Assembly: GCF_002564045.1 (NCBI RefSeq)
Contig: NZ_PDJK01000002.1
Location: 5,270,001-5,334,000, forward strand
Direction of reading: 5' to 3'
Length of the DNA: 64,000 bases
From: Amycolatopsis sulphurea
GTDB lineage: Bacteria > Actinomycetota > Actinomycetes > Mycobacteriales > Pseudonocardiaceae
Below, piece by piece: positions 1 through 64,000 of the stretch. Both the position numbers and the translations under genes were made by a program. The notes below the pieces were generated by a model that saw only the letters and a program-made list of their open reading frames with translations, ran no database searches and had not been told where the DNA came from. Each line of letters opens with the position of its first letter. Position 1 is the stretch's first letter.

Positions 1-1193
1 CGGGTCAGCGTTTCGATCGGCAGCCCACGGGTGAGCTTCGCGACCGTGGCGGCTTGGCCGTCCGGGGAGAGCACGCCGACCAGCTCGGCGGTGGCCCGGC
101 CGCCCGGCTCGGCCTCCACCAGCGCCTGCGCCCAGCCTTCGTCGCGCTGGCGAAGCGCCGCGGTGGCCCAGCCTTCCCGCACCGGATTCCGCGGCACGCC
201 CTCCACGAGCATCCCGGCGAGTTCGCCCGGGGTGCCGAGCCGGTCCCAGAAACGCAGCGGCGTGGCGGCGATGAGGGCTCGCAGCCGCGCGGTGCCCTGG
301 CTCGGGCCTGGCGGTATGCGGATCCCGTCTCCGGGCAGGGTGTCGTCCGGCTCCGGCAGGGTGAACCGGAGGACGTCGGCCCGCAACGTCCGGGTGTGCA
401 CGGTGACGCAGCCGGCCAGCCGCGCGGCCATCCGTTCGCCGACCGCGGAGCGGGGGAACCGGCCGGACAGCCGCAACGCGATGTCGCGGACCCCGGCCGC
501 GCGATCGCCGAGCGCAGTTTCCAGGAACGGTTCGTCGGATGCTGCGAGGTGCTCGCCGAGCAGGGTGAGGAAGGCCGCGCGCAGCTCGGCGGGTTCGGTG
601 GACCAGGTGCCGTGCAGTGCTTGCCTGGCCTGCTCCGGATCGGTGCGCAACGCGCGGGCGAACCAGGCCTGGCGTTGCGCGGACGTGCCGAACTGCCAGG
701 CGCCGGCGGTGTCGTCCTCCGCGGAGGCGAGGAACGCCCATTCGGGATTGTGGCCGCCGAGCCAGGCTCCCGTGGCCCCCGCGACCTCGGCCAGCGGGAC
801 GCGCAGGGACACCCGCGACCGCGCCGCGTCGGCCAGCGCGGGCAAGTGCTCGGCCGGCACCCGCAGACGCCGCGCGGCGACCGCGTGCAGCCACTCTTCC
901 AGCAGCTCGGGACGGTTGGCCGGCAGCAGCCGGACCAGTCGTTCGCGGGCTTGGGGCGACACCATTTCCCGGCCGTCCGGCGGGGCCGGTTCCAGCGGGT
1001 GCACCGCGGCGTGGGCGCGTTGCCCGGCCCGGCGATACCCGGTGACCACTGCGGCCGCGACGAGCGCCTGCTCGGCCGGGGTCTCGCGGCGCCGGGCGAG
1101 TTCCCGGATCCCCTTCGGCAACCCGGTCAGGTCGGCACTTCGCCGCCGGGTGCCGAGCAGCACCGCGCCGACGACCTCGTTCCAGGACGTCAT
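1..1193 (-). CDS. DUF5691 family protein (3' end outside window)
   Basis: A minus-strand reading frame starts at the ATG whose complement is at 1191-1193 (MTSWNEVVGAVLLGTRR) and stays open to the window edge, giving about 397 residues without a stop. The opening, followed by a helical Ala/Arg/Leu-rich body, resembles the DUF5691 proteins that actinobacteria encode beside SWIM zinc-finger genes. No catalytic motif or membrane segment is visible and the function of the family is unknown. It lies 31 bp downstream of the SWIM gene on the same strand, so the two are probably co-transcribed and may act together. The family name is recalled from general resemblance; that the frame is coding is clear from its length and codon bias. 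Confidence 0.75.
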   Translation of the reverse strand, partial: MTSWNEVVGAVLLGTRRRSADLTGLPKGIRELARRRETPAEQALVAAAVVTGYRRAGQRAHAAVHPLEPAPPDGREMVSPQARERLVRLLPANRPELLEEWLHAVAARRLRVPAEHLPALADAARSRVSLRVPLAEVAGATGAWLGGHNPEWAFLASAEDDTAGAWQFGTSAQRQAWFARALRTDPEQARQALHGTWSTEPAELRAAFLTLLGEHLAASDEPFLETALGDRAAGVRDIALRLSGRFPRSAVGERMAARLAGCVTVHTRTLRADVLRFTLPEPDDTLPGDGIRIPPGPSQGTARLRALIAATPLRFWDRLGTPGELAGMLVEGVPRNPVREGWATAALRQRDEGWAQALVEAEPGGRATAELVGVLSPDGQAATVAKLTRGLPIETLT

Positions 1194-1224
1194 CGGATCC
1201 CCTCGTTTCGGGTGCCGAAGCCGG

Positions 1225-3240
1225 TCACAGCCGCACCATCCGCCCGTCGCACCAGCAGGTGAGCGGCCGCAGCCCGGCCCCGGTCCACTCGGCCGCGACG
1301 GTCACCGGCCCCTCGGCCGCGACGGCGAGCAACGGCCACGGGTCCACCTCGTCCGCGAGCGGCAGTGCTTGTCCGTCCACATCGGACAACGCCAAGCCGT
1401 CCGGCAGCCGCGCCGGGGCGACCGCGGTGAGCAGCACCGGCCAGCGTTCGAGCCACGGATCCGCGGCGACCGCGGCGGCGTAACGGGCCAGCATTCCGGC
1501 GATGGTGCCTGTGTCCTTTGTGGATGGTTCGGGGGGCTCCGGGTGTGGCGGTGCGGAGTGGGCCGGAGCTGCCGGTCGGTGTGGCGGTGGCGTGCGGTCC
1601 GGCGGGGGATGGGGGGTGTCTCGGTCGGTAGGCGGTGTCGTGCCGTGCTCCGGACTTGATCGGTGGGCGGGAGGTGCTGTGGTGCCGGGTTCTGGGGCGC
1701 GGGTTGCCGGCGGGGAGGTGGGGCAGGGTGTCGGGGGACCGGCTGGGTGGTCCGGTTGGGCTTCGTCCCGTTCGCCGGACGCGGCGGGTGCCGGGCCCGG
1801 TCGTGATTGGTGGTTGTGGTCGCAGATGGGTGTTGGGGTGTCCGGGTGGCTCAGGCTGTGGGTGGTCGGGGGTTCGGGTGCTGGGGCATTCACCGAGGGG
1901 TCTGGTCCCGATCGGTCGGCGGGCGCGGTCATGTGGGCGCTCGGGTGGTTCGGGCCGTGGCCGGTGGGGTCGGGTGCGTGGCTACTGGCTGGGCGGTCGT
2001 GGCGAGTGGGCGCTGTGGCACCGGTTTCCGGGTGGTTCAGGCCGCAGGTGGTCCGGGATTCGGGCGCGGGAACGGCACGTAGGTCCGGAGTCGGCCGGTC
2101 GCCGGTGAGGGTCCTGGTGGGCTCTCGGTGATCTGCCCGGGATCCGGACGGTGGGGCGTCGAGCAGATTCGGCGTCGAGCGGACGGCAGCTGTCCCGTGG
2201 AGGCCAGGACCACCGTGGCCGTCCGAGGCCAGGATGCCGGTGAAGGAGACCGCCTCCGCACGCTCGGTGAACACCGCGCGCAACGGGACGGCGCCCGGAT
2301 GGAAGGCCAGCTCGCCGGCCACCTCGTGGCCCGGGGGCAGGGTGTTGTCCAGCGGACGGCCGGGCGGGGCGAAGGACAGCACCAGCGCGTCACGGCCGGT
2401 GTGCCTGCCGCGCAGCCAGGTGCGGCGGGTGCGCAGCGTGTCCTGGTCCTCGTCGGCGGCGCCGGTGATCAGCCACTGGTCGGCCACGCGTTCGCCGGAC
2501 TCCAGGACCTGGGCGGTGCTCACCGGCAGACCGACCCGGATCCGCACCGTGGCGGCGAGCGGCGCGGGCAGCTCGGCCAGCCGGGTCACCGCGTCCGCGA
2601 GCAGGTGCAGCAGGGACAGTTCGGCCAGCAGCCGGTCCGGCCAGCCCCGGCCGCGGCCGACGAGCGCGGCGGCCCGGTGCAGGCCGCTCGCCAGGCCGGG
2701 GGCCTGCGCGTCGATCATCCGGGCGGCGACCGTGCGCAACTCCTCGCCACCGCCGCGTTCGAGGCCGGCCAGCCCGGCGGCGACCCGGTCGGTGAGCCAG
2801 CCGCGCAGCTCCGCCGCACCGGCGGTGACGCGGGCGAGCCGTTCGCGCGCCCGCTTCTCTGCGGCTTCGGGGTCCTTCGGCGACTCGGCCCGCGCTGCGC
2901 GGCCGGCCTTCTCGGCAGGCCAACCGCGCACCCACTCCGCTTCCTCCGCCGCGGGCAGCCGCCCGGCCGCCCACAGCAGCAGCAACGCCAGCACGTGCTT
3001 GCAGGGGATCTTCCGGCTCGGGCAGGTGCACCGGAACGCCGGGCCCGCCGGCGCCACCGCGGTCCGGTACGGCGTCTTCCCGCTGCCCTGGCAGGCACCC
3101 CACACCACACGCTCGGACGCGCCTGCGCCGGACCACTTCGCGGGCACCGCCAGCCCGCGCGCGGCTTTCGCCGACGCCGGGTCCGGCGCGAGCCCGCGCA
3201 CCCAGTCCGCGCTCCAGCGCGCCGCCACCTCGTTCGCCAC
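1225..3240 (-). CDS. SWIM zinc-finger protein with a long disordered insert
   Basis: A 671-residue protein with a GTG start and an AAGGGA ribosome-binding site just upstream. Residues 71-82 carry the SWIM pattern C-x-C-x6-C-x-H (C71, C73, C80, H82), a zinc-binding motif known for DNA or protein contacts. Residues 83-360 form an ordinary globular region. Residues about 365-578 are a Pro/His/Thr/Ser-rich low-complexity stretch with no recognisable fold, and the last 93 residues are again globular. The insert explains the strongly G/T-rich look of the plus strand at 1500-2060. It is the first gene of a pair with the DUF5691 gene. No enzymatic function can be assigned. Confidence 0.85.
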   Translation of the reverse strand: MANEVAARWSADWVRGLAPDPASAKAARGLAVPAKWSGAGASERVVWGACQGSGKTPYRTAVAPAGPAFRCTCPSRKIPCKHVLALLLLWAAGRLPAAEEAEWVRGWPAEKAGRAARAESPKDPEAAEKRARERLARVTAGAAELRGWLTDRVAAGLAGLERGGGEELRTVAARMIDAQAPGLASGLHRAAALVGRGRGWPDRLLAELSLLHLLADAVTRLAELPAPLAATVRIRVGLPVSTAQVLESGERVADQWLITGAADEDQDTLRTRRTWLRGRHTGRDALVLSFAPPGRPLDNTLPPGHEVAGELAFHPGAVPLRAVFTERAEAVSFTGILASDGHGGPGLHGTAAVRSTPNLLDAPPSGSRADHREPTRTLTGDRPTPDLRAVPAPESRTTCGLNHPETGATAPTRHDRPASSHAPDPTGHGPNHPSAHMTAPADRSGPDPSVNAPAPEPPTTHSLSHPDTPTPICDHNHQSRPGPAPAASGERDEAQPDHPAGPPTPCPTSPPATRAPEPGTTAPPAHRSSPEHGTTPPTDRDTPHPPPDRTPPPHRPAAPAHSAPPHPEPPEPSTKDTGTIAGMLARYAAAVAADPWLERWPVLLTAVAPARLPDGLALSDVDGQALPLADEVDPWPLLAVAAEGPVTVAAEWTGAGLRPLTCWCDGRMVRL

Positions 3241-3365
3241 GTTTCCCTTGCCACTCGGTCGTTCACGTCCCTTCCCGGGGCTGACCGGAGAAGCATCGCA
3301 TCCGGCCCCGACAATTTCGGCGACCGCGCAGGTCGGAAGTGGATCAGCCGTGGATCAAGGATGGA

Positions 3366-4520
3366 TCAGGACTCGACGGCGCCCCGCCAGCGCACACCCG
3401 GCAGCAGCCGCTTTTCGTCCACTCGCTGCTTGTTCGCGCCGACCAGGTCGAACATCGACTCGATCAGGGTGTCGGTGAGCAAATGCGGCTGCAGGCCCAG
3501 CTCGACCAGCCCGGTGTGCTTGACGTGGTAGTAGTGCTCGGCCTGCTCGACCCGCGGGTTGTCCAGATGCTCGATCTGCACCGGGCCGGGGAAGGTGTTC
3601 GCCACGATGTTCGCGATCTGCCTCACCGAGTAGCTCTCCGTCATCTGGTTGAACACCCGGAACTCGCCGCGCTCGGCGGGGTGCTCCACGGCCAGCCGGA
3701 TGCACTCCACGGTGTCCCGGATGTCGAGCAACCCGCGGGTCTGCCCGCCCTTGCCGTACACCGACAGCGGCTGCCCCAGCACGGCCTGGATGACGAACCG
3801 GTTCAGCACCGTGCCGAACACCGCGTCGTAGTCGAACCGGGTCGCCAGCCGCGGGTCGAGCGCGGTCTGCGGGGTCTGCTGGCCGTACACCACGCCCTGG
3901 TTCAGATCGGTGGCGCGCAGGTCCCAGATCCGGCAGGCGAACTCGATGTTGTGCGAATCGTGCACCTTCGACAGGTGATAGAACGAGCCCGGCTTCTTCG
4001 GATACAGCATCCGGTCGCGGCGGCCGTTGTGCTCGACCTCGAGCCAGCCCTCCTCGATGTCGATGTTCGGCGTGCCGTACTCGCCCATTGTGCCCAGCTT
4101 GACCAGGTGGATCGCCGGGTCGATCTCGGCGATCGCGTAAAGCAGGTTGAGGTTGCCCACCACGTTGTTGTGCTGGGTGTAGACGGCATGCTCGCGGTCG
4201 ATCATCGAATACGGCGCGGACCGCTGTTCGGCGAAATGAACGATCGCGTCGGGCCGGTACTCCCGCACTGTGTCATAGACGAAGCCGGCGTCCAGCAAAT
4301 CACCCTCGTAGGCGTCGATCCGCTTGCCGGACACCTCCTGCCAGGCCCCGATCCGGGTCGCCAGGTTTTCGATCGGGACGAGACTCTCGGTGCCCAGCTC
4401 GACGTCGTAGCGGCGTCGAGCGAAGTTGTCCAGAACGGCCACGTCGTGCCCGCGGTCGGACAAATGCAATGCCGTGGGCCAGCCTAGATACCCGTCGCCA
4501 CCGAGAACCAGCACACGCAT
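3366..4520 (-). CDS. UDP-sulfoquinovose synthase-like NAD-dependent epimerase (SQD1 family)
   Basis: A 384-residue short-chain-type nucleotide-sugar enzyme. The start is set at the ATG ending at 4520 because it directly precedes the NAD-binding segment; an AAAGAAAGG ribosome-binding site lies upstream. The Rossmann motif GGDGYLG is at residues 7-13. The active-site residues known from Arabidopsis SQD1 (Thr, Tyr, Lys) appear as T144 in KLGTMGEYGTPNIDIEEG and Y181/K185 in YHLSK, at the same spacing as in the plant enzyme, and blocks such as EQRSAPYSMIDR and AVYTQHNN are also SQD1-type. SQD1 makes UDP-sulfoquinovose from UDP-glucose and sulfite. The fold and family are clear; that the actual product is sulfonated is inferred. 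It is divergent from a GtrA gene and near glycosyltransferase genes, which suggests a surface glycan or glycolipid. Confidence 0.8.
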   Translation of the reverse strand: MRVLVLGGDGYLGWPTALHLSDRGHDVAVLDNFARRRYDVELGTESLVPIENLATRIGAWQEVSGKRIDAYEGDLLDAGFVYDTVREYRPDAIVHFAEQRSAPYSMIDREHAVYTQHNNVVGNLNLLYAIAEIDPAIHLVKLGTMGEYGTPNIDIEEGWLEVEHNGRRDRMLYPKKPGSFYHLSKVHDSHNIEFACRIWDLRATDLNQGVVYGQQTPQTALDPRLATRFDYDAVFGTVLNRFVIQAVLGQPLSVYGKGGQTRGLLDIRDTVECIRLAVEHPAERGEFRVFNQMTESYSVRQIANIVANTFPGPVQIEHLDNPRVEQAEHYYHVKHTGLVELGLQPHLLTDTLIESMFDLVGANKQRVDEKRLLPGVRWRGAVES

Positions 4521-4700
4521 GAAGGAGCCTTTCTTTCGTTTCTGCACCGGGTCCGCCGATTTCACGACGTACCTGATGCTTTGACCGACTTCCGAACCTA
4601 ATGCCGGGGTGCTGATCGGCGCCTGGCAGCAAGCTGTGAATTCTCTGTGTGACCGGGGGTCGCTCGGCATGTCGTACGGCGCGAGGGGGAGACTGGGGGC

Positions 4701-5204
4701 ATGACGACGGTAACCAGCCCGGCCGAACCACGCACAGCGGAGGATTCGCCGCCGCGGCGCCGGGGCCTGGTGCGGTTCGTTCGCGCGGCGACGAGTTCCG
4801 TGGCCGCGACGCTGCTCAGCCAGGTCGCGCTGATCACCGTGCTCGGGGCAGGCGGGGAGCCGCGGCTGGCCAGTGGCGTCGCGTTCGCCGCGGGCGCGGT
4901 GCTGAACTACTTCCTCACCCGCCGCTGGGTGTGGGGCCGTCGTGGCCGGCCCGACGTGGCCCACGAGCTGGCGCCTTACGTCGCGGTGATCTCGCTCGGC
5001 GGGCTCGCCTCGGTGGGCCTGACCACGCTCACCGGGCACCTGCTCGCGCCGCTCTCGCTGCCGCACTTCTGGTGGGTCGTCGCTCTCGACGCGGCGTACG
5101 TGTTCAGCTACGCGGCGGTGTTCGTCGTGAAGTTCACGCTGCTCGATCGCTTCGTTTTCGCCCGCGGCGCAGCACGTACCCCCGCCACCACGTCCCCGTC
5201 ATGA
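4701..5204 (+). CDS. GtrA-like membrane protein
   Basis: A 167-residue protein with a charged N-terminus (about 25 residues) and four hydrophobic segments, the size and topology of the GtrA family. The family is associated with moving polyprenyl-phosphate-linked sugars across the membrane. The ATG at 4701 follows a GAGGGGGAGA ribosome-binding region. It is transcribed away from the SQD1-like gene, and its last 71 bases overlap the 3' end of the convergent glycosyltransferase gene. The GT2 half of that neighbour resembles polyprenyl-phosphate sugar synthases, the usual partners of GtrA, so both probably serve the same lipid-linked sugar. Confidence 0.8.
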   Translation: MTTVTSPAEPRTAEDSPPRRRGLVRFVRAATSSVAATLLSQVALITVLGAGGEPRLASGVAFAAGAVLNYFLTRRWVWGRRGRPDVAHELAPYVAVISLGGLASVGLTTLTGHLLAPLSLPHFWWVVALDAAYVFSYAAVFVVKFTLLDRFVFARGAARTPATTSPS

Positions 5205-7308
5205 CGCGCGCGTAATTCGCGCCGTACACGAGGCTGCCGCCCTTCTTGCTCTTGCCAGCCTTGCGCAGCCGCATACTCATCGGTCGTTCCAGTACCCGTG
5301 CCCCGCGCGCGGTGACGCCCAGCAGCAGCTCCGAGGACTGGTACTGCGGTTCGTTCAAGGGGACCGCAGTGGCGAGTTCCGCGTGCATGCCGCGGAATCC
5401 GAACGACGTGTCGGTGATCCGGCGCAGCGTCAGCAGCGAAGCGAGCCACGCGAACACGCGCACCCCGACCCACCGCATGCGGTTGGCGGCTTCTTCGTGG
5501 CCGAGCCTGCGCGAGCCGGTCACGAAGTCGGCAGCGTTCTCGATGAGCGGGCGTACGAGCTCCGCCATCTCGCTGTTGTCGTACTGCCCGTCACCGTCGG
5601 TGGTCACGATGTACTTCGCGCCGTACTCGGCGGCGAGGTGATAGCCGAGTCGTAACGCCGCGCCCTGCCCCCGGTTGGTCGGTGCGACGCACACGTACGC
5701 GCCATGCTTCTCGGCGATGGTCGCCGTGTCGTCTGTACCCCCGTCGACGACCACAAGAACGTCCACGGGCAGCCCCAGGCACGTTTCGGACATGTCGTCG
5801 AGGACCTGGCCGATGCCGCCCGCTTCGTTGTACGCAGCGATCACCACGGTCAGCTCGGAAAGCTGCATGCCCGAATGCCGCTGGCGGAAGCGGGCGGCGG
5901 CGCGTTCGTCGGTCGCGTCGGGGTAGGCGGCGAGCCGACGCCGGCTCGGCGAGGTGAGCGTGGTGAAGCCGAGCGCACCGGCCATCGGCAGCAGCACTAG
6001 CGCGGGCAACTGGTACCTCCAGGAGAACTCGAAGACCGCGCACGCGAAGAGCAGAAACAGCCCGGCGCCAGCGGCGAAGAGCGCTCCGCTGCGCGCGGGG
6101 TCGTGCGGCCGTTTCCGGCGCAGCAGAGTGGACAACCCGAGAAGCGCGAAGAAGCCGAGCACCGTCCCGGGTGCGAAACCGCCGTTGAGCTGGTAGTTGC
6201 GCAGAACCACCGCGATCGGCTCGTCGACGCTCGGGCCGACGCCGTCGTACTGCGTCGTGTAACCCGAGATCACCGGTGGATCTGCCCACTGTGGATAGGT
6301 CAGCTGGAACTGCCACCGTTCGACCTCGACGTCATTGACCGCGTTGGTGCGGGTGAAGCGGAAGCTCTTTGCGAAGTCCCCGATGATCGCCTTCGCGACG
6401 TCCCACCACTGCGCCTTGAGCACGGTGACAGCGAACTCGTGCGCGAGCGCCGTCTTGTCCGTACCGGGCGGCAGCGGGCCCGGCCACGCCGGGTCGAGGT
6501 CTGCGTGGGTGTAGTCGTCCACGCGGCGGAGGCCGATCTCCTGGGCCGGGCAAAACACCTTTAGCACCAGATCCAGCTTCAGGTTCGGACAGTCGGCCAC
6601 CGCCGCCGTACGCCCATACAGCATGTCCCCGGACGGGCCGGTCAGTCCCCACTTCCCGGTCTGCGCCTTGACCTCCGCGGCGTAGGGCACGACCACCACG
6701 AGCATCGCCAGCAGCCCGATGCCCGCGTTGCGCCAGCCTCGCCACCTACGCCACGCGCGGCCGGCGGCGAGCACGTACAGCAGGAAGGGCGCCGCGAGCG
6801 CCACTCCGACCAGCCGCACCAGTACGGCGAACCCGACGATCAGCCCGGCGAGCGCGATCCGCCGCCAGTTCGGCTTGCCTTTCGCCAGCAGCAGCCACAG
6901 CAGACCGAGCAGCAGTGCTTCGAAGAGCACCTCGGACATGATGTTCTGCTCGATCTGTACCTGGTAGGCGTCGAGCAGCAGGGGAGCGGCGGCGAGCGCG
7001 CTCACCCAGCGACGGGCGCCCAGCCGCCGCGCCAGCGCGTACAGCCCTACTGCGACGGCCATTCCGGCCAGATGCTGTACCGCGGCGACGAAGGCCAGCC
7101 CGCCGACCGCGAGCAGCGGGCGCAGCAGGAGGTCGTAGCCGATCGGGTTGAGCTGATCGGCGCGCAGCGCGTGCAGGTTGTCCAGGTATCGGAACGAATC
7201 GATGTACAGGATGGCCGGCCGGTAGGCGACCCAGGCCAGCACTCGCAGCGTGGCGCCCAGCGCCAGCAAGACGAGCAGGAACGCGTGGCGGCGGAGGAAC
7301 CGGCTCAC
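5134..7308 (-). CDS. Fused GT-C membrane glycosyltransferase and GT2 (polyprenyl-phosphate sugar synthase-like)
   Basis: A 724-residue protein with two glycosyltransferase modules. Residues 1 to about 460 are polytopic: roughly ten hydrophobic helices with a large extracytoplasmic loop, as in the ArnT/PMT-like GT-C enzymes that use lipid-linked sugars. Residues about 484-720 are a soluble GT-A domain of family GT2, opening with ELTVVIAAYNEAGG and holding the metal-binding DGDGQYD near residue 571, like dolichyl- or polyprenyl-phosphate hexose synthases. The natural reading is that one chain both makes a polyprenyl-phosphate sugar and transfers the sugar outside the membrane. It overlaps the upstream epimerase by 4 bp (translational coupling) and the GtrA gene tail to tail. 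Donor and acceptor are unknown. Confidence 0.8.
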   Translation of the reverse strand: MSRFLRRHAFLLVLLALGATLRVLAWVAYRPAILYIDSFRYLDNLHALRADQLNPIGYDLLLRPLLAVGGLAFVAAVQHLAGMAVAVGLYALARRLGARRWVSALAAAPLLLDAYQVQIEQNIMSEVLFEALLLGLLWLLLAKGKPNWRRIALAGLIVGFAVLVRLVGVALAAPFLLYVLAAGRAWRRWRGWRNAGIGLLAMLVVVVPYAAEVKAQTGKWGLTGPSGDMLYGRTAAVADCPNLKLDLVLKVFCPAQEIGLRRVDDYTHADLDPAWPGPLPPGTDKTALAHEFAVTVLKAQWWDVAKAIIGDFAKSFRFTRTNAVNDVEVERWQFQLTYPQWADPPVISGYTTQYDGVGPSVDEPIAVVLRNYQLNGGFAPGTVLGFFALLGLSTLLRRKRPHDPARSGALFAAGAGLFLLFACAVFEFSWRYQLPALVLLPMAGALGFTTLTSPSRRRLAAYPDATDERAAARFRQRHSGMQLSELTVVIAAYNEAGGIGQVLDDMSETCLGLPVDVLVVVDGGTDDTATIAEKHGAYVCVAPTNRGQGAALRLGYHLAAEYGAKYIVTTDGDGQYDNSEMAELVRPLIENAADFVTGSRRLGHEEAANRMRWVGVRVFAWLASLLTLRRITDTSFGFRGMHAELATAVPLNEPQYQSSELLLGVTARGARVLERPMSMRLRKAGKSKKGGSLVYGANYARVMTGTWWRGYVLRRGRKRSDRAA

Positions 7309-8246
7309 CGGCTGGTGGTCTCCTGGTCCGAGAAGTACTTCCAGGTGGTGGCCAGCCCGTCGGCCAGCGAGGTCTCCGGGCGGTAGCCGATGGTGCCCGC
7401 GCTCGCCGAGACGTCGACGATCACCGCGGGCATCTCACCGGCCGGCGCGGGCACGTGTTCGATCGGCAACGCGGCGCCAGTCACCTCGCGCACGGTCTCG
7501 ATCATCTCCAGCACCGACACCGACCGTCCGGCGCCCACGATCGCGCGGCCGCTGTGACCGCCTTCGTAGGCCAGAACGATCGCGCGCACCACGTCGTCGA
7601 TGTGGACGAGATCGCGCATCTGCTTGCCGGTCCCGTACACGCGTACGCCTTCGTCGTTGAGCGCGGCGCGCATCATGCGCGGGACGAAGCTGTCCTTGTG
7701 GGACATGCCCGGGCCGTACACGTTGGTGAAGCGCAGCGCGCAAGTGGTCATGCCGTACGCGCCGGTGTAGCCGGACAGCAGCATCTCGCACGCCGCCTTC
7801 GTTGCTCCGTACGGCGTCAGCGGTCGCGTGGGCAGATCGAGAGTGATGGTCGACGTGCCGACGTCGCCGACGACCGCGTTGGTCGACGCGAGCACGAACC
7901 GTGGCACTTCGCGCGTACGGCACAGCTCCAGCAGCTCGTGGGTCACCGCCACGTTTTCGGCGTACGTCTCACGCGGCAGCTCGACGGACTTGAGCACGGA
8001 GGTGAGCGCGGCGAGGTGCACGATCCCGCCGGTGCCCTCGGCGATCGCGGCTTCGCGGATCGCCGCGTCCTGCAGATCGCCGGTTACCACGCGTACGCCT
8101 TCGTCGGCGGTCTCGTAGCGCACCCGGTCGACGACGGTCACCGGGTAGTCACGCTCCCGGAACGCGGCGACGGTGGCCCGGCCGATGAAGCCGCTGCCAC
8201 CGGTGACGACTACCGGTGTCCCTTCCGGGCTGTTGGGGTGCACCAT
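7305..8246 (-). CDS. NAD-dependent sugar epimerase/dehydratase
   Basis: A 313-residue extended short-chain dehydrogenase. The start is the ATG ending at 8246, since an upstream extension is not family-like. GGSGFIG at residues 16-22 is the NAD-binding motif and YGATK at 146-150 holds the catalytic Tyr and Lys. Length and motifs fit UDP-glucose 4-epimerase and dTDP-sugar dehydratase relatives, but the substrate cannot be read from sequence. Its stop overlaps the start of the fused glycosyltransferase, so both are one transcript, and it likely supplies the nucleotide sugar for that enzyme or for the surface glycan of this block. Confidence 0.82.
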   Translation of the reverse strand: MVHPNSPEGTPVVVTGGSGFIGRATVAAFRERDYPVTVVDRVRYETADEGVRVVTGDLQDAAIREAAIAEGTGGIVHLAALTSVLKSVELPRETYAENVAVTHELLELCRTREVPRFVLASTNAVVGDVGTSTITLDLPTRPLTPYGATKAACEMLLSGYTGAYGMTTCALRFTNVYGPGMSHKDSFVPRMMRAALNDEGVRVYGTGKQMRDLVHIDDVVRAIVLAYEGGHSGRAIVGAGRSVSVLEMIETVREVTGAALPIEHVPAPAGEMPAVIVDVSASAGTIGYRPETSLADGLATTWKYFSDQETTSR

Positions 8247-8295
8247 GGCGGACAACCTACCGCCGCATCCTGTGCGGCCGGTATGCGAGTCAGCG

Positions 8296-8336
8296 GGTCC
8301 CGCGTGTGAGCACCCCCAGTGATCACACGCGGGACC
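8296..8336 (+). terminator. Perfect 14-bp stem with T-rich tail in a divergent promoter region
   Basis: Arms 8296-8309 and 8323-8336 are exact reverse complements around a 13-nt loop, and the plus strand then reads into TGTTTAGTTTTCTTG. This has the form of an intrinsic terminator reading rightward, yet it lies between two divergent genes with no coding gene upstream on that strand. It could end a leader RNA, insulate the epimerase promoter or be a large operator. Confidence 0.5.
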
Positions 8337-8382
8337 GGTGTTTAGTTTTCTTGACAGCGCTCGGCAGGAGTGTAGCCGGAAC

Positions 8383-8411
8383 GACACGGGTAGTGTCAAG
8401 TTTACGGGACA
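8383..8411. promoter_or_regulatory. Overlapping inverted repeats upstream of the XRE gene
   Basis: GACAC-GGGTA-GTGTC (8383-8397) is a perfect inverted repeat. It overlaps TGTC-N10-GACA (8394-8411), about 45 bp before the XRE start. Two sites sharing a half-site is typical of autoregulation by an XRE-type repressor. A possible -35 TTGACA sits at 8351. Binding by the adjacent regulator is inference. Confidence 0.4.
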
Positions 8412-8455
8412 GTTATGCTGGGTATTGTCGCGGAACAGGGACGGTTGGGGGCGGC

Positions 8456-8899
8456 ATGGCCGGGCAGGACGAGAAGCGCAGCTTCGCGCATCGGCTCGCG
8501 CACCTGATCGGCACGGTGCACCCGCCCGACCGCAAGCCTTACTCCTATCGGGAGATCGCCCAGGGCGTCGCGGAGCTGACCGGGGTCACCATGTCGGCCA
8601 CGCACGTGCAGCAGCTGGCCGTCGGCGCGCGCCGCGATCCGAAGCGCTCGCACATCCAGGCGCTGGCCCGGTTCTTCGGCGTGCCGGTCACGTATTTCTT
8701 CGACGACGAGGTCGCCGCGCGCGTCGACGGCCAGGTCGCCGACGTGGTCGCCTGGCGCGACACCGAGGCCCGTGATCTGGCGCAGCGCGCGATGCGGCTC
8801 TCCGCGCGGGATCGCGAGACGGTCACCGCGCTGATGGATCAGCTCAACAGCTACGCGTCCGGGCGCGAACGGGCCCGCCGAGGACGTAAACCGGAGTGA
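8456..8899 (+). CDS. XRE-family transcriptional regulator (ImmA-linked)
   Basis: A 147-residue protein. The start is the ATG at 8456 behind a GGGGGCGGC ribosome-binding region; longer forms would run through the palindromes upstream. Residues about 10-80 form a Cro/C1-type helix-turn-helix (YSYREIAQGVAELTG then HVQQLAVGARRDP), followed by FFGVPVTYFFDDE, a sequence typical of actinobacterial XRE proteins paired with ImmA peptidases. The C-terminal 60 residues are helical. Its stop overlaps the next start by GTGA. By analogy with ImmR/ImmA it is expected to repress its own operon until cleaved by the neighbouring peptidase; this is inferred. Confidence 0.85.
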   Translation: MAGQDEKRSFAHRLAHLIGTVHPPDRKPYSYREIAQGVAELTGVTMSATHVQQLAVGARRDPKRSHIQALARFFGVPVTYFFDDEVAARVDGQVADVVAWRDTEARDLAQRAMRLSARDRETVTALMDQLNSYASGRERARRGRKPE

Positions 8900-9504
8900 T
8901 CAGGACCGCTATGCTGACGGTCGCCGGTGTGCCCGGAACCCCGTGGTGCCCTCGGCTGGTCCTGCCGCCGATCACTTCGGGAGGGGTCATCGATCCGAGC
9001 CTGCGTACGCGTGCCCGCCGGGCAGTGGGGGAGTTGCTGGCCGCTGTGCCGCCGCCGCGGCCGTGGTCGATGAACGCCTGGATCGACCGGCTGGAACGCC
9101 ACCGTGACCGTGACATCGACCTGCTGGCTGTGGAATACGTGCCGGGACAACCGTCCGGCGCCTGGCAGCGGCACGAGGACTACGACCTGGTCGCGTACGC
9201 GGCGGGTACGTCGAGCCTGCACCAGGATCACATCATCGCGCACGAGATCGCGCACCTGCTCTGTGAGCACCGCGGGGACTGCGTGCTGTCCGAGGCCGAC
9301 GCGGCGCGCGTCGCCCCGGACCTGAGCGCGCACCTGTTGTCGCACCTGCTCACTCGCGTCACGACGGATTCCGACGAATACGAGGCGGAGCTGATGGCTG
9401 TCCTGTTGATGAGCGCCGCGACCTCCGACGACGCACCGCTGCGTCCGGGTGCGTCCGGACGGGCGGCCGAACGCGCGCGGCGCTTTGCGTCGGTGCTCGG
9501 ATGA
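8896..9504 (+). CDS. ImmA/IrrE-family metallo-endopeptidase
   Basis: A 202-residue protein starting at a GTG that overlaps the previous stop (GTGA). The zinc-protease signature HEIAH is at residues 116-120, followed by LLCEHRGD, as in ImmA/IrrE proteins. It has no signal peptide, so it acts in the cytoplasm. The family cleaves partner XRE-type repressors in response to stress or signalling. The order regulator, peptidase, membrane protein with 4-bp overlaps argues for one signalling module in which this is the protease. Confidence 0.85.
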   Translation: MIRTAMLTVAGVPGTPWCPRLVLPPITSGGVIDPSLRTRARRAVGELLAAVPPPRPWSMNAWIDRLERHRDRDIDLLAVEYVPGQPSGAWQRHEDYDLVAYAAGTSSLHQDHIIAHEIAHLLCEHRGDCVLSEADAARVAPDLSAHLLSHLLTRVTTDSDEYEAELMAVLLMSAATSDDAPLRPGASGRAAERARRFASVLG

Positions 9505-10577
9505 TCGACGCGCTCTTCTTCGGGGTAGGGCTGCTCGCGGTCGCCATCGGGATCTGGCGCGCGGTGCGCGCGCGGCGGACCGGCGCCGGATCCGGTCTGG
9601 CGATCTCGCTCATCGCGCTCGGTCTGGCGTTCTGCTTCCTGGCGAACAGCGCGCAGGAGATCGAGAGCCGGCTGTACCCGAGTCTCGGGCGGCTGTTGTC
9701 CAATCTCGCGACCATGGTCGCCGCGTACGGCATTTCGGTCACTGTCGCAGAGATCGGTGGTGTGGCGCATCGACGGCGGCGTACACGGTTGATCGTCCTG
9801 CTGGTTGCGGTGGTGGTCCTTGCGGGGTCGTTCTTCGCAACCCGTGGGTTGCCGGCCGGTGTGGGACTGTTCGACGAGCTGTACCGCTCGAACCCGACGC
9901 TGATCGTGTACATCGTGGTCTACACCTTGTACCTGGGCTACGCGGTGGCGGAAATCGCCGTGGTATCGGTTGGTGCGGTGCGTACGGGGACCGGTGCGTT
10001 CCGGGTCGGGCTCGGGTTGGTGTTCGCCGGCTGTCTGGTCGCTTTCGCTTATCTGACCGGGAAGATCGTCGATCTGATTCGCGACGTGGCGGCCGAGCAC
10101 CCGGTAGCGGCCGTCTGCCGGGGCGCGTTTTCGAGTCTGGACTGTGCGCTTGCGGTGGGGTTCCCGGCGATTGCCGTGCTGCTGCTCGTGATCGGGTTGA
10201 CGGTGCCCGCGTTCCCGGCCGCGGTCCGGGCGCTGCGTGACTCACGGACGCGTGCGGAGCTGCGCCCGTTGCGTACGCACCTCGCCGAGCGGTACCCGGA
10301 CGTCGTGCGTCTCGCTGACGTACGCGGGAGTGGACGGGAACGACTGTTGACCATGATGAGTGAAATCAGCGACGGTCTTCTTCTCGCCGGCGTCGGACCG
10401 CAGTTGACTCCGGCCGCCGCCGCGCAGGCACTGAGGGACGGCGAAGGCCCCACAGCCGGCGACGCCGACGAAGCCCCTGCGGAGACCGCCTTCGCCGCCG
10501 ACGTGACGCGGCTGCGGGCTATTGCGCGAGAGTTCCGAGCGGAGCCGACAGCCGGAGCTGCCAGCCCTGCTCGGTGA
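9501..10577 (+). CDS. MAB_1171c-type multi-pass membrane protein, sensor candidate
   Basis: A 358-residue protein coupled to the ImmA gene by ATGA overlap. Seven or so hydrophobic helices fill residues 1-250; the C-terminal 110 residues are soluble, with the block LRPLRTHLAERYPDV followed by MSEISDGLLLAG, as in the MAB_1171c/DUF6545 proteins that follow XRE-ImmA pairs in actinobacteria. The position suggests a membrane sensor or effector whose state controls ImmA. Its last 59 bases overlap the 3' end of the convergent 2H phosphoesterase gene. The function is not established. Confidence 0.7.
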   Translation: MIDALFFGVGLLAVAIGIWRAVRARRTGAGSGLAISLIALGLAFCFLANSAQEIESRLYPSLGRLLSNLATMVAAYGISVTVAEIGGVAHRRRRTRLIVLLVAVVVLAGSFFATRGLPAGVGLFDELYRSNPTLIVYIVVYTLYLGYAVAEIAVVSVGAVRTGTGAFRVGLGLVFAGCLVAFAYLTGKIVDLIRDVAAEHPVAAVCRGAFSSLDCALAVGFPAIAVLLLVIGLTVPAFPAAVRALRDSRTRAELRPLRTHLAERYPDVVRLADVRGSGRERLLTMMSEISDGLLLAGVGPQLTPAAAAQALRDGEGPTAGDADEAPAETAFAADVTRLRAIAREFRAEPTAGAASPAR

Positions 10578-11040
10578 GCACCACGAGATGCAGCGTCTCG
10601 GCACGGTCGGTCACCGGGAGTGCCGCAGCCGCACGTTCGGCGACGGTCGCGCGCTGCTCGTCGGTACCGCCCATCGCGATCGTCAGGTGCACGGGCGGGC
10701 GAGGGCCGAACCGTCCGCCGTAGGGCGGCACCTCCGGCCAGCGCGCGCACACCGCGTCGGCCAGCGGCTGCAACGCGGGTGCCGCGGCCGCGACGAACCC
10801 CGGTGCAGTCACCACCTCCGCCAGCCGGACCTCGACCGGCTCCTGCGCGCGGGCGAGGGCGCGCACCGCCTCGTCGACCGCGTCGGTCAGGTGCGCGGCG
10901 GGCAGAAACGGATACAACGCCGTGACATGCGGCGGCAATCCGGCACGGACGAGCCCCGGCTCGACCTCCGCGGCCAGCGCGAGCAGCTTCGCGGCGGCAG
11001 GCAGTTCGACGACGAGGGCGCTGGTTCCGGGAGCAGGCAC
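10519..11040 (-). CDS. 2H phosphoesterase / 2'-5' RNA ligase-family protein
   Basis: A 173-residue protein starting at GTG. Two H-x-T motifs define the 2H phosphoesterase fold: H38-V-T40 (PPHVTALYPF) and H118-L-T120 (PPVHLTIAMG), about 80 residues apart as usual for the family. Members ligate or hydrolyse 2',3'- or 2',5'-phosphodiester bonds in RNA or cyclic nucleotides. No extra domain is present. It overlaps the membrane protein gene tail to tail, so it is probably unrelated to that module. Substrate unknown. Confidence 0.8.
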   Translation of the reverse strand: MPAPGTSALVVELPAAAKLLALAAEVEPGLVRAGLPPHVTALYPFLPAAHLTDAVDEAVRALARAQEPVEVRLAEVVTAPGFVAAAAPALQPLADAVCARWPEVPPYGGRFGPRPPVHLTIAMGGTDEQRATVAERAAAALPVTDRAETLHLVVLTEQGWQLRLSAPLGTLAQ

Positions 11041-11150
11041 CCCACGATCTTGCCGGACGGTGAGGATCGGGGGCGTGCGGGGGCGCTTCGGCCGGGTGCG
11101 GGGCGGGCCGGGGTGGTTCTGGGACGGTTTCGGGCCGGGGTGGGATGCTC

Positions 11151-11234
11151 CGAAGCCGAAGCCGAAGCCGAAGCCGAAGCCGAAGCCGAAGCCGAAGCCG
11201 AAGCCGAAGCCGAAGCCGAAGCCGAAGCCGAAGC
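11151..11234. repeat. Hexamer tandem array (CGAAGC)14
   Basis: Fourteen uninterrupted copies of CGAAGC, 84 bp, lie upstream of the 2H phosphoesterase start and run straight into the 14-bp array. Long frames read through it in several phases are artefacts of the repeat, not genes. Confidence 0.95.
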
Positions 11235-11822
11235 CCCGAGACCGAAGCCCCGAGACCGAAGCCCCGAGACCGAAGCCCCGAGACCGAAGCCCCGAGACCG
11301 AAGCCCCGAGACCGAAGCCCCGAGACCGAAGCCCCGAGACCGAAGCCCCGAGACCGAAGCCCCGAGACCGAAGCCCCGAGACCGAAGCCCCGAGACCGAA
11401 GCCCCGAGACCGAAGCCCCGAGACCGAAGCCCCGAGACCGAAGCCCCGAGACCGAAGCCCCGAGACCGAAGCCCCGAGACCGAAGCCCCGAGACCGAAGC
11501 CCCGAGACCGAAGCCCCGAGACCGAAGCCCCGAGACCGAAGCCCCGAGACCGAAGCCCCGAGACCGAAGCCCCGAGACCGAAGCCCCGAGACCGAAGCCC
11601 CGAGACCGAAGCCCCGAGACCGAAGCCCCGAGACCGAAGCCCCGAGACCGAAGCCCCGAGACCGAAGCCCCGAGACCGAAGCCCCGAGACCGAAGCCCCG
11701 AGACCGAAGCCCCGAGACCGAAGCCCCGAGACCGAAGCCCCGAGACCGAAGCCCCGAGACCGAAGCCCCGAGACCGAAGCCCCGAGACCGAAGCCCCGAG
11801 ACCGAAGCCCCGAGACCGAAGC
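11235..11822. repeat. Tandem array of 42 identical 14-bp units
   Basis: The unit CCCGAGACCGAAGC is repeated 42 times without visible substitution over exactly 588 bp. The 14-bp period is not a multiple of three, so it opens frames on both strands (a 14-residue protein period), but none has a credible start and no gene is called. The unit contains the GAAGC core of the neighbouring hexamer array, suggesting slippage-driven growth from it. Around it, 11041-11150 and 11823-11992 hold no gene that I can see. Confidence 0.95.
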
Positions 11823-11992
11823 GGCACCCGACCCGTTTCCGCCCCGCCGTCCGCCGGTCACTCCGGCCGGAAAAGATCAGGCAACCCTTTCCCTTTCCCC
11901 CGGGAATTCATCGCCCCGAACAATGCGGAGGGCAACCCTAATTCTTTCCCAAGTTCCGCGCGGCCGATTCCCGTGGGTTCTACAATCAGTGA

Positions 11993-12154
11993 ATGAAGAT
12001 CGTCCTGTGGACCGCATTATGCGGATTGTGTGCCCTCGCCGGCCACGCGCTCCTGGGCGTCATGGCGGCATTTCTGCTCCTGGCCTGCGTGCCGGTCGCG
12101 CGTGCGGCCGGGCGGCCGGTGCCGGAAAAGGAATTGATCGGCAATCGCGGCTGA
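11993..12154 (+). CDS. Small hydrophobic protein, possibly leaderless
   Basis: A 53-residue frame (MKIVLWTALCGLCALAGHAL...) with one long hydrophobic stretch over residues 3-40 and a polar tail ending ELIGNRG. No ribosome-binding site is seen, but a TACAAT box at 11981-11986 lies 6 nt before the ATG, the arrangement of a leaderless transcript. No family is recognised. The codon third positions are GC-rich, as in real genes here. It could be a small membrane peptide or a chance frame. Confidence 0.4.
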   Translation: MKIVLWTALCGLCALAGHALLGVMAAFLLLACVPVARAAGRPVPEKELIGNRG

Positions 12155-12549
12155 TCTTTTCCGGCAATTCCCGCCTGCCGGTCGCCGAGTGTTCACGTGC
12201 GCGTCGTTGCGGGGGCCGGAGTGCTCCAGAGTGTCGGCAACGTCGGTGTGAGGGGCCCCGCGCAGACTGCGGAGGTCTGTGAAGGGGCCCTTCACAGACT
12301 CAGAGTCCGTGAAGGGCCCCTTCACAGACCCGGGACAGGGCTGGCGCATACCGCGAGGTGGTCGCGCGTCTCGAACACCTCCGCTTCGCCCGCTGCCGGG
12401 CGTGATCGACGAAGATGGCAGGTGTTGTCGATGATGACGCGGCCGCCACGGCTCTCTCTGCTGATCACGGGTCCTCGACCAACTTCGCCGGGACCCTGCG
12501 GAGTGCTCACCTTAGCGTCGGCGCGTCAGTCGAGTGCGGAGGTGCGCAG
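12155..12549. other. Gap of 395 bp, no gene seen
   Basis: This stretch holds the double palindrome at 12274-12330 and otherwise no convincing frame. The PHP-hydrolase frame stays open upstream of its chosen start, but that part lacks a plausible secretion signal and is treated as leader. Confidence 0.5.
12274..12330. repeat. Dispersed double palindrome, copy 1
   Basis: Two near-identical hairpins, each around GTGAAGGGGCCCTTCAC, flank the smaller palindrome GACTCAGAGTC, so the whole 57 bp is itself an imperfect inverted repeat. It lies between the small hydrophobic frame and the PHP hydrolase. Related copies occur at seven other places in the window. Confidence 0.95.
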
Positions 12550-14064
12550 ATGTCCACTGGGGAACTCAGACGACGCACCATGCTGCGGGCGGGCGGGGTG
12601 GCCGCGGCAGGCGTGGCGATGGGCATGCTGCCCGGGGTGGCCTTCGCGGCGCCCGCGCCGGGGGCCGGACCGGAGACCAGGACCGTCACCGGCACCTTCC
12701 GTCCCGACGTGCCGGACTGGTACTACCTGCCGGTCGACGTGCCGCGCGGGGTCCGGCAGATCGACGTCGTCTACTCCTACGACCGTCCGTCCGTCCCGCC
12801 GGGTGTGCGCGGGAACGCCTGTGACATCGGCATGTTCGGGCCGGAGGGGCACGAGCTGGGCAACGCCCGCGGCTTCCGGGGCTGGTCCGGCGGGTTCCGC
12901 GACCGGTTCTCGATCAGTGCCGCGCAGGCCACGCCCGGCTACCTCGCCGGTCCGATCGCCCCCGGCCGCTGGCACGTGATCCTCGGCCCGTACACGGTCG
13001 CCCCGCAGGGCATGAACTACCGCGTGGACATCACGCTCACCTTCGGCCGCGACGACGCGAAGCCGTTCCGGCCGAACCCGGCGCCGGAGCGTGCCCCGGC
13101 CCGCGAGCGCGGCCGGGCCTGGTATCGCGGCGACTGTCACCTGCACACCGTGCACTCCGACGGCCGGCGTACGCCGGAGCAGCTGGTTGCCGACGCGCGT
13201 GCGGCCGGGCTGGACTTCATCGCCTCCACCGACCACAACACCCCGAGCGCACAGCTGATCTGGGGCGACCACGCCACCGACGACCTGCTGATCCTCAACG
13301 GCGAGGAGGTCACCACCCGTTCCGGGCACTGGCCCGCGATCGGCCTGCCCGCGGGCACCTGGATCGACTGGCGCTACCGGGCCGCCGACCCCCGCGTCTT
13401 CCGGCGGTTCACCGACCAGGTGCACCGGGCGGGCGGCCTGGTCACCGCGGCGCACCCGTTCGCCAACTGCTTTGGCTGCACCTACGAATTCGCTTACGAG
13501 ATCGCGGATCTCGTCGAGGTGTGGAACGGCCCGTGGACGCCGGACGACGAGGCCGGCGTGACGCACTGGGACGGACTGCTGCGTGGCGGCCGCTGGATCC
13601 CGGCGATCGGCGATTCCGACGCGCACAACCCGGACCAGATCGTCGCGCTGCCGCACACCGTGGTGCTGGCCGAGCGGCTGGGCCGGGCCGAGCTGCTCGC
13701 CGGGCTCAAGGCGGGCCGTTCGTGGCTGGCCGAATCAAAGGCCGTGCAGCTGGACTTCTCGATCTCCGGGGGCGGCCGGACGGCGGGGATCGGCGAACGG
13801 CTGGCGGCGGGCACCGGCACGCCGGTCACCGTGCGGGCGAGCGTGTCCGGGGTACCCGGCACCACGGTGACCTTCCTCGATCAGCTCGGCCCGGAGCACA
13901 CCGAGACGGTGCCGGATTCCGGCAGCGCCACCGTGACCTGGCAGACCTATCCACGCTACAGCCGGTGGGTGCGGGCCGAGGTGCGGCGTCCTTCCGGCAG
14001 CCCGGGCACCAGCACGCCGAACGCGATGGTGGCCATGACGAACCCGGTCTTCCTGGGCGGATGA
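12550..14064 (+). CDS. Secreted CehA/McbA-type PHP-domain metallohydrolase
   Basis: A 504-residue protein. The start at 12550 gives an N-terminus with three arginines, a hydrophobic stretch and a likely cleavage site after AFA near residue 35, consistent with Tat export (LRRRTMLRAGG). After a beta-rich region (about 45-190), the PHP metal motifs follow in order: GDCHLHTVHSD, STDHNTPSAQ, AAHPFANCFG and GDSDAHNPD. These His/Asp clusters bind the metals of PHP phosphoesterases and carbaryl/MCPA-type hydrolases. It is followed by a 120-residue beta-rich C-terminus. Substrate unknown; a phosphoester or carbamate outside the membrane is plausible. It stands alone on the plus strand, 79 bp before the lysozyme-like gene. 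Confidence 0.8.
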   Translation: MSTGELRRRTMLRAGGVAAAGVAMGMLPGVAFAAPAPGAGPETRTVTGTFRPDVPDWYYLPVDVPRGVRQIDVVYSYDRPSVPPGVRGNACDIGMFGPEGHELGNARGFRGWSGGFRDRFSISAAQATPGYLAGPIAPGRWHVILGPYTVAPQGMNYRVDITLTFGRDDAKPFRPNPAPERAPARERGRAWYRGDCHLHTVHSDGRRTPEQLVADARAAGLDFIASTDHNTPSAQLIWGDHATDDLLILNGEEVTTRSGHWPAIGLPAGTWIDWRYRAADPRVFRRFTDQVHRAGGLVTAAHPFANCFGCTYEFAYEIADLVEVWNGPWTPDDEAGVTHWDGLLRGGRWIPAIGDSDAHNPDQIVALPHTVVLAERLGRAELLAGLKAGRSWLAESKAVQLDFSISGGGRTAGIGERLAAGTGTPVTVRASVSGVPGTTVTFLDQLGPEHTETVPDSGSATVTWQTYPRYSRWVRAEVRRPSGSPGTSTPNAMVAMTNPVFLGG

Positions 14065-14143
14065 CCGCCCCGCGGTCCCGGCGGAACCGGCACCCGGGCA
14101 GACTGGGCGTCGGCGAAGGCGTGGCTGAAGGGCAGGGGCAGGA

Positions 14144-14974
14144 GTGCGCGGATTCGGCGTGCGGGCGGCGATCGTGGCGGTCGTGGCGGTGCTGGCGGCG
14201 GTGGTCGTGGTGGTGGTTGTCTTCCGGGGTAACGAGGTGAAGACCCCGGGATGCACGGTGACCCTCCCCCAAGGACCGTCGGATCAGCAGGCCCCGCAGT
14301 ACACCCTGCAGCCGCAGCAGATGGACAACGCCGCGGTGATCGCCGCGGTGGCCGGCAAGATGGGCCTGCCGCCGCACGCGGTCACCGTGGGGCTCGCCAC
14401 CGCGTTGCAGGAATCCAAGCTGCGCAACCTTTCCGGCGGCGATCGTGATTCGGTCGGCCTGTTCCAGCAGCGCCCGAGCCAGGGCTGGGGCAATCCGGAC
14501 CAGCTGCAGGACCCGGTCTACGCGGCCACCGCGTTCTACAAGAAGCTCGCGAAGCTGTCCGGCTGGCAGACCATGCCGGTGACCGAGGCGGCGCAGGAGG
14601 TCCAGCGCTCCGCGGCGCCGGACGCCTATGCCCAGTGGGAGAACGTGGCGGCCGCCGCCGGAGGCGCGCTGACCGGCCAGTACCCGGCCGCGCTGACCTG
14701 CCGGAACATCACGGTCGGCGCACCGCAGGTGGACCTGGTCGACACGGCGAACGCCGAGCTGGGCAACGCCCGGCTCAGCGGCGCCCACCCGGCGGAGGAG
14801 GGGTGGCGGATCGGCAGCTGGCTGGTGGCCCGCTCCGTCGCATTGGGGGTGGACAAGGTCAGCTTCGCCGGGCAGACCTGGACCGCCGAGTCCGGGGCGT
14901 GGGCGGCCGATTCCGGTGCGGGGCAGGATCTTTCCCTGCACCAGGTCCCGGCCGCCGCGGCCGTCTCGCGCTGA
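14144..14974 (+). CDS. Membrane-anchored lysozyme-like (transglycosylase fold) protein
   Basis: A 276-residue protein with a GTG start behind GGCAGGAG. One hydrophobic helix (residues 7-27) anchors or exports it. Residues about 65-150 contain GLATALQESKLRNL and GDRDSVGLFQQRPSQGWG, the pattern of an actinobacterial lysozyme-like/SLT domain with the candidate catalytic Glu in QESKL. The rest is an Ala/Gly-rich extracytoplasmic tail. Relatives are sometimes mislabelled heavy-metal transporters. A role in cell-wall turnover is likely but not shown. Confidence 0.72.
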   Translation: MRGFGVRAAIVAVVAVLAAVVVVVVVFRGNEVKTPGCTVTLPQGPSDQQAPQYTLQPQQMDNAAVIAAVAGKMGLPPHAVTVGLATALQESKLRNLSGGDRDSVGLFQQRPSQGWGNPDQLQDPVYAATAFYKKLAKLSGWQTMPVTEAAQEVQRSAAPDAYAQWENVAAAAGGALTGQYPAALTCRNITVGAPQVDLVDTANAELGNARLSGAHPAEEGWRIGSWLVARSVALGVDKVSFAGQTWTAESGAWAADSGAGQDLSLHQVPAAAAVSR

Positions 14975-15184
14975 TCAGCGGGCGAACGTGGCGACCTCCG
15001 GGCGCCGGGCCGGAACGAGCACGTGAGCGCCGGCCACGGCGAGCGCGCGGATGGTCTCCAGGCCGATGCCGGAGTAGCCGCCGGTGACCGCTGCGAGCCG
15101 GCCGGAGAGATCGAGACCTTCGAGGACTTCGGTGGCGGTGCTCTCGGCGCCGAAGCCGGAGCCGATCGGGTGCTGGGACGTGTG
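14975..15184 (-). pseudogene. Remnant of a short-chain dehydrogenase (N-terminal fragment)
   Basis: On the minus strand, about 65 codons encode HPIGSGFGAESTATEVLEG, then DLSGRLAAVTGGYSGIGLET with the SDR cofactor motif TGGYSGIG, then AGAHVLVPARRPE and a stop. This is the N-terminal NAD(P)-binding half of an SDR oxidoreductase; the Tyr-Lys catalytic part (some 200 residues) is absent. There is also no start codon in frame before the conserved QHPIGSG. Truncated at both ends, it is a decayed gene squeezed between the lysozyme-like gene and the protease. Confidence 0.7.
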
Positions 15185-15304
15185 CGTCGGCCCAGGCTGA
15201 GGAGACGACCTCGCAAGCGCCAAGACGGGTCGACGTCGACCGGACAGCACCCACAAGTTTCCCCAAGACCACGCCGACCCGCCAGGGCCACGAATAGCCA
15301 GGAG

Positions 15305-15322
15305 CTGGAGTGTGCTCCAGCG
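15305..15322 (-). terminator. Short stem-loop after the protease gene
   Basis: GCTGGAG-TGTG-CTCCAGC, a perfect 7-bp stem, lies 9 bp beyond the stop of the secreted protease on the minus strand. No T-tract is evident. Confidence 0.45.
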
Positions 15323-15330
15323 CAAGCGGT

Positions 15331-16098
15331 TCAGGCAGTGGCCTGGGCGTAGAGCTCCTGGATGTCGGTGTCGAAGTAGGCGCTGTAGGAGACGTCCGCG
15401 GTGTCGCCGCCTTGCTGGTAGCCGCCGATCACGCCGAGTACGGTGCCGAGCCCGGTCAGCGGGTCCGCGCCGGTGATCCACGGGCCGCCGCTGGTGCCGT
15501 CCGGGAAACCCGGGCAGGCGATGCGCTGCTGGTAAGTGTCGGACTGGGCGGTGGTACCGGTGCAGACGACGGGTTCTTCGGTGGCGTCGGGATATCCGGT
15601 GAGGGTGACGGTGTGGGAGAAGCCCTGGCCGGTGCCGAGCGTGTTGCCGCCGGTGAGGCTTTCCAGCGTGGCACTGGTGCCGGGCTGGGCGACGGTAAGG
15701 AACGCGAAGTCGAGATCCTGGTCGGCGGAATCCTGCCAGCCGGCCGGAATCGTCTCCGAAGTGACGTTCCAGCTGCCGTACGGGGCGGCGCCGTCGCGGT
15801 AGCCGGGGACGAAGGTGAGCCCGCTGATGCCGTCGCCGAGGCAATGCGCGGCGGTGAGTACGAGGTCGCCGCCCGGGCTGTGCACGACGCTGGCGGTGCA
15901 GAAGTGCTTGCCGCCGGACACCAAGGTGCCCACCGCGCTTCCGGCGGCCTGGGCCGGTGAGGGCGCGGTCTGCGCCACGGCGGCGGTGTTCACCACACCC
16001 CCGGGCGCGATGTCGACCGCGGCCGCCGCGGCGCTGCTGGCGATGAGCGCGGCAGCGGCGACGACCACGAGCCCGGTCCGGAAAACCACGATCTTCAC
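15331..16098 (-). CDS. Secreted trypsin-like serine protease
   Basis: A 255-residue protein from a GTG start. Residues 1-27 are a signal peptide (VVVAAAALIASSAAAAA). The chymotrypsin-fold triad is visible: H85 in TAAHC, D130 in DLDFAF and S203 in GTSGGPW. The spacing and the sequence around the serine resemble glutamyl-endopeptidase or V8-like bacterial proteases rather than streptogrisins, and there is no long propeptide. It is expected to be extracellular. The upstream region carries a copy of the dispersed palindrome. Confidence 0.85.
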   Translation of the reverse strand: MKIVVFRTGLVVVAAAALIASSAAAAAVDIAPGGVVNTAAVAQTAPSPAQAAGSAVGTLVSGGKHFCTASVVHSPGGDLVLTAAHCLGDGISGLTFVPGYRDGAAPYGSWNVTSETIPAGWQDSADQDLDFAFLTVAQPGTSATLESLTGGNTLGTGQGFSHTVTLTGYPDATEEPVVCTGTTAQSDTYQQRIACPGFPDGTSGGPWITGADPLTGLGTVLGVIGGYQQGGDTADVSYSAYFDTDIQELYAQATA

Positions 16099-16220
16099 CG
16101 CTCAAGGTGACCACGCCGCCCGGCCTCGCGCACCTCCGGAGCCAAACGCACAGCAACCTCACAGCGCCGCTGATGCTGTGCTGGGAGGCGGTCGCGGGCT
16201 TCACTGACCGCTCCCTCCGG

Positions 16221-16276
16221 GCTGTGAAGGGGCCCTTCACAGACTCAGAGTCCGTGAAGGGGCCCTTCACGGACTC
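16221..16276. repeat. Dispersed double palindrome, copy 2
   Basis: Two GTGAAGGGGCCCTTCAC hairpins separated by AGACTCAGAGTCC, between the 3' end of the transketolase-like gene and the protease start. It could end transcription of the former. Confidence 0.95.
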
Positions 16277-16294
16277 CCGCCAGGCCCGGTCGGG

Positions 16295-18610
16295 TCAGCC
16301 GGCGACGTCCAGGGCCGCCCGGATGATGCTGTCGGTGTCGATCCCGTGGTGGTGGTAGACGCTGTCCAGGTCGCCCGACTGCCCGAACTGCGTGACCCCG
16401 AGGTGCGCCGCGCGGACCCGGTGCACCGTGGCGAGGAACGCGAGCGTGTGCGGATGCCCGTCGAGCACGGTCACCATCGGCGCGCGGCGGTCGGCGGGCA
16501 GGGCCGATTCGAGGATCCAGGTGTCCGCGGTGTCCTGTCCCGCCCGTGCCCGCACGGCGCGGAACAGCAGCCCGGGGCTGGTCACGCAGACGACGTCGGC
16601 GTGCTTGCCCAGCGCGTCCAGCCGGTCGGCCGCGGTGAGCGCCTCGGTGACCATCGCGCCCATCGTCACCAGCGTGACGTCGGGCCGGGCGACCGGCGCG
16701 GTGCGGATCGGGTAGGCGCCCGCGACGACCTGGCGGCGACGGCGTTCCCGCGCGGCCGGATCGTCCGGCACCGCGGCGAGTTTCTGGTCCACCGGGCGGG
16801 TGGACAGCCGCAGGTAGGCCGACGTGCCGTCCGGCCGGCCGAGCCGGGCCAGCGACGCGAGCAGCGTCCACTCGACGTCGATCGCGAACGCGGGCTCGTA
16901 GGTCACGCACCCGGGCTGCTCCAGCCCGACCGAGGGAGTGGTGACCGACTGGTGCGCGCCGCCTTCCGGCGCGAGCGTGACCCCGGACGGGGTGCCGACG
17001 AGGATCGACTGCCCGCCGCCGTAGATCCCGAACGACCACGGCTCCAGCGCCCGCTCGACGAACGGGTCGTAGAGCACCCCGATCGGCAGCAGCGGACGGC
17101 CCCAGCGCGACCACGTGGTGCCCAGTTCGCCGAGCGCGCTGACCAGGTTCACCTCGGCGATGCCCAGTTCCAGATGCTGACCGGTGGGCCGCTCGCGCCA
17201 GTGCAGGATGGTCTCCGGGTCGTCGGCGAACCAGTCCACCCGCTCCTGCGGCGACCACACGCCGACCTTGTTCACCCAGCCGCCGAGGTTGGTGCTGGAG
17301 GAGACGTCCGGGCACAGCGTCACCACGAGTTCCGCGGCCTCCGGTGCTTCGCGGGTCAGATCCAGCAGTGCCCGGCCGAGCGCGGCCTGGGTGGTGGCAC
17401 GCCCGGTCGGGGTCCGGCCGATGTCCACCGGGATCGTGGGAACCTGTTGTGGCGCAACGGTTTCCCGCTGCAGCCGGTGGGCCGTCTCGGCGCACAGCCG
17501 GGCGGCCGCGGAGCCGTCGGGGAACTTCTGCCACGGGTGGTCCGGCGCGGCGCCGACACGGCCGGCCAGTTCGCCGATCTGCTCGGCGGTGAGCAGGGAC
17601 GAGTGGTTCTGCGGGTGGCCCTCGCTGGCGAGACCGAATCCCTTGACGGTGTAAGCGAAAACGACGGTCGGACGGCTGTCGTCGATGGCATCGAACGCGT
17701 CCAGCAGGGCCGGCAGGTCGTGCCCGCCGAGGTTGCGGATGGCCGCGTGCAGGGTTTCGTCGTCGAGGGTGTCCAGCAGCGGCGCCAGCTCCGGGGAGCC
17801 GAGCCGTTCCCGCAGCTGCGCCGGCGTGCAGCGCAGTAACCGCTGGTACTCCGGGTTCGGCATCTCGTCGATGCGCCGCCGCAGGGCCTCGCCGCCCGGA
17901 CGGGCGAACAGCTCCTGCAGCAGTCGGCCGTACTTCACGGTGAGCACCTGCCAGCCGGCCGCGGCGAACATGCCCTGCAGCCGGGTAGCGCCGATGTTGG
18001 GCACGACGCGGTCGAGCGACTGGCGGTTGAGGTCGACGATCCACACGACCTCGCCCAGCTCCGCCACCGTGGGATCGAGGATCGCCTCCCAGCAGGCGCC
18101 TTCGTCGAGTTCGGCGTCGCCGACGAGCGAATACTGCCGCCCGGTGCCCGCGCCGCCGCCGTGCGACTCGACGTACCGGCGCGCGAGCGCGCCCCAGAGC
18201 GGCGCGGTGGCTCCGATGCCGACCGAGCCGGTGGAGTAGTCGACCTGGTCCGGGTCCTTCGACCGGGACGGATAGCTTTGCAGCCCGCCGAATTCCCGCA
18301 GCGAGGTCAGGTACTTCTCGTCGAGATCGCCGAGCAGGTAGTTGATCGCGTGCAGCACCGGCGAGGCATGCGGTTTCACCGACACCCGATCCTGCTCGCG
18401 CAGCCGGGCGAACCACAGCGCCGTCATGATCGAGACCATCGAGGCGCTGGACGCCTGATGCCCACCGACCTTGAGCCCGGTCGGGTTCGGCCGCACCCGG
18501 TTGGCGTGGTCGATGATCGCGGTGGACAGCCAGAGCACGCGGTCGGCCACCTCGCGCAGGACGTCCACGGTGTCGTTCTCCCGGATGCGGCCGGGGGTGG
18601 TGCTGGTCAC
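16295..18610 (-). CDS. AceE-like thiamine-diphosphate enzyme (transketolase / PDH E1 homologue)
   Basis: A 771-residue protein; the start is the GTG ending at 18610, chosen because conserved sequence begins just after it and AAGAGAGG lies upstream. The N-terminal third contains KVGGHQASSASMVSIM, and the ThDP motif appears as VGDAELDEG ... VVWIVDLNRQSLDR. The middle and C-terminal transketolase domains carry EVNLVSALGELGTTW and TTPSVGLEQPG. This is the homodimeric AceE arrangement but about 100 residues shorter than E. coli AceE, and no E2/E3 genes are nearby. A 2-oxoacid substrate is likely, identity unknown. It is divergent from an Lrp/AsnC gene across 132 bp with clear inverted repeats, so control by that regulator is probable. 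Confidence 0.82.
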   Translation of the reverse strand: MTSTTPGRIRENDTVDVLREVADRVLWLSTAIIDHANRVRPNPTGLKVGGHQASSASMVSIMTALWFARLREQDRVSVKPHASPVLHAINYLLGDLDEKYLTSLREFGGLQSYPSRSKDPDQVDYSTGSVGIGATAPLWGALARRYVESHGGGAGTGRQYSLVGDAELDEGACWEAILDPTVAELGEVVWIVDLNRQSLDRVVPNIGATRLQGMFAAAGWQVLTVKYGRLLQELFARPGGEALRRRIDEMPNPEYQRLLRCTPAQLRERLGSPELAPLLDTLDDETLHAAIRNLGGHDLPALLDAFDAIDDSRPTVVFAYTVKGFGLASEGHPQNHSSLLTAEQIGELAGRVGAAPDHPWQKFPDGSAAARLCAETAHRLQRETVAPQQVPTIPVDIGRTPTGRATTQAALGRALLDLTREAPEAAELVVTLCPDVSSSTNLGGWVNKVGVWSPQERVDWFADDPETILHWRERPTGQHLELGIAEVNLVSALGELGTTWSRWGRPLLPIGVLYDPFVERALEPWSFGIYGGGQSILVGTPSGVTLAPEGGAHQSVTTPSVGLEQPGCVTYEPAFAIDVEWTLLASLARLGRPDGTSAYLRLSTRPVDQKLAAVPDDPAARERRRRQVVAGAYPIRTAPVARPDVTLVTMGAMVTEALTAADRLDALGKHADVVCVTSPGLLFRAVRARAGQDTADTWILESALPADRRAPMVTVLDGHPHTLAFLATVHRVRAAHLGVTQFGQSGDLDSVYHHHGIDTDSIIRAALDVAG

Positions 18611-18659
18611 GTCGACGGAACCTCTCTTGGGCGGAACGTTCGCACCAGTCCACCAGGTG

Positions 18660-18697
18660 TGGTTAGACTGCTCAACCAACCCCGGACGGATTGAGCA
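18660..18697. promoter_or_regulatory. Inverted repeats between transketolase-like gene and Lrp gene
   Basis: TGCTCAA (18669-18675) and TTGAGCA (18691-18697) form a perfect 7-bp inverted repeat 15 bp apart, and TGGTT-N9-AACCA (18660-18678) overlaps the left arm. The position in the divergent promoter region and the TTGAGCA-type half-sites suggest the operator of the adjacent Lrp/AsnC protein. Confidence 0.5.
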
Positions 18698-18742
18698 CAA
18701 CGCCCAAACCGGAGTCATGCGGCTCGGAGAGGACTGCGCACC

Positions 18743-19222
18743 ATGCCCAGTGCCCGGCGGCTCGACGCCACCGACGCCCGGATCCTGCTCGCGCTCGGCC
18801 GTACCCCGCGGGCCACCGCCGTGGCGCTCGCCGAGGAACTGGGCCTTTCCCGCAACACCGTGCAGAGCCGGCTGGCCCGGCTGGAACAGGGCGACGTGCT
18901 GCGCTCGCCCGAACACCGGATCGACCCGGCCACGCTCGGGTACCCGCTGTCGGCGTTCGTCACGGTGCAGGTCACCCAGCGGATGCTGGACGAGGTGGGG
19001 CGCTCGCTCGCCGCCGTGCCGGAAGTACTGCAGGTGCACGGGCTGACCGGCCCACAGGACCTGCTGGTGCACGTGGTCGCCACCGACGCCGAGGACCTGT
19101 ACCGGATCGCCGGGCAGATGCTGGAGATCCCGGGCGTCGAGCGCACCAGCAACGCGCTGGTGATGCGCGAGATGGTGCCTTACCGGCTCACCCCGCTGCT
19201 CGAACGCGCCGCCAGGGACTGA
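18743..19222 (+). CDS. Lrp/AsnC-family transcriptional regulator
   Basis: A 159-residue protein of normal Lrp length. Residues 5-55 form the winged helix-turn-helix (LDATDARILLALGRTPRATA then GLSRNTVQSRLARLEQ). Residues 70-150 form the RAM ligand-binding domain, with VHGLTGPQDLLVHVVATDAE at its centre. Such proteins sense amino acids or 2-oxoacids. The divergent AceE-like gene is the obvious target, fitting a 2-oxoacid-linked function for both. The start ATG is followed at once by the conserved domain. Confidence 0.9.
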   Translation: MPSARRLDATDARILLALGRTPRATAVALAEELGLSRNTVQSRLARLEQGDVLRSPEHRIDPATLGYPLSAFVTVQVTQRMLDEVGRSLAAVPEVLQVHGLTGPQDLLVHVVATDAEDLYRIAGQMLEIPGVERTSNALVMREMVPYRLTPLLERAARD

Positions 19223-19279
19223 GCCGGGGCCGCCCGGTCGGGCTTGCTCGGTCAGGACCGTTTGGTCAGCGTCGGTTGG

Positions 19280-19573
19280 TCAGGGGTGTTCGCCGGGATC
19301 GTCCTCGCGGGTGCGGGGGGTCAGGATGCGGTGTGCCCAGACCAGGCCCGGCGCCGCGGCCAGGCCCCACAGGAACAGGCCGGTCTCCCCGGTGACGAGC
19401 CCGAGGATGATCATCAGCAGGGTGGTGAAGTCGGCCAGGATCAGGGTGATCAGGCGGAGCCGGGACCGCATGGGTGGCGCGCCCTGGCTCAGCACTGCCG
19501 CGAACGCGGGGTCGCTCGCGGCCAGTTCCTCTTCGATCTTCCGCAGCGCGCTGCGGTCGCGATGGGGCAGCAT
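19280..19573 (-). CDS. DUF3040 membrane protein
   Basis: A 97-residue protein opening MLPHRDRSALRKIEEELAA, the characteristic start of the actinobacterial DUF3040 family. Two hydrophobic helices span residues about 40-80 and the tail is charged (TREDDPGEHP). The function of the family is unknown. It is convergent with the Lrp gene. Confidence 0.85.
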   Translation of the reverse strand: MLPHRDRSALRKIEEELAASDPAFAAVLSQGAPPMRSRLRLITLILADFTTLLMIILGLVTGETGLFLWGLAAAPGLVWAHRILTPRTREDDPGEHP

Positions 19574-20862
19574 GACCCCCTCCTCGGGCGGGACGGGCCG
19601 GTGATCGCACCTCCTTAGTGGAGTACCCGGGCAGGGGTGCCGTCAAGCCTCGGTTTTGCCGGAATAATCGCGAATTCGCGTGCGCGGCGGGGGATGGGGC
19701 GGTTGCCGGGGTCCGGCGTGCGGCCTGCCCGTGGTGTGCCGGGCCGGTGGTGTGGTGGGAAAGAAACCGCCTGTGCGGGAAGGGGGTGGTGGGTGGTGCT
19801 TCGGGTAGGTGGCCGGGGAGGGGCTTGCGGGGCCGGGTGACGGGCTCACGGGCCGGGGTGGGCCGGTTGGGAGGGTGCGCCGGGGCTCCGGGTTTGGGGT
19901 AGTCGACCCGGGCGGGTCGGCCGGGGAGGGCGGTCGGTTGTGGGGCTGGGGCGGGTTTGTGTGGGTGGTGTGTGGTCGGGTGTGGCCTGGGTGGGGATGC
20001 CTGTGGCGGCGGTCGGTTGTGGGGACTGGAGCGGGCTCGTGCGAGTTGTGTGCGGTCGGGTGGGGAGGCGGGCTTCTGGCGCTCGCGTGTGGGACCGTCG
20101 TTCGGGGCAGGGTATGCGGCCGAACTGGCCTGCGCGGGCGGTGACGCTCGGCCCGGCCGGGGCTCGGGGAGGGCGTGTCTCTGAAGGCTGTGAAGGGGCC
20201 CTTCACAGCACTTACCTTCGTGCGTGGTGGGGTCCGAGCGTGCGGGTTTGCGGCGTCGTGGAGCTTGCCGGGGCTGGAACGCGTGGGGTGGGCGGATTCC
20301 GGGGCGTGAGTGTGCGGTGCGGTTGTCGGGCGTGGTGGGGTAGGGGTTTTTCGGGCGGTCGTCGGGCTCGCCGGGTCGGGAGCGTGGGGCTGGGGCTGGG
20401 GCTGGGGCTGGGGCGCCGCGGGGCCGTCGGGCCGGAGCGTGTGGTGCCGTGTGGACGCTCGGTTCGGCAGGCCGTGGCGGCGGGGTGCACGGCCGGGTCG
20501 CCCGACGTGACTCGTCGGTGGTATGCGGGAGGATTGCCCCGGAATGGCGACGCGGTCGCCGGGCGCTCCGGACTGTCCACTGAGGACGAATGCGGCCGGG
20601 TGGGAAACATGCGCGGCCGGGCATGCGGAGGCGCCTCCTGTCGGCTCCTCTACCGGCGCCGGGCGCGCACGCCCACCCGAAAACGGGAAACCAACTCAAA
20701 AGAGTGAAGTCCGCCGCCACGCGTCATTTTCGGGGCGAGGGGCCCTCTGTCGGTGTGGGCGGTGACCGGCCGGCACGCCCCCCGACCGGCCGGTCGCCGC
20801 TTCGCCTTCGCGATGCGGCGGGGCGAATGGCGGGCAGGCCCCGTGGCCGGGAGACTGGACCG
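19574..20862. other. G-rich gene-poor region of 1.3 kb
   Basis: No credible gene. The plus strand is dominated by GGTGGG/GGGTGT runs (19690-20500) and includes five GGGGCT units near 20390-20413. Frames here lack normal composition: the minus strand reads as Pro/His/Thr-rich low complexity, much like the insert of the SWIM gene. One dispersed palindrome lies at 20184-20209. It could be a decayed gene. Confidence 0.5.
20184..20209. repeat. Dispersed palindrome, copy 3 (single hairpin)
   Basis: A single GTGAAGGGGCCCTTCAC hairpin preceded by AAGGCT, inside the G-rich gene-free stretch upstream of malQ. Confidence 0.9.
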
Positions 20863-22839
20863 GTGCAGAGCCCCGCTCCCGGACCCCCGAACCCGCTCGT
20901 ATCCCCGGAACTGGCCGAACTCGCCGCCGCGCACGGGGTGGCCACCCGATACGAGAACTCCGACCAGATCGAGGTGGCCGTCGAAGCCGACGTGGTGGTC
21001 GCCGTGCTCGCGCAGCTGGACGTGGACGCCGCGACGCCGGAGGCGCTTCGGCGGGAGCTGGCCGCGGTGCGGCGGGCGCGTGCGCGAGGCGGTCTGCCGG
21101 ACACGCTGATCGTCCGTGCCGGGCGGGCGCGTGAGCTGGGCGTGCCCGCCACCGTGGAGCTGGAGGACGGGACGAGCCGTGACGTCGGTACCACGGTGCC
21201 GGCCGACCTGCCGCTGGGCTGGCACGAGGTGGTGACCGCGGACCGGCGGATCCCGCTGGCGGTGGTCCCGGACCGGCTGCCCGCGGTGCCCCCGGCGTGG
21301 GGCTGGATGCTGCAGCTCTACGCCCTGCACTCGCCGCAGTCCTGGGGCATGGGCGACTTCGGCGACCTCGCCGTGATGGCCACCCGGTCGGCCGCGGAAC
21401 TCGGCGCGGGTGTGCTGCTGGTCAACCCGGTGCAGGCGATCGCCCCGGCGCATCCGGTGGAGCGCTCGCCGTATTCGCCGTCCAGCCGCCGGTACGCGAA
21501 CCCGCTGTACCTGCGCGTCACCGACACAGCGGCGTACGCGCGGGCCGACACGGAGACCCGCGCGAAGCTGCGTGGTCCGGCCGCAGGCGAAGGCCTGATC
21601 GACTACGACGCGGTCTGGACGGCCAAACGCGCGGCGCTTGAGCTGCTCCGGCCGTTCCACCCGCACCCGATCGTCCTCGACGACGACCTGCGCGAGTTCG
21701 CGACGTTCTGCGCGCTCGCCGAGGTACACGGCCACGACTGGCGGGAGTGGCCGGAGCCGCTGCGCGATCCGGGCAGTGCCGAGGTCGCCGCGGCGCGAAG
21801 GGAGCTGGCAGGGCGGATCGAGTTCCACGGCTGGCTGCAGCAGCTCTGCCACGAGCAGCTCGACGCCGCGCGCCGCGCCGCGCGTGAGGCCGGGATGCCG
21901 GTGGGCGTGGTGCACGACCTGCCGGTCGGCGTCCATCCCGGCGGCGCGGACACCTGGGCCGACCGCGACGTGTTCGCCCCGGGTGTGCGTGTCGGCGCGC
22001 CACCGGACGCGTTCAACCAGCAGGGCCAGGACTGGAATCTGCCGCCGTGGCGGCCGGACCGGCTCGCCAGGGCCGGGTACCGGCCGTTCCGCGACGTCGT
22101 ACGCGGGGTGCTGCAGCATGCCGACGGCATCCGCGTGGACCACGTTGCCGGGATGTGGCGGCTGTGGTGGATCCCGCCCGGCGAACCGGCCGGCCGAGGG
22201 ACGTACGTGCACTACGACGCCGAAGCGATGCTCGGCGTGCTGGCGCTGGAAGCACACCGCGCCGGGGCTGTGGTGGTGGGCGAGGACCTCGGCACCGTCG
22301 AAGACGTCGTCACCGAGACCATGCACGAGCGGGGGCTGCTCAGCTCTGCGGTGCTGTGGTTCCAGCGCGACTGGGACGCCCCGGACCAGCCGTTCGTCCG
22401 GCCGGAGAAGTGGGATCCCGCCGCGATGGCGAGCATCTCCACGCACGACCTGCCGACAGTCTCCGGCTGGCTCGCCGCGGAGCACGTACGCGTGCGCTCC
22501 GAGCTGGGCCTGCTTACCCGCACCAGCGAAGAAGAATACGCCGCTGCTGAAGAGGAGCGGCGTACGCTGCTCGAACTCGTTGCCCGCGAAGGAATCCCGG
22601 GCGACGACCCGGTACTCGCCCTGCATGCGCTGCTGGCGTCGGCGGCTTCGCGGCTGGTGCTCACCTCGCCCGCCGACGTGGTCGGCGAGCGGCGTCAGCC
22701 GAACCTGCCCGGCACCGTGGACGAGTACCCCAACTGGCGGATTCCCCTGCCCGTCACCATCGACGAGTTCTTCGCCGACCCGCGCGTGCGGGGGGCGATT
22801 GCCCCGCTCGCCGCAGCCCGTCCGTTGCCCAGCAGCTGA
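20863..22839 (+). CDS. malQ: 4-alpha-glucanotransferase (amylomaltase)
   Basis: A 658-residue GH77 enzyme. The GTG at 20863 follows CCGGGAGACTGG and begins the family-like sequence; longer forms run into non-coding GC-rich DNA. The catalytic residues are visible: nucleophile D426 in DGIRVDHVAG, acid/base E474 in VVGEDLGTVE and the third acid D529 in STHDLPT. SPYSPSSRRYANPLY is the usual substrate-site segment. It disproportionates malto-oligosaccharides in the cytoplasm and so feeds or trims the glucans handled by GlgX and TreY. It is 30 bp before glgX and likely leads the operon. Confidence 0.93.
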   Translation: MQSPAPGPPNPLVSPELAELAAAHGVATRYENSDQIEVAVEADVVVAVLAQLDVDAATPEALRRELAAVRRARARGGLPDTLIVRAGRARELGVPATVELEDGTSRDVGTTVPADLPLGWHEVVTADRRIPLAVVPDRLPAVPPAWGWMLQLYALHSPQSWGMGDFGDLAVMATRSAAELGAGVLLVNPVQAIAPAHPVERSPYSPSSRRYANPLYLRVTDTAAYARADTETRAKLRGPAAGEGLIDYDAVWTAKRAALELLRPFHPHPIVLDDDLREFATFCALAEVHGHDWREWPEPLRDPGSAEVAAARRELAGRIEFHGWLQQLCHEQLDAARRAAREAGMPVGVVHDLPVGVHPGGADTWADRDVFAPGVRVGAPPDAFNQQGQDWNLPPWRPDRLARAGYRPFRDVVRGVLQHADGIRVDHVAGMWRLWWIPPGEPAGRGTYVHYDAEAMLGVLALEAHRAGAVVVGEDLGTVEDVVTETMHERGLLSSAVLWFQRDWDAPDQPFVRPEKWDPAAMASISTHDLPTVSGWLAAEHVRVRSELGLLTRTSEEEYAAAEEERRTLLELVAREGIPGDDPVLALHALLASAASRLVLTSPADVVGERRQPNLPGTVDEYPNWRIPLPVTIDEFFADPRVRGAIAPLAAARPLPSS

Positions 22840-22869
22840 AGCCCGACCCGAAGTCCCGAAGGAGTGCCC

Positions 22870-24999
22870 GTGCGGCCCTGGCCCGGAAAGCCCTACCCCC
22901 TCGGCGCCACCTACGACGGCGTGGGGACCAACTTCGCGTTGTTCTCCGAGGTCGCCGAGTACGTGGAGCTGTGCCTGTTCGACGAGCAGGGCACCGAGAC
23001 CCGGATCCGGCTGGAGGAGGTCGACGGGTTCGTGCACCACGGCTACCTGCTCGCCGTCGGACACGGGCAACGGTACGGGTTCCGCGTACACGGCCCGTAC
23101 GAACCCGCGAAGGGCTTGCGCTGCAACCCGAACAAGCTGTTGATCGACCCGTACGCGAAGGCGCTCTCGCGTGGGATCGACTGGAGTGAGGCGTTGTTCA
23201 GCTACCGGTTCGACGACCCGGAGCAGCGCAACGACGACGACTCCGCGGGCTACGTGCCGTACTCGCTCGTGGTGAGCCCGTTCTTCGACTGGGGCAACGA
23301 CCGTGCGCCGCGCACGCCGTACCACGAGACGGTCATCTACGAGATGCATGTACGCGGGATGACGATGACGCACCCTTTCGTCCCCGAGCGGCTACGTGGT
23401 ACGTACGCGGGGCTGGCGCACCCGGCCGTCGTGGAGCACCTGCAGAAGCTGGGCGTGACTGCGGTGGAGCTGATGCCGGTGCACCAGTTCGTCACCGACC
23501 ACGCTCTCGACGGGCGGGGGCTGCGCAACTACTGGGGCTACAACACGATCGGCTACTTCGCGCCGCACAACGCGTACACCGCCATGCCCGGGCAGGGCGG
23601 TCAGGTACCGGAGTTCAAGGGCATGGTGCGCGCCCTGCACGAAGCCGGCATCGAGGTGATCCTCGACGTGGTGTACAACCACACCGCGGAGGGCAACCAG
23701 CTCGGCCCGACGCTGTCCATGCGCGGGATCGACAACGAGGCCTACTACCGGCTGGTGGAGGACGATCCGCAGTACTACATGGACTACACCGGCACCGGGA
23801 ACTCGCTGAACGTGCGCAACCCGCACACCCTGCAGCTGATCATGGACTCGCTGCGCTACTGGGTCACCGAGATGCACGTGGACGGTTTCCGGTTCGACCT
23901 CGCCTCCGCGCTGGCCCGGGAGTTCTACGACGTGGACCGGCTGTCCACCTTCTTCGACCTGGTGCAGCAGGACCCGATCGTGAGCCAGGTCAAGCTGATC
24001 GCCGAGCCCTGGGACGTCGGGCCGGGCGGCTACCAGGTGGGCAACTTCCCGCCGGGCTGGACCGAGTGGAACGGGCAGTACCGCGACACGGTGCGGGACT
24101 TCTGGCGCGGGGAACCGTCCACTTTGGGCGAGTTCGCCTCCCGGATCAGCGGCTCCTCGGACCTGTACCAGGACGACGGGCGGCGCCCGTTCGCCTCGAT
24201 CAACTTCGTCACCGCGCACGACGGGTTCACCCTGGCGGATCTGGTCTCCTACAACGAAAAGCACAACGAGGCCAACGGTGAGGGCAACCGCGACGGCGCG
24301 GACGACAACCGCTCGTGGAACTGCGGAGTGGAAGGTCCCACCGAGGACGCCGCGGTGCTGCAGCTGCGCGCCCGCCAGCGCCGCAACCTGCTGGCCACGC
24401 TGCTGCTCTCCCAGGGCGTGCCGATGCTGCTGCACGGTGACGAGATGGGCCGCACCCAGGAGGGCAACAACAACGTCTACTGCCAGGACAGCGAACTGTC
24501 CTGGATGGACTGGGGCCAGGTCACCGAGAACGCCGATCTGGTCGCCTTCACCGCCGCGCTGACCGCTTTCCGCAAGGCGCATCCGGTGTTCCGGCGCCGC
24601 CGGTTCTTCCAGGGCAAGCCGGTGCGCACCGGCGCGGAACTCGGCGACATCGCCTGGTTCACCCCGGCGGGCGTGGAGATGACCGAGCAGAACTGGGACG
24701 ACGGCTTCGGCAAGTCGATGGTGATCTTCCTCAATGGCGAGGGCATCCCGGACCTGGATCCGCGCGGGATGCCGGTGTCCGACGATTCGTTCCTGCTGGC
24801 GTTCAACGCCTACTGGGAGGATCTCGCGGTGACCCTGCCGGGCAACGGCTACGGTCGCGAGTGGACGGTCGTGCTGGACACCGCCACCGGCGAGGTCGGC
24901 CGCACCGGCGCGGAACCGGTCGAGGGCGGCGGCAAGTTCACGCTGGCGGCGCGTTCGCTCGTGGTGCTGCAGCGGACGGCTCGGGAGGAGGACGTATGA
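22870..24999 (+). CDS. glgX: Glycogen debranching enzyme, first copy
   Basis: A 709-residue GH13 isoamylase-type protein. GTG at 22870 is preferred over GTG at 22864 because the AAGGAG ribosome-binding site (22859-22864) would leave no spacing for the latter. Residues 1-150 are the CBM48-like beta domain. Catalytic residues: D343 in DGFRFDLAS, E379 in LIAEPWD and D451 in TAHDGFTL. It hydrolyses alpha-1,6 branches of limit dextrins, supplying linear chains to TreY, whose start overlaps its stop (ATGA). A second glgX lies 4.2 kb downstream. Confidence 0.93.
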   Translation: MRPWPGKPYPLGATYDGVGTNFALFSEVAEYVELCLFDEQGTETRIRLEEVDGFVHHGYLLAVGHGQRYGFRVHGPYEPAKGLRCNPNKLLIDPYAKALSRGIDWSEALFSYRFDDPEQRNDDDSAGYVPYSLVVSPFFDWGNDRAPRTPYHETVIYEMHVRGMTMTHPFVPERLRGTYAGLAHPAVVEHLQKLGVTAVELMPVHQFVTDHALDGRGLRNYWGYNTIGYFAPHNAYTAMPGQGGQVPEFKGMVRALHEAGIEVILDVVYNHTAEGNQLGPTLSMRGIDNEAYYRLVEDDPQYYMDYTGTGNSLNVRNPHTLQLIMDSLRYWVTEMHVDGFRFDLASALAREFYDVDRLSTFFDLVQQDPIVSQVKLIAEPWDVGPGGYQVGNFPPGWTEWNGQYRDTVRDFWRGEPSTLGEFASRISGSSDLYQDDGRRPFASINFVTAHDGFTLADLVSYNEKHNEANGEGNRDGADDNRSWNCGVEGPTEDAAVLQLRARQRRNLLATLLLSQGVPMLLHGDEMGRTQEGNNNVYCQDSELSWMDWGQVTENADLVAFTAALTAFRKAHPVFRRRRFFQGKPVRTGAELGDIAWFTPAGVEMTEQNWDDGFGKSMVIFLNGEGIPDLDPRGMPVSDDSFLLAFNAYWEDLAVTLPGNGYGREWTVVLDTATGEVGRTGAEPVEGGGKFTLAARSLVVLQRTAREEDV

Positions 25000-27350
25000 G
25001 TACACAATCGCGTCAGCTTGCTCGTGCGGCCGACTGGGTGCGGGTATCCCGCAAGGCACAGGGACGTATGAGCACGCCGTCTTCGACGTACCGGGTGCAG
25101 CTGAGGCCGGAGTTCGGCTTCCTCGAAGCTGCGGGAATCGTCGGCTATCTCAGGGAACTGGGCGTCGGCGCGTTGTACGGCTCGCCGATGCTCGACGCCA
25201 CCCCCGGGTCCACGCACGGCTACGACGTCACCGATCCGACGCGGGCACGCCCGGAACTCGGCGGTGAGGAAGGCCGGAAAACTCTTGCGACGCAGCTGAA
25301 AGACGCCGCGCTGGGGTTCGTGGTCGACATCGTGCCGAACCACATGTCCGTCGAGGTGCCCAAGGCGAACCGCTGGTGGTGGGACGTGCTGCGGCACGGC
25401 CGTGATTCGGCGTACGCGGCGTTCTTCGACATCGACTGGAGCCGTGGCAGGCTGCTCCTGCCGGTGCTCGGCGACGACGCGGCGGTGAACGAGCTGACCG
25501 TGGACGGCGACGAACTCGCCTACTACGAGCACCGTTTCCCGATCGCGCCCGGCACCGGCGAAGGCACGCCGCAGGAGGTGCACGCGCGGCAGCATTACGA
25601 ACTCGTCGGCTGGCGGCGCGGCAACCGCGAGCTGAACTACCGGCGGTTCTTCGACATCACGAACCTGGCCGCGGTGTCCGTGGAACGTCCCGAGGTGTTC
25701 GCCGAGACGCACGGCGAGGTGCTGCGCTGGGTGTCCGAGGGCGACGTCACCGGGTTGCGGGTGGACCATCCGGACGGTCTCGCCGATCCCGGCGGCTACC
25801 TGCGCCGCCTGCGTGCCGGGGCGCCGGACGCGTGGCTGGTGGTGGAGAAGATCCTGCACCCGGGCGAGGCGCTGCCGCAGAGCTGGCCGGTCGACGGCAC
25901 CACCGGCTACGACGCGCTGGGCGAGATCGCGGGAGTGTTCATCGATCCGTCCGCCGCGCCGGTGTTCACCCGGCTGACGGCGGAACAGGGCGCGCGGACC
26001 GGGTACGCGGAGGTCGAGGAGCGTTCACGACGCCTGGTCACCGACGAGATCCTGGTCGCCGAGGTGCGTCGGATCGCCGCGCTGCTCGGCGGGGTCGACC
26101 CGGAGGCGGCGCGCGCGGCGGTCGCCGAGGTGATGATCGCGTTCGGCGTCTACCGCTCGTATCTGCCGGAGGGCGCGGGCACGTGGGCCGCTGCGGTGGA
26201 GCGGGCGCGGGGGCGCCGTCCGGAGCTGGCCCCGGCGTTCGACGCGCTGGACAGCCAGGTGCGGGGCGCGCCGCACGGCGAGCTGGCCACGCGGCTGCAG
26301 CAGACCTCGGGAATGGTCGTGGCGAAGGGCACCGAGGACACCACGTTCTACCGGTTCACCCGGTTCGCCGCGCTGAACGAGGTCGGCGGCAGCCCGGACC
26401 GGTTCGGCCTGGCCGTGCGGGATTTCCACACACTGGCCGCGGGCCGCGCCGCGGCACAGCCGGCCACCATGACCACGTTGACCACGCATGACACCAAACG
26501 GTCCGAGGACACCCGGGCGCGGCTCGCCGCACTGTCCGAAGTGGCAGAGGAGTTCGCAGCCGCGGTACGCCGGTGGACCGCCCGTCGTGGGCTCGGCGAA
26601 CCGGCGCTGAATCTGCTGGCGTGGCAGACCCTGGTCGGTGCCTGGCCGATCTCGCCGGAACGGCTGCGCGGCTACCTGGACAAGGCGGCCAAGGAGGCCA
26701 AGCTCCGCACCGGCTGGACCGACCACGACGAGGAGTTCGAACGGGCCGTCGCCGCGTGGCCGGACGAAGTGCTCGCCGACGCCGAGCTGGCCGCCGACGT
26801 GGCGGCGTTCGTCGCCAGGGTGCGTGGTGCGGGCTGGTCGAACTCGCTCGGCCAGAAGCTGATGCAGCTGGCCGGACCTGGTGTGCCGGACGTCTACCAG
26901 GGCACCGAGCTGTGGGACCACTCGCTGGTCGACCCGGACAACCGGCGCCCGGTCGACTACCTGTCCCGCCGGGAGATCCTGGCACGTGTACAGGCGGGGC
27001 AGCAGCCCGCGATCGACGCGTCCGGGGCGGCGAAACTCCTTGTCGTGCACCGGGTTCTGACCCTGCGCCGGGATCGGCCGGAGCTGTTCACCGGGTACCG
27101 TCCGCTGCACGCCGAGGGCGTCGCCGCCGACCATCTGCTTGCGTTCGAACGAGGGGAGCGGCTGGTCGTGGCGGTGACCCGGCTGCCGCTCGGGCTCGAA
27201 CGCGCGGGCGGCTGGCGGGGCACCGTCCTGCCGCTGCGCGATGGTGAGTGGACCGACGTGCTCACCCGCCGCGCGGTCGGCGACGCACCACGCGCGGCCG
27301 CGCTGTTCGACCGCTACCCGGTGGCCCTGCTGGTCCGGGAGAGATCCTGA
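24996..27350 (+). CDS. treY: Malto-oligosyltrehalose synthase
   Basis: A 784-residue GH13 enzyme that converts the reducing end of maltodextrins to trehalose linkage. Key blocks: GFVVDIVPNHMSV, VTGLRVDHPDGLADP (nucleophile Asp), WLVVEKIL (acid/base Glu) and TLTTHDTKRSEDTRAR. The start at 24996 overlaps the glgX stop (ATGA) behind GGGAGGAGG; a second ATG at 25068, preceded by the same GGACGT, begins directly at the conserved SSTYRVQLRPEFGF and would give a more usual length. Which is used cannot be decided by eye. Its stop overlaps treZ. Confidence 0.92.
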   Translation: MSTQSRQLARAADWVRVSRKAQGRMSTPSSTYRVQLRPEFGFLEAAGIVGYLRELGVGALYGSPMLDATPGSTHGYDVTDPTRARPELGGEEGRKTLATQLKDAALGFVVDIVPNHMSVEVPKANRWWWDVLRHGRDSAYAAFFDIDWSRGRLLLPVLGDDAAVNELTVDGDELAYYEHRFPIAPGTGEGTPQEVHARQHYELVGWRRGNRELNYRRFFDITNLAAVSVERPEVFAETHGEVLRWVSEGDVTGLRVDHPDGLADPGGYLRRLRAGAPDAWLVVEKILHPGEALPQSWPVDGTTGYDALGEIAGVFIDPSAAPVFTRLTAEQGARTGYAEVEERSRRLVTDEILVAEVRRIAALLGGVDPEAARAAVAEVMIAFGVYRSYLPEGAGTWAAAVERARGRRPELAPAFDALDSQVRGAPHGELATRLQQTSGMVVAKGTEDTTFYRFTRFAALNEVGGSPDRFGLAVRDFHTLAAGRAAAQPATMTTLTTHDTKRSEDTRARLAALSEVAEEFAAAVRRWTARRGLGEPALNLLAWQTLVGAWPISPERLRGYLDKAAKEAKLRTGWTDHDEEFERAVAAWPDEVLADAELAADVAAFVARVRGAGWSNSLGQKLMQLAGPGVPDVYQGTELWDHSLVDPDNRRPVDYLSRREILARVQAGQQPAIDASGAAKLLVVHRVLTLRRDRPELFTGYRPLHAEGVAADHLLAFERGERLVVAVTRLPLGLERAGGWRGTVLPLRDGEWTDVLTRRAVGDAPRAAALFDRYPVALLVRERS

Positions 27351-29065
27351 TGTTCACCGTTTGGGCGCCTGCAGCCGACCGGGTCCGCGTACGCGTCGAC
27401 GGCATCGACCACGAAATGACCGCCACCGAGGGCGGCTGGTGGCGCGCCGAGGTCACCGGCAGCGACTACGCGTTCCTGCTTGGCGATGACGAACGGCCCC
27501 TGCCCGACCCTCGTTCGCTACGGCAGCCACACGGCGTACACGAAGCGTCGCGCGTGTATGACCACAGCGAGTTCACCTGGACCGACCACGCGTGGACCGG
27601 ACGACAGCTGCCCGGCGCGGTGATCTACGAACTACACCTTGGCACCTTCACCGAGGACGGCACGTTCGACGCGGCGATCGAGCGGCTGGGCCACCTGGTC
27701 GACCTGGGCGTCACCCACGTGGAGCTGCTCCCGGTGAACTCCTTCGACGGCGTCGCCGGCTGGGGCTACGACGGTGTGCTGTGGGCCGCCGTGCACGAGC
27801 CGTACGGCGGACCGGATGGGCTGAAGCGGTTCGTCGACGCCTGTCACGCGCGTGGGCTCGCCGTGGTGCTCGACGTGGTCTACAATCACCTCGGCCCGTC
27901 CGGTGCCTATCTCGACCGGTTCGGCCCGTACTTCGCCGGTCGTACCGACTGGGGTGCCGGCCTGAATCTCGACGGCGCAGGCTCGGACGAGGTGCGTCGT
28001 TACGTCCTGGACAACGCGCTGGGCTGGCTGCGTGACTTCCACGTGGACGGGCTCAGGCTCGACGCGGTGCACGCGCTGGTCGACAAGCGCGCGACGCATC
28101 TGCTGGAGGAGCTTGCCGTCGAGGTCGAAGCGCTGTCGACCACGCTCGGCCGCCCGCTGCCGTTGATCGCCGAGTCCGACCTGAACGACCCGAAGCTGGT
28201 CACCAGCCGTGACGGCGGCGGTTACGGGCTGGACGCGCAGTGGTCCGACGATCTGCACCACGCGCTGCACGTCCGGCTCACCGGCGAGACCACCGGCTAC
28301 TACCCGGACTTCGCTGCGCCGGACGCGTTGGCGAAGACACTGCGCGAGGTATTCTTCCATGCTGGTACCTGGTCCTCGTTTCGTGAGCGTACGCACGGCC
28401 GTCCGGTGGACACGCGCGTGCTGCCGGGCCACCGGTTCCTCGCCTACCTGCAGGACCACGACCAGATCGGCAACCGCGCGGCCGGTGACCGGCTGTCCGC
28501 GACAGTGCCCGCGGGCCTGCTCGCCTGTGGGGCCGCCGTCGTGTTCTGCTCGCCGTACACGCCGATGCTGTTCATGGGAGAAGAGTGGGCGGCGAACACG
28601 CCGTGGCAGTTCTTCGCCTCCTTCCCGGACCCGGAGCTGGCCGAAGCGGTCCGTACGGGGCGTCGCCGCGAGTTCTCCCGTCACGGCTGGGTTGCCGGGG
28701 ACGTGCCGGACCCGATGGACCCCGCCACCGTCGCCCGGTCACGGCTGGACTGGTCCGAGCCGGGCCGCGACGGCCACCGCGAGATGCTCGCCCTGTACCG
28801 GACGCTGATCCGCCTCCGCCGCGACCGCCCCGAACTGGCCGATCCGCGGCTCGCCGGGCTGGTCGTGGAGACCGCGGCCGACGGCTCGTGGCTGGTCCTG
28901 CACCGCGGCGCACTGCGGCTGGCCTGCAACTTCGCCCCAGACCCGGCCACCGTCCCGCTGGCCGGCACCCCCGGCGAGGTCCTCGCTTCCTGGGGCGAGG
29001 CTCGCTTCGCAGGTTCATCCGCCCTTTTACCGGGCCACTCCTTCGTCCTCACCGCCCCGGCCTAA
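27350..29065 (+). CDS. treZ: Malto-oligosyltrehalose trehalohydrolase
   Basis: A 571-residue GH13 enzyme releasing free trehalose from the TreY product. The ATG overlaps the TreY stop by one base. A short N-terminal beta domain (VWAPAADRVRVRVDGIDHEM) is followed by GH13 motifs VVLDVVYNHLGPSG, DGLRLDAVHALVD (nucleophile), PLIAESDLND (acid/base) and YLQDHDQIGNRA. TreY and TreZ coupling by overlap is normal for these partners. The gene is closed by a dispersed palindrome overlapping its stop codon. Confidence 0.93.
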   Translation: MFTVWAPAADRVRVRVDGIDHEMTATEGGWWRAEVTGSDYAFLLGDDERPLPDPRSLRQPHGVHEASRVYDHSEFTWTDHAWTGRQLPGAVIYELHLGTFTEDGTFDAAIERLGHLVDLGVTHVELLPVNSFDGVAGWGYDGVLWAAVHEPYGGPDGLKRFVDACHARGLAVVLDVVYNHLGPSGAYLDRFGPYFAGRTDWGAGLNLDGAGSDEVRRYVLDNALGWLRDFHVDGLRLDAVHALVDKRATHLLEELAVEVEALSTTLGRPLPLIAESDLNDPKLVTSRDGGGYGLDAQWSDDLHHALHVRLTGETTGYYPDFAAPDALAKTLREVFFHAGTWSSFRERTHGRPVDTRVLPGHRFLAYLQDHDQIGNRAAGDRLSATVPAGLLACGAAVVFCSPYTPMLFMGEEWAANTPWQFFASFPDPELAEAVRTGRRREFSRHGWVAGDVPDPMDPATVARSRLDWSEPGRDGHREMLALYRTLIRLRRDRPELADPRLAGLVVETAADGSWLVLHRGALRLACNFAPDPATVPLAGTPGEVLASWGEARFAGSSALLPGHSFVLTAPA

Positions 29066-29092
29066 GGCTGTGAAGGGCCCCTTCACAGCCTT
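29064..29092. repeat. Dispersed palindrome, copy 4, at the treZ stop
   Basis: AAGGCTGTGAAGGG...CCCTTCACAGCCTT, a 14-bp-arm palindrome whose left end overlaps the TAA stop of treZ. Its position suggests use as a transcription terminator or mRNA 3' stabiliser. Confidence 0.9.
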
Positions 29093-29233
29093 GGCGCGCC
29101 CGGAGGGTGGGGCGGGGTGGGTGGGGGTTCGTGCTGGTCGGCGTGGTGCGATCGGGCGGGGGCGGGCGGCCGGGGCGGGAAAGAGCCCCCGGTGGCGGAG
29201 CCGCCGCGGCGCCGGGACTGGAAGGATCTGCGC

Positions 29234-31378
<2,145 letters not shown>

Positions 31379-31394
31379 CTCCGCCCCGGTTGGG

Positions 31395-31447
31395 TTCGTG
31401 AAGGGGTCCTTCACGGACCCAGAGTCCGTGAAGGTTCCCTTCACAGC
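31395..31447. repeat. Dispersed double palindrome, copy 5 (degenerate)
   Basis: GTGAAGGGGTCCTTCAC and GTGAAGGTTCCCTTCAC flank GGACCCAGAGTCC between the second glgX and glgE. Both hairpins carry changes from the common unit that weaken the GGGGCCC centre. Confidence 0.85.
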
Positions 31448-31588
31448 CGCCCGGACGGTGGTGCGTTCGCTCGACCGGGTGGCGGCGAGGGATGTAAAAG
31501 GCCCCGCTGTCAAGGGCTTTGCGGGAATCAGGCACACTGCAAGTGCTCGCGTCCGCACTGTCCGACCACGGGAAAAAGGGGCGTTGCC

Positions 31589-33568
31589 ATGTCCGGCAGG
31601 CTCGGGATCGACGACGTCGCACCTACCGTCAGCTGTGGCCGCTATCCGGCCAAAGCCGTTGTGGGAGAACACTTTCCGGTCACCGCCACGGTCTGGCGCG
31701 AGGGACACGACGCGGTCGCGGCCACGGTGTCCTGGCGCGGGCCCGGCGACCGCGCCGCCCGGCAGGCCCGGATGACCGAGCAGGGCAGCGGGCTGGACCG
31801 GTTCGGCGCGGTGCTGGTGCCCGACGCCGAGGGCATGTGGACCTACCGGGTGGACGCGTGGAGCGATCCGTGGGCCACCTGGGAGCACACGGTCGAGGTG
31901 AAGATCGGTGCCGGGCAAGGGGCCGGCGAGCTGGCCAACGATCTGGAGACCGGCGCCCTGCTGCTGGAGCGCGTGTCGCGCCGGCCGGACCGCCGGGCCG
32001 AGCGCGCGCTGCTCGCCGGTGCCGCGGCCGCGCTGCGCGACGAGGACCGCGCGCTCGCCGAGCGGGCCGGACCGGCGCTCTCGCCGGAGGTCCGCCGGAT
32101 CATGCACGAGTTCCCGGTGCGGGAGCTGGTCACCAAGGGCCGCACGCTGAAGCTGTGGGTGGATCGCCGCCGCGCCGCGTTCGGGTCCTGGTACGAGTTC
32201 TTCCCGCGCTCCACCGGCGGCGTGGACGAGCAGGGGCGCCCGGTGCACGGCACCTTCGCCACCGCCGCGCGCGAGCTGGACCGGATCGCGGGCATGGGCT
32301 TCGACGTGGTCTACCTGCCCCCGATTCACCCGATCGGCCGGGTGAATCGCAAGGGCCCCAACAACACCCTGGACGCCACCCCGGACGACACCGGCTCGCC
32401 GTGGGCGATCGGCGCGGACGAGGGCGGGCACGAGGCGGTGCACCCGCGGCTGGGCACGATCGAGGACTTCGGCGCCTTCACCGCCCGCGCCGGGGAGCTG
32501 GGCCTGGAGGTCGCGCTCGACCTTGCGCTGCAGGCCGCGCCGGATCACCCGTGGGTGCTCAAGTATCCGGAGTTCTTCACCACCCGCCCGGACGGCACCA
32601 TCGCCTACGCGGAGAACCCGCCGAAGAAGTACCAGGACATCTACCCGATCAACTTCGACAACGATCCGCGCGGCCTCTACGAGGAGGTGCTGCGCGTGGT
32701 GCTGCACTGGGTCTCGCACGGAGTGCGGATCTTCCGGGTGGACAACCCGCACACCAAGCCGCCGGACTTCTGGACCTGGCTGATCCAGACGGTCAAGGAC
32801 GCGCATCCGGACGTGCTGTTCCTGGCCGAGGCATTCACCCGCCCGGCCCGGCTGTGGGGACTGGCCAAGCTCGGGTTCACCCAGAGCTACACCTACTTCA
32901 CCTGGCGCACCACCAAGGACGAGCTGACCGAATTCGGTGCCGACCTGGTCGAACACTGGCCGGAGGGCCGCCCGAACCTGTTCGTGAACACGCCGGACAT
33001 CCTGCACGCATCGTTGCAGCACGGCGGTCCGGGCATGTTCGCGCTGCGTGCCGCGCTGGCCGCCACGATGTCGCCGACCTGGGGTGTCTACTCCGGGTAC
33101 GAGCTGTTCGAGAGCGAGCCGGTCCGCCCGGGCAGCGAGGAGTACCTCGACTCGGAGAAGTACCAGCTGCGCCCGCGGGACTTCGCCGGCGCGCTCGCGC
33201 AGGGCCGTTCGCTGGAGCCGTGGCTGGCCCGGCTGAACGCGATCCGCCGCGCGCACCCGGCGTTGCAGGGCATGCGGTCGCTGCACTTCCACCACGTGGA
33301 CAACGACGCGCTGATCGCCTACTCCAAACAGGATCCGGCGACCGGCGACACGGTGATCGCCGTGATCACCCTCGATCCGCACAGCGCCCGGGAGGGCACC
33401 CTGCGGCTCGACCTGCCCGCGCTCGGTTTCGACGGGGCGGAGCGGCTGATCGCGCACGACGAGGTCACGGGCGACACCTGGGACTGGAGCGCGGAGAACT
33501 TCGTGCGGCTCGAACCGTGGCGGGCGGTGGCGCACGTGGTCTCGCTGCGCCGCCGGCTCGCGGACTGA
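31589..33568 (+). CDS. glgE: Alpha-1,4-glucan:maltose-1-phosphate maltosyltransferase
   Basis: A 659-residue GH13 subfamily 3 enzyme. It opens with the N-terminal beta domain ([18 protein letters not shown]) and carries GlgE-specific blocks: [13 protein letters not shown], the nucleophile D385 in [16 protein letters not shown], acid/base E414 in [10 protein letters not shown] and D470 in NTPDILH. It extends glucans with maltose from maltose-1-phosphate. The ATG at 31589 follows AAAAAGGGG. Downstream treS, mak and glgB complete the GlgE pathway; a separate promoter before it is likely given the 210-bp gap. Confidence 0.94.
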
Positions 33569-33655
33569 CCGGCGGATCCCGCCCGCCCACCGTGCACGCG
33601 CGCGCCGCGGCAGGGACGATCGAACGTACCCGGGGACAAGACTGAGGTGGAACGG

Positions 33656-35448
<1,793 letters not shown>

Positions 35449-35452
<4 letters not shown>

Positions 35453-36834
35453 CCGGCGAGCACGGGATTCCGGCCGGTCGGCTGGCGCAGTGGCTGCCCA
35501 CGCAGCGCTGGTTCGCGGGCAAGGACCGGCCGGTCGACGTGGTCCGCCCACACGAACCCACCGTGCTGATCGAGGGCGATCCGGCGCTGTGGCACGTCGT
35601 GGTGGACGTGGTGCAGGGCGAGCGCATCGAGCCGTATCAACTGTTCGTCGGATGGCGTTCCGGCACACCCGAGATCGCGTCGTCCGCCTTGTTCGGCGAG
35701 GGCAGCGATCGCTACGAGGCCTGCGGCGACGCGGACCTCACCGCGATGCTGCTGGACGCGATGGCGGCCGGGACCCGGATCGACGGGCTGAGTTTCGCCG
35801 CCGAGCCGGGGGAGCAGCTCATCGGCGGGTTGCGCGCGCGGCCGATCACCACCGAGCAGAGCAACACCTCGCTGGTGTACGGCGGGCAGTACATCCTGAA
35901 GCTGTTCCGCAAACTCAGCCCGGGCATCAACAAGGATCTGCTGCTGCACCGCGCCCTGCAGGCCGCGGGGTGCGCGCACGTGGCCCGGGTCGTCGGCTCG
36001 ATCACCGGTGAGCTGGCCGGGGAACCGGTCACTATCGGCATGCTGCAGGAGTACCTGCCCGACGCCGTCGACGGCTGGGCGATGGCGAGCACGAGCGTGC
36101 GTGACCTGCTGGCCGGTCCGGACCTGCAGCCCGACGAGGCGGGCGGCGATTTCGCCGCCGAAGCCGAGCGGCTGGGCGCAGCCGTCGCAGAGGTGCACGC
36201 GGATCTGGCCAGGGCGCTCGGCACCGAACCGGTGGACCGGGCCGAGCTGGCCCGCACGGTGCAGGCGATGCACGAACGGCTGGATCAGGTCGCCGCGGCG
36301 GTGCCACAGCTCGCCCCGCAGGTCCCCGCGCTGCGGGCGGCGTTTGACGCGGTGGGCGCCGCGGATCTGCCGCCGGTGTCGAGGCAGTACATCCACGGCG
36401 ATCTGCACCTGGGACAAGTGTTGCGCACCGTCGGCGGCTGGCTGCTGCTGGACTTCGAGGGCGAACCCGCCGCGCCGGTCGCGCAGCGGCACGCGTTGCA
36501 GTCGCCGCTGCGTGACGTCGCGGGCATGCTCCGGTCTTTCGACTATGCCGCGCAGCAATTCCTGGTCGGCGAAGCCGAACACGGGCCGGAGACGGCGGCG
36601 CGAGCGCAGGAGTGGGCGTGGCGCAACCGCGCCGCTTTCTGCGCTGGGTACGCCGAGGCCGATGGCCCGGCCGGTGACCCGCTCGCGCACGCGGTGCTGC
36701 TGCGGGCTTTCGAACTCGACAAGGCGGTCTACGAGGTCGCCTACGAACACGCGAACCGGCCGGACTGGCTGGCCGTGCCGCTGGCGGCGATCGCCCGCAG
36801 CACCGAAGAAGGTGAGGGATCCCGTGACCAGTGA
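35449..36834 (+). CDS. mak: Maltokinase
   Basis: A 461-residue aminoglycoside-phosphotransferase-like kinase that makes maltose-1-phosphate for GlgE using ATP. The GTG start overlaps the treS stop. The N-terminal segment [15 protein letters not shown] is typical of Mak/Pep2. The catalytic loop is [13 protein letters not shown] and the metal-binding acid lies in [12 protein letters not shown]. The tight treS-mak-glgB coupling supports the usual TreS-Mak functional complex. Confidence 0.93.
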
Positions 36835-39019
36835 TCCGATGCACGCCGTTCCCCGGGAGCTGCCCGCGGCGGCCCCGTCCCCGCAGGACATCGACCGGCT
36901 GCTGGACGGCTCGCATCACGACCCGCACACCGTGCTCGGCGTACATGCCGTCGACGGTGGTGTCGCAGTCCGCGCGCTGCGGCCCGGCGCGGAGGCTGTC
37001 ACGGTGCTGGCCGGGGACCGCCGGTACCCGCTGGAGCGGGTCGCGGACGCGCTGTTCGCCGCGATCCTGCCCGAGCACCCGGGCGACTACCGGATCGAAA
37101 TCACCTACCACGGGCAGACCGTGGTCACCGACGACCCGTACCGCTGGCTGCCCACCGTCGGCGAGCTTGACCTGCACCTGATCGGCGAAGGCCGGCATGA
37201 ACGGCTGTGGGACGTCCTTGGCGCGCATGTACGTTCGTACGACACGCCGAACGGCGCCGTCCGCGGAGTGTCCTTCGCGGTGTGGGCGCCGACCGCGCGT
37301 GGCGTACGGGTGATCGGTGACTTCAACGGCTGGGAAGGCCGTGGGCACGCCCTGCGGTCGCTCGGCTCGTCCGGCGTGTGGGAGCTGTTCGTACCCGGTG
37401 TGGAGACCGGCGCCTGCTACAAGTTTCGCATTCTCGGCGCGGACGGGCAGTGGCACGAGAAGGCCGACCCGATGGCGTTCGCCACCGAGGTACCACCCGC
37501 GACCGCCTCGAAGGTGACCGAATCCGCCTACGCCTGGAGCGACGCGGAGTGGATTGCCCGGCGCGAGGCGACCGAGTGGGCGGACGCGCCGATGAGCGTG
37601 TACGAGGTGCACCTCGGCTCGTGGCGGCCCGGCCTCGGCTACCGCGAGCTGGCCGACCAGCTCGCCGATTACGTGCAGGACACCGGGTTCACGCACGTGG
37701 AGTTCCTGCCGGTGGCCGAGCATCCCTTCGGCGGTTCCTGGGGCTACCAGGTGACCTCGTACTACGCGCCCACCTCGCGGTTCGGTTCGCCGGACGATTT
37801 CCGGTATCTGGTCGATCATCTGCATCGCCGCGGGATCGGCGTGCTGGTGGACTGGGTGCCGGCGCATTTCCCGCGCGACGCCTGGGCGCTCGCCCGGTTC
37901 GACGGCAGCCCGCTCTACGAGCACGAGGATCCGCGCCGCGGCGAGCAGCCGGACTGGGGCACCCTGGTGTTCAACTTCGGGCGCAACGAGGTACGCAACT
38001 TCCTGGTCGCGAACGCGTTGTTCTGGCTGGAGGAGTTCCATCTCGACGGCCTGCGCGTGGACGCGGTCGCCTCGATGCTGTACCTGGACTACTCGCGCGG
38101 CGAGGGGGAGTGGCTGCCCAATGAGTACGGTGGCCGGGAGAACCTCGACGCGGTGCGGTTCCTGCAGGAGCTGAACGCGACCGTCTACAAGCGACACCCG
38201 GGCGTGGTGCTGGTGGCCGAGGAGTCCACCGCCTGGCCCGGCGTCACGCGCCCGACCCACTTGGGCGGCCTGGGTTTCGGTTTCAAGTGGAACATGGGCT
38301 GGATGCACGACACGCTCCGCTACCTCGGCCACGAGCCGGTGCACCGGGCCTACCATCACAACGAGATGACCTTCTCGCTCGTCTACGCCTGGAGTGAGAA
38401 CTTCGTGCTGCCGCTCTCGCACGACGAAGTGGTGCACGGCAAGGGCTCGCTGTGGGAGCGGATGCCCGGCGACGACTGGAACAAGGCGGCCGGCCTGCGG
38501 GCGCTGCTGGCCTTCATGTGGGCGCATCCGGGCAAGCAGCTGCTGTTCATGGGCGGGGAGTTCGGCCAGATGCGCGAATGGTCGGAATCCCGCGCGCTGG
38601 ACTGGGAGCTGCTGGAGATGCCGCTGCACCGCGGGGTGCGGGACCTCACGCGGCAGCTGAACGCGCTGTACCGCGAGTCCCCGGCGTTGTTCTCCCAGGA
38701 CGTCCGGCCGGAGGGCTTCCGCTGGATCGACGCGAACGACTCGGGCGGCAACGTGCTGAGCTTCCTGCGGCTCGGCGCGGATGGCTCGCGGCTGGCCTGC
38801 GTCGCGAACTTCGCCGGGGTGCCGCACCGTGACTACCGCGTCGGGCTGCCCGCCGCCGGCCGCTGGACCGAGGTGCTCAACACCGACGCCGAGGCGTTCG
38901 GCGGGTCCGGGGTGGGCAACCTGGGCGCGGTCGAGGCCACCGCGGAGCCGTGGCACGGGCTGCCGGCGTCGGCCGTGCTGCAGCTTCCGCCGAGCGGGGT
39001 GCTGTGGCTGGCCGGATAG
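36824..39019 (+). CDS. glgB: 1,4-alpha-glucan branching enzyme
   Basis: A 731-residue GH13 enzyme, the usual actinobacterial GlgB length. The GTG at 36824 (behind GGTGAGGGA) overlaps mak by 11 bp; an ATG at 36839 is the alternative. It begins with an N-terminal beta region ([16 protein letters not shown]) and a CBM48 domain ([20 protein letters not shown]). Catalytic segments: [18 protein letters not shown] (nucleophile), [12 protein letters not shown] (acid/base) and [15 protein letters not shown]. It introduces alpha-1,6 branches into the glucan made by GlgE and ends the locus. Confidence 0.95.
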
Positions 39020-39060
39020 TGGTCGCCGGCATCAGGTCGGAAAATATCTCACGTTCTGTC

Positions 39061-39109
39061 TTGCCGATGGCCGGTCCCGCGTTCATACTTTGTTGCCAAC
39101 CACAACAAA
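39061..39109 (+). promoter_or_regulatory. Candidate promoter and operator for the GH16 gene
   Basis: TTGCCG (39061-39066) and CATACT (39084-39089) are 17 bp apart, a plausible -35/-10 pair. TTTGTTG (39089-39095) and CAACAAA (39103-39109) form a perfect 7-bp inverted repeat with a 7-bp spacer just past the -10, where a repressor would act. The GH16 start is 44 bp further on. Assignment is by inspection only. Confidence 0.4.
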
Positions 39110-39152
39110 CCCCCGGGGTGGCGCCGCCGGGCCGCTCCTCGAGTAATCAGGG

Positions 39153-39974
39153 ATGCAGACGATGAAGTCTCCTCGGTCGCCCTTCAGATGGCGGCTGCTC
39201 ACTGTCCCCACGGTGCTGTCGCTGCTCGGCGCGCTCGTCTTCGCGCCGATGGCCATCTCCGCCTCGGCCGCGTTCTCCGACGATTTCACCGGCCCGGCCG
39301 GTGCGGCGGCCGACGGGGCGAAGTGGAATTACGAGACCGGCGACAACCACGGCAACAACCACGAGCGGCAGTGGTACACCGCCGGCGCGGCGAACGCGGC
39401 GCTGGACGGCGAGGGCCACCTCGTGCTCACCGCGAAGAAGCAGGACTCCGGCCACCACTGCTGGTACGGCCCGTGCCAGTACACCTCCGCCCGGCTCAAC
39501 ACCAGCGGCAGGTTCGCCACCGGTGGCGGGCACATTGAGGTCCGCATGAAGCTGCCGCGCGGGCAGGGCATGTGGCCCGCGTTCTGGATGCTGGGCGGCG
39601 GCAACTGGCCCGCGGACGGCGAGATCGACGTGATGGAGAACATCGGCCGGGAGCCGAACACGGTGCACGGCACCATTCACGGCCCCGGCTACTCCGGCGC
39701 GGGCGGCATCGGCGCGCCGTTCCTGGGGCCGAATTTCTCCGACGGCTTCCACACCTACGCGGTCGACTGGACGGGCGGCAAGATCGTCTGGTCGGTGGAC
39801 GGTCAGGCCTACCAGACCCGCACCCCGGCGGATCTGCACGGCAATCGCTGGGTGTTCGACCACCCGTTCTTCCTGATCCTCAACCTCGCGGTGGGCGGTG
39901 ACTGGCCGGGCGATCCGGACGGGAACACGCAGTTCCCGCAGCAGCTCGTGGTCGACTACGTGCACGCGCGCTGA
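39153..39974 (+). CDS. Secreted GH16 beta-glucanase (laminarinase-like)
   Basis: A 273-residue protein with a signal peptide (basic start, hydrophobic residues 15-35, cleavage after SASA near 39). The rest is a single GH16 beta-sandwich catalytic domain. The active-site signature E-x-D-x-x-E is GEIDVMENIG with E157, D159 and E162; GMWPAFWMLGGG precedes it as in beta-1,3- or beta-1,3-1,4-glucanases. No carbohydrate-binding module is attached. It acts outside the cell on beta-glucans such as fungal wall or plant polymers, so it is functionally separate from the alpha-glucan locus before it. Confidence 0.9.
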   Translation: MQTMKSPRSPFRWRLLTVPTVLSLLGALVFAPMAISASAAFSDDFTGPAGAAADGAKWNYETGDNHGNNHERQWYTAGAANAALDGEGHLVLTAKKQDSGHHCWYGPCQYTSARLNTSGRFATGGGHIEVRMKLPRGQGMWPAFWMLGGGNWPADGEIDVMENIGREPNTVHGTIHGPGYSGAGGIGAPFLGPNFSDGFHTYAVDWTGGKIVWSVDGQAYQTRTPADLHGNRWVFDHPFFLILNLAVGGDWPGDPDGNTQFPQQLVVDYVHAR

Positions 39975-39982
39975 CCATTTCT

Positions 39983-40015
39983 GGTGTCCGGCTCGTTGAT
40001 CGCGGGTCGGACACC
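39983..40015 (+). terminator. Stem-loop after the GH16 gene
   Basis: GGTGTCCG (39983-39990) pairs with CGGACACC (40008-40015), 9 bp after the stop codon. The loop is 17 nt with no strong T-tract, so it is only a candidate terminator. Confidence 0.4.
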
Positions 40016-40201
40016 GGTTTCCCGGAGGTCACGCTTGCGTGAGCCGGACGCCCGGGTGCGCGATCTTCGGTGGCGGGCCGTCGGGGTGGTATTCGGGGTG
40101 TCATCATTCGTTGTCGTGCACGCGATGCGGCCCGTGTCGTCCACTGTGGACGAAGTGCGCCTGGTGCGGGTGGTGCGCGTGGTGCCAGTGGTGCGGCGCT
40201 G

Positions 40202-40260
40202 AAGGCTGTGAAGGGGCCCTTCACGGACTCAGAGTCCGTGAAGGGCCCCTTCACAGCGCT
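40202..40260. repeat. Dispersed double palindrome, copy 6
   Basis: Two GTGAAGGGGCCCTTCAC-type hairpins flank GGACTCAGAGTCC, bracketed by AAGGCT and AGCGCT. It lies in the gene-free stretch after the glucanase. Confidence 0.95.
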
Positions 40261-40588
40261 CGCCGTTCAGGTGTCGTGGGGGCGGAGCGTGCGGGCGGGT
40301 TCGTAGGCGCCCCGGTCGGAGCGGGTTGGCTTTCGGGACTGGGGCTCGATAGCGGTCGTGCCCTCTAGCAGGCGATTTCTGTCCGTGGGCGCCTGATCGG
40401 TTCGGGCGCTGAGGGAGCCCGGGGCTGTCGAGCTGGTTCGCTGAACCTGCCGGATGCGTGGCCAGAATCTTCGGGTCGGGCGATTTCCGCCCGGGGCCTG
40501 TGCGGGTTGCTTTCGGGAGATTGGGCTTTGAGCGCATTCCTCGCCCGCCGCCCCGCCGCCCCGCCGCCCCGCCGTGCCGCCGCTCCGT

Positions 40589-40758
40589 CCCGCTTCGCTG
40601 TGCCGCCGTGCCGCCGTCCTGTCCCGCTTCGCTGTGCCGCCGTGCCGCCGTCCTGTCCCGCTTCGCTGTGCCGCCGTGCCGCCGTCCTGTCCCGCTTCGC
40701 TGTGCCGCCGTGCCGCCGTCCCGTCCCGCTCCGCTGTGCCGCCATGTCGTGCCGTGCC
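40589..40758. repeat. Tandem array of five 34-bp units
   Basis: Units beginning CGCTTCGCTGTGCCGCC start at 40591, 40625, 40659, 40693 and 40727, each exactly 34 bp apart. The first four are near identical; the fifth has CGCTCCGC and degenerates. Internal CCGCCGTG repeats indicate an older short-period origin. The period is not a multiple of three, so no coding role is likely. Confidence 0.85.
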
Positions 40759-40995
40759 GTGCCGTGCCGCCGCGGCCGTCACCGGGTCCGGATGCCGCTG
40801 CACCATTTCGCCCGCCTGTTCTGCGCCCCGACTCCGTCCCCCGAGGACCTGCTCCTGGCGATCATGCCGAACAGCGGGATCGTCGCGGCGAACCCGGTGT
40901 GGCGACGCTGGGGGTGCGGGTCGCCGGCCCGCCTGAGCACAGGCCGGGTTGAGGTCGGTGCCCTGCGCCAACGGCTCGTCTCACTGCACTTCGGA

Positions 40996-41037
40996 CCGTG
41001 CCCGGGCCCGGCGGACCGCCGCCGGACCCGGGCACGG
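40996..41037 (-). terminator. Strong GC-rich hairpin after the second protease
   Basis: Arms 40996-41014 and 41019-41037 (19 bp each, one mismatch that a G-U pair would cover) close on a 4-nt loop directly beyond the stop of the minus-strand protease gene. Confidence 0.65.
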
Positions 41038-41040
41038 GGC

Positions 41041-41751
41041 TCAGACGCCTGCGACCGACTTGATCCAATCGCGGTACTGGGTGACGTTGATGTAGGCCGT
41101 GGTGGTCGACCGGTCGCTGGTCGAGGCGACGCCTACCTGCTTGCCGTTGGCGTACATCGGGCCGCCGGAGTCGCCGCCGGCGGTGATGCCGTCGCCACGT
41201 TCGGCGCAGACCGATACGCCCGCCGCGCCGTCGGCGCAGTCGACCGAGTCGACCTTGACCTTGGCCACTTTCAGCACCGGCGACTGGCAGTCCCGCTCCG
41301 GCTTGTCGGTGCAGGTCGCGCCCCAGCCGTAGACCTCCGCCTGGTCGCCGACCTTGACGTCGCCCTCGGTGCCGAGCGGGGCGTAGTCGGTCTTGACCTT
41401 CTGGTCGATCTGCACCAGCGAGATGTCCGCGTTGCCGGAGTCGTGCACCGAGGTCGCGCTCACCTCGGTGCCCTTCGACTGGTCGAGATCGCCGACGTGG
41501 AAGGTGATCTGCTTGCCCTCGGCACCCTGGGTGCAGTGCCGGGCGGTGAGAATCCAGTCCGGCGCGACGATCGTCGCCGAACAGATCTCCTTGCCACCGG
41601 CGAACATCCGGGCGGCCGCGTGCGTCGAGTCGGCGTTGCCGCCGTCGATGATCGCGGGCGCCGAACCGGGGGCGGCAGCGGCCGGCAACGCGGCGGCCAG
41701 TGCGGTGAACGCGATGCCGGACACGACGGCGGCGGTACGGGCTATGCGCAC
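41041..41751 (-). CDS. Secreted trypsin-like serine protease (TARHC variant)
   Basis: A 236-residue protein with a signal peptide (residues 1-27, ending AAAAPG) and a trypsin-family domain. Triad: H72, D109 in GNADISLVQ and S195 in GGDSGGPM. The histidine motif reads LTARHC rather than the usual LTAAHC. The mature start is near IIDGGNAD, which resembles the IVGG start of activated trypsins, so a short propeptide of six or seven residues may be removed. Six cysteines suggest three disulfides. It is extracellular, and a hairpin terminator follows it. Confidence 0.87.
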   Translation of the reverse strand: MRIARTAAVVSGIAFTALAAALPAAAAPGSAPAIIDGGNADSTHAAARMFAGGKEICSATIVAPDWILTARHCTQGAEGKQITFHVGDLDQSKGTEVSATSVHDSGNADISLVQIDQKVKTDYAPLGTEGDVKVGDQAEVYGWGATCTDKPERDCQSPVLKVAKVKVDSVDCADGAAGVSVCAERGDGITAGGDSGGPMYANGKQVGVASTSDRSTTTAYINVTQYRDWIKSVAGV

Positions 41752-41956
41752 TCGAAATCAGCTCCAACCGATGGGGACTCGGGGTGGTCAGTGAAGAACC
41801 CACCGTCGCGACTATCGGTGAATTACGGAACCCGACGAAGGTCGTGCAAGCGGCAGAACCCGACTTTCGTCGTGCTCCCGCCGAGGGCGTGCACGTGGCC
41901 CGCCCGATCGCGGAGTGTGCGCGCGCTCACTACGGGTGGCAGGACAGAATGGGACA

Positions 41957-42373
41957 ATGGCAGCCGGCTCCGAGGGATCGGCACGGCTCAGGTCGTCCTA
42001 CCGCTACGACGACCTGGACGTGCTCACCGTGCTGTTGTCCGGCGAGCTGGACGACGGCACGGCGCTCGTCGTGGTGCGCGCGGTGACCTTCGCTCTGGAC
42101 AAGCGTCCGCAGGCCCTGGTCCTCGACCTCACGGGCCTGACCGCCCTGAGCGCCGCGGGGGTGCATGTCCTGCGCGCCGCGCAGGATCGGGCTGCGACCG
42201 AGGGCGTGGCGCTGCGGCTGGTCGCCCCGATCGCGGGCGTGGCCTCCCGAAGCCTCGCCGAGGCAGGCGTGTCGGGGGTCTTCGACGTCTACCCGAACCG
42301 CGTCGCGGCGCGGGTGGAGAACGATCGCACTGCCTTCCTGCGCCGCATGCGCTGGCGCCTCGGCGGACGGTGA
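41957..42373 (+). CDS. STAS-domain protein (anti-sigma factor antagonist-like)
   Basis: A 138-residue protein. The ATG at 41957 is chosen because it leaves a short 20-residue lead before the STAS fold (YRYDDLDVLTVLLSGELDDGTA). The usual phosphorylation-site region DLTGLTALSAAGVHVL keeps a serine at the expected place, though the typical D-S-S-G is L-S-A-A-G. Such proteins bind anti-sigma kinases of the RsbW type. No kinase or sigma gene is adjacent, so the partner is elsewhere. Confidence 0.78.
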   Translation: MAAGSEGSARLRSSYRYDDLDVLTVLLSGELDDGTALVVVRAVTFALDKRPQALVLDLTGLTALSAAGVHVLRAAQDRAATEGVALRLVAPIAGVASRSLAEAGVSGVFDVYPNRVAARVENDRTAFLRRMRWRLGGR

Positions 42374-43146
42374 CCGTTCGTCGCGCTCAGTCGCCGAGAC
42401 TGGTGTGGTGGTCCCGTTGGCTGTGTTGTCGCGGTGCGAGGGTCCCTTTCGCTGCCCTGCCCTGCCCTGCCCTGCCCTGGTCCGCTCCGCAGTGAGTGTC
42501 CCCTTCGCTGCGCCGCTTGGGTGCGAGTGTCCCCATTGCCGCACGACCCGGCGCGAGTGTCTCCATCGCCGCGATATTCGGTGCGAGGGTCGCGATCAGT
42601 TCGCGATCCGGGTGCCAAGTGAGGTGGGAATGGCTGGATCGGGTGGAATTCTCCCGACGTTGAGTGCACGCTCCCAGAAGCGGGAAGCGGGAAGCGGGAA
42701 GCGGGAAGCGGGAAGCGGGAAGCGGGAAGCGGGAAGCGGGAAGCGGGAAGCGGGAAGCGGGAAGCGGGAAGCGGGAAGCGGGAAGCGGGAAGCGGGAAGC
42801 GGGAAGCGGGAAGCGGGAAGCGGGAAGCGGGAAGCGGGAAGCGGGAAGCGGGAAGCGGGAAGCGGGAAGCGGGAAGCGGGAAGCGGGAAGCGGGAAGCGG
42901 GAAGCGGGAAGCGGGAAGCGGGAAGCGGGAAGCGGGAAGCGGGAGCCGGGGTGTGACAAGCGGCCAGGTCGCGGTGCGGTGGCTGGCCGAGGGGCCGAGG
43001 TGCGGACCCCAACCCCAACCCCATCACCGAGCCGGGCCAGGCCGGGGTGCGGTGGCCGGCCGGGGAGCCGAGGTGCGGACCCCAACCCCATCACCGAGTC
43101 GGGCCGGGCCGCCCTGTGGCCGCGCCGGGTACCTCGAAGCGGCCCG
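42374..43146. other. Gap with a heptamer array, no gene seen
   Basis: The 300 bp before the array contain short runs such as four CCCTG repeats near 42461 and no credible frame. The 200 bp after it contain repeated GAGGTGCGGACCCCAACCCC (twice, near 42999 and 43070) and also no gene. The repeat-driven frames on both strands are artefacts. Confidence 0.5.
42677..42942. repeat. Tandem array of 38 heptamers (GAAGCGG)
   Basis: Thirty-eight uninterrupted copies of GAAGCGG over 266 bp, between the STAS gene and the DUF4232 lipoprotein. The unit shares the GAAGC core with the two arrays at 11.15-11.82 kb. The 7-bp period excludes a coding role. Confidence 0.95.
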
Positions 43147-43830
43147 TCAAGACCCGGCGTTCGCCGCGCCCGCCCGTACCGAGTCAACCGTCAGGTACGG
43201 GCCGCCATCGCTGCACGTCGTGGTGGGCAGGGGAACGAAGGCCGCTCCGGTGTTGCCCGGCGGGTAGATTCGCAGGCCCCTCGCCTGGACCTGGTGGCAG
43301 TCGCTCTTCTGCGGCGCGCTGGACAGGAACAGTGCCGCCGAAGCGCTGGCGCCGGGAGCGAGGGTGACTTTCGCGCCACCGGGGTACCGGGTCGCCGGGG
43401 CGCCCACCTGCTGTCCGCTGTCACCGGCCACATAGGACACTCCGGGGGCGGACCGCAAGGTGCACGAGCGGGAACCGGTGTTGGTGAACACGAGGGGCAG
43501 GTGCGAGCCCTGCATGTCGGCGTCGCCGGCGGACTTGTTCAGGGTGACTCGCAGGTTCGCGGTGGGGCACAGCGCAGCGGATGCGGCACCGCCGGGTGCG
43601 CTGGACGCCGACGCGGCAGGCGCCGAAGTATCCGGGACATCGGCGACCGACGTGCCGGCCGGAGAGGAACTCGGTGGCACGGCGGTGCCGAGGTCGGCGG
43701 CCGGTGCGGCACCCGGCGTGGCCGAGCCGTCGATGCCGGAGCCGCAACCACCAAGGGTCACGGCAGCCACGATCGCAACACCTGCCACAGCGGTGCGGGT
43801 GAGTGCAGTACGCGTCAGGGCGGTGCTCAT
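43147..43830 (-). CDS. DUF4232-domain lipoprotein
   Basis: A 227-residue protein starting at the ATG ending at 43830. A signal sequence ends in a lipobox, TLGGC, with the lipidated cysteine at residue 29. Residues 30-80 are a Ser/Ala/Pro linker; residues about 85-225 match the DUF4232 pattern (CPTANLRVTLN ... LPLVFTNTGSRSC ... GVSYVAGDSG). It should sit on the outer face of the membrane. The domain has no established activity. Confidence 0.82.
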   Translation of the reverse strand: MSTALTRTALTRTAVAGVAIVAAVTLGGCGSGIDGSATPGAAPAADLGTAVPPSSSPAGTSVADVPDTSAPAASASSAPGGAASAALCPTANLRVTLNKSAGDADMQGSHLPLVFTNTGSRSCTLRSAPGVSYVAGDSGQQVGAPATRYPGGAKVTLAPGASASAALFLSSAPQKSDCHQVQARGLRIYPPGNTGAAFVPLPTTTCSDGGPYLTVDSVRAGAANAGS

Positions 43831-44022
43831 CGTCTGCCACCTCCGTCTGCCGGCTCCCTGCCGGGCGAAGGAAAGATGCCCCGTGGTAAGGAAAAGATGC
43901 GAATCGGAGAGAATGCCCACGCTGGCGCAACCTTTGCCGCACCCAGACGTCTGCCCGGACAAGAGAACGGGTGCGCGCCACCCGTGCGGGGCAGCGCGCA
44001 CCCGAATCTCCACTGTGGACGG

Positions 44023-44232
44023 TCAGTCCTTCTTGAAGGCGCCCTTGATCTTGCCTGCGGCGTCACCGACCGCGTCCTTGACGTTCTCGGCGGCCTGCTT
44101 GACTCCGGCCTTCGCCTGGTCCGCCTTGCCTTCGCCGGTCAGCTCGTCGTCACCGGTCGCGCGGCCGGCCGCCTCCTTGGCCTTGCCGCCGAGCTCGTCG
44201 GCCTTGTTTCCCATCTTGTCACCCAGGGACAT
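44023..44232 (-). CDS. CsbD-family stress protein
   Basis: A 69-residue hydrophilic protein beginning MSLGDKMGNKADELGGKAKE, rich in Lys, Ala, Gly and Asp, with the repeating pattern of CsbD proteins (general stress response, function unclear). The start is the ATG ending at 44232 with AAGGAGCGCACGC upstream. It is divergent from the Asp23 operon across a 19-bp perfect inverted repeat, suggesting joint control. Confidence 0.85.
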   Translation of the reverse strand: MSLGDKMGNKADELGGKAKEAAGRATGDDELTGEGKADQAKAGVKQAAENVKDAVGDAAGKIKGAFKKD

Positions 44233-44302
44233 GCGTGCGCTCCTTCCGGTCGGCACGGGCACGGTGCCCGTCGATTACCCGACCCGGGGCACCCGGAAAC
44301 CA

Positions 44303-44348
44303 CACGCACCGGTTCGGGTGAACCGGATCTCACCCGAACCGGTGCGTG
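44303..44348. promoter_or_regulatory. 19-bp perfect inverted repeat between CsbD and Asp23 genes
   Basis: Arms 44303-44321 and 44330-44348 are exact reverse complements with an 8-bp spacer; the arms include CCGGTTCGGGTGA. It lies in the 197-bp divergent intergenic region between two stress-type genes. It may be an operator or a leader hairpin. Confidence 0.6.
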
Positions 44349-44429
44349 CGGATTGCCCGGCGGCCGTGTCGGACGGGGTAGTGGCGATCAGCCGATCGTC
44401 CCCATCGGCAGCTGACGACAGGAGAGACC

Positions 44430-44891
44430 ATGGCCGACTCGACTGCCACCAAGTCCCGTCCGCAGAACGAGGTGGAGCAGCCCAGACGGGGCACCCTCGC
44501 CACCAAGGAGGGCCTGACCACCATCGCCGACGTCGTGGTGCAGAAGATCGCCGGACTGACCGCCCGCGAGGTCCCCGGCGTGCACGCGCTCGGCGGCGGC
44601 GCGGCACGGGCGTTCTCCGCGCTGCGCGAGCGCATCCCCGGCGCGACCGCGTCGGCCGGTCAGGGCGTCTCGGTCGAGGTGGGGGAGAAGCAGGCGGCGG
44701 TCGACCTGCAGGTCGTCGTCGAATACGGCGCTTCGATCGCGGATGTGTCCCGGTCCATCCGGCGCGGGGTGATCGCCGGGGTGGAGCACATGACCGGCCT
44801 TGAGGTGGTGGAGGTCAACGTCGAGGTGGTCGACCTGCACCTGCCCGGGGACGACGAGGGAGCCCCGGCCGACTCCGGCCGGGTGCAGTGA
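44430..44891 (+). CDS. Asp23/Gls24-family protein
   Basis: A 153-residue protein: a polar lead of about 20 residues, then the Asp23 core GLTTIADVVVQKIAGLTARE and VPGVHALGGG, then VEVGEKQAAVDLQVVVEYG and a closing beta segment. The family forms membrane-associated structures anchored by AmaP and is linked to envelope stress in Gram-positives. It leads an operon of six genes joined by short overlaps, with a second Asp23-like gene and AmaP downstream. Confidence 0.88.
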   Translation: MADSTATKSRPQNEVEQPRRGTLATKEGLTTIADVVVQKIAGLTAREVPGVHALGGGAARAFSALRERIPGATASAGQGVSVEVGEKQAAVDLQVVVEYGASIADVSRSIRRGVIAGVEHMTGLEVVEVNVEVVDLHLPGDDEGAPADSGRVQ

Positions 44892-45187
44892 CGCCGGAGG
44901 CCACCGCGGACCGGATCGCCGCCGCCGTGACCGCCCTGCCCGCGGTGGCCGGGCTGCACGGCGGGCGGTTCGGGGAGGTCGTGACGCTGGGTATCGCCCA
45001 CCGCGTGCCCGGCGTGCGGGTGGGCGAGGAGGCGGTCACCGTCGCGGTCACCGCGCGGTTCCCGCTCGTGGCAGGCGAACTGGCCGAGGCCGTCCGCGTG
45101 GCCGCCGGGATCGGCGACCGCCCGGTGCACGTGGTGGTGGCCGATCTGGCGCTGCCGGAGGAAACCGCGGTGAAGGAGAAGGACTGA
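44888..45187 (+). CDS. Short Asp23-operon protein
   Basis: A 99-residue protein starting at a GTG overlapping the previous stop by GTGA. The pattern (IAAAVTALPAVAGLHGGRFG, then VGEEAVTVAVTARF and VHVVVADLAL) looks like a reduced Asp23-type alpha/beta domain. It occurs at this place in actinobacterial Asp23 operons. No separate function is known. Confidence 0.78.
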   Translation: MTPEATADRIAAAVTALPAVAGLHGGRFGEVVTLGIAHRVPGVRVGEEAVTVAVTARFPLVAGELAEAVRVAAGIGDRPVHVVVADLALPEETAVKEKD

Positions 45188-45363
45188 TGAACGCGACACA
45201 ACTGGGACTGCTCACCGGTCTCGCACTCGGCCTGGCCGCGGCGTTCGGCGGCTTCGGCGCGTTCGTACTGGTGCTCGTGCTCGGCGCACTGGGCCTGCTC
45301 GTCGGCCGGGTGCTCGACGGCAAGCTCGACCTGTCGCAGCTGACCGGCCGTGACCGCGGCTGA
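45187..45363 (+). CDS. DUF2273-like small membrane protein
   Basis: A 58-residue protein (MNATQLGLLTGLALGLAAAF...) with a single hydrophobic region split by glycines (residues 6-40) and a short cytoplasmic tail DGKLDLSQLTGRDRG. Size, topology and operon position match the DUF2273 proteins of amaP-asp23 operons. The ATG overlaps the previous stop by one base. Confidence 0.75.
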   Translation: MNATQLGLLTGLALGLAAAFGGFGAFVLVLVLGALGLLVGRVLDGKLDLSQLTGRDRG

Positions 45364-45751
45364 GGCGGCTGTGCGCGAGACGGCACTGACCACTGTGGAC
45401 GCTGCGGAGCGTGGCGCGCTGACCATCGAGGACTCCGTCGTGGCGGCCATCGCGGCCCGAGCGGTGCGCGAGACGGACGACGTCGGCGGAGCCGCGGGCC
45501 GGGTCCTCGGCATCGGTTCCGCCGGCCCCCAACGCCCGGCGAAGGTGACCGCCCGGGTGGACGGCGGCCAGGTGACGCTGGATGTGCGGCTTTCGGTGGC
45601 CTATCCGGCCTCGGTGTCCCGCACCAGCGAGCGCGCGCGGGACCACCTCACCGAGCGGATCGGTGAGCTGACCGGGCTCACGGTGTCCAAAGTGGACATC
45701 ACGGTCGGTGCACTGCAGCGCGCCGTGGAGAACGGGCGGAGGGTGCGGTGA
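45350..45751 (+). CDS. Asp23/Gls24-family protein, second copy
   Basis: A 133-residue protein starting at a GTG inside the previous gene (14-bp overlap). It shows the Asp23 blocks TIEDSVVAAIAARAVRETDD, TARVDGGQVTLDVRLSVAYP and LTGLTVSKVDITVGAL. It lacks the long polar leader of the first copy. Two Asp23 paralogues in one operon suggest hetero-oligomers. Confidence 0.83.
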   Translation: MTAAEAAVRETALTTVDAAERGALTIEDSVVAAIAARAVRETDDVGGAAGRVLGIGSAGPQRPAKVTARVDGGQVTLDVRLSVAYPASVSRTSERARDHLTERIGELTGLTVSKVDITVGALQRAVENGRRVR

Positions 45752-46272
45752 AGCGACGTCCACGCCGCGCCACCGCGGCCGCGCTGACGGCGCTGGTCCT
45801 GCTGGCCGCCTGCGTGCTGGTGGCGGTGGTCGCGATCCAGCTGATCATCGGGGAACGGCCGTGGGTGAGCTACTCCTCGGTCGCCAGTGCCCTGAACCGC
45901 ACGCCGTGGACCAGTGGGTGGCTTGAACTCGGCTCGATCGTGGCCGTGGTACTCGGGTTGTGCCTGCTGCTGGCCGCTGTCCTGCCGGGCCGTCGTACGG
46001 TGCTGCCGTTGCACGGAGCGCTGGATTCGGGTGCGTCGCGAGCCAGCTACCGTTCGACGTTGCGCGCCGCCGCTTCCGGCGTCGACGGCGTCTCGGCGGC
46101 CAAGGTGCGGCTCGGGCGTCGACGGGTCCGGGTTCGGGTCCGTACCCACCGTACGCGGTCCGAAGGGCTCTCTGAGGCCGTTGAGGCGGCGGTGACGCAT
46201 CGGCTCGACGAGGTCGGCCCGGTCGAGCAGCCTGCGGTCCGGGTGGCCGTTTCGGCGACGAGGAGTTCGTGA
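45748..46272 (+). CDS. DUF6286-like membrane protein of the Asp23 operon
   Basis: A 174-residue protein with two transmembrane helices (about residues 10-32 and 60-82) and a basic C-terminal domain (VRLGRRRVRVRVRTHRTRSE). It starts at a GTG overlapping the previous stop. This is the membrane component regularly found next to AmaP in actinobacterial Asp23 operons (DUF6286, assigned from memory). It probably helps anchor the Asp23 proteins. Confidence 0.72.
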   Translation: MKRRPRRATAAALTALVLLAACVLVAVVAIQLIIGERPWVSYSSVASALNRTPWTSGWLELGSIVAVVLGLCLLLAAVLPGRRTVLPLHGALDSGASRASYRSTLRAAASGVDGVSAAKVRLGRRRVRVRVRTHRTRSEGLSEAVEAAVTHRLDEVGPVEQPAVRVAVSATRSS

Positions 46273-46844
46273 TGACCAGCCTGAACCGCCCGGTCCGGCT
46301 CAACCGCTGGCTGCTGGCCGTCTTCGGCGTGCTCCTCATGGTCGCCGGGGTGTTCGCGTTCGCCACGCACATGCGGTGGCTGCGGGTACTGGACCCGGGC
46401 GCGCCGCTCGTGCCCGGTACCGCCCTGCCGCCCACCTGGGTGCTCTACGTCGTCGCCGGCGGTGCGGTCGTGCTCGGGCTGCTGTGTCTGCGCTGGCTGC
46501 TGGCCCAGCTCGCGCGACGGCCGAAGACGCAGACGTGGCGCTATGAAACCGATCCCGATCGGGGTCGCACCGAGATGGCCGCCGACGCGGCGATGCTCCC
46601 GTTCACCGAAGAACTGCGCGCGAGCGAGGGCGTGCACGCGGCGCGCGCGACGCTGGCGGGATCCCGTGCGGAACCGGCCCTGGCGCTCGTCGTGACGGTC
46701 GAGCAGGACGGTGACCCACGGCGGATCCGTGAGCGGCTTGCCGAGGAGACCCTGCCCCGGCTGCGGCAGGCGCTGGACCTCGATGAGCTGCCGGTCACCA
46801 TCGAGTTCCGTTTCAGCACGGCTCGGGGCGCCCGGACCCACTGA
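46269..46844 (+). CDS. amaP: AmaP-like alkaline-shock membrane anchor
   Basis: A 191-residue protein. GTG at 46269 overlaps the previous stop; an ATG follows at 46272. Two helices (residues about 14-34 and 56-82) enclose a short loop, followed by a soluble cytoplasmic domain. That is the layout of AmaP, which tethers Asp23 to the membrane in firmicutes. It is the last gene of the operon. Confidence 0.75.
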   Translation: MMTSLNRPVRLNRWLLAVFGVLLMVAGVFAFATHMRWLRVLDPGAPLVPGTALPPTWVLYVVAGGAVVLGLLCLRWLLAQLARRPKTQTWRYETDPDRGRTEMAADAAMLPFTEELRASEGVHAARATLAGSRAEPALALVVTVEQDGDPRRIRERLAEETLPRLRQALDLDELPVTIEFRFSTARGARTH

Positions 46845-47370
46845 ACCCGGTGGCCGCGGTTGTCCTGCGAACCCAGCGGCCTCGACGATGCCCTGGTCTC
46901 GTCTGTCCACATCGGACCAGGTGGGGTCCGCGCTTGTCGACGGCCGAGTTCGTCCACGGAGACCGGCATCGGTTCTCGGTGGCCGGTACGAGCGCGCTGC
47001 ACGATATCGCCAGGACCAACCGGGTCTACGCCCTATGCGATCACACGACCTCAGCCGTCGGACGCCTTCGTGCGGGTGGGTTTCCGCGGGCTGGGACGCT
47101 CAACCCGGTCTGCTGGGTTGCCCTGGGCTCTGTCGACGTGCGGTGGTGCTCGCAGGCTGATCGCCCGACCGGGCTAATCGTTGCCGTCCTGGGGGAAGCA
47201 GCGGACCGGCGCGGGCTCCGGGTGGCTGGCGGCTGGATGCCCGCGCCGGTGCCGGTGGTGTCGGGAAACGGACAAAAACCCGGTCTAGGTCTGGACCATT
47301 TCGGCAACCCGGTCGCACACTTCTGCACGCAGTGTGTTTCTTTCTCCCCCAGGTCCCCGGAGGAATTGCC
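46845..47370. other. Gap of 526 bp, no gene seen
   Basis: The stretch between AmaP and the streptogrisin-like protease shows no frame with convincing composition and start, and no repeat of the types found elsewhere. It probably contains the protease promoter, but no -35/-10 pair stands out. Confidence 0.4.
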
Positions 47371-48498
47371 ATGCGTCGAAGAATCACCCTTTCCCTCAGC
47401 GGCACCGCGTTGCTCGTGGCCGGTCTCGCCACCGCGGCGCTCACCCCGGCGGCCGCGCAGGCCTCGCCAGGGCTGCTCGCGGCCATGCAACGTGATTTCG
47501 GCCTGACCGCGAGCCAGGCCCAGACCCGGCTCGGTCAGGAACTGGCTGCCGCGAAGGTGCTCCCGGTCGCCGAGAAGGCGGCGGGCGCGGCTTACGGTGG
47601 CGCCTGGTTCGACCCGAAGCTGGGCAAGCTCGTCGTCGGTGTGACCGATTCCGCGGTCGACGGTGCGGTCCGCGCCACCGGTGCGGAAACCACGCCGGTG
47701 CGGACCACTGCCGCGGCGCTCGACGCGGCGAAGCAGAAGCTGGACGCGACCACCAAGACTCATCCCGCGCCGGCGTCGGTGAGCGGCTGGCGCACCGATC
47801 TGCGTACCGGGAGCGTCGTGGTGTCGCTCGTACCCGGTGCGCACGGGGCGGATGTCGACGCCTTCCTGGCTCGCGCCCGCGAGGCCGGCCCGGTGACCGT
47901 CGCGACCGCGGCCAAGCCGAGGACTCTCGCCGCGGGTACCGTCGGCGGGGATCCGTACTACATCAACGGGAACGTGCGCTGCTCGATCGGATTCTCCGTG
48001 CAGGGCGGCTTCGTGAGCGCCGGGCACTGCGGTCGCGCCGGCAGCTCGGTGGCCGGCTGGGACGGCTCCGCGATGGGCTCGTTCGCCGGTTCTTCCTTCC
48101 CTGGCAACGATTATTCGTTCATCAGCGTCGGCGACGGCTGGTGGACCACCCCGGTCGTGCTCGGCTGGGGGACGGTGGGCGACCGGCTGGTGCGCGGTTC
48201 GGAGGTGGCTCCGGCGGGCTCGTCGGTCTGCCGCTCCGGCTCGACCTCGCACTGGCACTGCGGCACCGTGATCGCGCTGAACGAGACGATCAACTACGCG
48301 GAGGGCGCGGTCTCCGGCATGACGCACACCGACGCCTGCGCCGAACCCGGTGACTCCGGTGGTTCGTTCATCACCGGCGACCAGGCACAGGGCGTCACCT
48401 CCGGTGGCTGGGGCGACTGCAGCTCCGGCGGCGAGACCTGGTTCCAGCCGGTGAACGAGATCCTGCAGACCTACGGGCTGTGGCTGGTCACCGCCTGA
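47371..48498 (+). CDS. Secreted S1 protease of the streptogrisin/alpha-lytic type with propeptide
   Basis: A 375-residue preproprotease. The ATG at 47371 has GGAGGA upstream. Residues 1-31 are a signal peptide; residues about 32-188 form an alpha-lytic-type propeptide (MQRDFGLTASQAQTRL ... GVTDSAVDGAV), a folding aid that is later removed. The mature domain starts near VGGDPYYINGNVRCSIGF. Triad: H219 (SAGHCG), D247 (GNDYSF) and S329 (GDSGGSF). Cysteine pairs typical of the group are present (RCS...HCG). It is the third secreted serine protease in the window and the only one with a long propeptide. Confidence 0.93.
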   Translation: MRRRITLSLSGTALLVAGLATAALTPAAAQASPGLLAAMQRDFGLTASQAQTRLGQELAAAKVLPVAEKAAGAAYGGAWFDPKLGKLVVGVTDSAVDGAVRATGAETTPVRTTAAALDAAKQKLDATTKTHPAPASVSGWRTDLRTGSVVVSLVPGAHGADVDAFLARAREAGPVTVATAAKPRTLAAGTVGGDPYYINGNVRCSIGFSVQGGFVSAGHCGRAGSSVAGWDGSAMGSFAGSSFPGNDYSFISVGDGWWTTPVVLGWGTVGDRLVRGSEVAPAGSSVCRSGSTSHWHCGTVIALNETINYAEGAVSGMTHTDACAEPGDSGGSFITGDQAQGVTSGGWGDCSSGGETWFQPVNEILQTYGLWLVTA

Positions 48499-48512
48499 TC
48501 CGTTACTGAACT

Positions 48513-48545
48513 GGGCAGGCGCCGCGTTTCCCGCGGCGCCTGCCC
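48513..48545 (+). terminator. Intrinsic terminator-like hairpin after the protease
   Basis: GGGCAGGCGCCGCG and CGCGGCGCCTGCCC form a perfect 14-bp stem around TTTCC, 15 bp after the protease stop. Confidence 0.75.
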
Positions 48546-48833
48546 TCGTCCGGTGTGGCTCGCCCTGGTTCCCGGCGGTCCGATGTGGACGGACGGTCAT
48601 CGTTGCCGCGAAGGCGGACGGCGAACAGGGCCGGCGCAGTGCTCGTCGCTCCGCCAGGCAGGTGTGACGCACCTGTTCGAGAAAACGCGACGGTCAGGGA
48701 CACAACGGGCAGCGACGACACACCTGGCGGCGTGGGCCCGCCGGTCAGCAAGGACCGGAAGGGCGGCAGAGGCAGGAGAGACGGCAGGGGCAGTAAGGAC
48801 GGCAGCGACTCCGGGCAGAACGGCGCCGGGAAG

Positions 48834-48870
48834 CCGGTTTTCCAGGGTCCGCCGGACCCTGGAAAACCGG
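48834..48870 (-). terminator. Perfect 17-bp inverted repeat in the convergent gap
   Basis: Arms 48834-48850 and 48854-48870 (CCGGTTTTCCAGGGTCC and its exact complement) are separated by GCC only. It lies about 105 bp beyond the stop of the antiporter gene. A strong hairpin in RNA, it probably ends the antiporter transcript. The rest of 48546-48975 holds no gene that I can see. Confidence 0.65.
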
Positions 48871-48975
48871 ACTGGGGGCTGGTGGAACATCACCCGGCCA
48901 GGATACGGACGAGCACCGACAGAAACCGTCGTCCGCGAGGTCGGCGGGGAGATCGCAGGGGAGCAGGGGCGAACG

Positions 48976-50073
48976 TCAAGGGTTCATCGCGAGGACCAGG
49001 AACCCGGCGAGCAGCACCAGGTGCACGCCGCCCTGCAGGCGGGTGGCGCGGCCGGGGACCACGGTCAGGACGCTCACCACCACGGTCAGCGCGAGCAGCA
49101 CAATGTGCGTCGGGCCGAGGCCGAGCTGCAGCGGGCCGGGCATCCACACCGAGGCCAGCGCGATCGCCGGGATGGTCAGGCCGATGCTGGCGATTGCGGA
49201 ACCATAGGACAGGTTCAGGCTGATCTGCATCCGGTCGTGGCGCGCTGCGCGGGCGGCGGCGAGGGTTTCCGGGGCGAGCACCAGCAGGGCGATCACCACG
49301 CCGACGAACGACTGCGGCAGCCCGGCCGCACGCACCCCGGCCTCGATCGCCGGGGACTCCACCTTCGCCAGCCCGACTACGGTGACCAGCGCGATCAGCA
49401 GCAGAACCAGGCTCACCAGGGCGTTCCGGCGGGCCGGCGGCACGGCGTGCTGGTCTTCGTCCTGTGCCTGCCCGTCTGCGCCGACGGGGAGGAAGAAGTC
49501 GCGGTGGCGCACGGTCTGGGTCAGCACGAACATCGCGTACAGCACCAGCGACGCGATCGCGGCGAAGGTCAGCTGCGGGCCGGAGAACTCCGGGCCCGGC
49601 CTGCTCGTGGTGAAGGTCGGCAGCACCAGGCTCAGCCCGGCGAGCGTGGCGACGGTGGCCAGCGCCGCGCCGCTGCCCTCCGGGTGGAACCGGGTCTCGC
49701 CGTATCGGCGGGCGCCGATCAGCAGCGAGAGCCCGACGATGCCGTTGGTGGTGATCATCACCGCGGCGAAGACGGTGTCCCGCGCGAGAGTGTCCGCCTT
49801 CTCGCCGCCGGAGGCCATCATCGTCACGATCAGCGCGACCTCGATCACGGTGACCGCGACCGCCAGCACCAGCGAGCCGAACGGTTCCCCCACCCGATGC
49901 GCCACGACCTCGGCGTGATGCACCGCGGCCAGCACCGTCCCGGCCAGCATGAGCGCGACGACCGTGACGGGCACCGGCCCGAGCTCGCGGCCCCAGGTGA
50001 GTACCAGCAGGACCACGGCGATCACCGGCAGCACGGTGGTCCACGAAGTCACGAAGGAACGCACGGTGGCCAT
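48976..50073 (-). CDS. Calcium:proton antiporter (ChaA-type, CaCA superfamily)
   Basis: A 365-residue protein from the ATG ending at 50073. About eleven transmembrane helices are arranged as two homologous halves with an acidic central loop (ADGQAQDEDQHAVPP). The alpha-1 repeat carries GEPFGSLVLAVAVTVIEVAL and the alpha-2 repeat SYGSAIASIGLTIPAIAL; VLAPETLAA lies between. These are the ion-binding repeats of ChaA/Cax exchangers. It is expected to export Ca2+ or Na+ against H+. It lies downstream of the S4 gene on the same strand, 88 bp away. Confidence 0.88.
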   Translation of the reverse strand: MATVRSFVTSWTTVLPVIAVVLLVLTWGRELGPVPVTVVALMLAGTVLAAVHHAEVVAHRVGEPFGSLVLAVAVTVIEVALIVTMMASGGEKADTLARDTVFAAVMITTNGIVGLSLLIGARRYGETRFHPEGSGAALATVATLAGLSLVLPTFTTSRPGPEFSGPQLTFAAIASLVLYAMFVLTQTVRHRDFFLPVGADGQAQDEDQHAVPPARRNALVSLVLLLIALVTVVGLAKVESPAIEAGVRAAGLPQSFVGVVIALLVLAPETLAAARAARHDRMQISLNLSYGSAIASIGLTIPAIALASVWMPGPLQLGLGPTHIVLLALTVVVSVLTVVPGRATRLQGGVHLVLLAGFLVLAMNP

Positions 50074-50127
50074 GCCCTCAGCCTCGCACAACGGTGTTCC
50101 GTCCGCCCGGCGTTCGGCCGGTGTGCT

Positions 50128-50168
50128 CCGGCTGACCCGTCCACAGTGGACCGTTCGGGGTCAGCCGG
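50128..50168 (-). terminator. Stem-loop at the S4 gene stop
   Basis: CCGGCTGACCC (50128-50138) pairs with GGGTCAGCCGG (50158-50168), and the loop contains a second palindrome, GTCCACAGTGGAC. It overlaps the stop codon of the S4 protein and should end its transcript before the antiporter gene. Confidence 0.55.
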
Positions 50169-50526
50169 ATTGCTTGCGGAACTCGTCCAGGACGCGGCGT
50201 TCGCGCTTGGTCGGCCGCCCGGCGCCGCGTTCGCGGCGGGCCACCGGGATCGCCGCCTCCGGGGGCGGGGCGGGGGTGCGGTCGATCAGGCAGGTGGCCG
50301 CGATCGGCGCGCCGACCCGTTTCTGGATCACCTGCACCACCTCGACCACCCGGGTGGTCGTGCCGATCCGGGCGCGAACCCGGTCACCGGCGACCACGGT
50401 GGTCGCCGGTTTCGCCGGACGGTCGTTGACCCGGACGTGCCCGCCACGGCAGGCCGCCGCGGCGTCCGCGCGGGTCTTGGCCAGCCGGACCGCCCACAGC
50501 CAGCGGTCGATTCGGGTGGATTCCAT
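50161..50526 (-). CDS. S4-domain RNA-binding protein (Hsp15-like)
   Basis: A 121-residue protein. The ATG ending at 50526 starts the conserved segment (STRIDRWLWAVRLAKTRADA); two in-frame ATGs up to 9 codons upstream are possible. Residues about 3-65 are the S4 fold, with CRGGHVRVNDRPAKPATTV. The C-terminus is basic (RRERGAGRPTKRERR), as in Hsp15, which binds stalled 50S subunits in E. coli. The role here is inferred from family. Confidence 0.85.
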   Translation of the reverse strand: MESTRIDRWLWAVRLAKTRADAAAACRGGHVRVNDRPAKPATTVVAGDRVRARIGTTTRVVEVVQVIQKRVGAPIAATCLIDRTPAPPPEAAIPVARRERGAGRPTKRERRVLDEFRKQSG

Positions 50527-50590
50527 GCCCACCATCATGGCCCGGGTGCCCATCCGCGCGCCGCCCGACTCGGTTCCGGTCGGGACCCAA

Positions 50591-50647
50591 AGCCGTGAAG
50601 GGGCCCTTCACGGACTCTGAGTCTGTGAAGGGCCCCTTCACAGACCT
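50591..50647. repeat. Dispersed double palindrome, copy 7
   Basis: Two hairpins around GTGAAGGGGCCCTTCAC with GGACTCTGAGTCT between them (CTCTGAG in place of CTCAGAG), upstream of the S4 gene. Confidence 0.95.
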
Positions 50648-50785
50648 CCACACCGACTTTGCCGACACCCTGGACTCTGACCGTAAATAGGTACCAAATC
50701 ACCCTTTTGGGGCGCGTGGTTCCTATGGGACTGCTGAGGCACTCCCTATTTGCACCCCGAACCAGGCGCCCCAGCGGGGCACAAA

Positions 50786-50816
50786 GTCTGAGTCCGTGAA
50801 GGGCCCCTTCACAGAC
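50786..50816. repeat. Dispersed palindrome, copy 8 (half unit)
   Basis: GTCTGAGTCC followed by one GTGAAGGGCCCCTTCAC hairpin: the right half of a double unit whose left hairpin is missing, 140 bp from copy 7. It shows that half units can stand alone. Confidence 0.9.
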
Positions 50817-51501
50817 GTGCGCCGAGGGTAACGGCGGGTGCGAGGCCGGTGCGGAACGGCGGGCCACAGGAGACTCCACGGGTGGCGGTGCAGCCCTGCC
50901 GGGCGCAAGGCCGTGGGCGGGCCGACGCCGACGGCGCACCGAACCGGGGAAGCCCGGCCGGGATGGACCTGTGCGGAGCGGGCCGGGTGGCGGGCAGGCC
51001 CCCTGCGCCGACCCGCCACCCGGTGGTCCCCTCGTCCCCCGACGAACGAGGGGACCGTGGCTCCCGTGAACGGAACCCGGCACCGCGGCGGCCGTGACGC
51101 AGCTCCTGTCGAAACTCGCCCATTCGGGTGACCCCGCCCTGCATGTGGGGGTGTATTGGGTTGCCGAGAGCCGCGAGGCGGTGTGACCACAGCGCTCGCA
51201 CGGACGTGCCTGCACCAGCCGCGGGGCACGCTGTGCCGCGGGCGTGACGGGGTCCCACGCCATGCGACCGGAACGACCCCGCCTCCGCCGCGCACCAGCC
51301 ACGCGGGTGTGCCGGCCCGCCGCCCGACCTGTCCGAAATGGACAGAGATCCACGCGGGGATCTGCCGCCAGTGGAAGCCGTTCGGGCGGCAGCCGCGCCT
51401 GGCCACACGGTCCGCCCGGGCGGTAGTGTTGATCACCTATCGTGGCCGGCCGGGTGGGGGAGCGCCGGGCGGAGCGCGTCCGTATCTGCTCCCGGTCCGG
51501 A

Positions 51502-53154
51502 GTGAGGCCGTTGCGCACTTCACCGTCCGATCAGGGCACGGTGCCGGACGACGTGCTGCGCGTCTCGCTCGTGGAACGGCTCTTCGCCCGGGCCGATGAC
51601 GAACGGCCCGCCTACACCCACCAGGACCACCTCGCCGCCATCGAGGACACGGTGAGCTGGGCCGAGCTGGTTCACCGTGCCGGTGTGGTGGCCGCGCACC
51701 TGCGCGCGGCCGCGCGTCCCGGGGACCGGATCGCGATCGTCGCCGCGCAGGAGATCGCCTATCCGGTCGCGTTCTTCGGGGTGCTGGCCGCCGGGATGAC
51801 CGCGGTGCCGCTGATGGACCCGGCCGGGAGCGGGCTCGGCCGGCGGCTCGCCGTGATCCTGGACGACTGCGCCGCCACGCTCGTGCTGACCTCGCGCCGC
51901 GCGGTGGACCGGGTGCGCGGGTTCGTGCCCGCGGACCGGCTCGTGATCGTCGACGAGCTCACCGGGGCCCCGGCGGAACCGGTGCGGCCCGGGCCGGAGG
52001 ATCCGGCGTATCTGCAGTACACCTCCGGGTCCACCCGCGACCCGGCCGGGGTGGTGATCCCGCATCGGGCGGTGGCCGCGGCCTGCTGGCAGGCGAGTCT
52101 CGCCTACGAGGTCGGCCCGGAAACCACCTGCGCCGGCTGGATCCCGTTCTTCCACGACATGGGGCTGATCCAGCTGCTGTGCCTGCCCGCGTTCGCCGGC
52201 TGCCGGTCGGTGTTCATGGCCCCGCTGGAATTCGTGCACCGCCCGCAGCGCTGGCTGCGGCAGCTGGCCGGATATCCGGAAGTGTTCACCGCGGCGCCGA
52301 ATTTCGCGTTCGACCTTGCCGCCGCGGAGCCCCTGCCGGAAGGTCTGGACCTCTCCGGTGTGCGCGTCGCGCTGAACGGGAGCGAGCCGGTGCGCCCGTC
52401 GACCGTCGCCCGGTTCCAGGAGGTGTTCGGCCCGCTCGGGTTCCGCCGCGAGGCGCACCGGCCTTCCTACGGGCTGGCCGAGGCCACCGTCTACGTCACC
52501 AGCGCCGGGCCGGAGGGGCCGGTGAGCGCCACCTTCGATCGTGCGAAGCTCGCCGCGGGGAAGGCCGTGGAAACCGAAGGTGGGCAAGAAATCGTGTCCG
52601 TCGGACGGCCGATCGGGCAGCGGGTGCGCACGGTGGCCGAGGGCCGGGTGCTCCCGGACGGCGTGGTCGGCGAGGTCTGGGTGCACGGCCCGCACGTGGG
52701 CACCGGGTACTGGGCCCGCGCGGACGACACGTTCGACGCCTGGCTCGAAGGGCACGGCGGCTGGTTGCGCACTGGTGATCTCGGCGTGTGGCACCGGGGT
52801 GAGCTGTACCTGACCGGGCGGCTGAAGGACCTGATCGTGGTGGACGGCCGGAACTACCACCCGCAGGATCTGGAGGCGACCGCCGAACAGGCCCATCCGG
52901 CGCTGCGGAGGGGCCGCGTTGCCGCGTTCGCGGTCACCGGCGAAGCGGGCGAGGGCGCGGTGGTGGCGGCCGAATGGACCGGCGAGGCGGACCCGGTCGC
53001 GGTACGCCGGGCGATATTGCGCGCGGTGTCCGCCGAATACGGCCTGACGCTGCGTGCGGTCCGGCTGGTCGAGCGGGGTGGTCTCCCGCGCACTTCGAGC
53101 GGCAAAGTCGCGCGGGCCGCCGCGCGGGCGCGGTACGGTGGCGGCCGTGGTTGA
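51502..53154 (+). CDS. Fatty acyl-AMP ligase (FAAL/FadD-type adenylating enzyme)
   Basis: A 550-residue ANL-superfamily enzyme. The start is uncertain: GTG at 51502 is used, with GTG 51442 and 51541 also in frame. The AMP-binding P-loop YTSGSTRDPAGVVIPH, the segment GWIPFFHDMGLIQ, RPSYGLAEATVYVTS and the hinge LYLTGRLKDLIVVDGRN are FAAL-like; the lysine near the C-terminus lies in PRTSSGKVAR. FAALs make acyl-AMP and pass the acyl group to a carrier protein. The next gene, overlapping by 8 bp, is that carrier, and no PKS or NRPS gene follows. Substrate chain length is unknown. Confidence 0.9.
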   Translation: MRPLRTSPSDQGTVPDDVLRVSLVERLFARADDERPAYTHQDHLAAIEDTVSWAELVHRAGVVAAHLRAAARPGDRIAIVAAQEIAYPVAFFGVLAAGMTAVPLMDPAGSGLGRRLAVILDDCAATLVLTSRRAVDRVRGFVPADRLVIVDELTGAPAEPVRPGPEDPAYLQYTSGSTRDPAGVVIPHRAVAAACWQASLAYEVGPETTCAGWIPFFHDMGLIQLLCLPAFAGCRSVFMAPLEFVHRPQRWLRQLAGYPEVFTAAPNFAFDLAAAEPLPEGLDLSGVRVALNGSEPVRPSTVARFQEVFGPLGFRREAHRPSYGLAEATVYVTSAGPEGPVSATFDRAKLAAGKAVETEGGQEIVSVGRPIGQRVRTVAEGRVLPDGVVGEVWVHGPHVGTGYWARADDTFDAWLEGHGGWLRTGDLGVWHRGELYLTGRLKDLIVVDGRNYHPQDLEATAEQAHPALRRGRVAAFAVTGEAGEGAVVAAEWTGEADPVAVRRAILRAVSAEYGLTLRAVRLVERGGLPRTSSGKVARAAARARYGGGRG

Positions 53155-53407
53155 TCTTTGTGCCGACGTCGTGAAGATCGTGTGCGGCACGTTCCTGCTC
53201 GACCCCGCGGACGTGCACGAGGACAGCCTGCTGGAGGAGCTGGGCGTGGACTCCAAGGGCCGGGTCCGGCTGCTGGCCGCGCTCGAGGTCCACCACGAGG
53301 TGACCATCGGCCTGGAGCGGCTCGACCGGTTCACCGACATCGCCGCCGTGGCGGGGGTACTCGCGGACGCCTTGAACGAACGGACCGGCGCCGGCCGGGC
53401 CAGCTAG
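53147..53407 (+). CDS. Acyl carrier protein
   Basis: An 86-residue protein starting at GTG within the FAAL gene. The phosphopantetheine serine is S36 in LEELGVDSKGRVRLLAAL, where the usual D-S-L reads D-S-K. Four helices fit a stand-alone carrier. The 8-bp overlap shows that it is the partner of the FAAL. The next gene starts only 13 bp later, placing a T7SS-type substrate in the same operon. Confidence 0.88.
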   Translation: MVDLCADVVKIVCGTFLLDPADVHEDSLLEELGVDSKGRVRLLAALEVHHEVTIGLERLDRFTDIAAVAGVLADALNERTGAGRAS

Positions 53408-53420
53408 GAGAGCAGCGCAG

Positions 53421-53738
53421 ATGAGCGGCAACGGGGGATACACCGCCTCCACCCAGGCAATGAGTGACGCGTCGAAGAAGCTCACCCGGTACGCCCAGGA
53501 CCTTCTCGACGGCAACCCGGACCTGGCCACGCCCGCCGTGGCGGAGAAGGACTTCGGGAACGCGCACACCGCGCACGCCAAGCAGTATCTCGACGGGGCC
53601 AAGAATCTCTCCGAAGCGGTCACCGGCTACCAGGCGAAGCTCGCCGAACTCGGCACGAAGCTCACCTCGGGCGCGAAGGCCTACGACGACAACGAATACG
53701 ACCAGAGCGGCCAGATCGACCAGGCGGGGACCCTCTGA
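53421..53738 (+). CDS. Small helical protein, EspC/WXG100-like
   Basis: A 105-residue soluble helical protein with GGAGAGCAGCGC upstream. It opens MSGNGGYTASTQAMSDASKK and ends in a disordered tail (DDNEYDQSGQIDQAGTL). Length, helix-turn-helix hairpin form, acidic character and position before a large WXG-type protein resemble the EspC/ESX-secretion-associated proteins of actinobacteria. The exact WxG motif is absent. Its stop overlaps the next start by one base, so the two are likely co-secreted partners. Confidence 0.65.
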   Translation: MSGNGGYTASTQAMSDASKKLTRYAQDLLDGNPDLATPAVAEKDFGNAHTAHAKQYLDGAKNLSEAVTGYQAKLAELGTKLTSGAKAYDDNEYDQSGQIDQAGTL

Positions 53739-56700
53739 TGGCGCAGCCCTCGTGGGAGGACATCAAGAAGGTCCTCGACGACCCCGCCGTCCCGCACGAT
53801 CAGAAGAGCAAGCTGATGTCGGCGTGCATGTTCAACGGGATGGCCATCCCGAAGGAGGACGCCGCCAAATACAGCCACGCCTATGTCTCCAACAAGGAGA
53901 TCAACTACGCGTTCGGCCCGCCGTCGATCGAGGACACCTACAACGAGGCCAAGCAGGCCGGCGATCAGGCGTCCTACAACGACGACGAGCACAAGAAGGC
54001 CGTCGACGAGGGCAAGAAGAAGCTCGACGAGAAGAAGCCGCCCGCCCCCGACGACACCAGTGGCACGAAGACCTCCGACGAGCTGCTGGACACCGCCAAG
54101 CCCGCGCTGAAGCTGTTCGAGACCTTCGGTTCGCTGTTCAAGGATCTGCCCGACGATTGCAAGGGCAACACCACCGAACTGAAGATGGACGAGATCACCA
54201 AACGCTTCGACGAGCAGCGCGCGATCTCCTTCGAGCACTTCATGAAGGACGCCACGCACTTCAAGACCGGCGCGGACACCGTCGACCAGGCCATCAAGGA
54301 CACCGGCTCGACGCTGACCACGTTGATGCAGACCTGGAAGGGCGCGGCCGCCGACGCGGCGTGGGACCACTACAACGACGATCTGGTGCCCAAGGCGACC
54401 AAGCTGCAGCAGTCGCTCGGCAGCGCCGCCGAGGCCACCAAGACCACCGCGGCCACGGTCTACTCCCTGGTCCAGACCAAGGCGCGGCAGATCATCGAGC
54501 TGTACAACAAGAACCTGCTGGTGGCCTGCGCGGACTTCCCGATGGCCAAGCTGGTCGTGAAGGTGGCCAAGGGCAGCGACGTCAGCGACGACGATCTGGC
54601 CGCCATCGCGGGCTGGATGGACGCGAACTTCCACACGAACCTCTATCAGACGCTCAACGATCGCGGCTGCTGCGACAAGACGGACATGAAGAAGGAAGGC
54701 CAGAAACTCGCCAAGCAGTGGATCCAGCAGCACTTCAACCCGGTGATGTGGGACCGGATCTATCAGCAGGGTTTCGTCAAGAGCTGCGACGACGCCAAGG
54801 AGTTCACCGACAAGGCCTATGACGAGCTGGACAAGGTCATGGGCAAGGTGAAGAACGAGTTCGGCAAGGTGGGGGACCACGGCGGCGCGGGCGGGACGGG
54901 TGGTTCCGGTGGCGGCCGCGGCGGTGGCGGCTACGGGGGCGGCGGTTATGGCGGTGGCGGTTATGGGGGTGGGCACGGCGGCGGTCGCAACGGCGGCCCG
55001 GGGGGCCAGTACGCCGGGCCCGGTGGTCCGAACGACCCCGGCGGCGGTCAAGGCGGCGGGGTGCCGGACACGAATCTGCCCAGTGGGGGCACGGGTGGCG
55101 GGTCCGGAAGTGGCGGTACGAGTGGTGGTTCCGGTGGTGGTGCGCCGCCGCCGACCCCGCCGCCGGTTCCGGATATCGATCTGCCGCAAGGGAATACGCC
55201 CGGTGGGTCCGGTCCCGGTGCCGGTGGGGGCGCGCCTCCGCCTGTGCCGGATACGAACCTGCCTGGCGGGGGTACCGGTGGTTCCGGTGGTGGTGCGCCG
55301 ATTCCTCCGCCCGTGCCGGACACGGATCTGCCGCCGGGCGGCTCACCGGGTGGCGGTACGGGTGGTGGCCCGCCGATCCCGCCGCCGGTCCCGGACACGA
55401 ATCTGCCCCCGGGCGACGACCCGGCCGGGCAGGGCGGCGACCATCCCGGTGACGACAAGGGCGGCGGTGGCAAGGACGACGGCAAGCCGGGCGAGGACGG
55501 CGGTGGTGGTTCCAGCGGTGGCGACCCCACCGGCGAGCACGGCGGCGAGGATGGCGAGGGCGGCGAGGAAGACCAGGAGACGCTGAAGGTCGAGCAGAAC
55601 GGCAAGACCTTCGAGATGACCGAGCCCGGCGAGGACGGGCGGATGGACATCAAGGTCGGCGACGGTGAGGGTGATCCGAAGGACTTCACCCTCGACTGGT
55701 CGTCCGGGGACGAGAACGGCGACGGCTCCGGGGACGAGAACGGCTCCGGGGACGGGACCGGCGGCGGCCAGGATGGCGGTCACGGTGGCGGGGACGGCCC
55801 GGACGGCGGGCACACTTACCGCCCCGGCCCGGACGGCAAGATCCACATTCAGGACGGCGACCTCAAGATCACCGCGGAACGCCCGGACGGTCCGGACGGC
55901 CCGACCAAGGTCACGGTCGACGACGGCAGCGGCAACCCGACCACCTACACCCTCGGCGAGCACCACTCGGCACACGATGGCTCCCACCCGGGAGACACCG
56001 GCCCGGCACACGACGGGTCCCCCAAGCACGACGAGCCCTCGAAACACGACGAGCCCTCGAAACAGGGCGGCACCGGCACCGGCCCGTCGCACGAGGGGAA
56101 GCCGGGGGACACGTCTCCTTCGCCGGTGGGCGGCGCGAGGGGCATCCCGGAGCCGGTGGACACCACGCCCTTGGCGGACGATCCGCGTCTGCGGCCGTTC
56201 GACGGCACCCGGATGCCGGATCCGGCCGATGATCCGTCGCCGGCGCATCCGGTGGAGCACGGCGTGCCCACCGGTGGCACCGGGCACGGGCCGGGCCTTG
56301 GGGACACGCCGCTGGAGCACGGATCTCCCGCTGGTGGCACTCTGCCGGATCATGGGTCTCCCGCCGGTGGCACTCTGCCGGAACACGGGTCTCCCGCCGG
56401 TGGCACCTTGCCGGGGCACGGGCCGAGTCTCGGGGATACGCCGCTGCAGCACGGGTCTCCTGCCGGTGGCACCCCACCGGAACGCGGGACTCCGCTCGGC
56501 GACACGCCCTCGTCGGCCGGGCCGCACCATGCCGGTGCACCAGGCGTGGCGCCGACCGATACGCACCTCGCCGGTGCGCCGACCGGACACCAGCTGGGCG
56601 CGCCGACGATGAGCGGCGGGCTGCCCGGTGTACCGGACAGCGGGACACCGGAGACCGGCCCACAGCAGCCCGGGGCCACCCCACCCGGCCACCCGATGGG

Positions 56701-56893
56701 TGGCGGGATGCCGATGGGCGGCTCCGGCGGTGGTGGAGGCGGTGGTGGCGGCGGCGAGGACCACGACCGCAGCCGCACCTACCGGGTGGAGGGCAACGGC
56801 CTGTTCGAATCGAGCGTTGCCTCGGGCCAGCGGATCACCGGTTCGCTCGATGACGACGACGATCTGTCCCCGGTTCACCGGGCGCGGAAGTGA
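53738..56893 (+). CDS. Large type VII secretion substrate-like protein with Gly/Pro repeat tail
   Basis: A 1051-residue protein. Residues 1-380 are helical and globular with a WxG motif at W200-K-G202 (MQTWKGAAADAAWDHYNDDL), like a WXG100-type secretion domain within a longer chain. Residues 381-590 are Gly-rich, then repeats of VPDTNLPxGGTGG. Residues about 600-650 and 690-745 are two similar beta-rich units (KVEQNGKTFEMTEPGEDGRM and GKIHIQDGDLKITAERPDGP). Residues about 840-970 repeat HGSPAGGTLP, and the end is Gly-rich then acidic (SLDDDDDL). No toxin or enzyme motif is seen. It is probably exported and interacts with the cell wall; inferred. Confidence 0.7.
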   Translation: MAQPSWEDIKKVLDDPAVPHDQKSKLMSACMFNGMAIPKEDAAKYSHAYVSNKEINYAFGPPSIEDTYNEAKQAGDQASYNDDEHKKAVDEGKKKLDEKKPPAPDDTSGTKTSDELLDTAKPALKLFETFGSLFKDLPDDCKGNTTELKMDEITKRFDEQRAISFEHFMKDATHFKTGADTVDQAIKDTGSTLTTLMQTWKGAAADAAWDHYNDDLVPKATKLQQSLGSAAEATKTTAATVYSLVQTKARQIIELYNKNLLVACADFPMAKLVVKVAKGSDVSDDDLAAIAGWMDANFHTNLYQTLNDRGCCDKTDMKKEGQKLAKQWIQQHFNPVMWDRIYQQGFVKSCDDAKEFTDKAYDELDKVMGKVKNEFGKVGDHGGAGGTGGSGGGRGGGGYGGGGYGGGGYGGGHGGGRNGGPGGQYAGPGGPNDPGGGQGGGVPDTNLPSGGTGGGSGSGGTSGGSGGGAPPPTPPPVPDIDLPQGNTPGGSGPGAGGGAPPPVPDTNLPGGGTGGSGGGAPIPPPVPDTDLPPGGSPGGGTGGGPPIPPPVPDTNLPPGDDPAGQGGDHPGDDKGGGGKDDGKPGEDGGGGSSGGDPTGEHGGEDGEGGEEDQETLKVEQNGKTFEMTEPGEDGRMDIKVGDGEGDPKDFTLDWSSGDENGDGSGDENGSGDGTGGGQDGGHGGGDGPDGGHTYRPGPDGKIHIQDGDLKITAERPDGPDGPTKVTVDDGSGNPTTYTLGEHHSAHDGSHPGDTGPAHDGSPKHDEPSKHDEPSKQGGTGTGPSHEGKPGDTSPSPVGGARGIPEPVDTTPLADDPRLRPFDGTRMPDPADDPSPAHPVEHGVPTGGTGHGPGLGDTPLEHGSPAGGTLPDHGSPAGGTLPEHGSPAGGTLPGHGPSLGDTPLQHGSPAGGTPPERGTPLGDTPSSAGPHHAGAPGVAPTDTHLAGAPTGHQLGAPTMSGGLPGVPDSGTPETGPQQPGATPPGHPMGGGMPMGGSGGGGGGGGGGEDHDRSRTYRVEGNGLFESSVASGQRITGSLDDDDDLSPVHRARK

Positions 56894-56900
56894 GGACACA

Positions 56901-57329
56901 GTGGACGAACTCGAAGGCCTGAGGACCCGGCTGGCCGCTCTCGTCCGGGAGCAGTCCGACCGCGCGACGCTGCGTGAACAGCACACCGACGAGGTCAAGG
57001 CGCAGGGGCTCGCGTTCATGACGAAGCAGGCCAAGGCCGCCGAACGCTACGTCATGTACCGCCGCGAGCTGGGCAAGCGCGAGGACGAGAAGGGCCGGGT
57101 ACAGCCGGAGGAGGTGCGGGAGTTCGACTTCGAGCCCGAAGCCCACCAGGCCGAGAACGGTTCGCAGGGGCTGGACTTCGAGTCCTCGCCTCCGTCCGGC
57201 CGTCGCCCGGAGCCGGCTCCGGGCGTATCGCCGTTTCGCGCCGAGCGCCCCGCCCGGCGGGCCCGGATGAGTTCGGACGAGATGGACGACGAGGACGACG
57301 CCTTCATGAACAACCGCTGGCGAGGCTGA
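56901..57329 (+). CDS. Helical protein closing the T7SS-like operon
   Basis: A 142-residue protein starting at GTG 56901 with GAGGACACA upstream. Residues 1-60 form a charged coiled-coil-like helix (ELEGLRTRLAALVREQSDRA); the rest is disordered and acidic/arginine-rich, ending DDEDDAFMNNRWRG. No family is recognised. It is 7 bp after the large protein and before a terminator, so it belongs to the same unit, perhaps as a chaperone or anchor. Confidence 0.65.
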   Translation: MDELEGLRTRLAALVREQSDRATLREQHTDEVKAQGLAFMTKQAKAAERYVMYRRELGKREDEKGRVQPEEVREFDFEPEAHQAENGSQGLDFESSPPSGRRPEPAPGVSPFRAERPARRARMSSDEMDDEDDAFMNNRWRG

Positions 57330-57338
57330 CGCGGCGGC

Positions 57339-57368
57339 GAGGAACCGGGCCGCGCTGCCCGGTTCCTC
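57339..57368 (+). terminator. Terminator of the FAAL-T7SS operon
   Basis: GAGGAACCGGG (57339-57349) and CCCGGTTCCTC (57358-57368) form a perfect 11-bp stem 9 bp after the last stop codon of the operon. Confidence 0.7.
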
Positions 57369-57506
57369 GGAGGCGGGTGGGCACTGTCCTTTGTGGATAC
57401 TGGGTACCGGGGATCGCCCGCGGTGACCGCCGTCACGAAAGACCGGGGAACCGGCCACCCCCGCGCTTCGACTCCTGGGAAGGCGGAATCTGCGGGAGGA
57501 GCGCCT

Positions 57507-58835
57507 ATGTCACTGCCGACTTCAGAGCCGGCTGCCTCGAATCTCACCCCGGACCCGGAGCCACCCCGCGCGAACTGGGCGGCGATCCGGCCATTACTGC
57601 TGCGGCTGCACTTCTACGCCGGCGTGTTCGTCGGGCCGTTCCTGCTGATCGCGGCGGTGACCGGGCTCGCCTACATCTGGACTCCGCAGGTGGAGCAGGC
57701 GGTCTACGCCCGCGAGCTGCACGTGCCGGCGGCCGCCAGTGCGATACCGCTCGACCGGCAGATCGCGATCGCGCGCGCCGAGGTGCCGGACGGCAAGCTG
57801 GCCCGGGTACGCCCGGCGCCGTCCGCGACCGACACGACACAGGTCGTCTTCGATCGGCCGGCGCTCGAGCCGAGTTACCACTACACGGTGTTCGTCGATC
57901 CCCACACCGGCGAGGTGCGGGGTGCGCTGGAGACCTACGGATCCGGCCAGGCACTGCCGATCCGCGGGTGGATCGACACCCTGCATCGCAACCTCCAACT
58001 GGGCGATTTCGGCCGCCTGTATAGCGAATTGGCGGCGAGCTGGCTGTGGGTGGTGGTGCTCGCGGGGCTCGCGTTGTGGTTCGGCAGGCGCCGGTCGGTC
58101 CGGCGTGCGCGCGGGCGGCGGCGGTTGCTGTCCTGGCACGGTACCGCCGGGCTGTGGACCGCGGCCGCGCTGCTGTTCCTGTCCGCCACCGGGCTCACCT
58201 GGTCGCTGCACGCGGGGGCGAACATCACCGACCTGCGGTCCGCGTGGGACTGGACCACTCCGTCGGTGACCGCGAGCGCGCCGGCTACTCCGGGCGACGT
58301 CGGGTGGCAGTCGGTGCGGGAGGCCACGGTGCGCGCGGGGCTGGCGGACCCGGTGCAGATCACTCCGCCGGCCAAGCCCGGCGACAACTACGTCGTGGCG
58401 CAGGTCGGGCGGAGCTGGCCGGAGAAACAGGACTCGATGACCGTCGACCCGGGCACCGGGCAGGTCGCCGGGACGCTGCGATTCGCCGATTATCCGCTCG
58501 CCGCGAAGCTGAGCCGTTGGGGCATCGACGCGCATATGGGTCTGTTGTTCGGAGTGGCCAACCAGATCGTGCTCACCGTGGTCGGGGTGGCGCTGATCTG
58601 CCTGGTGGTCTGGGGATACCGGATGTGGTGGCTGCGCAGGCCTGTCCGGGACGCTGCGGGGTTGCCCCGCCCACCGGCGCGCGGGGCCTGGCGGCGGATC
58701 CCCGGCCGGGTGCTCGCGCCGGTGCTGCTCGGGATGGCGGTGCTCGGGTGGTTCCTGCCGGTGTTCGGGGTTTCGCTGCTCGCCTTCCTCGCCGTGGACG
58801 TGCTGCTGGGCCTGCGCCGGGAGGTGACCCGGTGA
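57507..58835 (+). CDS. PepSY-associated transmembrane protein
   Basis: A 442-residue protein from the ATG at 57507 behind GGGAGGAGCG. The first helix contains LLLRLHFYAGVFVGPFLLIA, the typical opening of the PepSY_TM family; three more membrane spans follow (about 190, 230 and 370), then a final hairpin. Between them lie two PepSY-like periplasmic regions (IPLDRQIAIARAEVPDGKLA). The family is linked to metal/heme uptake and reductase functions. It overlaps the next gene by GTGA. Confidence 0.85.
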   Translation: MSLPTSEPAASNLTPDPEPPRANWAAIRPLLLRLHFYAGVFVGPFLLIAAVTGLAYIWTPQVEQAVYARELHVPAAASAIPLDRQIAIARAEVPDGKLARVRPAPSATDTTQVVFDRPALEPSYHYTVFVDPHTGEVRGALETYGSGQALPIRGWIDTLHRNLQLGDFGRLYSELAASWLWVVVLAGLALWFGRRRSVRRARGRRRLLSWHGTAGLWTAAALLFLSATGLTWSLHAGANITDLRSAWDWTTPSVTASAPATPGDVGWQSVREATVRAGLADPVQITPPAKPGDNYVVAQVGRSWPEKQDSMTVDPGTGQVAGTLRFADYPLAAKLSRWGIDAHMGLLFGVANQIVLTVVGVALICLVVWGYRMWWLRRPVRDAAGLPRPPARGAWRRIPGRVLAPVLLGMAVLGWFLPVFGVSLLAFLAVDVLLGLRREVTR

Positions 58836-59428
58836 TCACGGACTCCGGATTACGCTGGATCCTCACGCTCGTTTTCGCCATGGCTGCGGCATTCTGCCTG
58901 TATCGCTGCGTGCGCCGGGCACAGTTCACCGGCTCGGTTTCGGAAGTACTGCACACGCTGATGTGTGCGGGCATGGTCAGCATGGCGTGGCCGGCGACGA
59001 TGAGTTTCGCGCGGCTGCCGCAGATCATTCTCTTCGCCGCGGCGGCGGTGTGGTTCGCGGTGACGGCCCGTGGGCACGGCTGGTTCGCCTGGACGCATCA
59101 CACGCTGATGATGGCCGGCATGGCGTGGATGGTCTTCGCGATGCCATCGGCGATGGCGGGGATGACCATGACGATGACCGGCGGTGAGCACGCCGCGATG
59201 GGCCACGCCGGTATGGACCACGCCGGAATGACCATGAACCGGCCGACGCATGTGGTGATCGTCGCGGTCGTGCTGACGGTGTTCTTCGTGGTGGCCGGGC
59301 TGGTCTGGCTGTCTCGCGCGATCGATGCGGCCCGGGGTGAGCGGCGGCCCGGCCAGCGCACGACGGGGCTCGCGATGGAAGGCGTGATGAGCCTCGGGAT
59401 GGGCGTGATGACGCTCGCGATGATCTGA
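58832..59428 (+). CDS. DUF5134-like membrane protein with Met/His-rich loop
   Basis: A 198-residue protein starting at GTG overlapping the previous stop. About five transmembrane helices; residues 104-135 form an exposed segment rich in methionine and histidine (MPSAMAGMTMTMTGGEH then AAMGHAGMDHAGMTM). Such motifs bind Cu(I) in copper-trafficking proteins. The family label is DUF5134 as recalled; a copper role is inferred. Partner of the PepSY protein. Confidence 0.75.
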   Translation: MITDSGLRWILTLVFAMAAAFCLYRCVRRAQFTGSVSEVLHTLMCAGMVSMAWPATMSFARLPQIILFAAAAVWFAVTARGHGWFAWTHHTLMMAGMAWMVFAMPSAMAGMTMTMTGGEHAAMGHAGMDHAGMTMNRPTHVVIVAVVLTVFFVVAGLVWLSRAIDAARGERRPGQRTTGLAMEGVMSLGMGVMTLAMI

Positions 59429-59434
59429 CCGCGC

Positions 59435-59460
59435 GGCGCCGGGTCAAGCGGCCCGGCGCC
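59435..59460. terminator. Hairpin between convergent genes
   Basis: GGCGCCGGG (59435-59443) pairs with CCCGGCGCC (59452-59460). It lies between the convergent DUF5134 and anti-sigma genes and overlaps the end of the latter, so it may serve both. Confidence 0.55.
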
Positions 59461-60190
59461 GTCCGGTGGGCCGTTGCGCCGTACGCCCGCGCTTTCCCTG
59501 CGGACGGACCAGCCCGAGTGCACCTCGTTGCTGCACCGAGGTTTCCTCGCCGGTGTCCACCGCGTCGGTGAGATCCGGACCCGGCTGGTGTTGCGCGCGA
59601 TGCTGGCGGTGCACGGCGAACAGCAGCATCAGCCCGAGCACCAGGAAGGTGTGGGACAGCACCCTCGCGGCGGTGACGCGATCACCGATCAGGTCGCCGG
59701 TCGTGAGCACGCCCAGTACGACCACGAACCCGGTGATCATCGGTAACAGCCCGGAGGCGGCACGCGTGCGCAGCGCCGCCCACAGCAGGCCGACGCCGAC
59801 CGCCAGGTTCCACGCCGCGCTCTCGTTGAGCAGGTGCCCTTCCATGACCCCGCCGTGCGCGTCGTGCATGCCGGTGTCCATACCCAGCAGTTGCGCGAAG
59901 GCCAGCCCGCACTGCACCAGCCCGACCAGCGCGAGCGCGACCCGCAGCCCCCACTTCTCCCGCGGCGGGGGCGGGGTCTCCGCCATGATCCGCGCGGTCA
60001 GATCGGGGACCGCGGGTGCGGCGCGCACCAGCATCGACCGGCGGAGCGAGGCGCTGCGCTCGTACCAGCTCCGGCACGCGGCGCAGGTTTCGAGGTGCGC
60101 GTCGACCTCGTCCTCGGGCACCGGCCCGGCCTCGCCGTCCAGCCGTGCCGAAAGGGCTTCACGGAAGATTTCACAGCTCACGTTCTCCAT
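59444..60190 (-). CDS. Zinc-finger (zf-HC2) anti-sigma factor, membrane-bound
   Basis: A 248-residue protein from the ATG ending at 60190. The ZAS motif H32-x3-C36-x2-C39 (HLETCAACRSWYE) sits in an N-terminal cytoplasmic domain that binds ECF sigma factors. The membrane part (residues about 108-218) has five or so helices instead of the usual one, with an external His/Met loop (MDTGMHDAHGGVMEGH). That loop resembles the metal-binding stretch of the nearby DUF5134 protein, suggesting metal sensing. It is divergent from its likely sigma factor. Confidence 0.83.
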   Translation of the reverse strand: MENVSCEIFREALSARLDGEAGPVPEDEVDAHLETCAACRSWYERSASLRRSMLVRAAPAVPDLTARIMAETPPPPREKWGLRVALALVGLVQCGLAFAQLLGMDTGMHDAHGGVMEGHLLNESAAWNLAVGVGLLWAALRTRAASGLLPMITGFVVVLGVLTTGDLIGDRVTAARVLSHTFLVLGLMLLFAVHRQHRAQHQPGPDLTDAVDTGEETSVQQRGALGLVRPQGKRGRTAQRPTGRRRAA

Positions 60191-60211
60191 AGTCGCCGGT
60201 ACCCCGGCGCG

Positions 60212-60277
60212 AGTTCCCGGTGTCCGGGAACTTTCTCGCCGCGCGCCCGGGAACTGCCGGTGATCCGCCATGTACTA
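60212..60277. promoter_or_regulatory. Divergent sigma/anti-sigma promoter with repeated GGAACT boxes
   Basis: AGTTCCCGG-TGT-CCGGGAACT (60212-60232) is a perfect 9-bp inverted repeat, and a third CCGGGAACT lies at 60247-60255. GGAAC is a common ECF -35 element. From the third box (60250-60255), 16 bp lead to GTACTA (60272-60277), 5 bp before the sigma start. Autoregulation by the adjacent ECF sigma factor is plausible but not shown. Confidence 0.5.
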
Positions 60278-60282
60278 GCGTG

Positions 60283-60858
60283 ATGCGGGTGTCCATCGGC
60301 CGTGGCAGCGACGACGAGCGGATCACCGCGCTCGCACTCGCTGGTGGCCGCGGGGATCGGGCCGCGCTGGAACGCTGGGTCCGCGAGACCCAGGCGGATG
60401 TGTGGCGGTTCCTCGCCCACCGCACCAGCCCGGCCGAGGCCGACGACCTGACCCAGGAGACGTACCTGCGGGCGTTCGGTTCGCTGCCCCGGTTCGCCGC
60501 CCGGTCCTCGTCACGGACCTGGCTGCTGTCGATCGCCCGGCGCGTGGTCGTGGACCGGATCCGCGCGCGCTCGGCGCGGCCGCGCGAATCGGCCACCGCG
60601 GACTGGCAGCACGCCGCCGAGGAGCAGTCCGCACGCAGCCGGGCGGCGGGGTTCGAGGACCTGATCGAGCTCGGCCTGCTGCTGGCCGGGCTCGACGACG
60701 ACCGGCGGGAAGCGCTGGTGCTGACGCAGTTTCTCGGCCTGTCCTACGCCGAGGCCGCCGAGGTGTCCGGCTGCCCGGTCGGCACCGTCCGCTCGCGGGT
60801 CTCCCGCGCGCGCGAAGATCTGCTGCGCGCGCAGGAGGAAACCGACAGCGCGATGTGA
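60283..60858 (+). CDS. ECF RNA polymerase sigma factor (SigC-like)
   Basis: A 191-residue protein starting at ATG 60283. Sigma region 2 spans about residues 25-90 (ADDLTQETYLRAFGSLPRF then SRTWLLSIARRVVVDRI) and region 4 about 125-180 (QFLGLSYAEAAEVSGCPVGT). The overall look is closest to actinobacterial SigC proteins. With the adjacent ZAS anti-sigma, it should direct a regulon triggered by an extracytoplasmic signal, possibly including the PepSY/DUF5134 pair beyond the anti-sigma gene. Confidence 0.88.
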   Translation: MRVSIGRGSDDERITALALAGGRGDRAALERWVRETQADVWRFLAHRTSPAEADDLTQETYLRAFGSLPRFAARSSSRTWLLSIARRVVVDRIRARSARPRESATADWQHAAEEQSARSRAAGFEDLIELGLLLAGLDDDRREALVLTQFLGLSYAEAAEVSGCPVGTVRSRVSRAREDLLRAQEETDSAM

Positions 60859-60863
60859 ACGGC

Positions 60864-61070
60864 TCAGGCCAGCACGCTGTCGAGCGCGCCTGCCTTCACG
60901 TCGTCGACGAGGACGCGGAGCTGGGCGACGCTCATCTCCACCCGCTGCCCGAAGTCATCGGTGAGCACCACGCGGCGCTCCGGCGGCGCGGATTCGGCGA
61001 GGTGCAGCTCTGGGCAGCCGCAGTCGCAGTTGCCGCAGAAAGTCGCGATGTGACGCAGGTTCTCGGGCAT
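60864..61070 (-). CDS. Cys-rich small protein
   Basis: A 68-residue protein from the ATG ending at 61070 with an AGGAGCG site. The motif C12-x2-C15-x-C17-x-C19 (FCGNCDCGCPEL) is followed by APPERRVVLTDDFGQRVEMS, a conserved-looking segment. The cysteines could bind iron or zinc or be modified. No export signal. Similar small proteins exist in other actinobacteria but I know no function. It is convergent with the sigma gene, 5 bp apart. Confidence 0.7.
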   Translation of the reverse strand: MPENLRHIATFCGNCDCGCPELHLAESAPPERRVVLTDDFGQRVEMSVAQLRVLVDDVKAGALDSVLA

Positions 61071-61545
61071 GGGGCGCTCCTGGTTGTTCACTGATCGATC
61101 GTCATCGCAGAAGTCGGGACATCCCGGCCCGCGGTTCCCGGCTCACCCGATCCGGTATCCCGGGTGTATAACGCCCTATACCGACCCTGGTATCGCGACC
61201 TGGTGTTTCACTGGTCGATTTGCCACGCAACCCCATCACAGCCGTGGATCAGTCGTGGCTCAGGAGTGGGGGTGGTTTTCCCTCATTTCCCCCGGCGTAG
61301 CCGGGCCTCCGGGCGCGGTCGTGACCGAGTTGGCGGTGCCTGCGCGAACGGCCGGCGAACCGCTCAGCAGGCGTGCCCGCCGACGAGGCGGGCGACCTGG
61401 TCGACCCGTTGTAGACGACGGTAGACGGCAAACCCCTGTTGATCGTGCCTGCCGTTCCGATGGTGGAGGGAACGGAACCGGTGATCGCGGCCCCCGACCG
61501 GTCGCCGGTTCCGTGATCCAACGCCAGCGGAAGGGACGGTCAGCG
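61071..61545. other. Gap of 475 bp, no gene seen
   Basis: The region separates the sigma block from the accessory segment. It contains the small inverted repeat GTATA-N6-TATAC at 61166-61181, a candidate operator or promoter element. No convincing frame or transfer RNA gene is visible. Confidence 0.4.
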
Positions 61546-61797
61546 GTGACGGCAGACGAGCAGACGCGGCACACGGCGCTCTCGCGCCTGGTGTTGTGCG
61601 GGTGGGAGGGGACACCGATTGGTGACCCTAGCGACCCGGCGGCGCTGATCTATGTCCGCGAGCGTGGCGCCGTCTCGGACGCCGCGTGTGTCCAGTCCTA
61701 CAACGACGCGGTAGCCACCCGCGAGGTTCGGGGCACCACGACGCGCGCGGGCAACGGGACGGTAGCCGACGTGGTGCACGAGGTCTTGTCGTGGTGA
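61546..61797 (+). CDS. Small hypothetical protein
   Basis: An 83-residue protein starting at GTG 61546, with GGAAGGGACGG upstream. It has a short, soluble, alpha/beta-looking sequence (TRHTALSRLVLCGWEGTPIG then VVHEVLSW at the end) and no motif that I recognise. It overlaps the next gene by GTGA, so the two are translated together. Confidence 0.55.
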   Translation: MTADEQTRHTALSRLVLCGWEGTPIGDPSDPAALIYVRERGAVSDAACVQSYNDAVATREVRGTTTRAGNGTVADVVHEVLSW

Positions 61798-62066
61798 CCC
61801 CGCGCGATGATGAGCGGATCACGGTTGAGGTCACGCAGGAAAGCTCTTCGCGGTCGGTGATCTACCGGGGGCAGCTTCCGGCGCTGATTATCGGCGACGG
61901 CACCGACGAGGTTGTGTTACTGGCCGGTCCCAAATTTCAGGATGCCTCGCTCGCGAAAGAATTTGCTATCGCGCTCGCGCACAACGCGCTGACCTTCTCC
62001 GGGGCAGGTAACCGCAGGATGCAGGATTTCCAGATCTGGCCTGGCGACGACCCGGAAACGGAATAA
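61794..62066 (+). CDS. Small hypothetical protein
   Basis: A 90-residue acidic protein starting at GTG 61794 (GTG 61791 also in frame). Segments VEVTQESSSRSVIYRGQLPA and FAIALAHNALTFSGAGN suggest a small beta-alpha fold. No family recognised. Its codon use is less GC-biased at third positions than the window average (for example AAATTT, GAATTT), which fits recent acquisition. Confidence 0.55.
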   Translation: MTPRDDERITVEVTQESSSRSVIYRGQLPALIIGDGTDEVVLLAGPKFQDASLAKEFAIALAHNALTFSGAGNRRMQDFQIWPGDDPETE

Positions 62067-62069
62067 GGG

Positions 62070-62192
62070 GTGAACGTGGATATTTTCGAAGCCACCGGAT
62101 TCGGTCATCATGCAGCCGGGAAGCGCGTGCAATCTGGACTGCGTTCACTAGGCAAGCCGGGTGTCGGAACCGGGGTTGTCGGATCGCGTTGA
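62070..62192 (+). CDS. Possible 40-residue peptide
   Basis: A frame from GTG 62070 (or GTG 62076), 3 bp after the previous stop, encoding MNVDIFEATGFGHHAAGKRV and a basic glycine-rich tail. GGGG precedes the second start. No similarity is known and it may not be translated. Confidence 0.25.
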   Translation: MNVDIFEATGFGHHAAGKRVQSGLRSLGKPGVGTGVVGSR

Positions 62193-62211
62193 CCGTTCTG
62201 GGAGATCGCGG

Positions 62212-63691
62212 TCAGGATGTCCGGGGCGGGCCGAGGAGCTCGATGCCGATGGCGACAACGCCGAGGGCTTCGCGCTCGGGGGGATAGATCTGGCGGATGT
62301 TCGCGAGCTGGTCCTCGCGGGTGGCCAGCGGGTTGACCGAAGCGACGGTCTCGTGGGCGAACATGTCGTCAAAGGTGGCGTAGCGGGCGATGCGCGTGAC
62401 GCGGGTGAGGATTTCGTCCCCCTGGCAGCGGAACCGGATCAGCGAGCCTTCCTTGATCTTTTTGCGGCTGGAGTCGTTGACCCGGATCTCGGTGGTCTTG
62501 CGGCCGGCGGCGATGAGGTCGAAGTAGCGCTTGTAGATGCCCATTTCGTGGGCGCGCACCAGGGGCTCGGTGGGGCGTGCGGTCATGAGCCTGCCTAGTT
62601 CCTTGACGGTGAACGAGCGGAAGAAGTGCTTGGGGTCAGTGAGCAGTTCGCCGACCAGCCAGACCAGCGCGTCGACGTAGTTGTCGACGTCGGCGGGCCA
62701 GGCGGTGGTGTCGAGCATCCAGGGCTCGACATCGGCGGGCAGGACGTCCTTGCCGTGCTCGCGTAACAACGACTTGGACAGTTTCGCCCCGGTCGGGGCC
62801 AGCACCTGGGGCGTGAAGATCCTCGATGGCATCCGCGCCGGCGGCGTGTCCAGGGCGCCGAGGGCGCCGTCGACGAGCTGGCAGCCGAAAGTCCAGTCGC
62901 CGCCTTTCATCATCACGTGCAGCGTGCGCTCGTCACGGCCCAGCGCGCGTTCCTTGACCAGGTTCCGATAGAGCGTGGCCAGGTCCAGGTAAGGTTGATC
63001 GTCTTCGGGGTCAATGTGTGCCTCGTAAGGGCCGTGGTCGAAGCAAGCGGCGGTGGAGGTGGCGCCGTCCTCGTCGAGGTGGGCGAGTTTGGTGCGGTCG
63101 GCGCGTTTCTCCGCCCAGCCGCAGTCCGGGCAGGGAATCCTGATGTGGACGACGCCGTGGCTGGGCGCCATCCACCAGCGGATGTCTTCCAAGTGTTCAA
63201 GGGTGCGCAGGAACTCGGCTCGGAAGCCGGGGCCGGCTTGCTGGTCGGCGTAGGTCTCCACCGCATAGTCGGTGTCGGTGGCTTCGGACAGTGAGTCGAA
63301 GAACGCCCGGTAGTAGCGCTCGATCAGCTCGCCGACGCCGTCCTTGCTCAGGGCGTGGTAGTAGGTCTGCTGGTAGGCGCTGTGTGTTTCCGGGTCGAGC
63401 ACCACGTCATAGGGCGCGTTATCGAGCGCGCCGAACCGGACGATGGTGTCGATGGAGAACTCCCGCCGGGCGATCTTGGCGAGCAGAAACGCCCGCCGTG
63501 GTCTGGACCAGGTTCGTCCCGAGGTGCGGGGCGCCGTTGATCTGGGTGCCGACCACGAACTCGATCCGCGCCGGCCGCGCGGCCAGCACTTCGGGGCGCA
63601 GGATGTCGATCGAGCGCAGCAGTGCGTTGGCCAGCACGCTGTTCGGCGAGAGCAGCAGCCCGGATGTTTCTGGTTTTCCGTTGCGGGACAA
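62212..63691 (-). pseudogene. Class I aminoacyl-tRNA-synthetase-like protein fused to an ASCH domain, frameshifted
   Basis: Two overlapping minus-strand frames together form one protein. The first (TTG start at 63691, GAGGAG upstream) encodes RIEFVVGTQINGAPHLGTNL, with GAPHLGT like the class I HIGH motif. The second carries on as FLLAKIARREFSIDTIVRFG, ... IPCPDCGWAEKR ... and APTGAKLSKSLL, a KMSKS-like loop. The order HIGH, Cys pair, KMSKS recalls class I lysyl-tRNA synthetase. From about residue 385 an ASCH-type domain follows (MGIYKRYFDLIAAGRKTTEI, SLIRFRCQGDEILTRVTRIA). One extra base near 63492-63498 (GGGC where GGC would restore frame) breaks the frame; without it the protein is 492 residues. 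It may be a sequencing error, real decay or programmed shift. The start abuts the stop of the upstream kinase-like gene. Confidence 0.7.
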
Positions 63692-63697
63692 TGCGGT

Positions 63698-64000
63698 TCA
63701 CGCTCCTCGGCTGGGTTTGGGCAGGCGCAGGTTGGAGCAGATGAAGTCCAGCCGGGCGGCTGCGGCGTCGGGGGCGACGAACACCGGTTCGTAGCCGGCG
63801 TCGTAGTAGCCCTGCACGATCAGTTCGTGCACTCGGCGGATCTCGCGGTCCTTGGCCCAGACGATGTCGTCAGGGTCCTCGAAGGTGTCCAGCGGGCCGA
63901 GTACGAAGATCGCGTCGTAGCGATAGAGCCGGGTGGCCTCCTCCAGTTCGGCGGTGGGGCGCAGCCCGAAGAACGCGTCCCAGCCGTAACCGTCGGGGAT
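63698..64000 (-). CDS. P-loop ATPase/nucleotide-kinase-like protein (C-terminal part)
   Basis: The last 100 residues of a minus-strand gene whose 5' part is outside the window. LYRYDAIFVLGPLDTFEDPD, then KDREIRRVHELIVQGYYDAG and YEPVFVAP match the C-terminal pattern of AAA_28/NadR-like kinases, in which FVLxPL is followed by an arginine-rich lid (REIRRVHEL). The P-loop would be upstream and cannot be checked. The stop codon sits between the ribosome-binding site and the start of the synthetase-like gene, so the two form an operon and probably one pathway. Confidence 0.65.
   Translation of the reverse strand: MPDGYGWDAFFGLRPTAELEEATRLYRYDAIFVLGPLDTFEDPDDIVWAKDREIRRVHELIVQGYYDAGYEPVFVAPDAAAARLDFICSNLRLPKPSRGA

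What the first reader, a model, noticed from the sequence alone, without database searches (positions are those of the whole stretch)
62212..64000. Kinase-like protein coupled to a class I synthetase-like/ASCH fusion
A class I aaRS-like catalytic core (GAPHLGT, a Cys pair, AKLSKS) is joined to an ASCH RNA-binding-type domain and encoded right after a P-loop nucleotide-kinase-like gene. I know no characterised pathway with this pair. It could activate an amino acid for a non-translational use, modify an RNA, or be a conflict or antibiotic-tolerance system. It lies in an accessory-looking end of the window.
Basis: partly seen in the sequence, partly recalled or inferred. Interest (0 to 1): 0.78.

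Follow-up and report, generated by a model that had tools for sequence, protein, structure and literature searches.

The report
Mobile operon with a repurposed synthetase
Soil actinobacteria, their plasmids and some phages carry a small gene cassette built around an enzyme that looks like half of a tRNA-charging enzyme joined to an RNA-binding-type domain, often with what looks like its own genetic switch; what it attaches to what is still unknown, but the pairing is real and not chance.

Summary

The pairing is conserved. Of 49 fetched loci with the fused protein, 43 have the P-loop gene and a third gene (c1) upstream, and 2 have the P-loop gene alone. Streptomyces plasmids and phages mostly carry a two-gene form (synthetase + ASCH) with neither.

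New here: an 18-bp operator (two TGGGC half-sites 11 bp apart) at the c1 start. It is in 44 of 46 testable c1 loci and 0 of 58 loci without c1. All 7 matches in 298 genomes lie at c1 starts. c1 is probably the operon's own regulator.

Two tempting labels weaken. The 'kinase' lacks the Walker-A Ser/Thr (19 of 20 rows) and the catalytic Asp (20 of 20). The ASCH domain lacks YqfB's catalytic Thr (66 of 66).

Best reading: a mobile, non-translational aminoacyl-adenylate ligase acting on an RNA or nucleotide acceptor. Chemistry and role are inferred.

The parts
62212..63405 (-). ORF with the larger part of the synthetase-like core plus the C-terminal ASCH domain (397 aa)
62215..62559 (-). ASCH domain (115 aa)
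62770..62787 (-). KMSKS-like motif AKLSKS
   Evidence: both Lys and the last Ser invariant in 72 of 72 aligned relatives
63034..63132 (-). zinc-type set C-P-x-C ... C-x-x-H
   Evidence: invariant columns of alignment A3
63419..63691 (-). ORF with the N-terminal part of the synthetase-like core (90 aa; frame broken relative to the next ORF in this copy)
63515..63538 (-). HIGH-like motif NGAPHLGT
   Evidence: N, P, H, G, T invariant in 72 of 72 relatives
63698..64000 (-). P-loop (AAA_28) protein, 203 aa in all; runs 309 bases beyond the window end, to 64309 in extended coordinates. Beyond it, outside the window: c1 (64306-65223, minus, 305 aa, probable regulator) and two operator sites (65206-65223 over the c1 start codon; 65241-65258)
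   Evidence: changed catalytic positions; c1 and operator

Best explanation
A mobile accessory operon for a non-translational aminoacyl-adenylate ligase. The synthetase core, related to class I LysRS, uses ATP to activate an amino acid (or similar carboxylate). In place of the anticodon-binding part it has an ASCH domain, in cis (fused) or in trans (next gene), which holds an RNA or nucleotide acceptor onto which the aminoacyl group is passed. In the operon form the unit is switched by its own DNA-binding regulator, c1, through a dedicated set of 18-bp TGGGC sites. A P-loop protein that has lost usual kinase catalytic residues acts as a nucleotide-binding accessory. Shown: anatomy, predicted fold, motif conservation, operon conservation, operator specificity, mobile contexts. 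Inferred: adenylation, acceptor type, c1 binding, the accessory's part, and a tolerance- or conflict-type role.
Against: No activity is known and the acceptor is a guess; ASCH could be only a small-molecule binder. Foldseek's whole-chain superposition on 1irx is poor (TM 0.41-0.45, rmsd 10-15), though its E-value is best there. The PDB profile search gave 0 hits. Distant relatives sit in clusters that look like small-molecule chemistry, which favours the first rival. No tRNA gene at a fixed place (6 of 102 loci have one) and no Rfam match in 8 loci.
Confidence: 0.45

Rival explanations
1. Small-molecule pathway or detoxification: the ligase joins an amino acid to a nucleoside, nucleotide or other small amine, making or neutralising an aminoacyl-nucleotide-like compound (MshC- or BshC-like use of a synthetase core).
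For: Distant relatives lie in clusters that look biosynthetic or detoxifying. Pantoea: MTase, TIGR00730 (LOG type), DMT exporter, non-canonical purine NTP pyrophosphatase as annotated. Pelosinus: MTase, Lysine_decarbox (LOG type), Ham1 by Pfam. Five MAG contigs, four named Bacilli, share a cluster; in L045 it holds NUDIX, thymidylate-kinase-like, sub-threshold ASCH, three MTases, AlaDH, AlkZ-like and AdoMet decarboxylase genes. Parcubacteria MAG: S66 peptidase, APH, NUDIX, class II synthetase-like. Macrococcus plasmids: two ATP-grasp genes, MFS. BshC and MshC are fold neighbours.
Against: The split form on Streptomyces plasmids and phages has no fixed partner beyond ASCH in the neighbourhoods listed, so a multi-step pathway is unlikely there. 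The P-loop protein lacks kinase catalytic residues.
Confidence: 0.33
2. A resistant or spare tRNA synthetase that charges a normal tRNA, with ASCH standing in for the anticodon-binding domain.
For: LysRS-I-like core; PUA-type folds bind tRNA elsewhere (recalled). The window genome has no class I LysRS over the PF01921 cut-off.
Against: No anticodon-binding domain. LysRS-I lysine-pocket positions differ in the alignment (pocket residues recalled, not from a call). No tRNA gene at a fixed place. Patchy distribution with broken copies.
Confidence: 0.07
3. A conflict module (anti-phage, plasmid-phage or toxin-antitoxin-like) in which the ligase modifies tRNA or nucleotides. It overlaps with the best explanation, which leaves the role open.
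For: Phage and plasmid contexts; cargo between the endolysin and serine integrase genes in phage Picard. A regulator/P-loop/ASCH constellation recalls the (PIN)-GNAT-EVE operons described with ASCH and AAA_17 ATPases (PMC7641849, passages seen).
Against: No PADLOC match for the 4 proteins scanned. Among 140 flanking proteins the commonest defence models hit 3 each; single hits to IetA, SAVED, AriA and other models occur, and only 25 of 67 families were listed. The split form lacks any antitoxin-like partner other than ASCH.
Confidence: 0.15

Closest known systems
Class I lysyl-tRNA synthetase (LysRS-I; 1irx)
   Same: Catalytic core fold, HIGH/KMSKS-type motifs, Cys-containing insert aligned by profile
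   Different: No anticodon-binding C-terminal domain; ASCH instead; no PF01921 match at E up to 1 for the window pieces; pocket positions differ (pocket recalled)
MshC and BshC (thiol-cofactor ligases on a class I synthetase fold)
   Different: No Pfam or NCBIfam match to them; ASCH and the operon partners are not part of those pathways (recalled)
MetRS-like/cupin hydrazine synthetases (PyrN and kin; 9l8v; PMC8664883, search listing and start of abstract only)
   Same: Class I synthetase-like domain used outside translation; the PyrN C-terminal domain is at ranks 41 and 50 of the Foldseek list
   Different: No cupin match in our protein; ours is nearer LysRS-I
YqfB-type ASCH amidohydrolase (PMC6972931, passages seen)
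   Same: ASCH fold; Lys21 and Arg26 equivalents conserved in 66 of 66
   Different: Catalytic Thr24 equivalent is Glu in 66 of 66
Streptomyces phage Picard gp28/gp29 ('tRNA synthetase', 'RNA binding protein')
   Same: Same family, split form, 49% identical
   Different: No c1 or P-loop gene; annotated by name only

Membership tests
Class I LysRS | Class I Rossmann catalytic core with HIGH and KMSKS motifs | tested here: met
Class I LysRS | C-terminal anticodon-binding domain | tested here: not met
   1irx aligned only to residue 361 (chain length 507); model residues 377-485 are ASCH
Class I LysRS | Pfam PF01921 match | tested here: not met
   no match at E up to 1 for either window piece; intact distant members L044, L045, L086 also none
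Class I LysRS | lysine-pocket residues | tested here: inconclusive
   alignment shows different residues, but the list of pocket residues is recalled
AAA_28 nucleoside-kinase-like | Pfam PF13521 above cut-off | tested here: met
   79.3 bits against 27
AAA_28 nucleoside-kinase-like | Walker A Ser/Thr after GK, and Asp of the DRG motif | tested here: not met
   Asp or Glu in 18 of 20 rows, one Arg, one Ser; Asn in 20 of 20; eight relatives of about 30% identity have Thr/Ser and Asp in 8 of 8. The catalytic meaning of these positions is recalled.
ASCH (PF04266) | Pfam match and fold | tested here: met
YqfB-type ac4C amidohydrolase | catalytic Thr24 (with Lys21, Arg26) | tested here: not met
   Thr24 equivalent is Glu in 66 of 66 family ASCH domains, Lys and Arg kept in 66 of 66; residues from PMC6972931
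MshC/BshC ligases | membership by sequence profile | tested here: inconclusive
   fold neighbours but no Pfam or NCBIfam match
Hydrazine synthetase (cupin-MetRS) | cupin domain in the same protein | tested here: not met
   no cupin match
Known anti-phage defence system (PADLOC) | model match of any operon protein | tested here: not met
   0 matches for the 4 window/operon ORFs at E up to 1
Any of the above | enzymatic activity | not testable with these tools
   needs biochemistry

The most novel reading that the evidence does not exclude
A mobile RNA- or nucleotide-aminoacylation system: a truncated class I LysRS-like ligase whose tRNA-reading domain has been swapped for an ASCH base-reading domain, controlled by a dedicated regulator and a pseudo-kinase NTP sensor, spread by plasmids, phages and transposons as a conflict or antibiotic-tolerance trait, with outlying relatives in archaea and candidate phyla.
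Probability: 0.3. Interest if true: 0.85.

Novelty: new variant of a known kind. Interest (0 to 1): 0.63.

Why it matters
Synthetase cores reused outside translation are few, and several have revealed a new cofactor, base modification or natural product (recalled: MshC, BshC, GluQRS, EpmA, hydrazine synthetases). This is a LysRS-I-like branch with a base-reading-type domain, what looks like its own switch, and a phage/plasmid lifestyle. If it aminoacylates RNA or nucleotides, it adds a new modification. The split two-gene form on a 39.5-kb phage genome makes the question directly testable.

Tried and rejected

Literature: I looked for this combination in the held library only and saw none described in the listings; subscription papers and preprints are not held. 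Seen: passages of PMC7641849 and PMC6972931; search listing only (titles, starts of abstracts) for PMC8664883 and the rest.

Full report
WHAT IS THERE. On the minus strand, two ORFs (63419-63691 and 62212-63405) together encode a synthetase-like core and an ASCH domain. The frame is broken between them in this copy. Five same-genus copies and a Prauserella plasmid copy, 85-93% identical, are in one frame. Directly upstream is a 203-aa AAA_28 P-loop gene (63698-64309 in extended window coordinates). Upstream of that, outside the window and overlapping by four bases, is a third gene, c1 (64306-65223). Ordinary-looking chromosomal genes surround the operon (sigma-factor-like on one side, inositol-catabolism-like on the other, read by eye), and no transposon ends were recognised.

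DISTRIBUTION. Among 100 relatives 7 genomes have a match, and in an order-wide sample 7 of 298; both counts include fragments. A genome-collection scan found 173 relatives, of which 80 were returned; a viral scan gave 12. The plasmid collection holds 9 records covering at least 80% of the query, the phage collection 3, being two phages, one of them twice. Of the 92 loci L032-L123, the synthetase is fused to ASCH in 49, next to an ASCH gene in 36 (three archaeal) and without an HMM-detected ASCH in 7. The 49 include copies with a broken or truncated N-terminal part (L065, L079, L113). L032 and L054 have the same match scores and contig length and are taken as one sequence, L039 likewise with Picard (L020), and L053 and L055 are two copies on one contig; none was removed from these counts. 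In the tree the rows with c1, P-loop gene and fusion are strongly clustered (2 changes against a shuffled mean of 25); the four fused-only Streptomycetaceae rows group with the split form; the two MAG rows with P-loop gene and fusion branch near the base of this part, with weak support.

OPERON. Of the 49 fused loci, 43 have c1 and the P-loop gene upstream, 2 have the P-loop gene only and 4 have neither. None of the 36 split or adjacent loci has either (L058 starts inside the gene, so 35 are testable). c1 matches 4 of 298 order genomes, one of them a 41%-identity fragment that I do not count; the other three are operon genomes. P-loop relatives above 70% identity occur in the operon genomes and in two genomes with remnants; the rest are AAA_28-type proteins of about 25-34% identity. 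On plasmids c1 hits 3 records, all with the operon.

OPERATOR. Aligning DNA upstream of c1 showed a conserved element in otherwise poorly alignable sequence. It is TGGGC(A/T)TTTTCTGGGCAT or close to it, two TGGGC half-sites 11 bp apart. In the window's genome the sites lie at 65206-65223 (over the c1 start codon) and 65241-65258 in extended window coordinates. In Pseudonocardiaceae and some others two copies face each other in this way, the second covering the c1 start codon so that its reverse complement encodes the first residues M-P-x-K-S-P. In ten loci, among them Actinomadura and Streptosporangiaceae, two copies run in the same direction, 23 bp apart in nine and 24 in one. With one mismatch allowed, 44 of 46 testable c1 loci have a site within 130 nt of the c1 start (missing L075, L114; L033 untestable). 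0 of 58 loci without c1 have a site. 75 sites lie at c1 starts and 0 elsewhere in 1.56 Mb; one shuffled control gave 0. The pattern was drawn from these loci, so the positive count is not independent; the absence elsewhere is. Whole genomes agree: in 100 relatives the 11 matches lie in 6 genomes at the c1 start or, where c1 was not checked itself, 1.6-2 kb upstream of the synthetase match, where c1 lies; in 298 order genomes all 7 matches lie at the c1 starts of the three operon genomes. The reversed control pattern gave 0 in both. c1 is all-helical (pLDDT 88.8) without a clear fold match or Pfam family. An HTH-like stretch around its invariant H-F-R-K residues is my reading by eye. The simplest inference is that c1 binds these sites; whether it activates or represses is unknown, and a host regulator is not excluded.

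WHAT THE PARTNERS ARE NOT. The P-loop protein belongs to AAA_28, but the residue after Walker-A GK is Asp or Glu in 18 of 20 rows (one Arg, one Ser), and the Asp of the DRG motif is Asn in 20 of 20; eight ordinary relatives keep Thr/Ser and Asp. It is more likely a nucleotide-binding accessory than a normal kinase. The ASCH domain is closest to archaeal PH0355. The equivalent of the catalytic Thr of the YqfB amidohydrolase (PMC6972931, passages seen) is Glu in 66 of 66 family ASCH domains, while the Lys and Arg are kept, so base or RNA binding is the better guess.

DISTANT CONTEXTS. Relatives at about 24-30% identity sit in other settings: Pantoea and Pelosinus with MTase, LOG-type and Ham1-type genes; five MAG contigs, four named Bacilli, with a shared cluster that in L045 holds NUDIX, thymidylate-kinase-like, sub-threshold ASCH, MTases, AlaDH, AlkZ-like and AdoMet decarboxylase genes; Macrococcus plasmids with two ATP-grasp genes and an ASCH-like gene that I read by eye (no Pfam match); DPANN archaea with ASCH next door. 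A Parcubacteria MAG protein, 43% identical to L088, has S66 peptidase, APH, NUDIX and class II synthetase-like neighbours. These settings suggest use outside translation near nucleotide or amino-acid chemistry and are the main support for the small-molecule rival.

MECHANISM AND RIVALS. The two-gene form on phages and plasmids must work with common cell substrates: ATP, an amino acid and an acceptor. ASCH in place of the anticodon domain points to a base-bearing acceptor. I therefore favour RNA or nucleotide aminoacylation (0.45), then a small-molecule ligase (0.33), a conflict module (0.15, overlapping with the first) and a spare synthetase (0.07). Flanking genes of fused-type loci are mixed, with HTH regulators (7 of 140), DUF5753 (6) and resolvases (4) the commonest and no recurrent defence family.

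VERDICT. A real, conserved system, not seen described in the held library. It is a new variant of a known kind, repurposed class I synthetases, with an operon-specific operator found here. Function is open and directly testable.

Noticed in passing
L053, L055, L067 (also L052, L062, L088, L101): Resolvase- or Tn3-transposase-like genes lie near several fused-type operons (clusters c18 and c21; Resolvase; the Tn3 label is by eye), and Actinomadura violacea carries two copies on one contig: some operons may travel on Tn3-type transposons.
   Followed up: partly
G008, G065, G271, G311; L065, L079, L084, L113: Fragments and broken copies of the operon in several genomes suggest loss as well as gain, so the window's broken copy may be decaying too (or be an assembly error).
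   Followed up: partly
L057, L060, L064: In some Streptomyces the fused synthetase-ASCH gene lacks c1 and the P-loop gene and is followed by a low-molecular-weight phosphatase-like gene (PF01451 for L060); a gene of the same cluster follows in L115.
   Followed up: no
L045-L049: A conserved MAG cluster with AlkZ-like glycosylase, AdoMet decarboxylase, three methyltransferases and AlaDH around the synthetase-like gene looks like an unknown biosynthetic cluster, perhaps for a DNA-reactive compound (L045 scanned).
   Followed up: partly
L020, L039 (phage Picard): The cassette lies between the endolysin and serine integrase genes, near DNA-binding and 'histidine kinase' regulator genes, a usual place for phage cargo genes ('usual' is recalled).
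   Followed up: partly
window coordinates 72848-85568 (outside the window, L004/L005): Large PKS- or PUFA-synthase-like genes with alpha/beta-hydrolase-like and glycosyltransferase-like neighbours beyond the window end (read by eye).
   Followed up: no
window 53421-56893: A WXG100-like small gene followed by a 1051-aa protein with a long Gly/Pro-rich tail, an ESX-type pair by appearance (read by eye).
   Followed up: no
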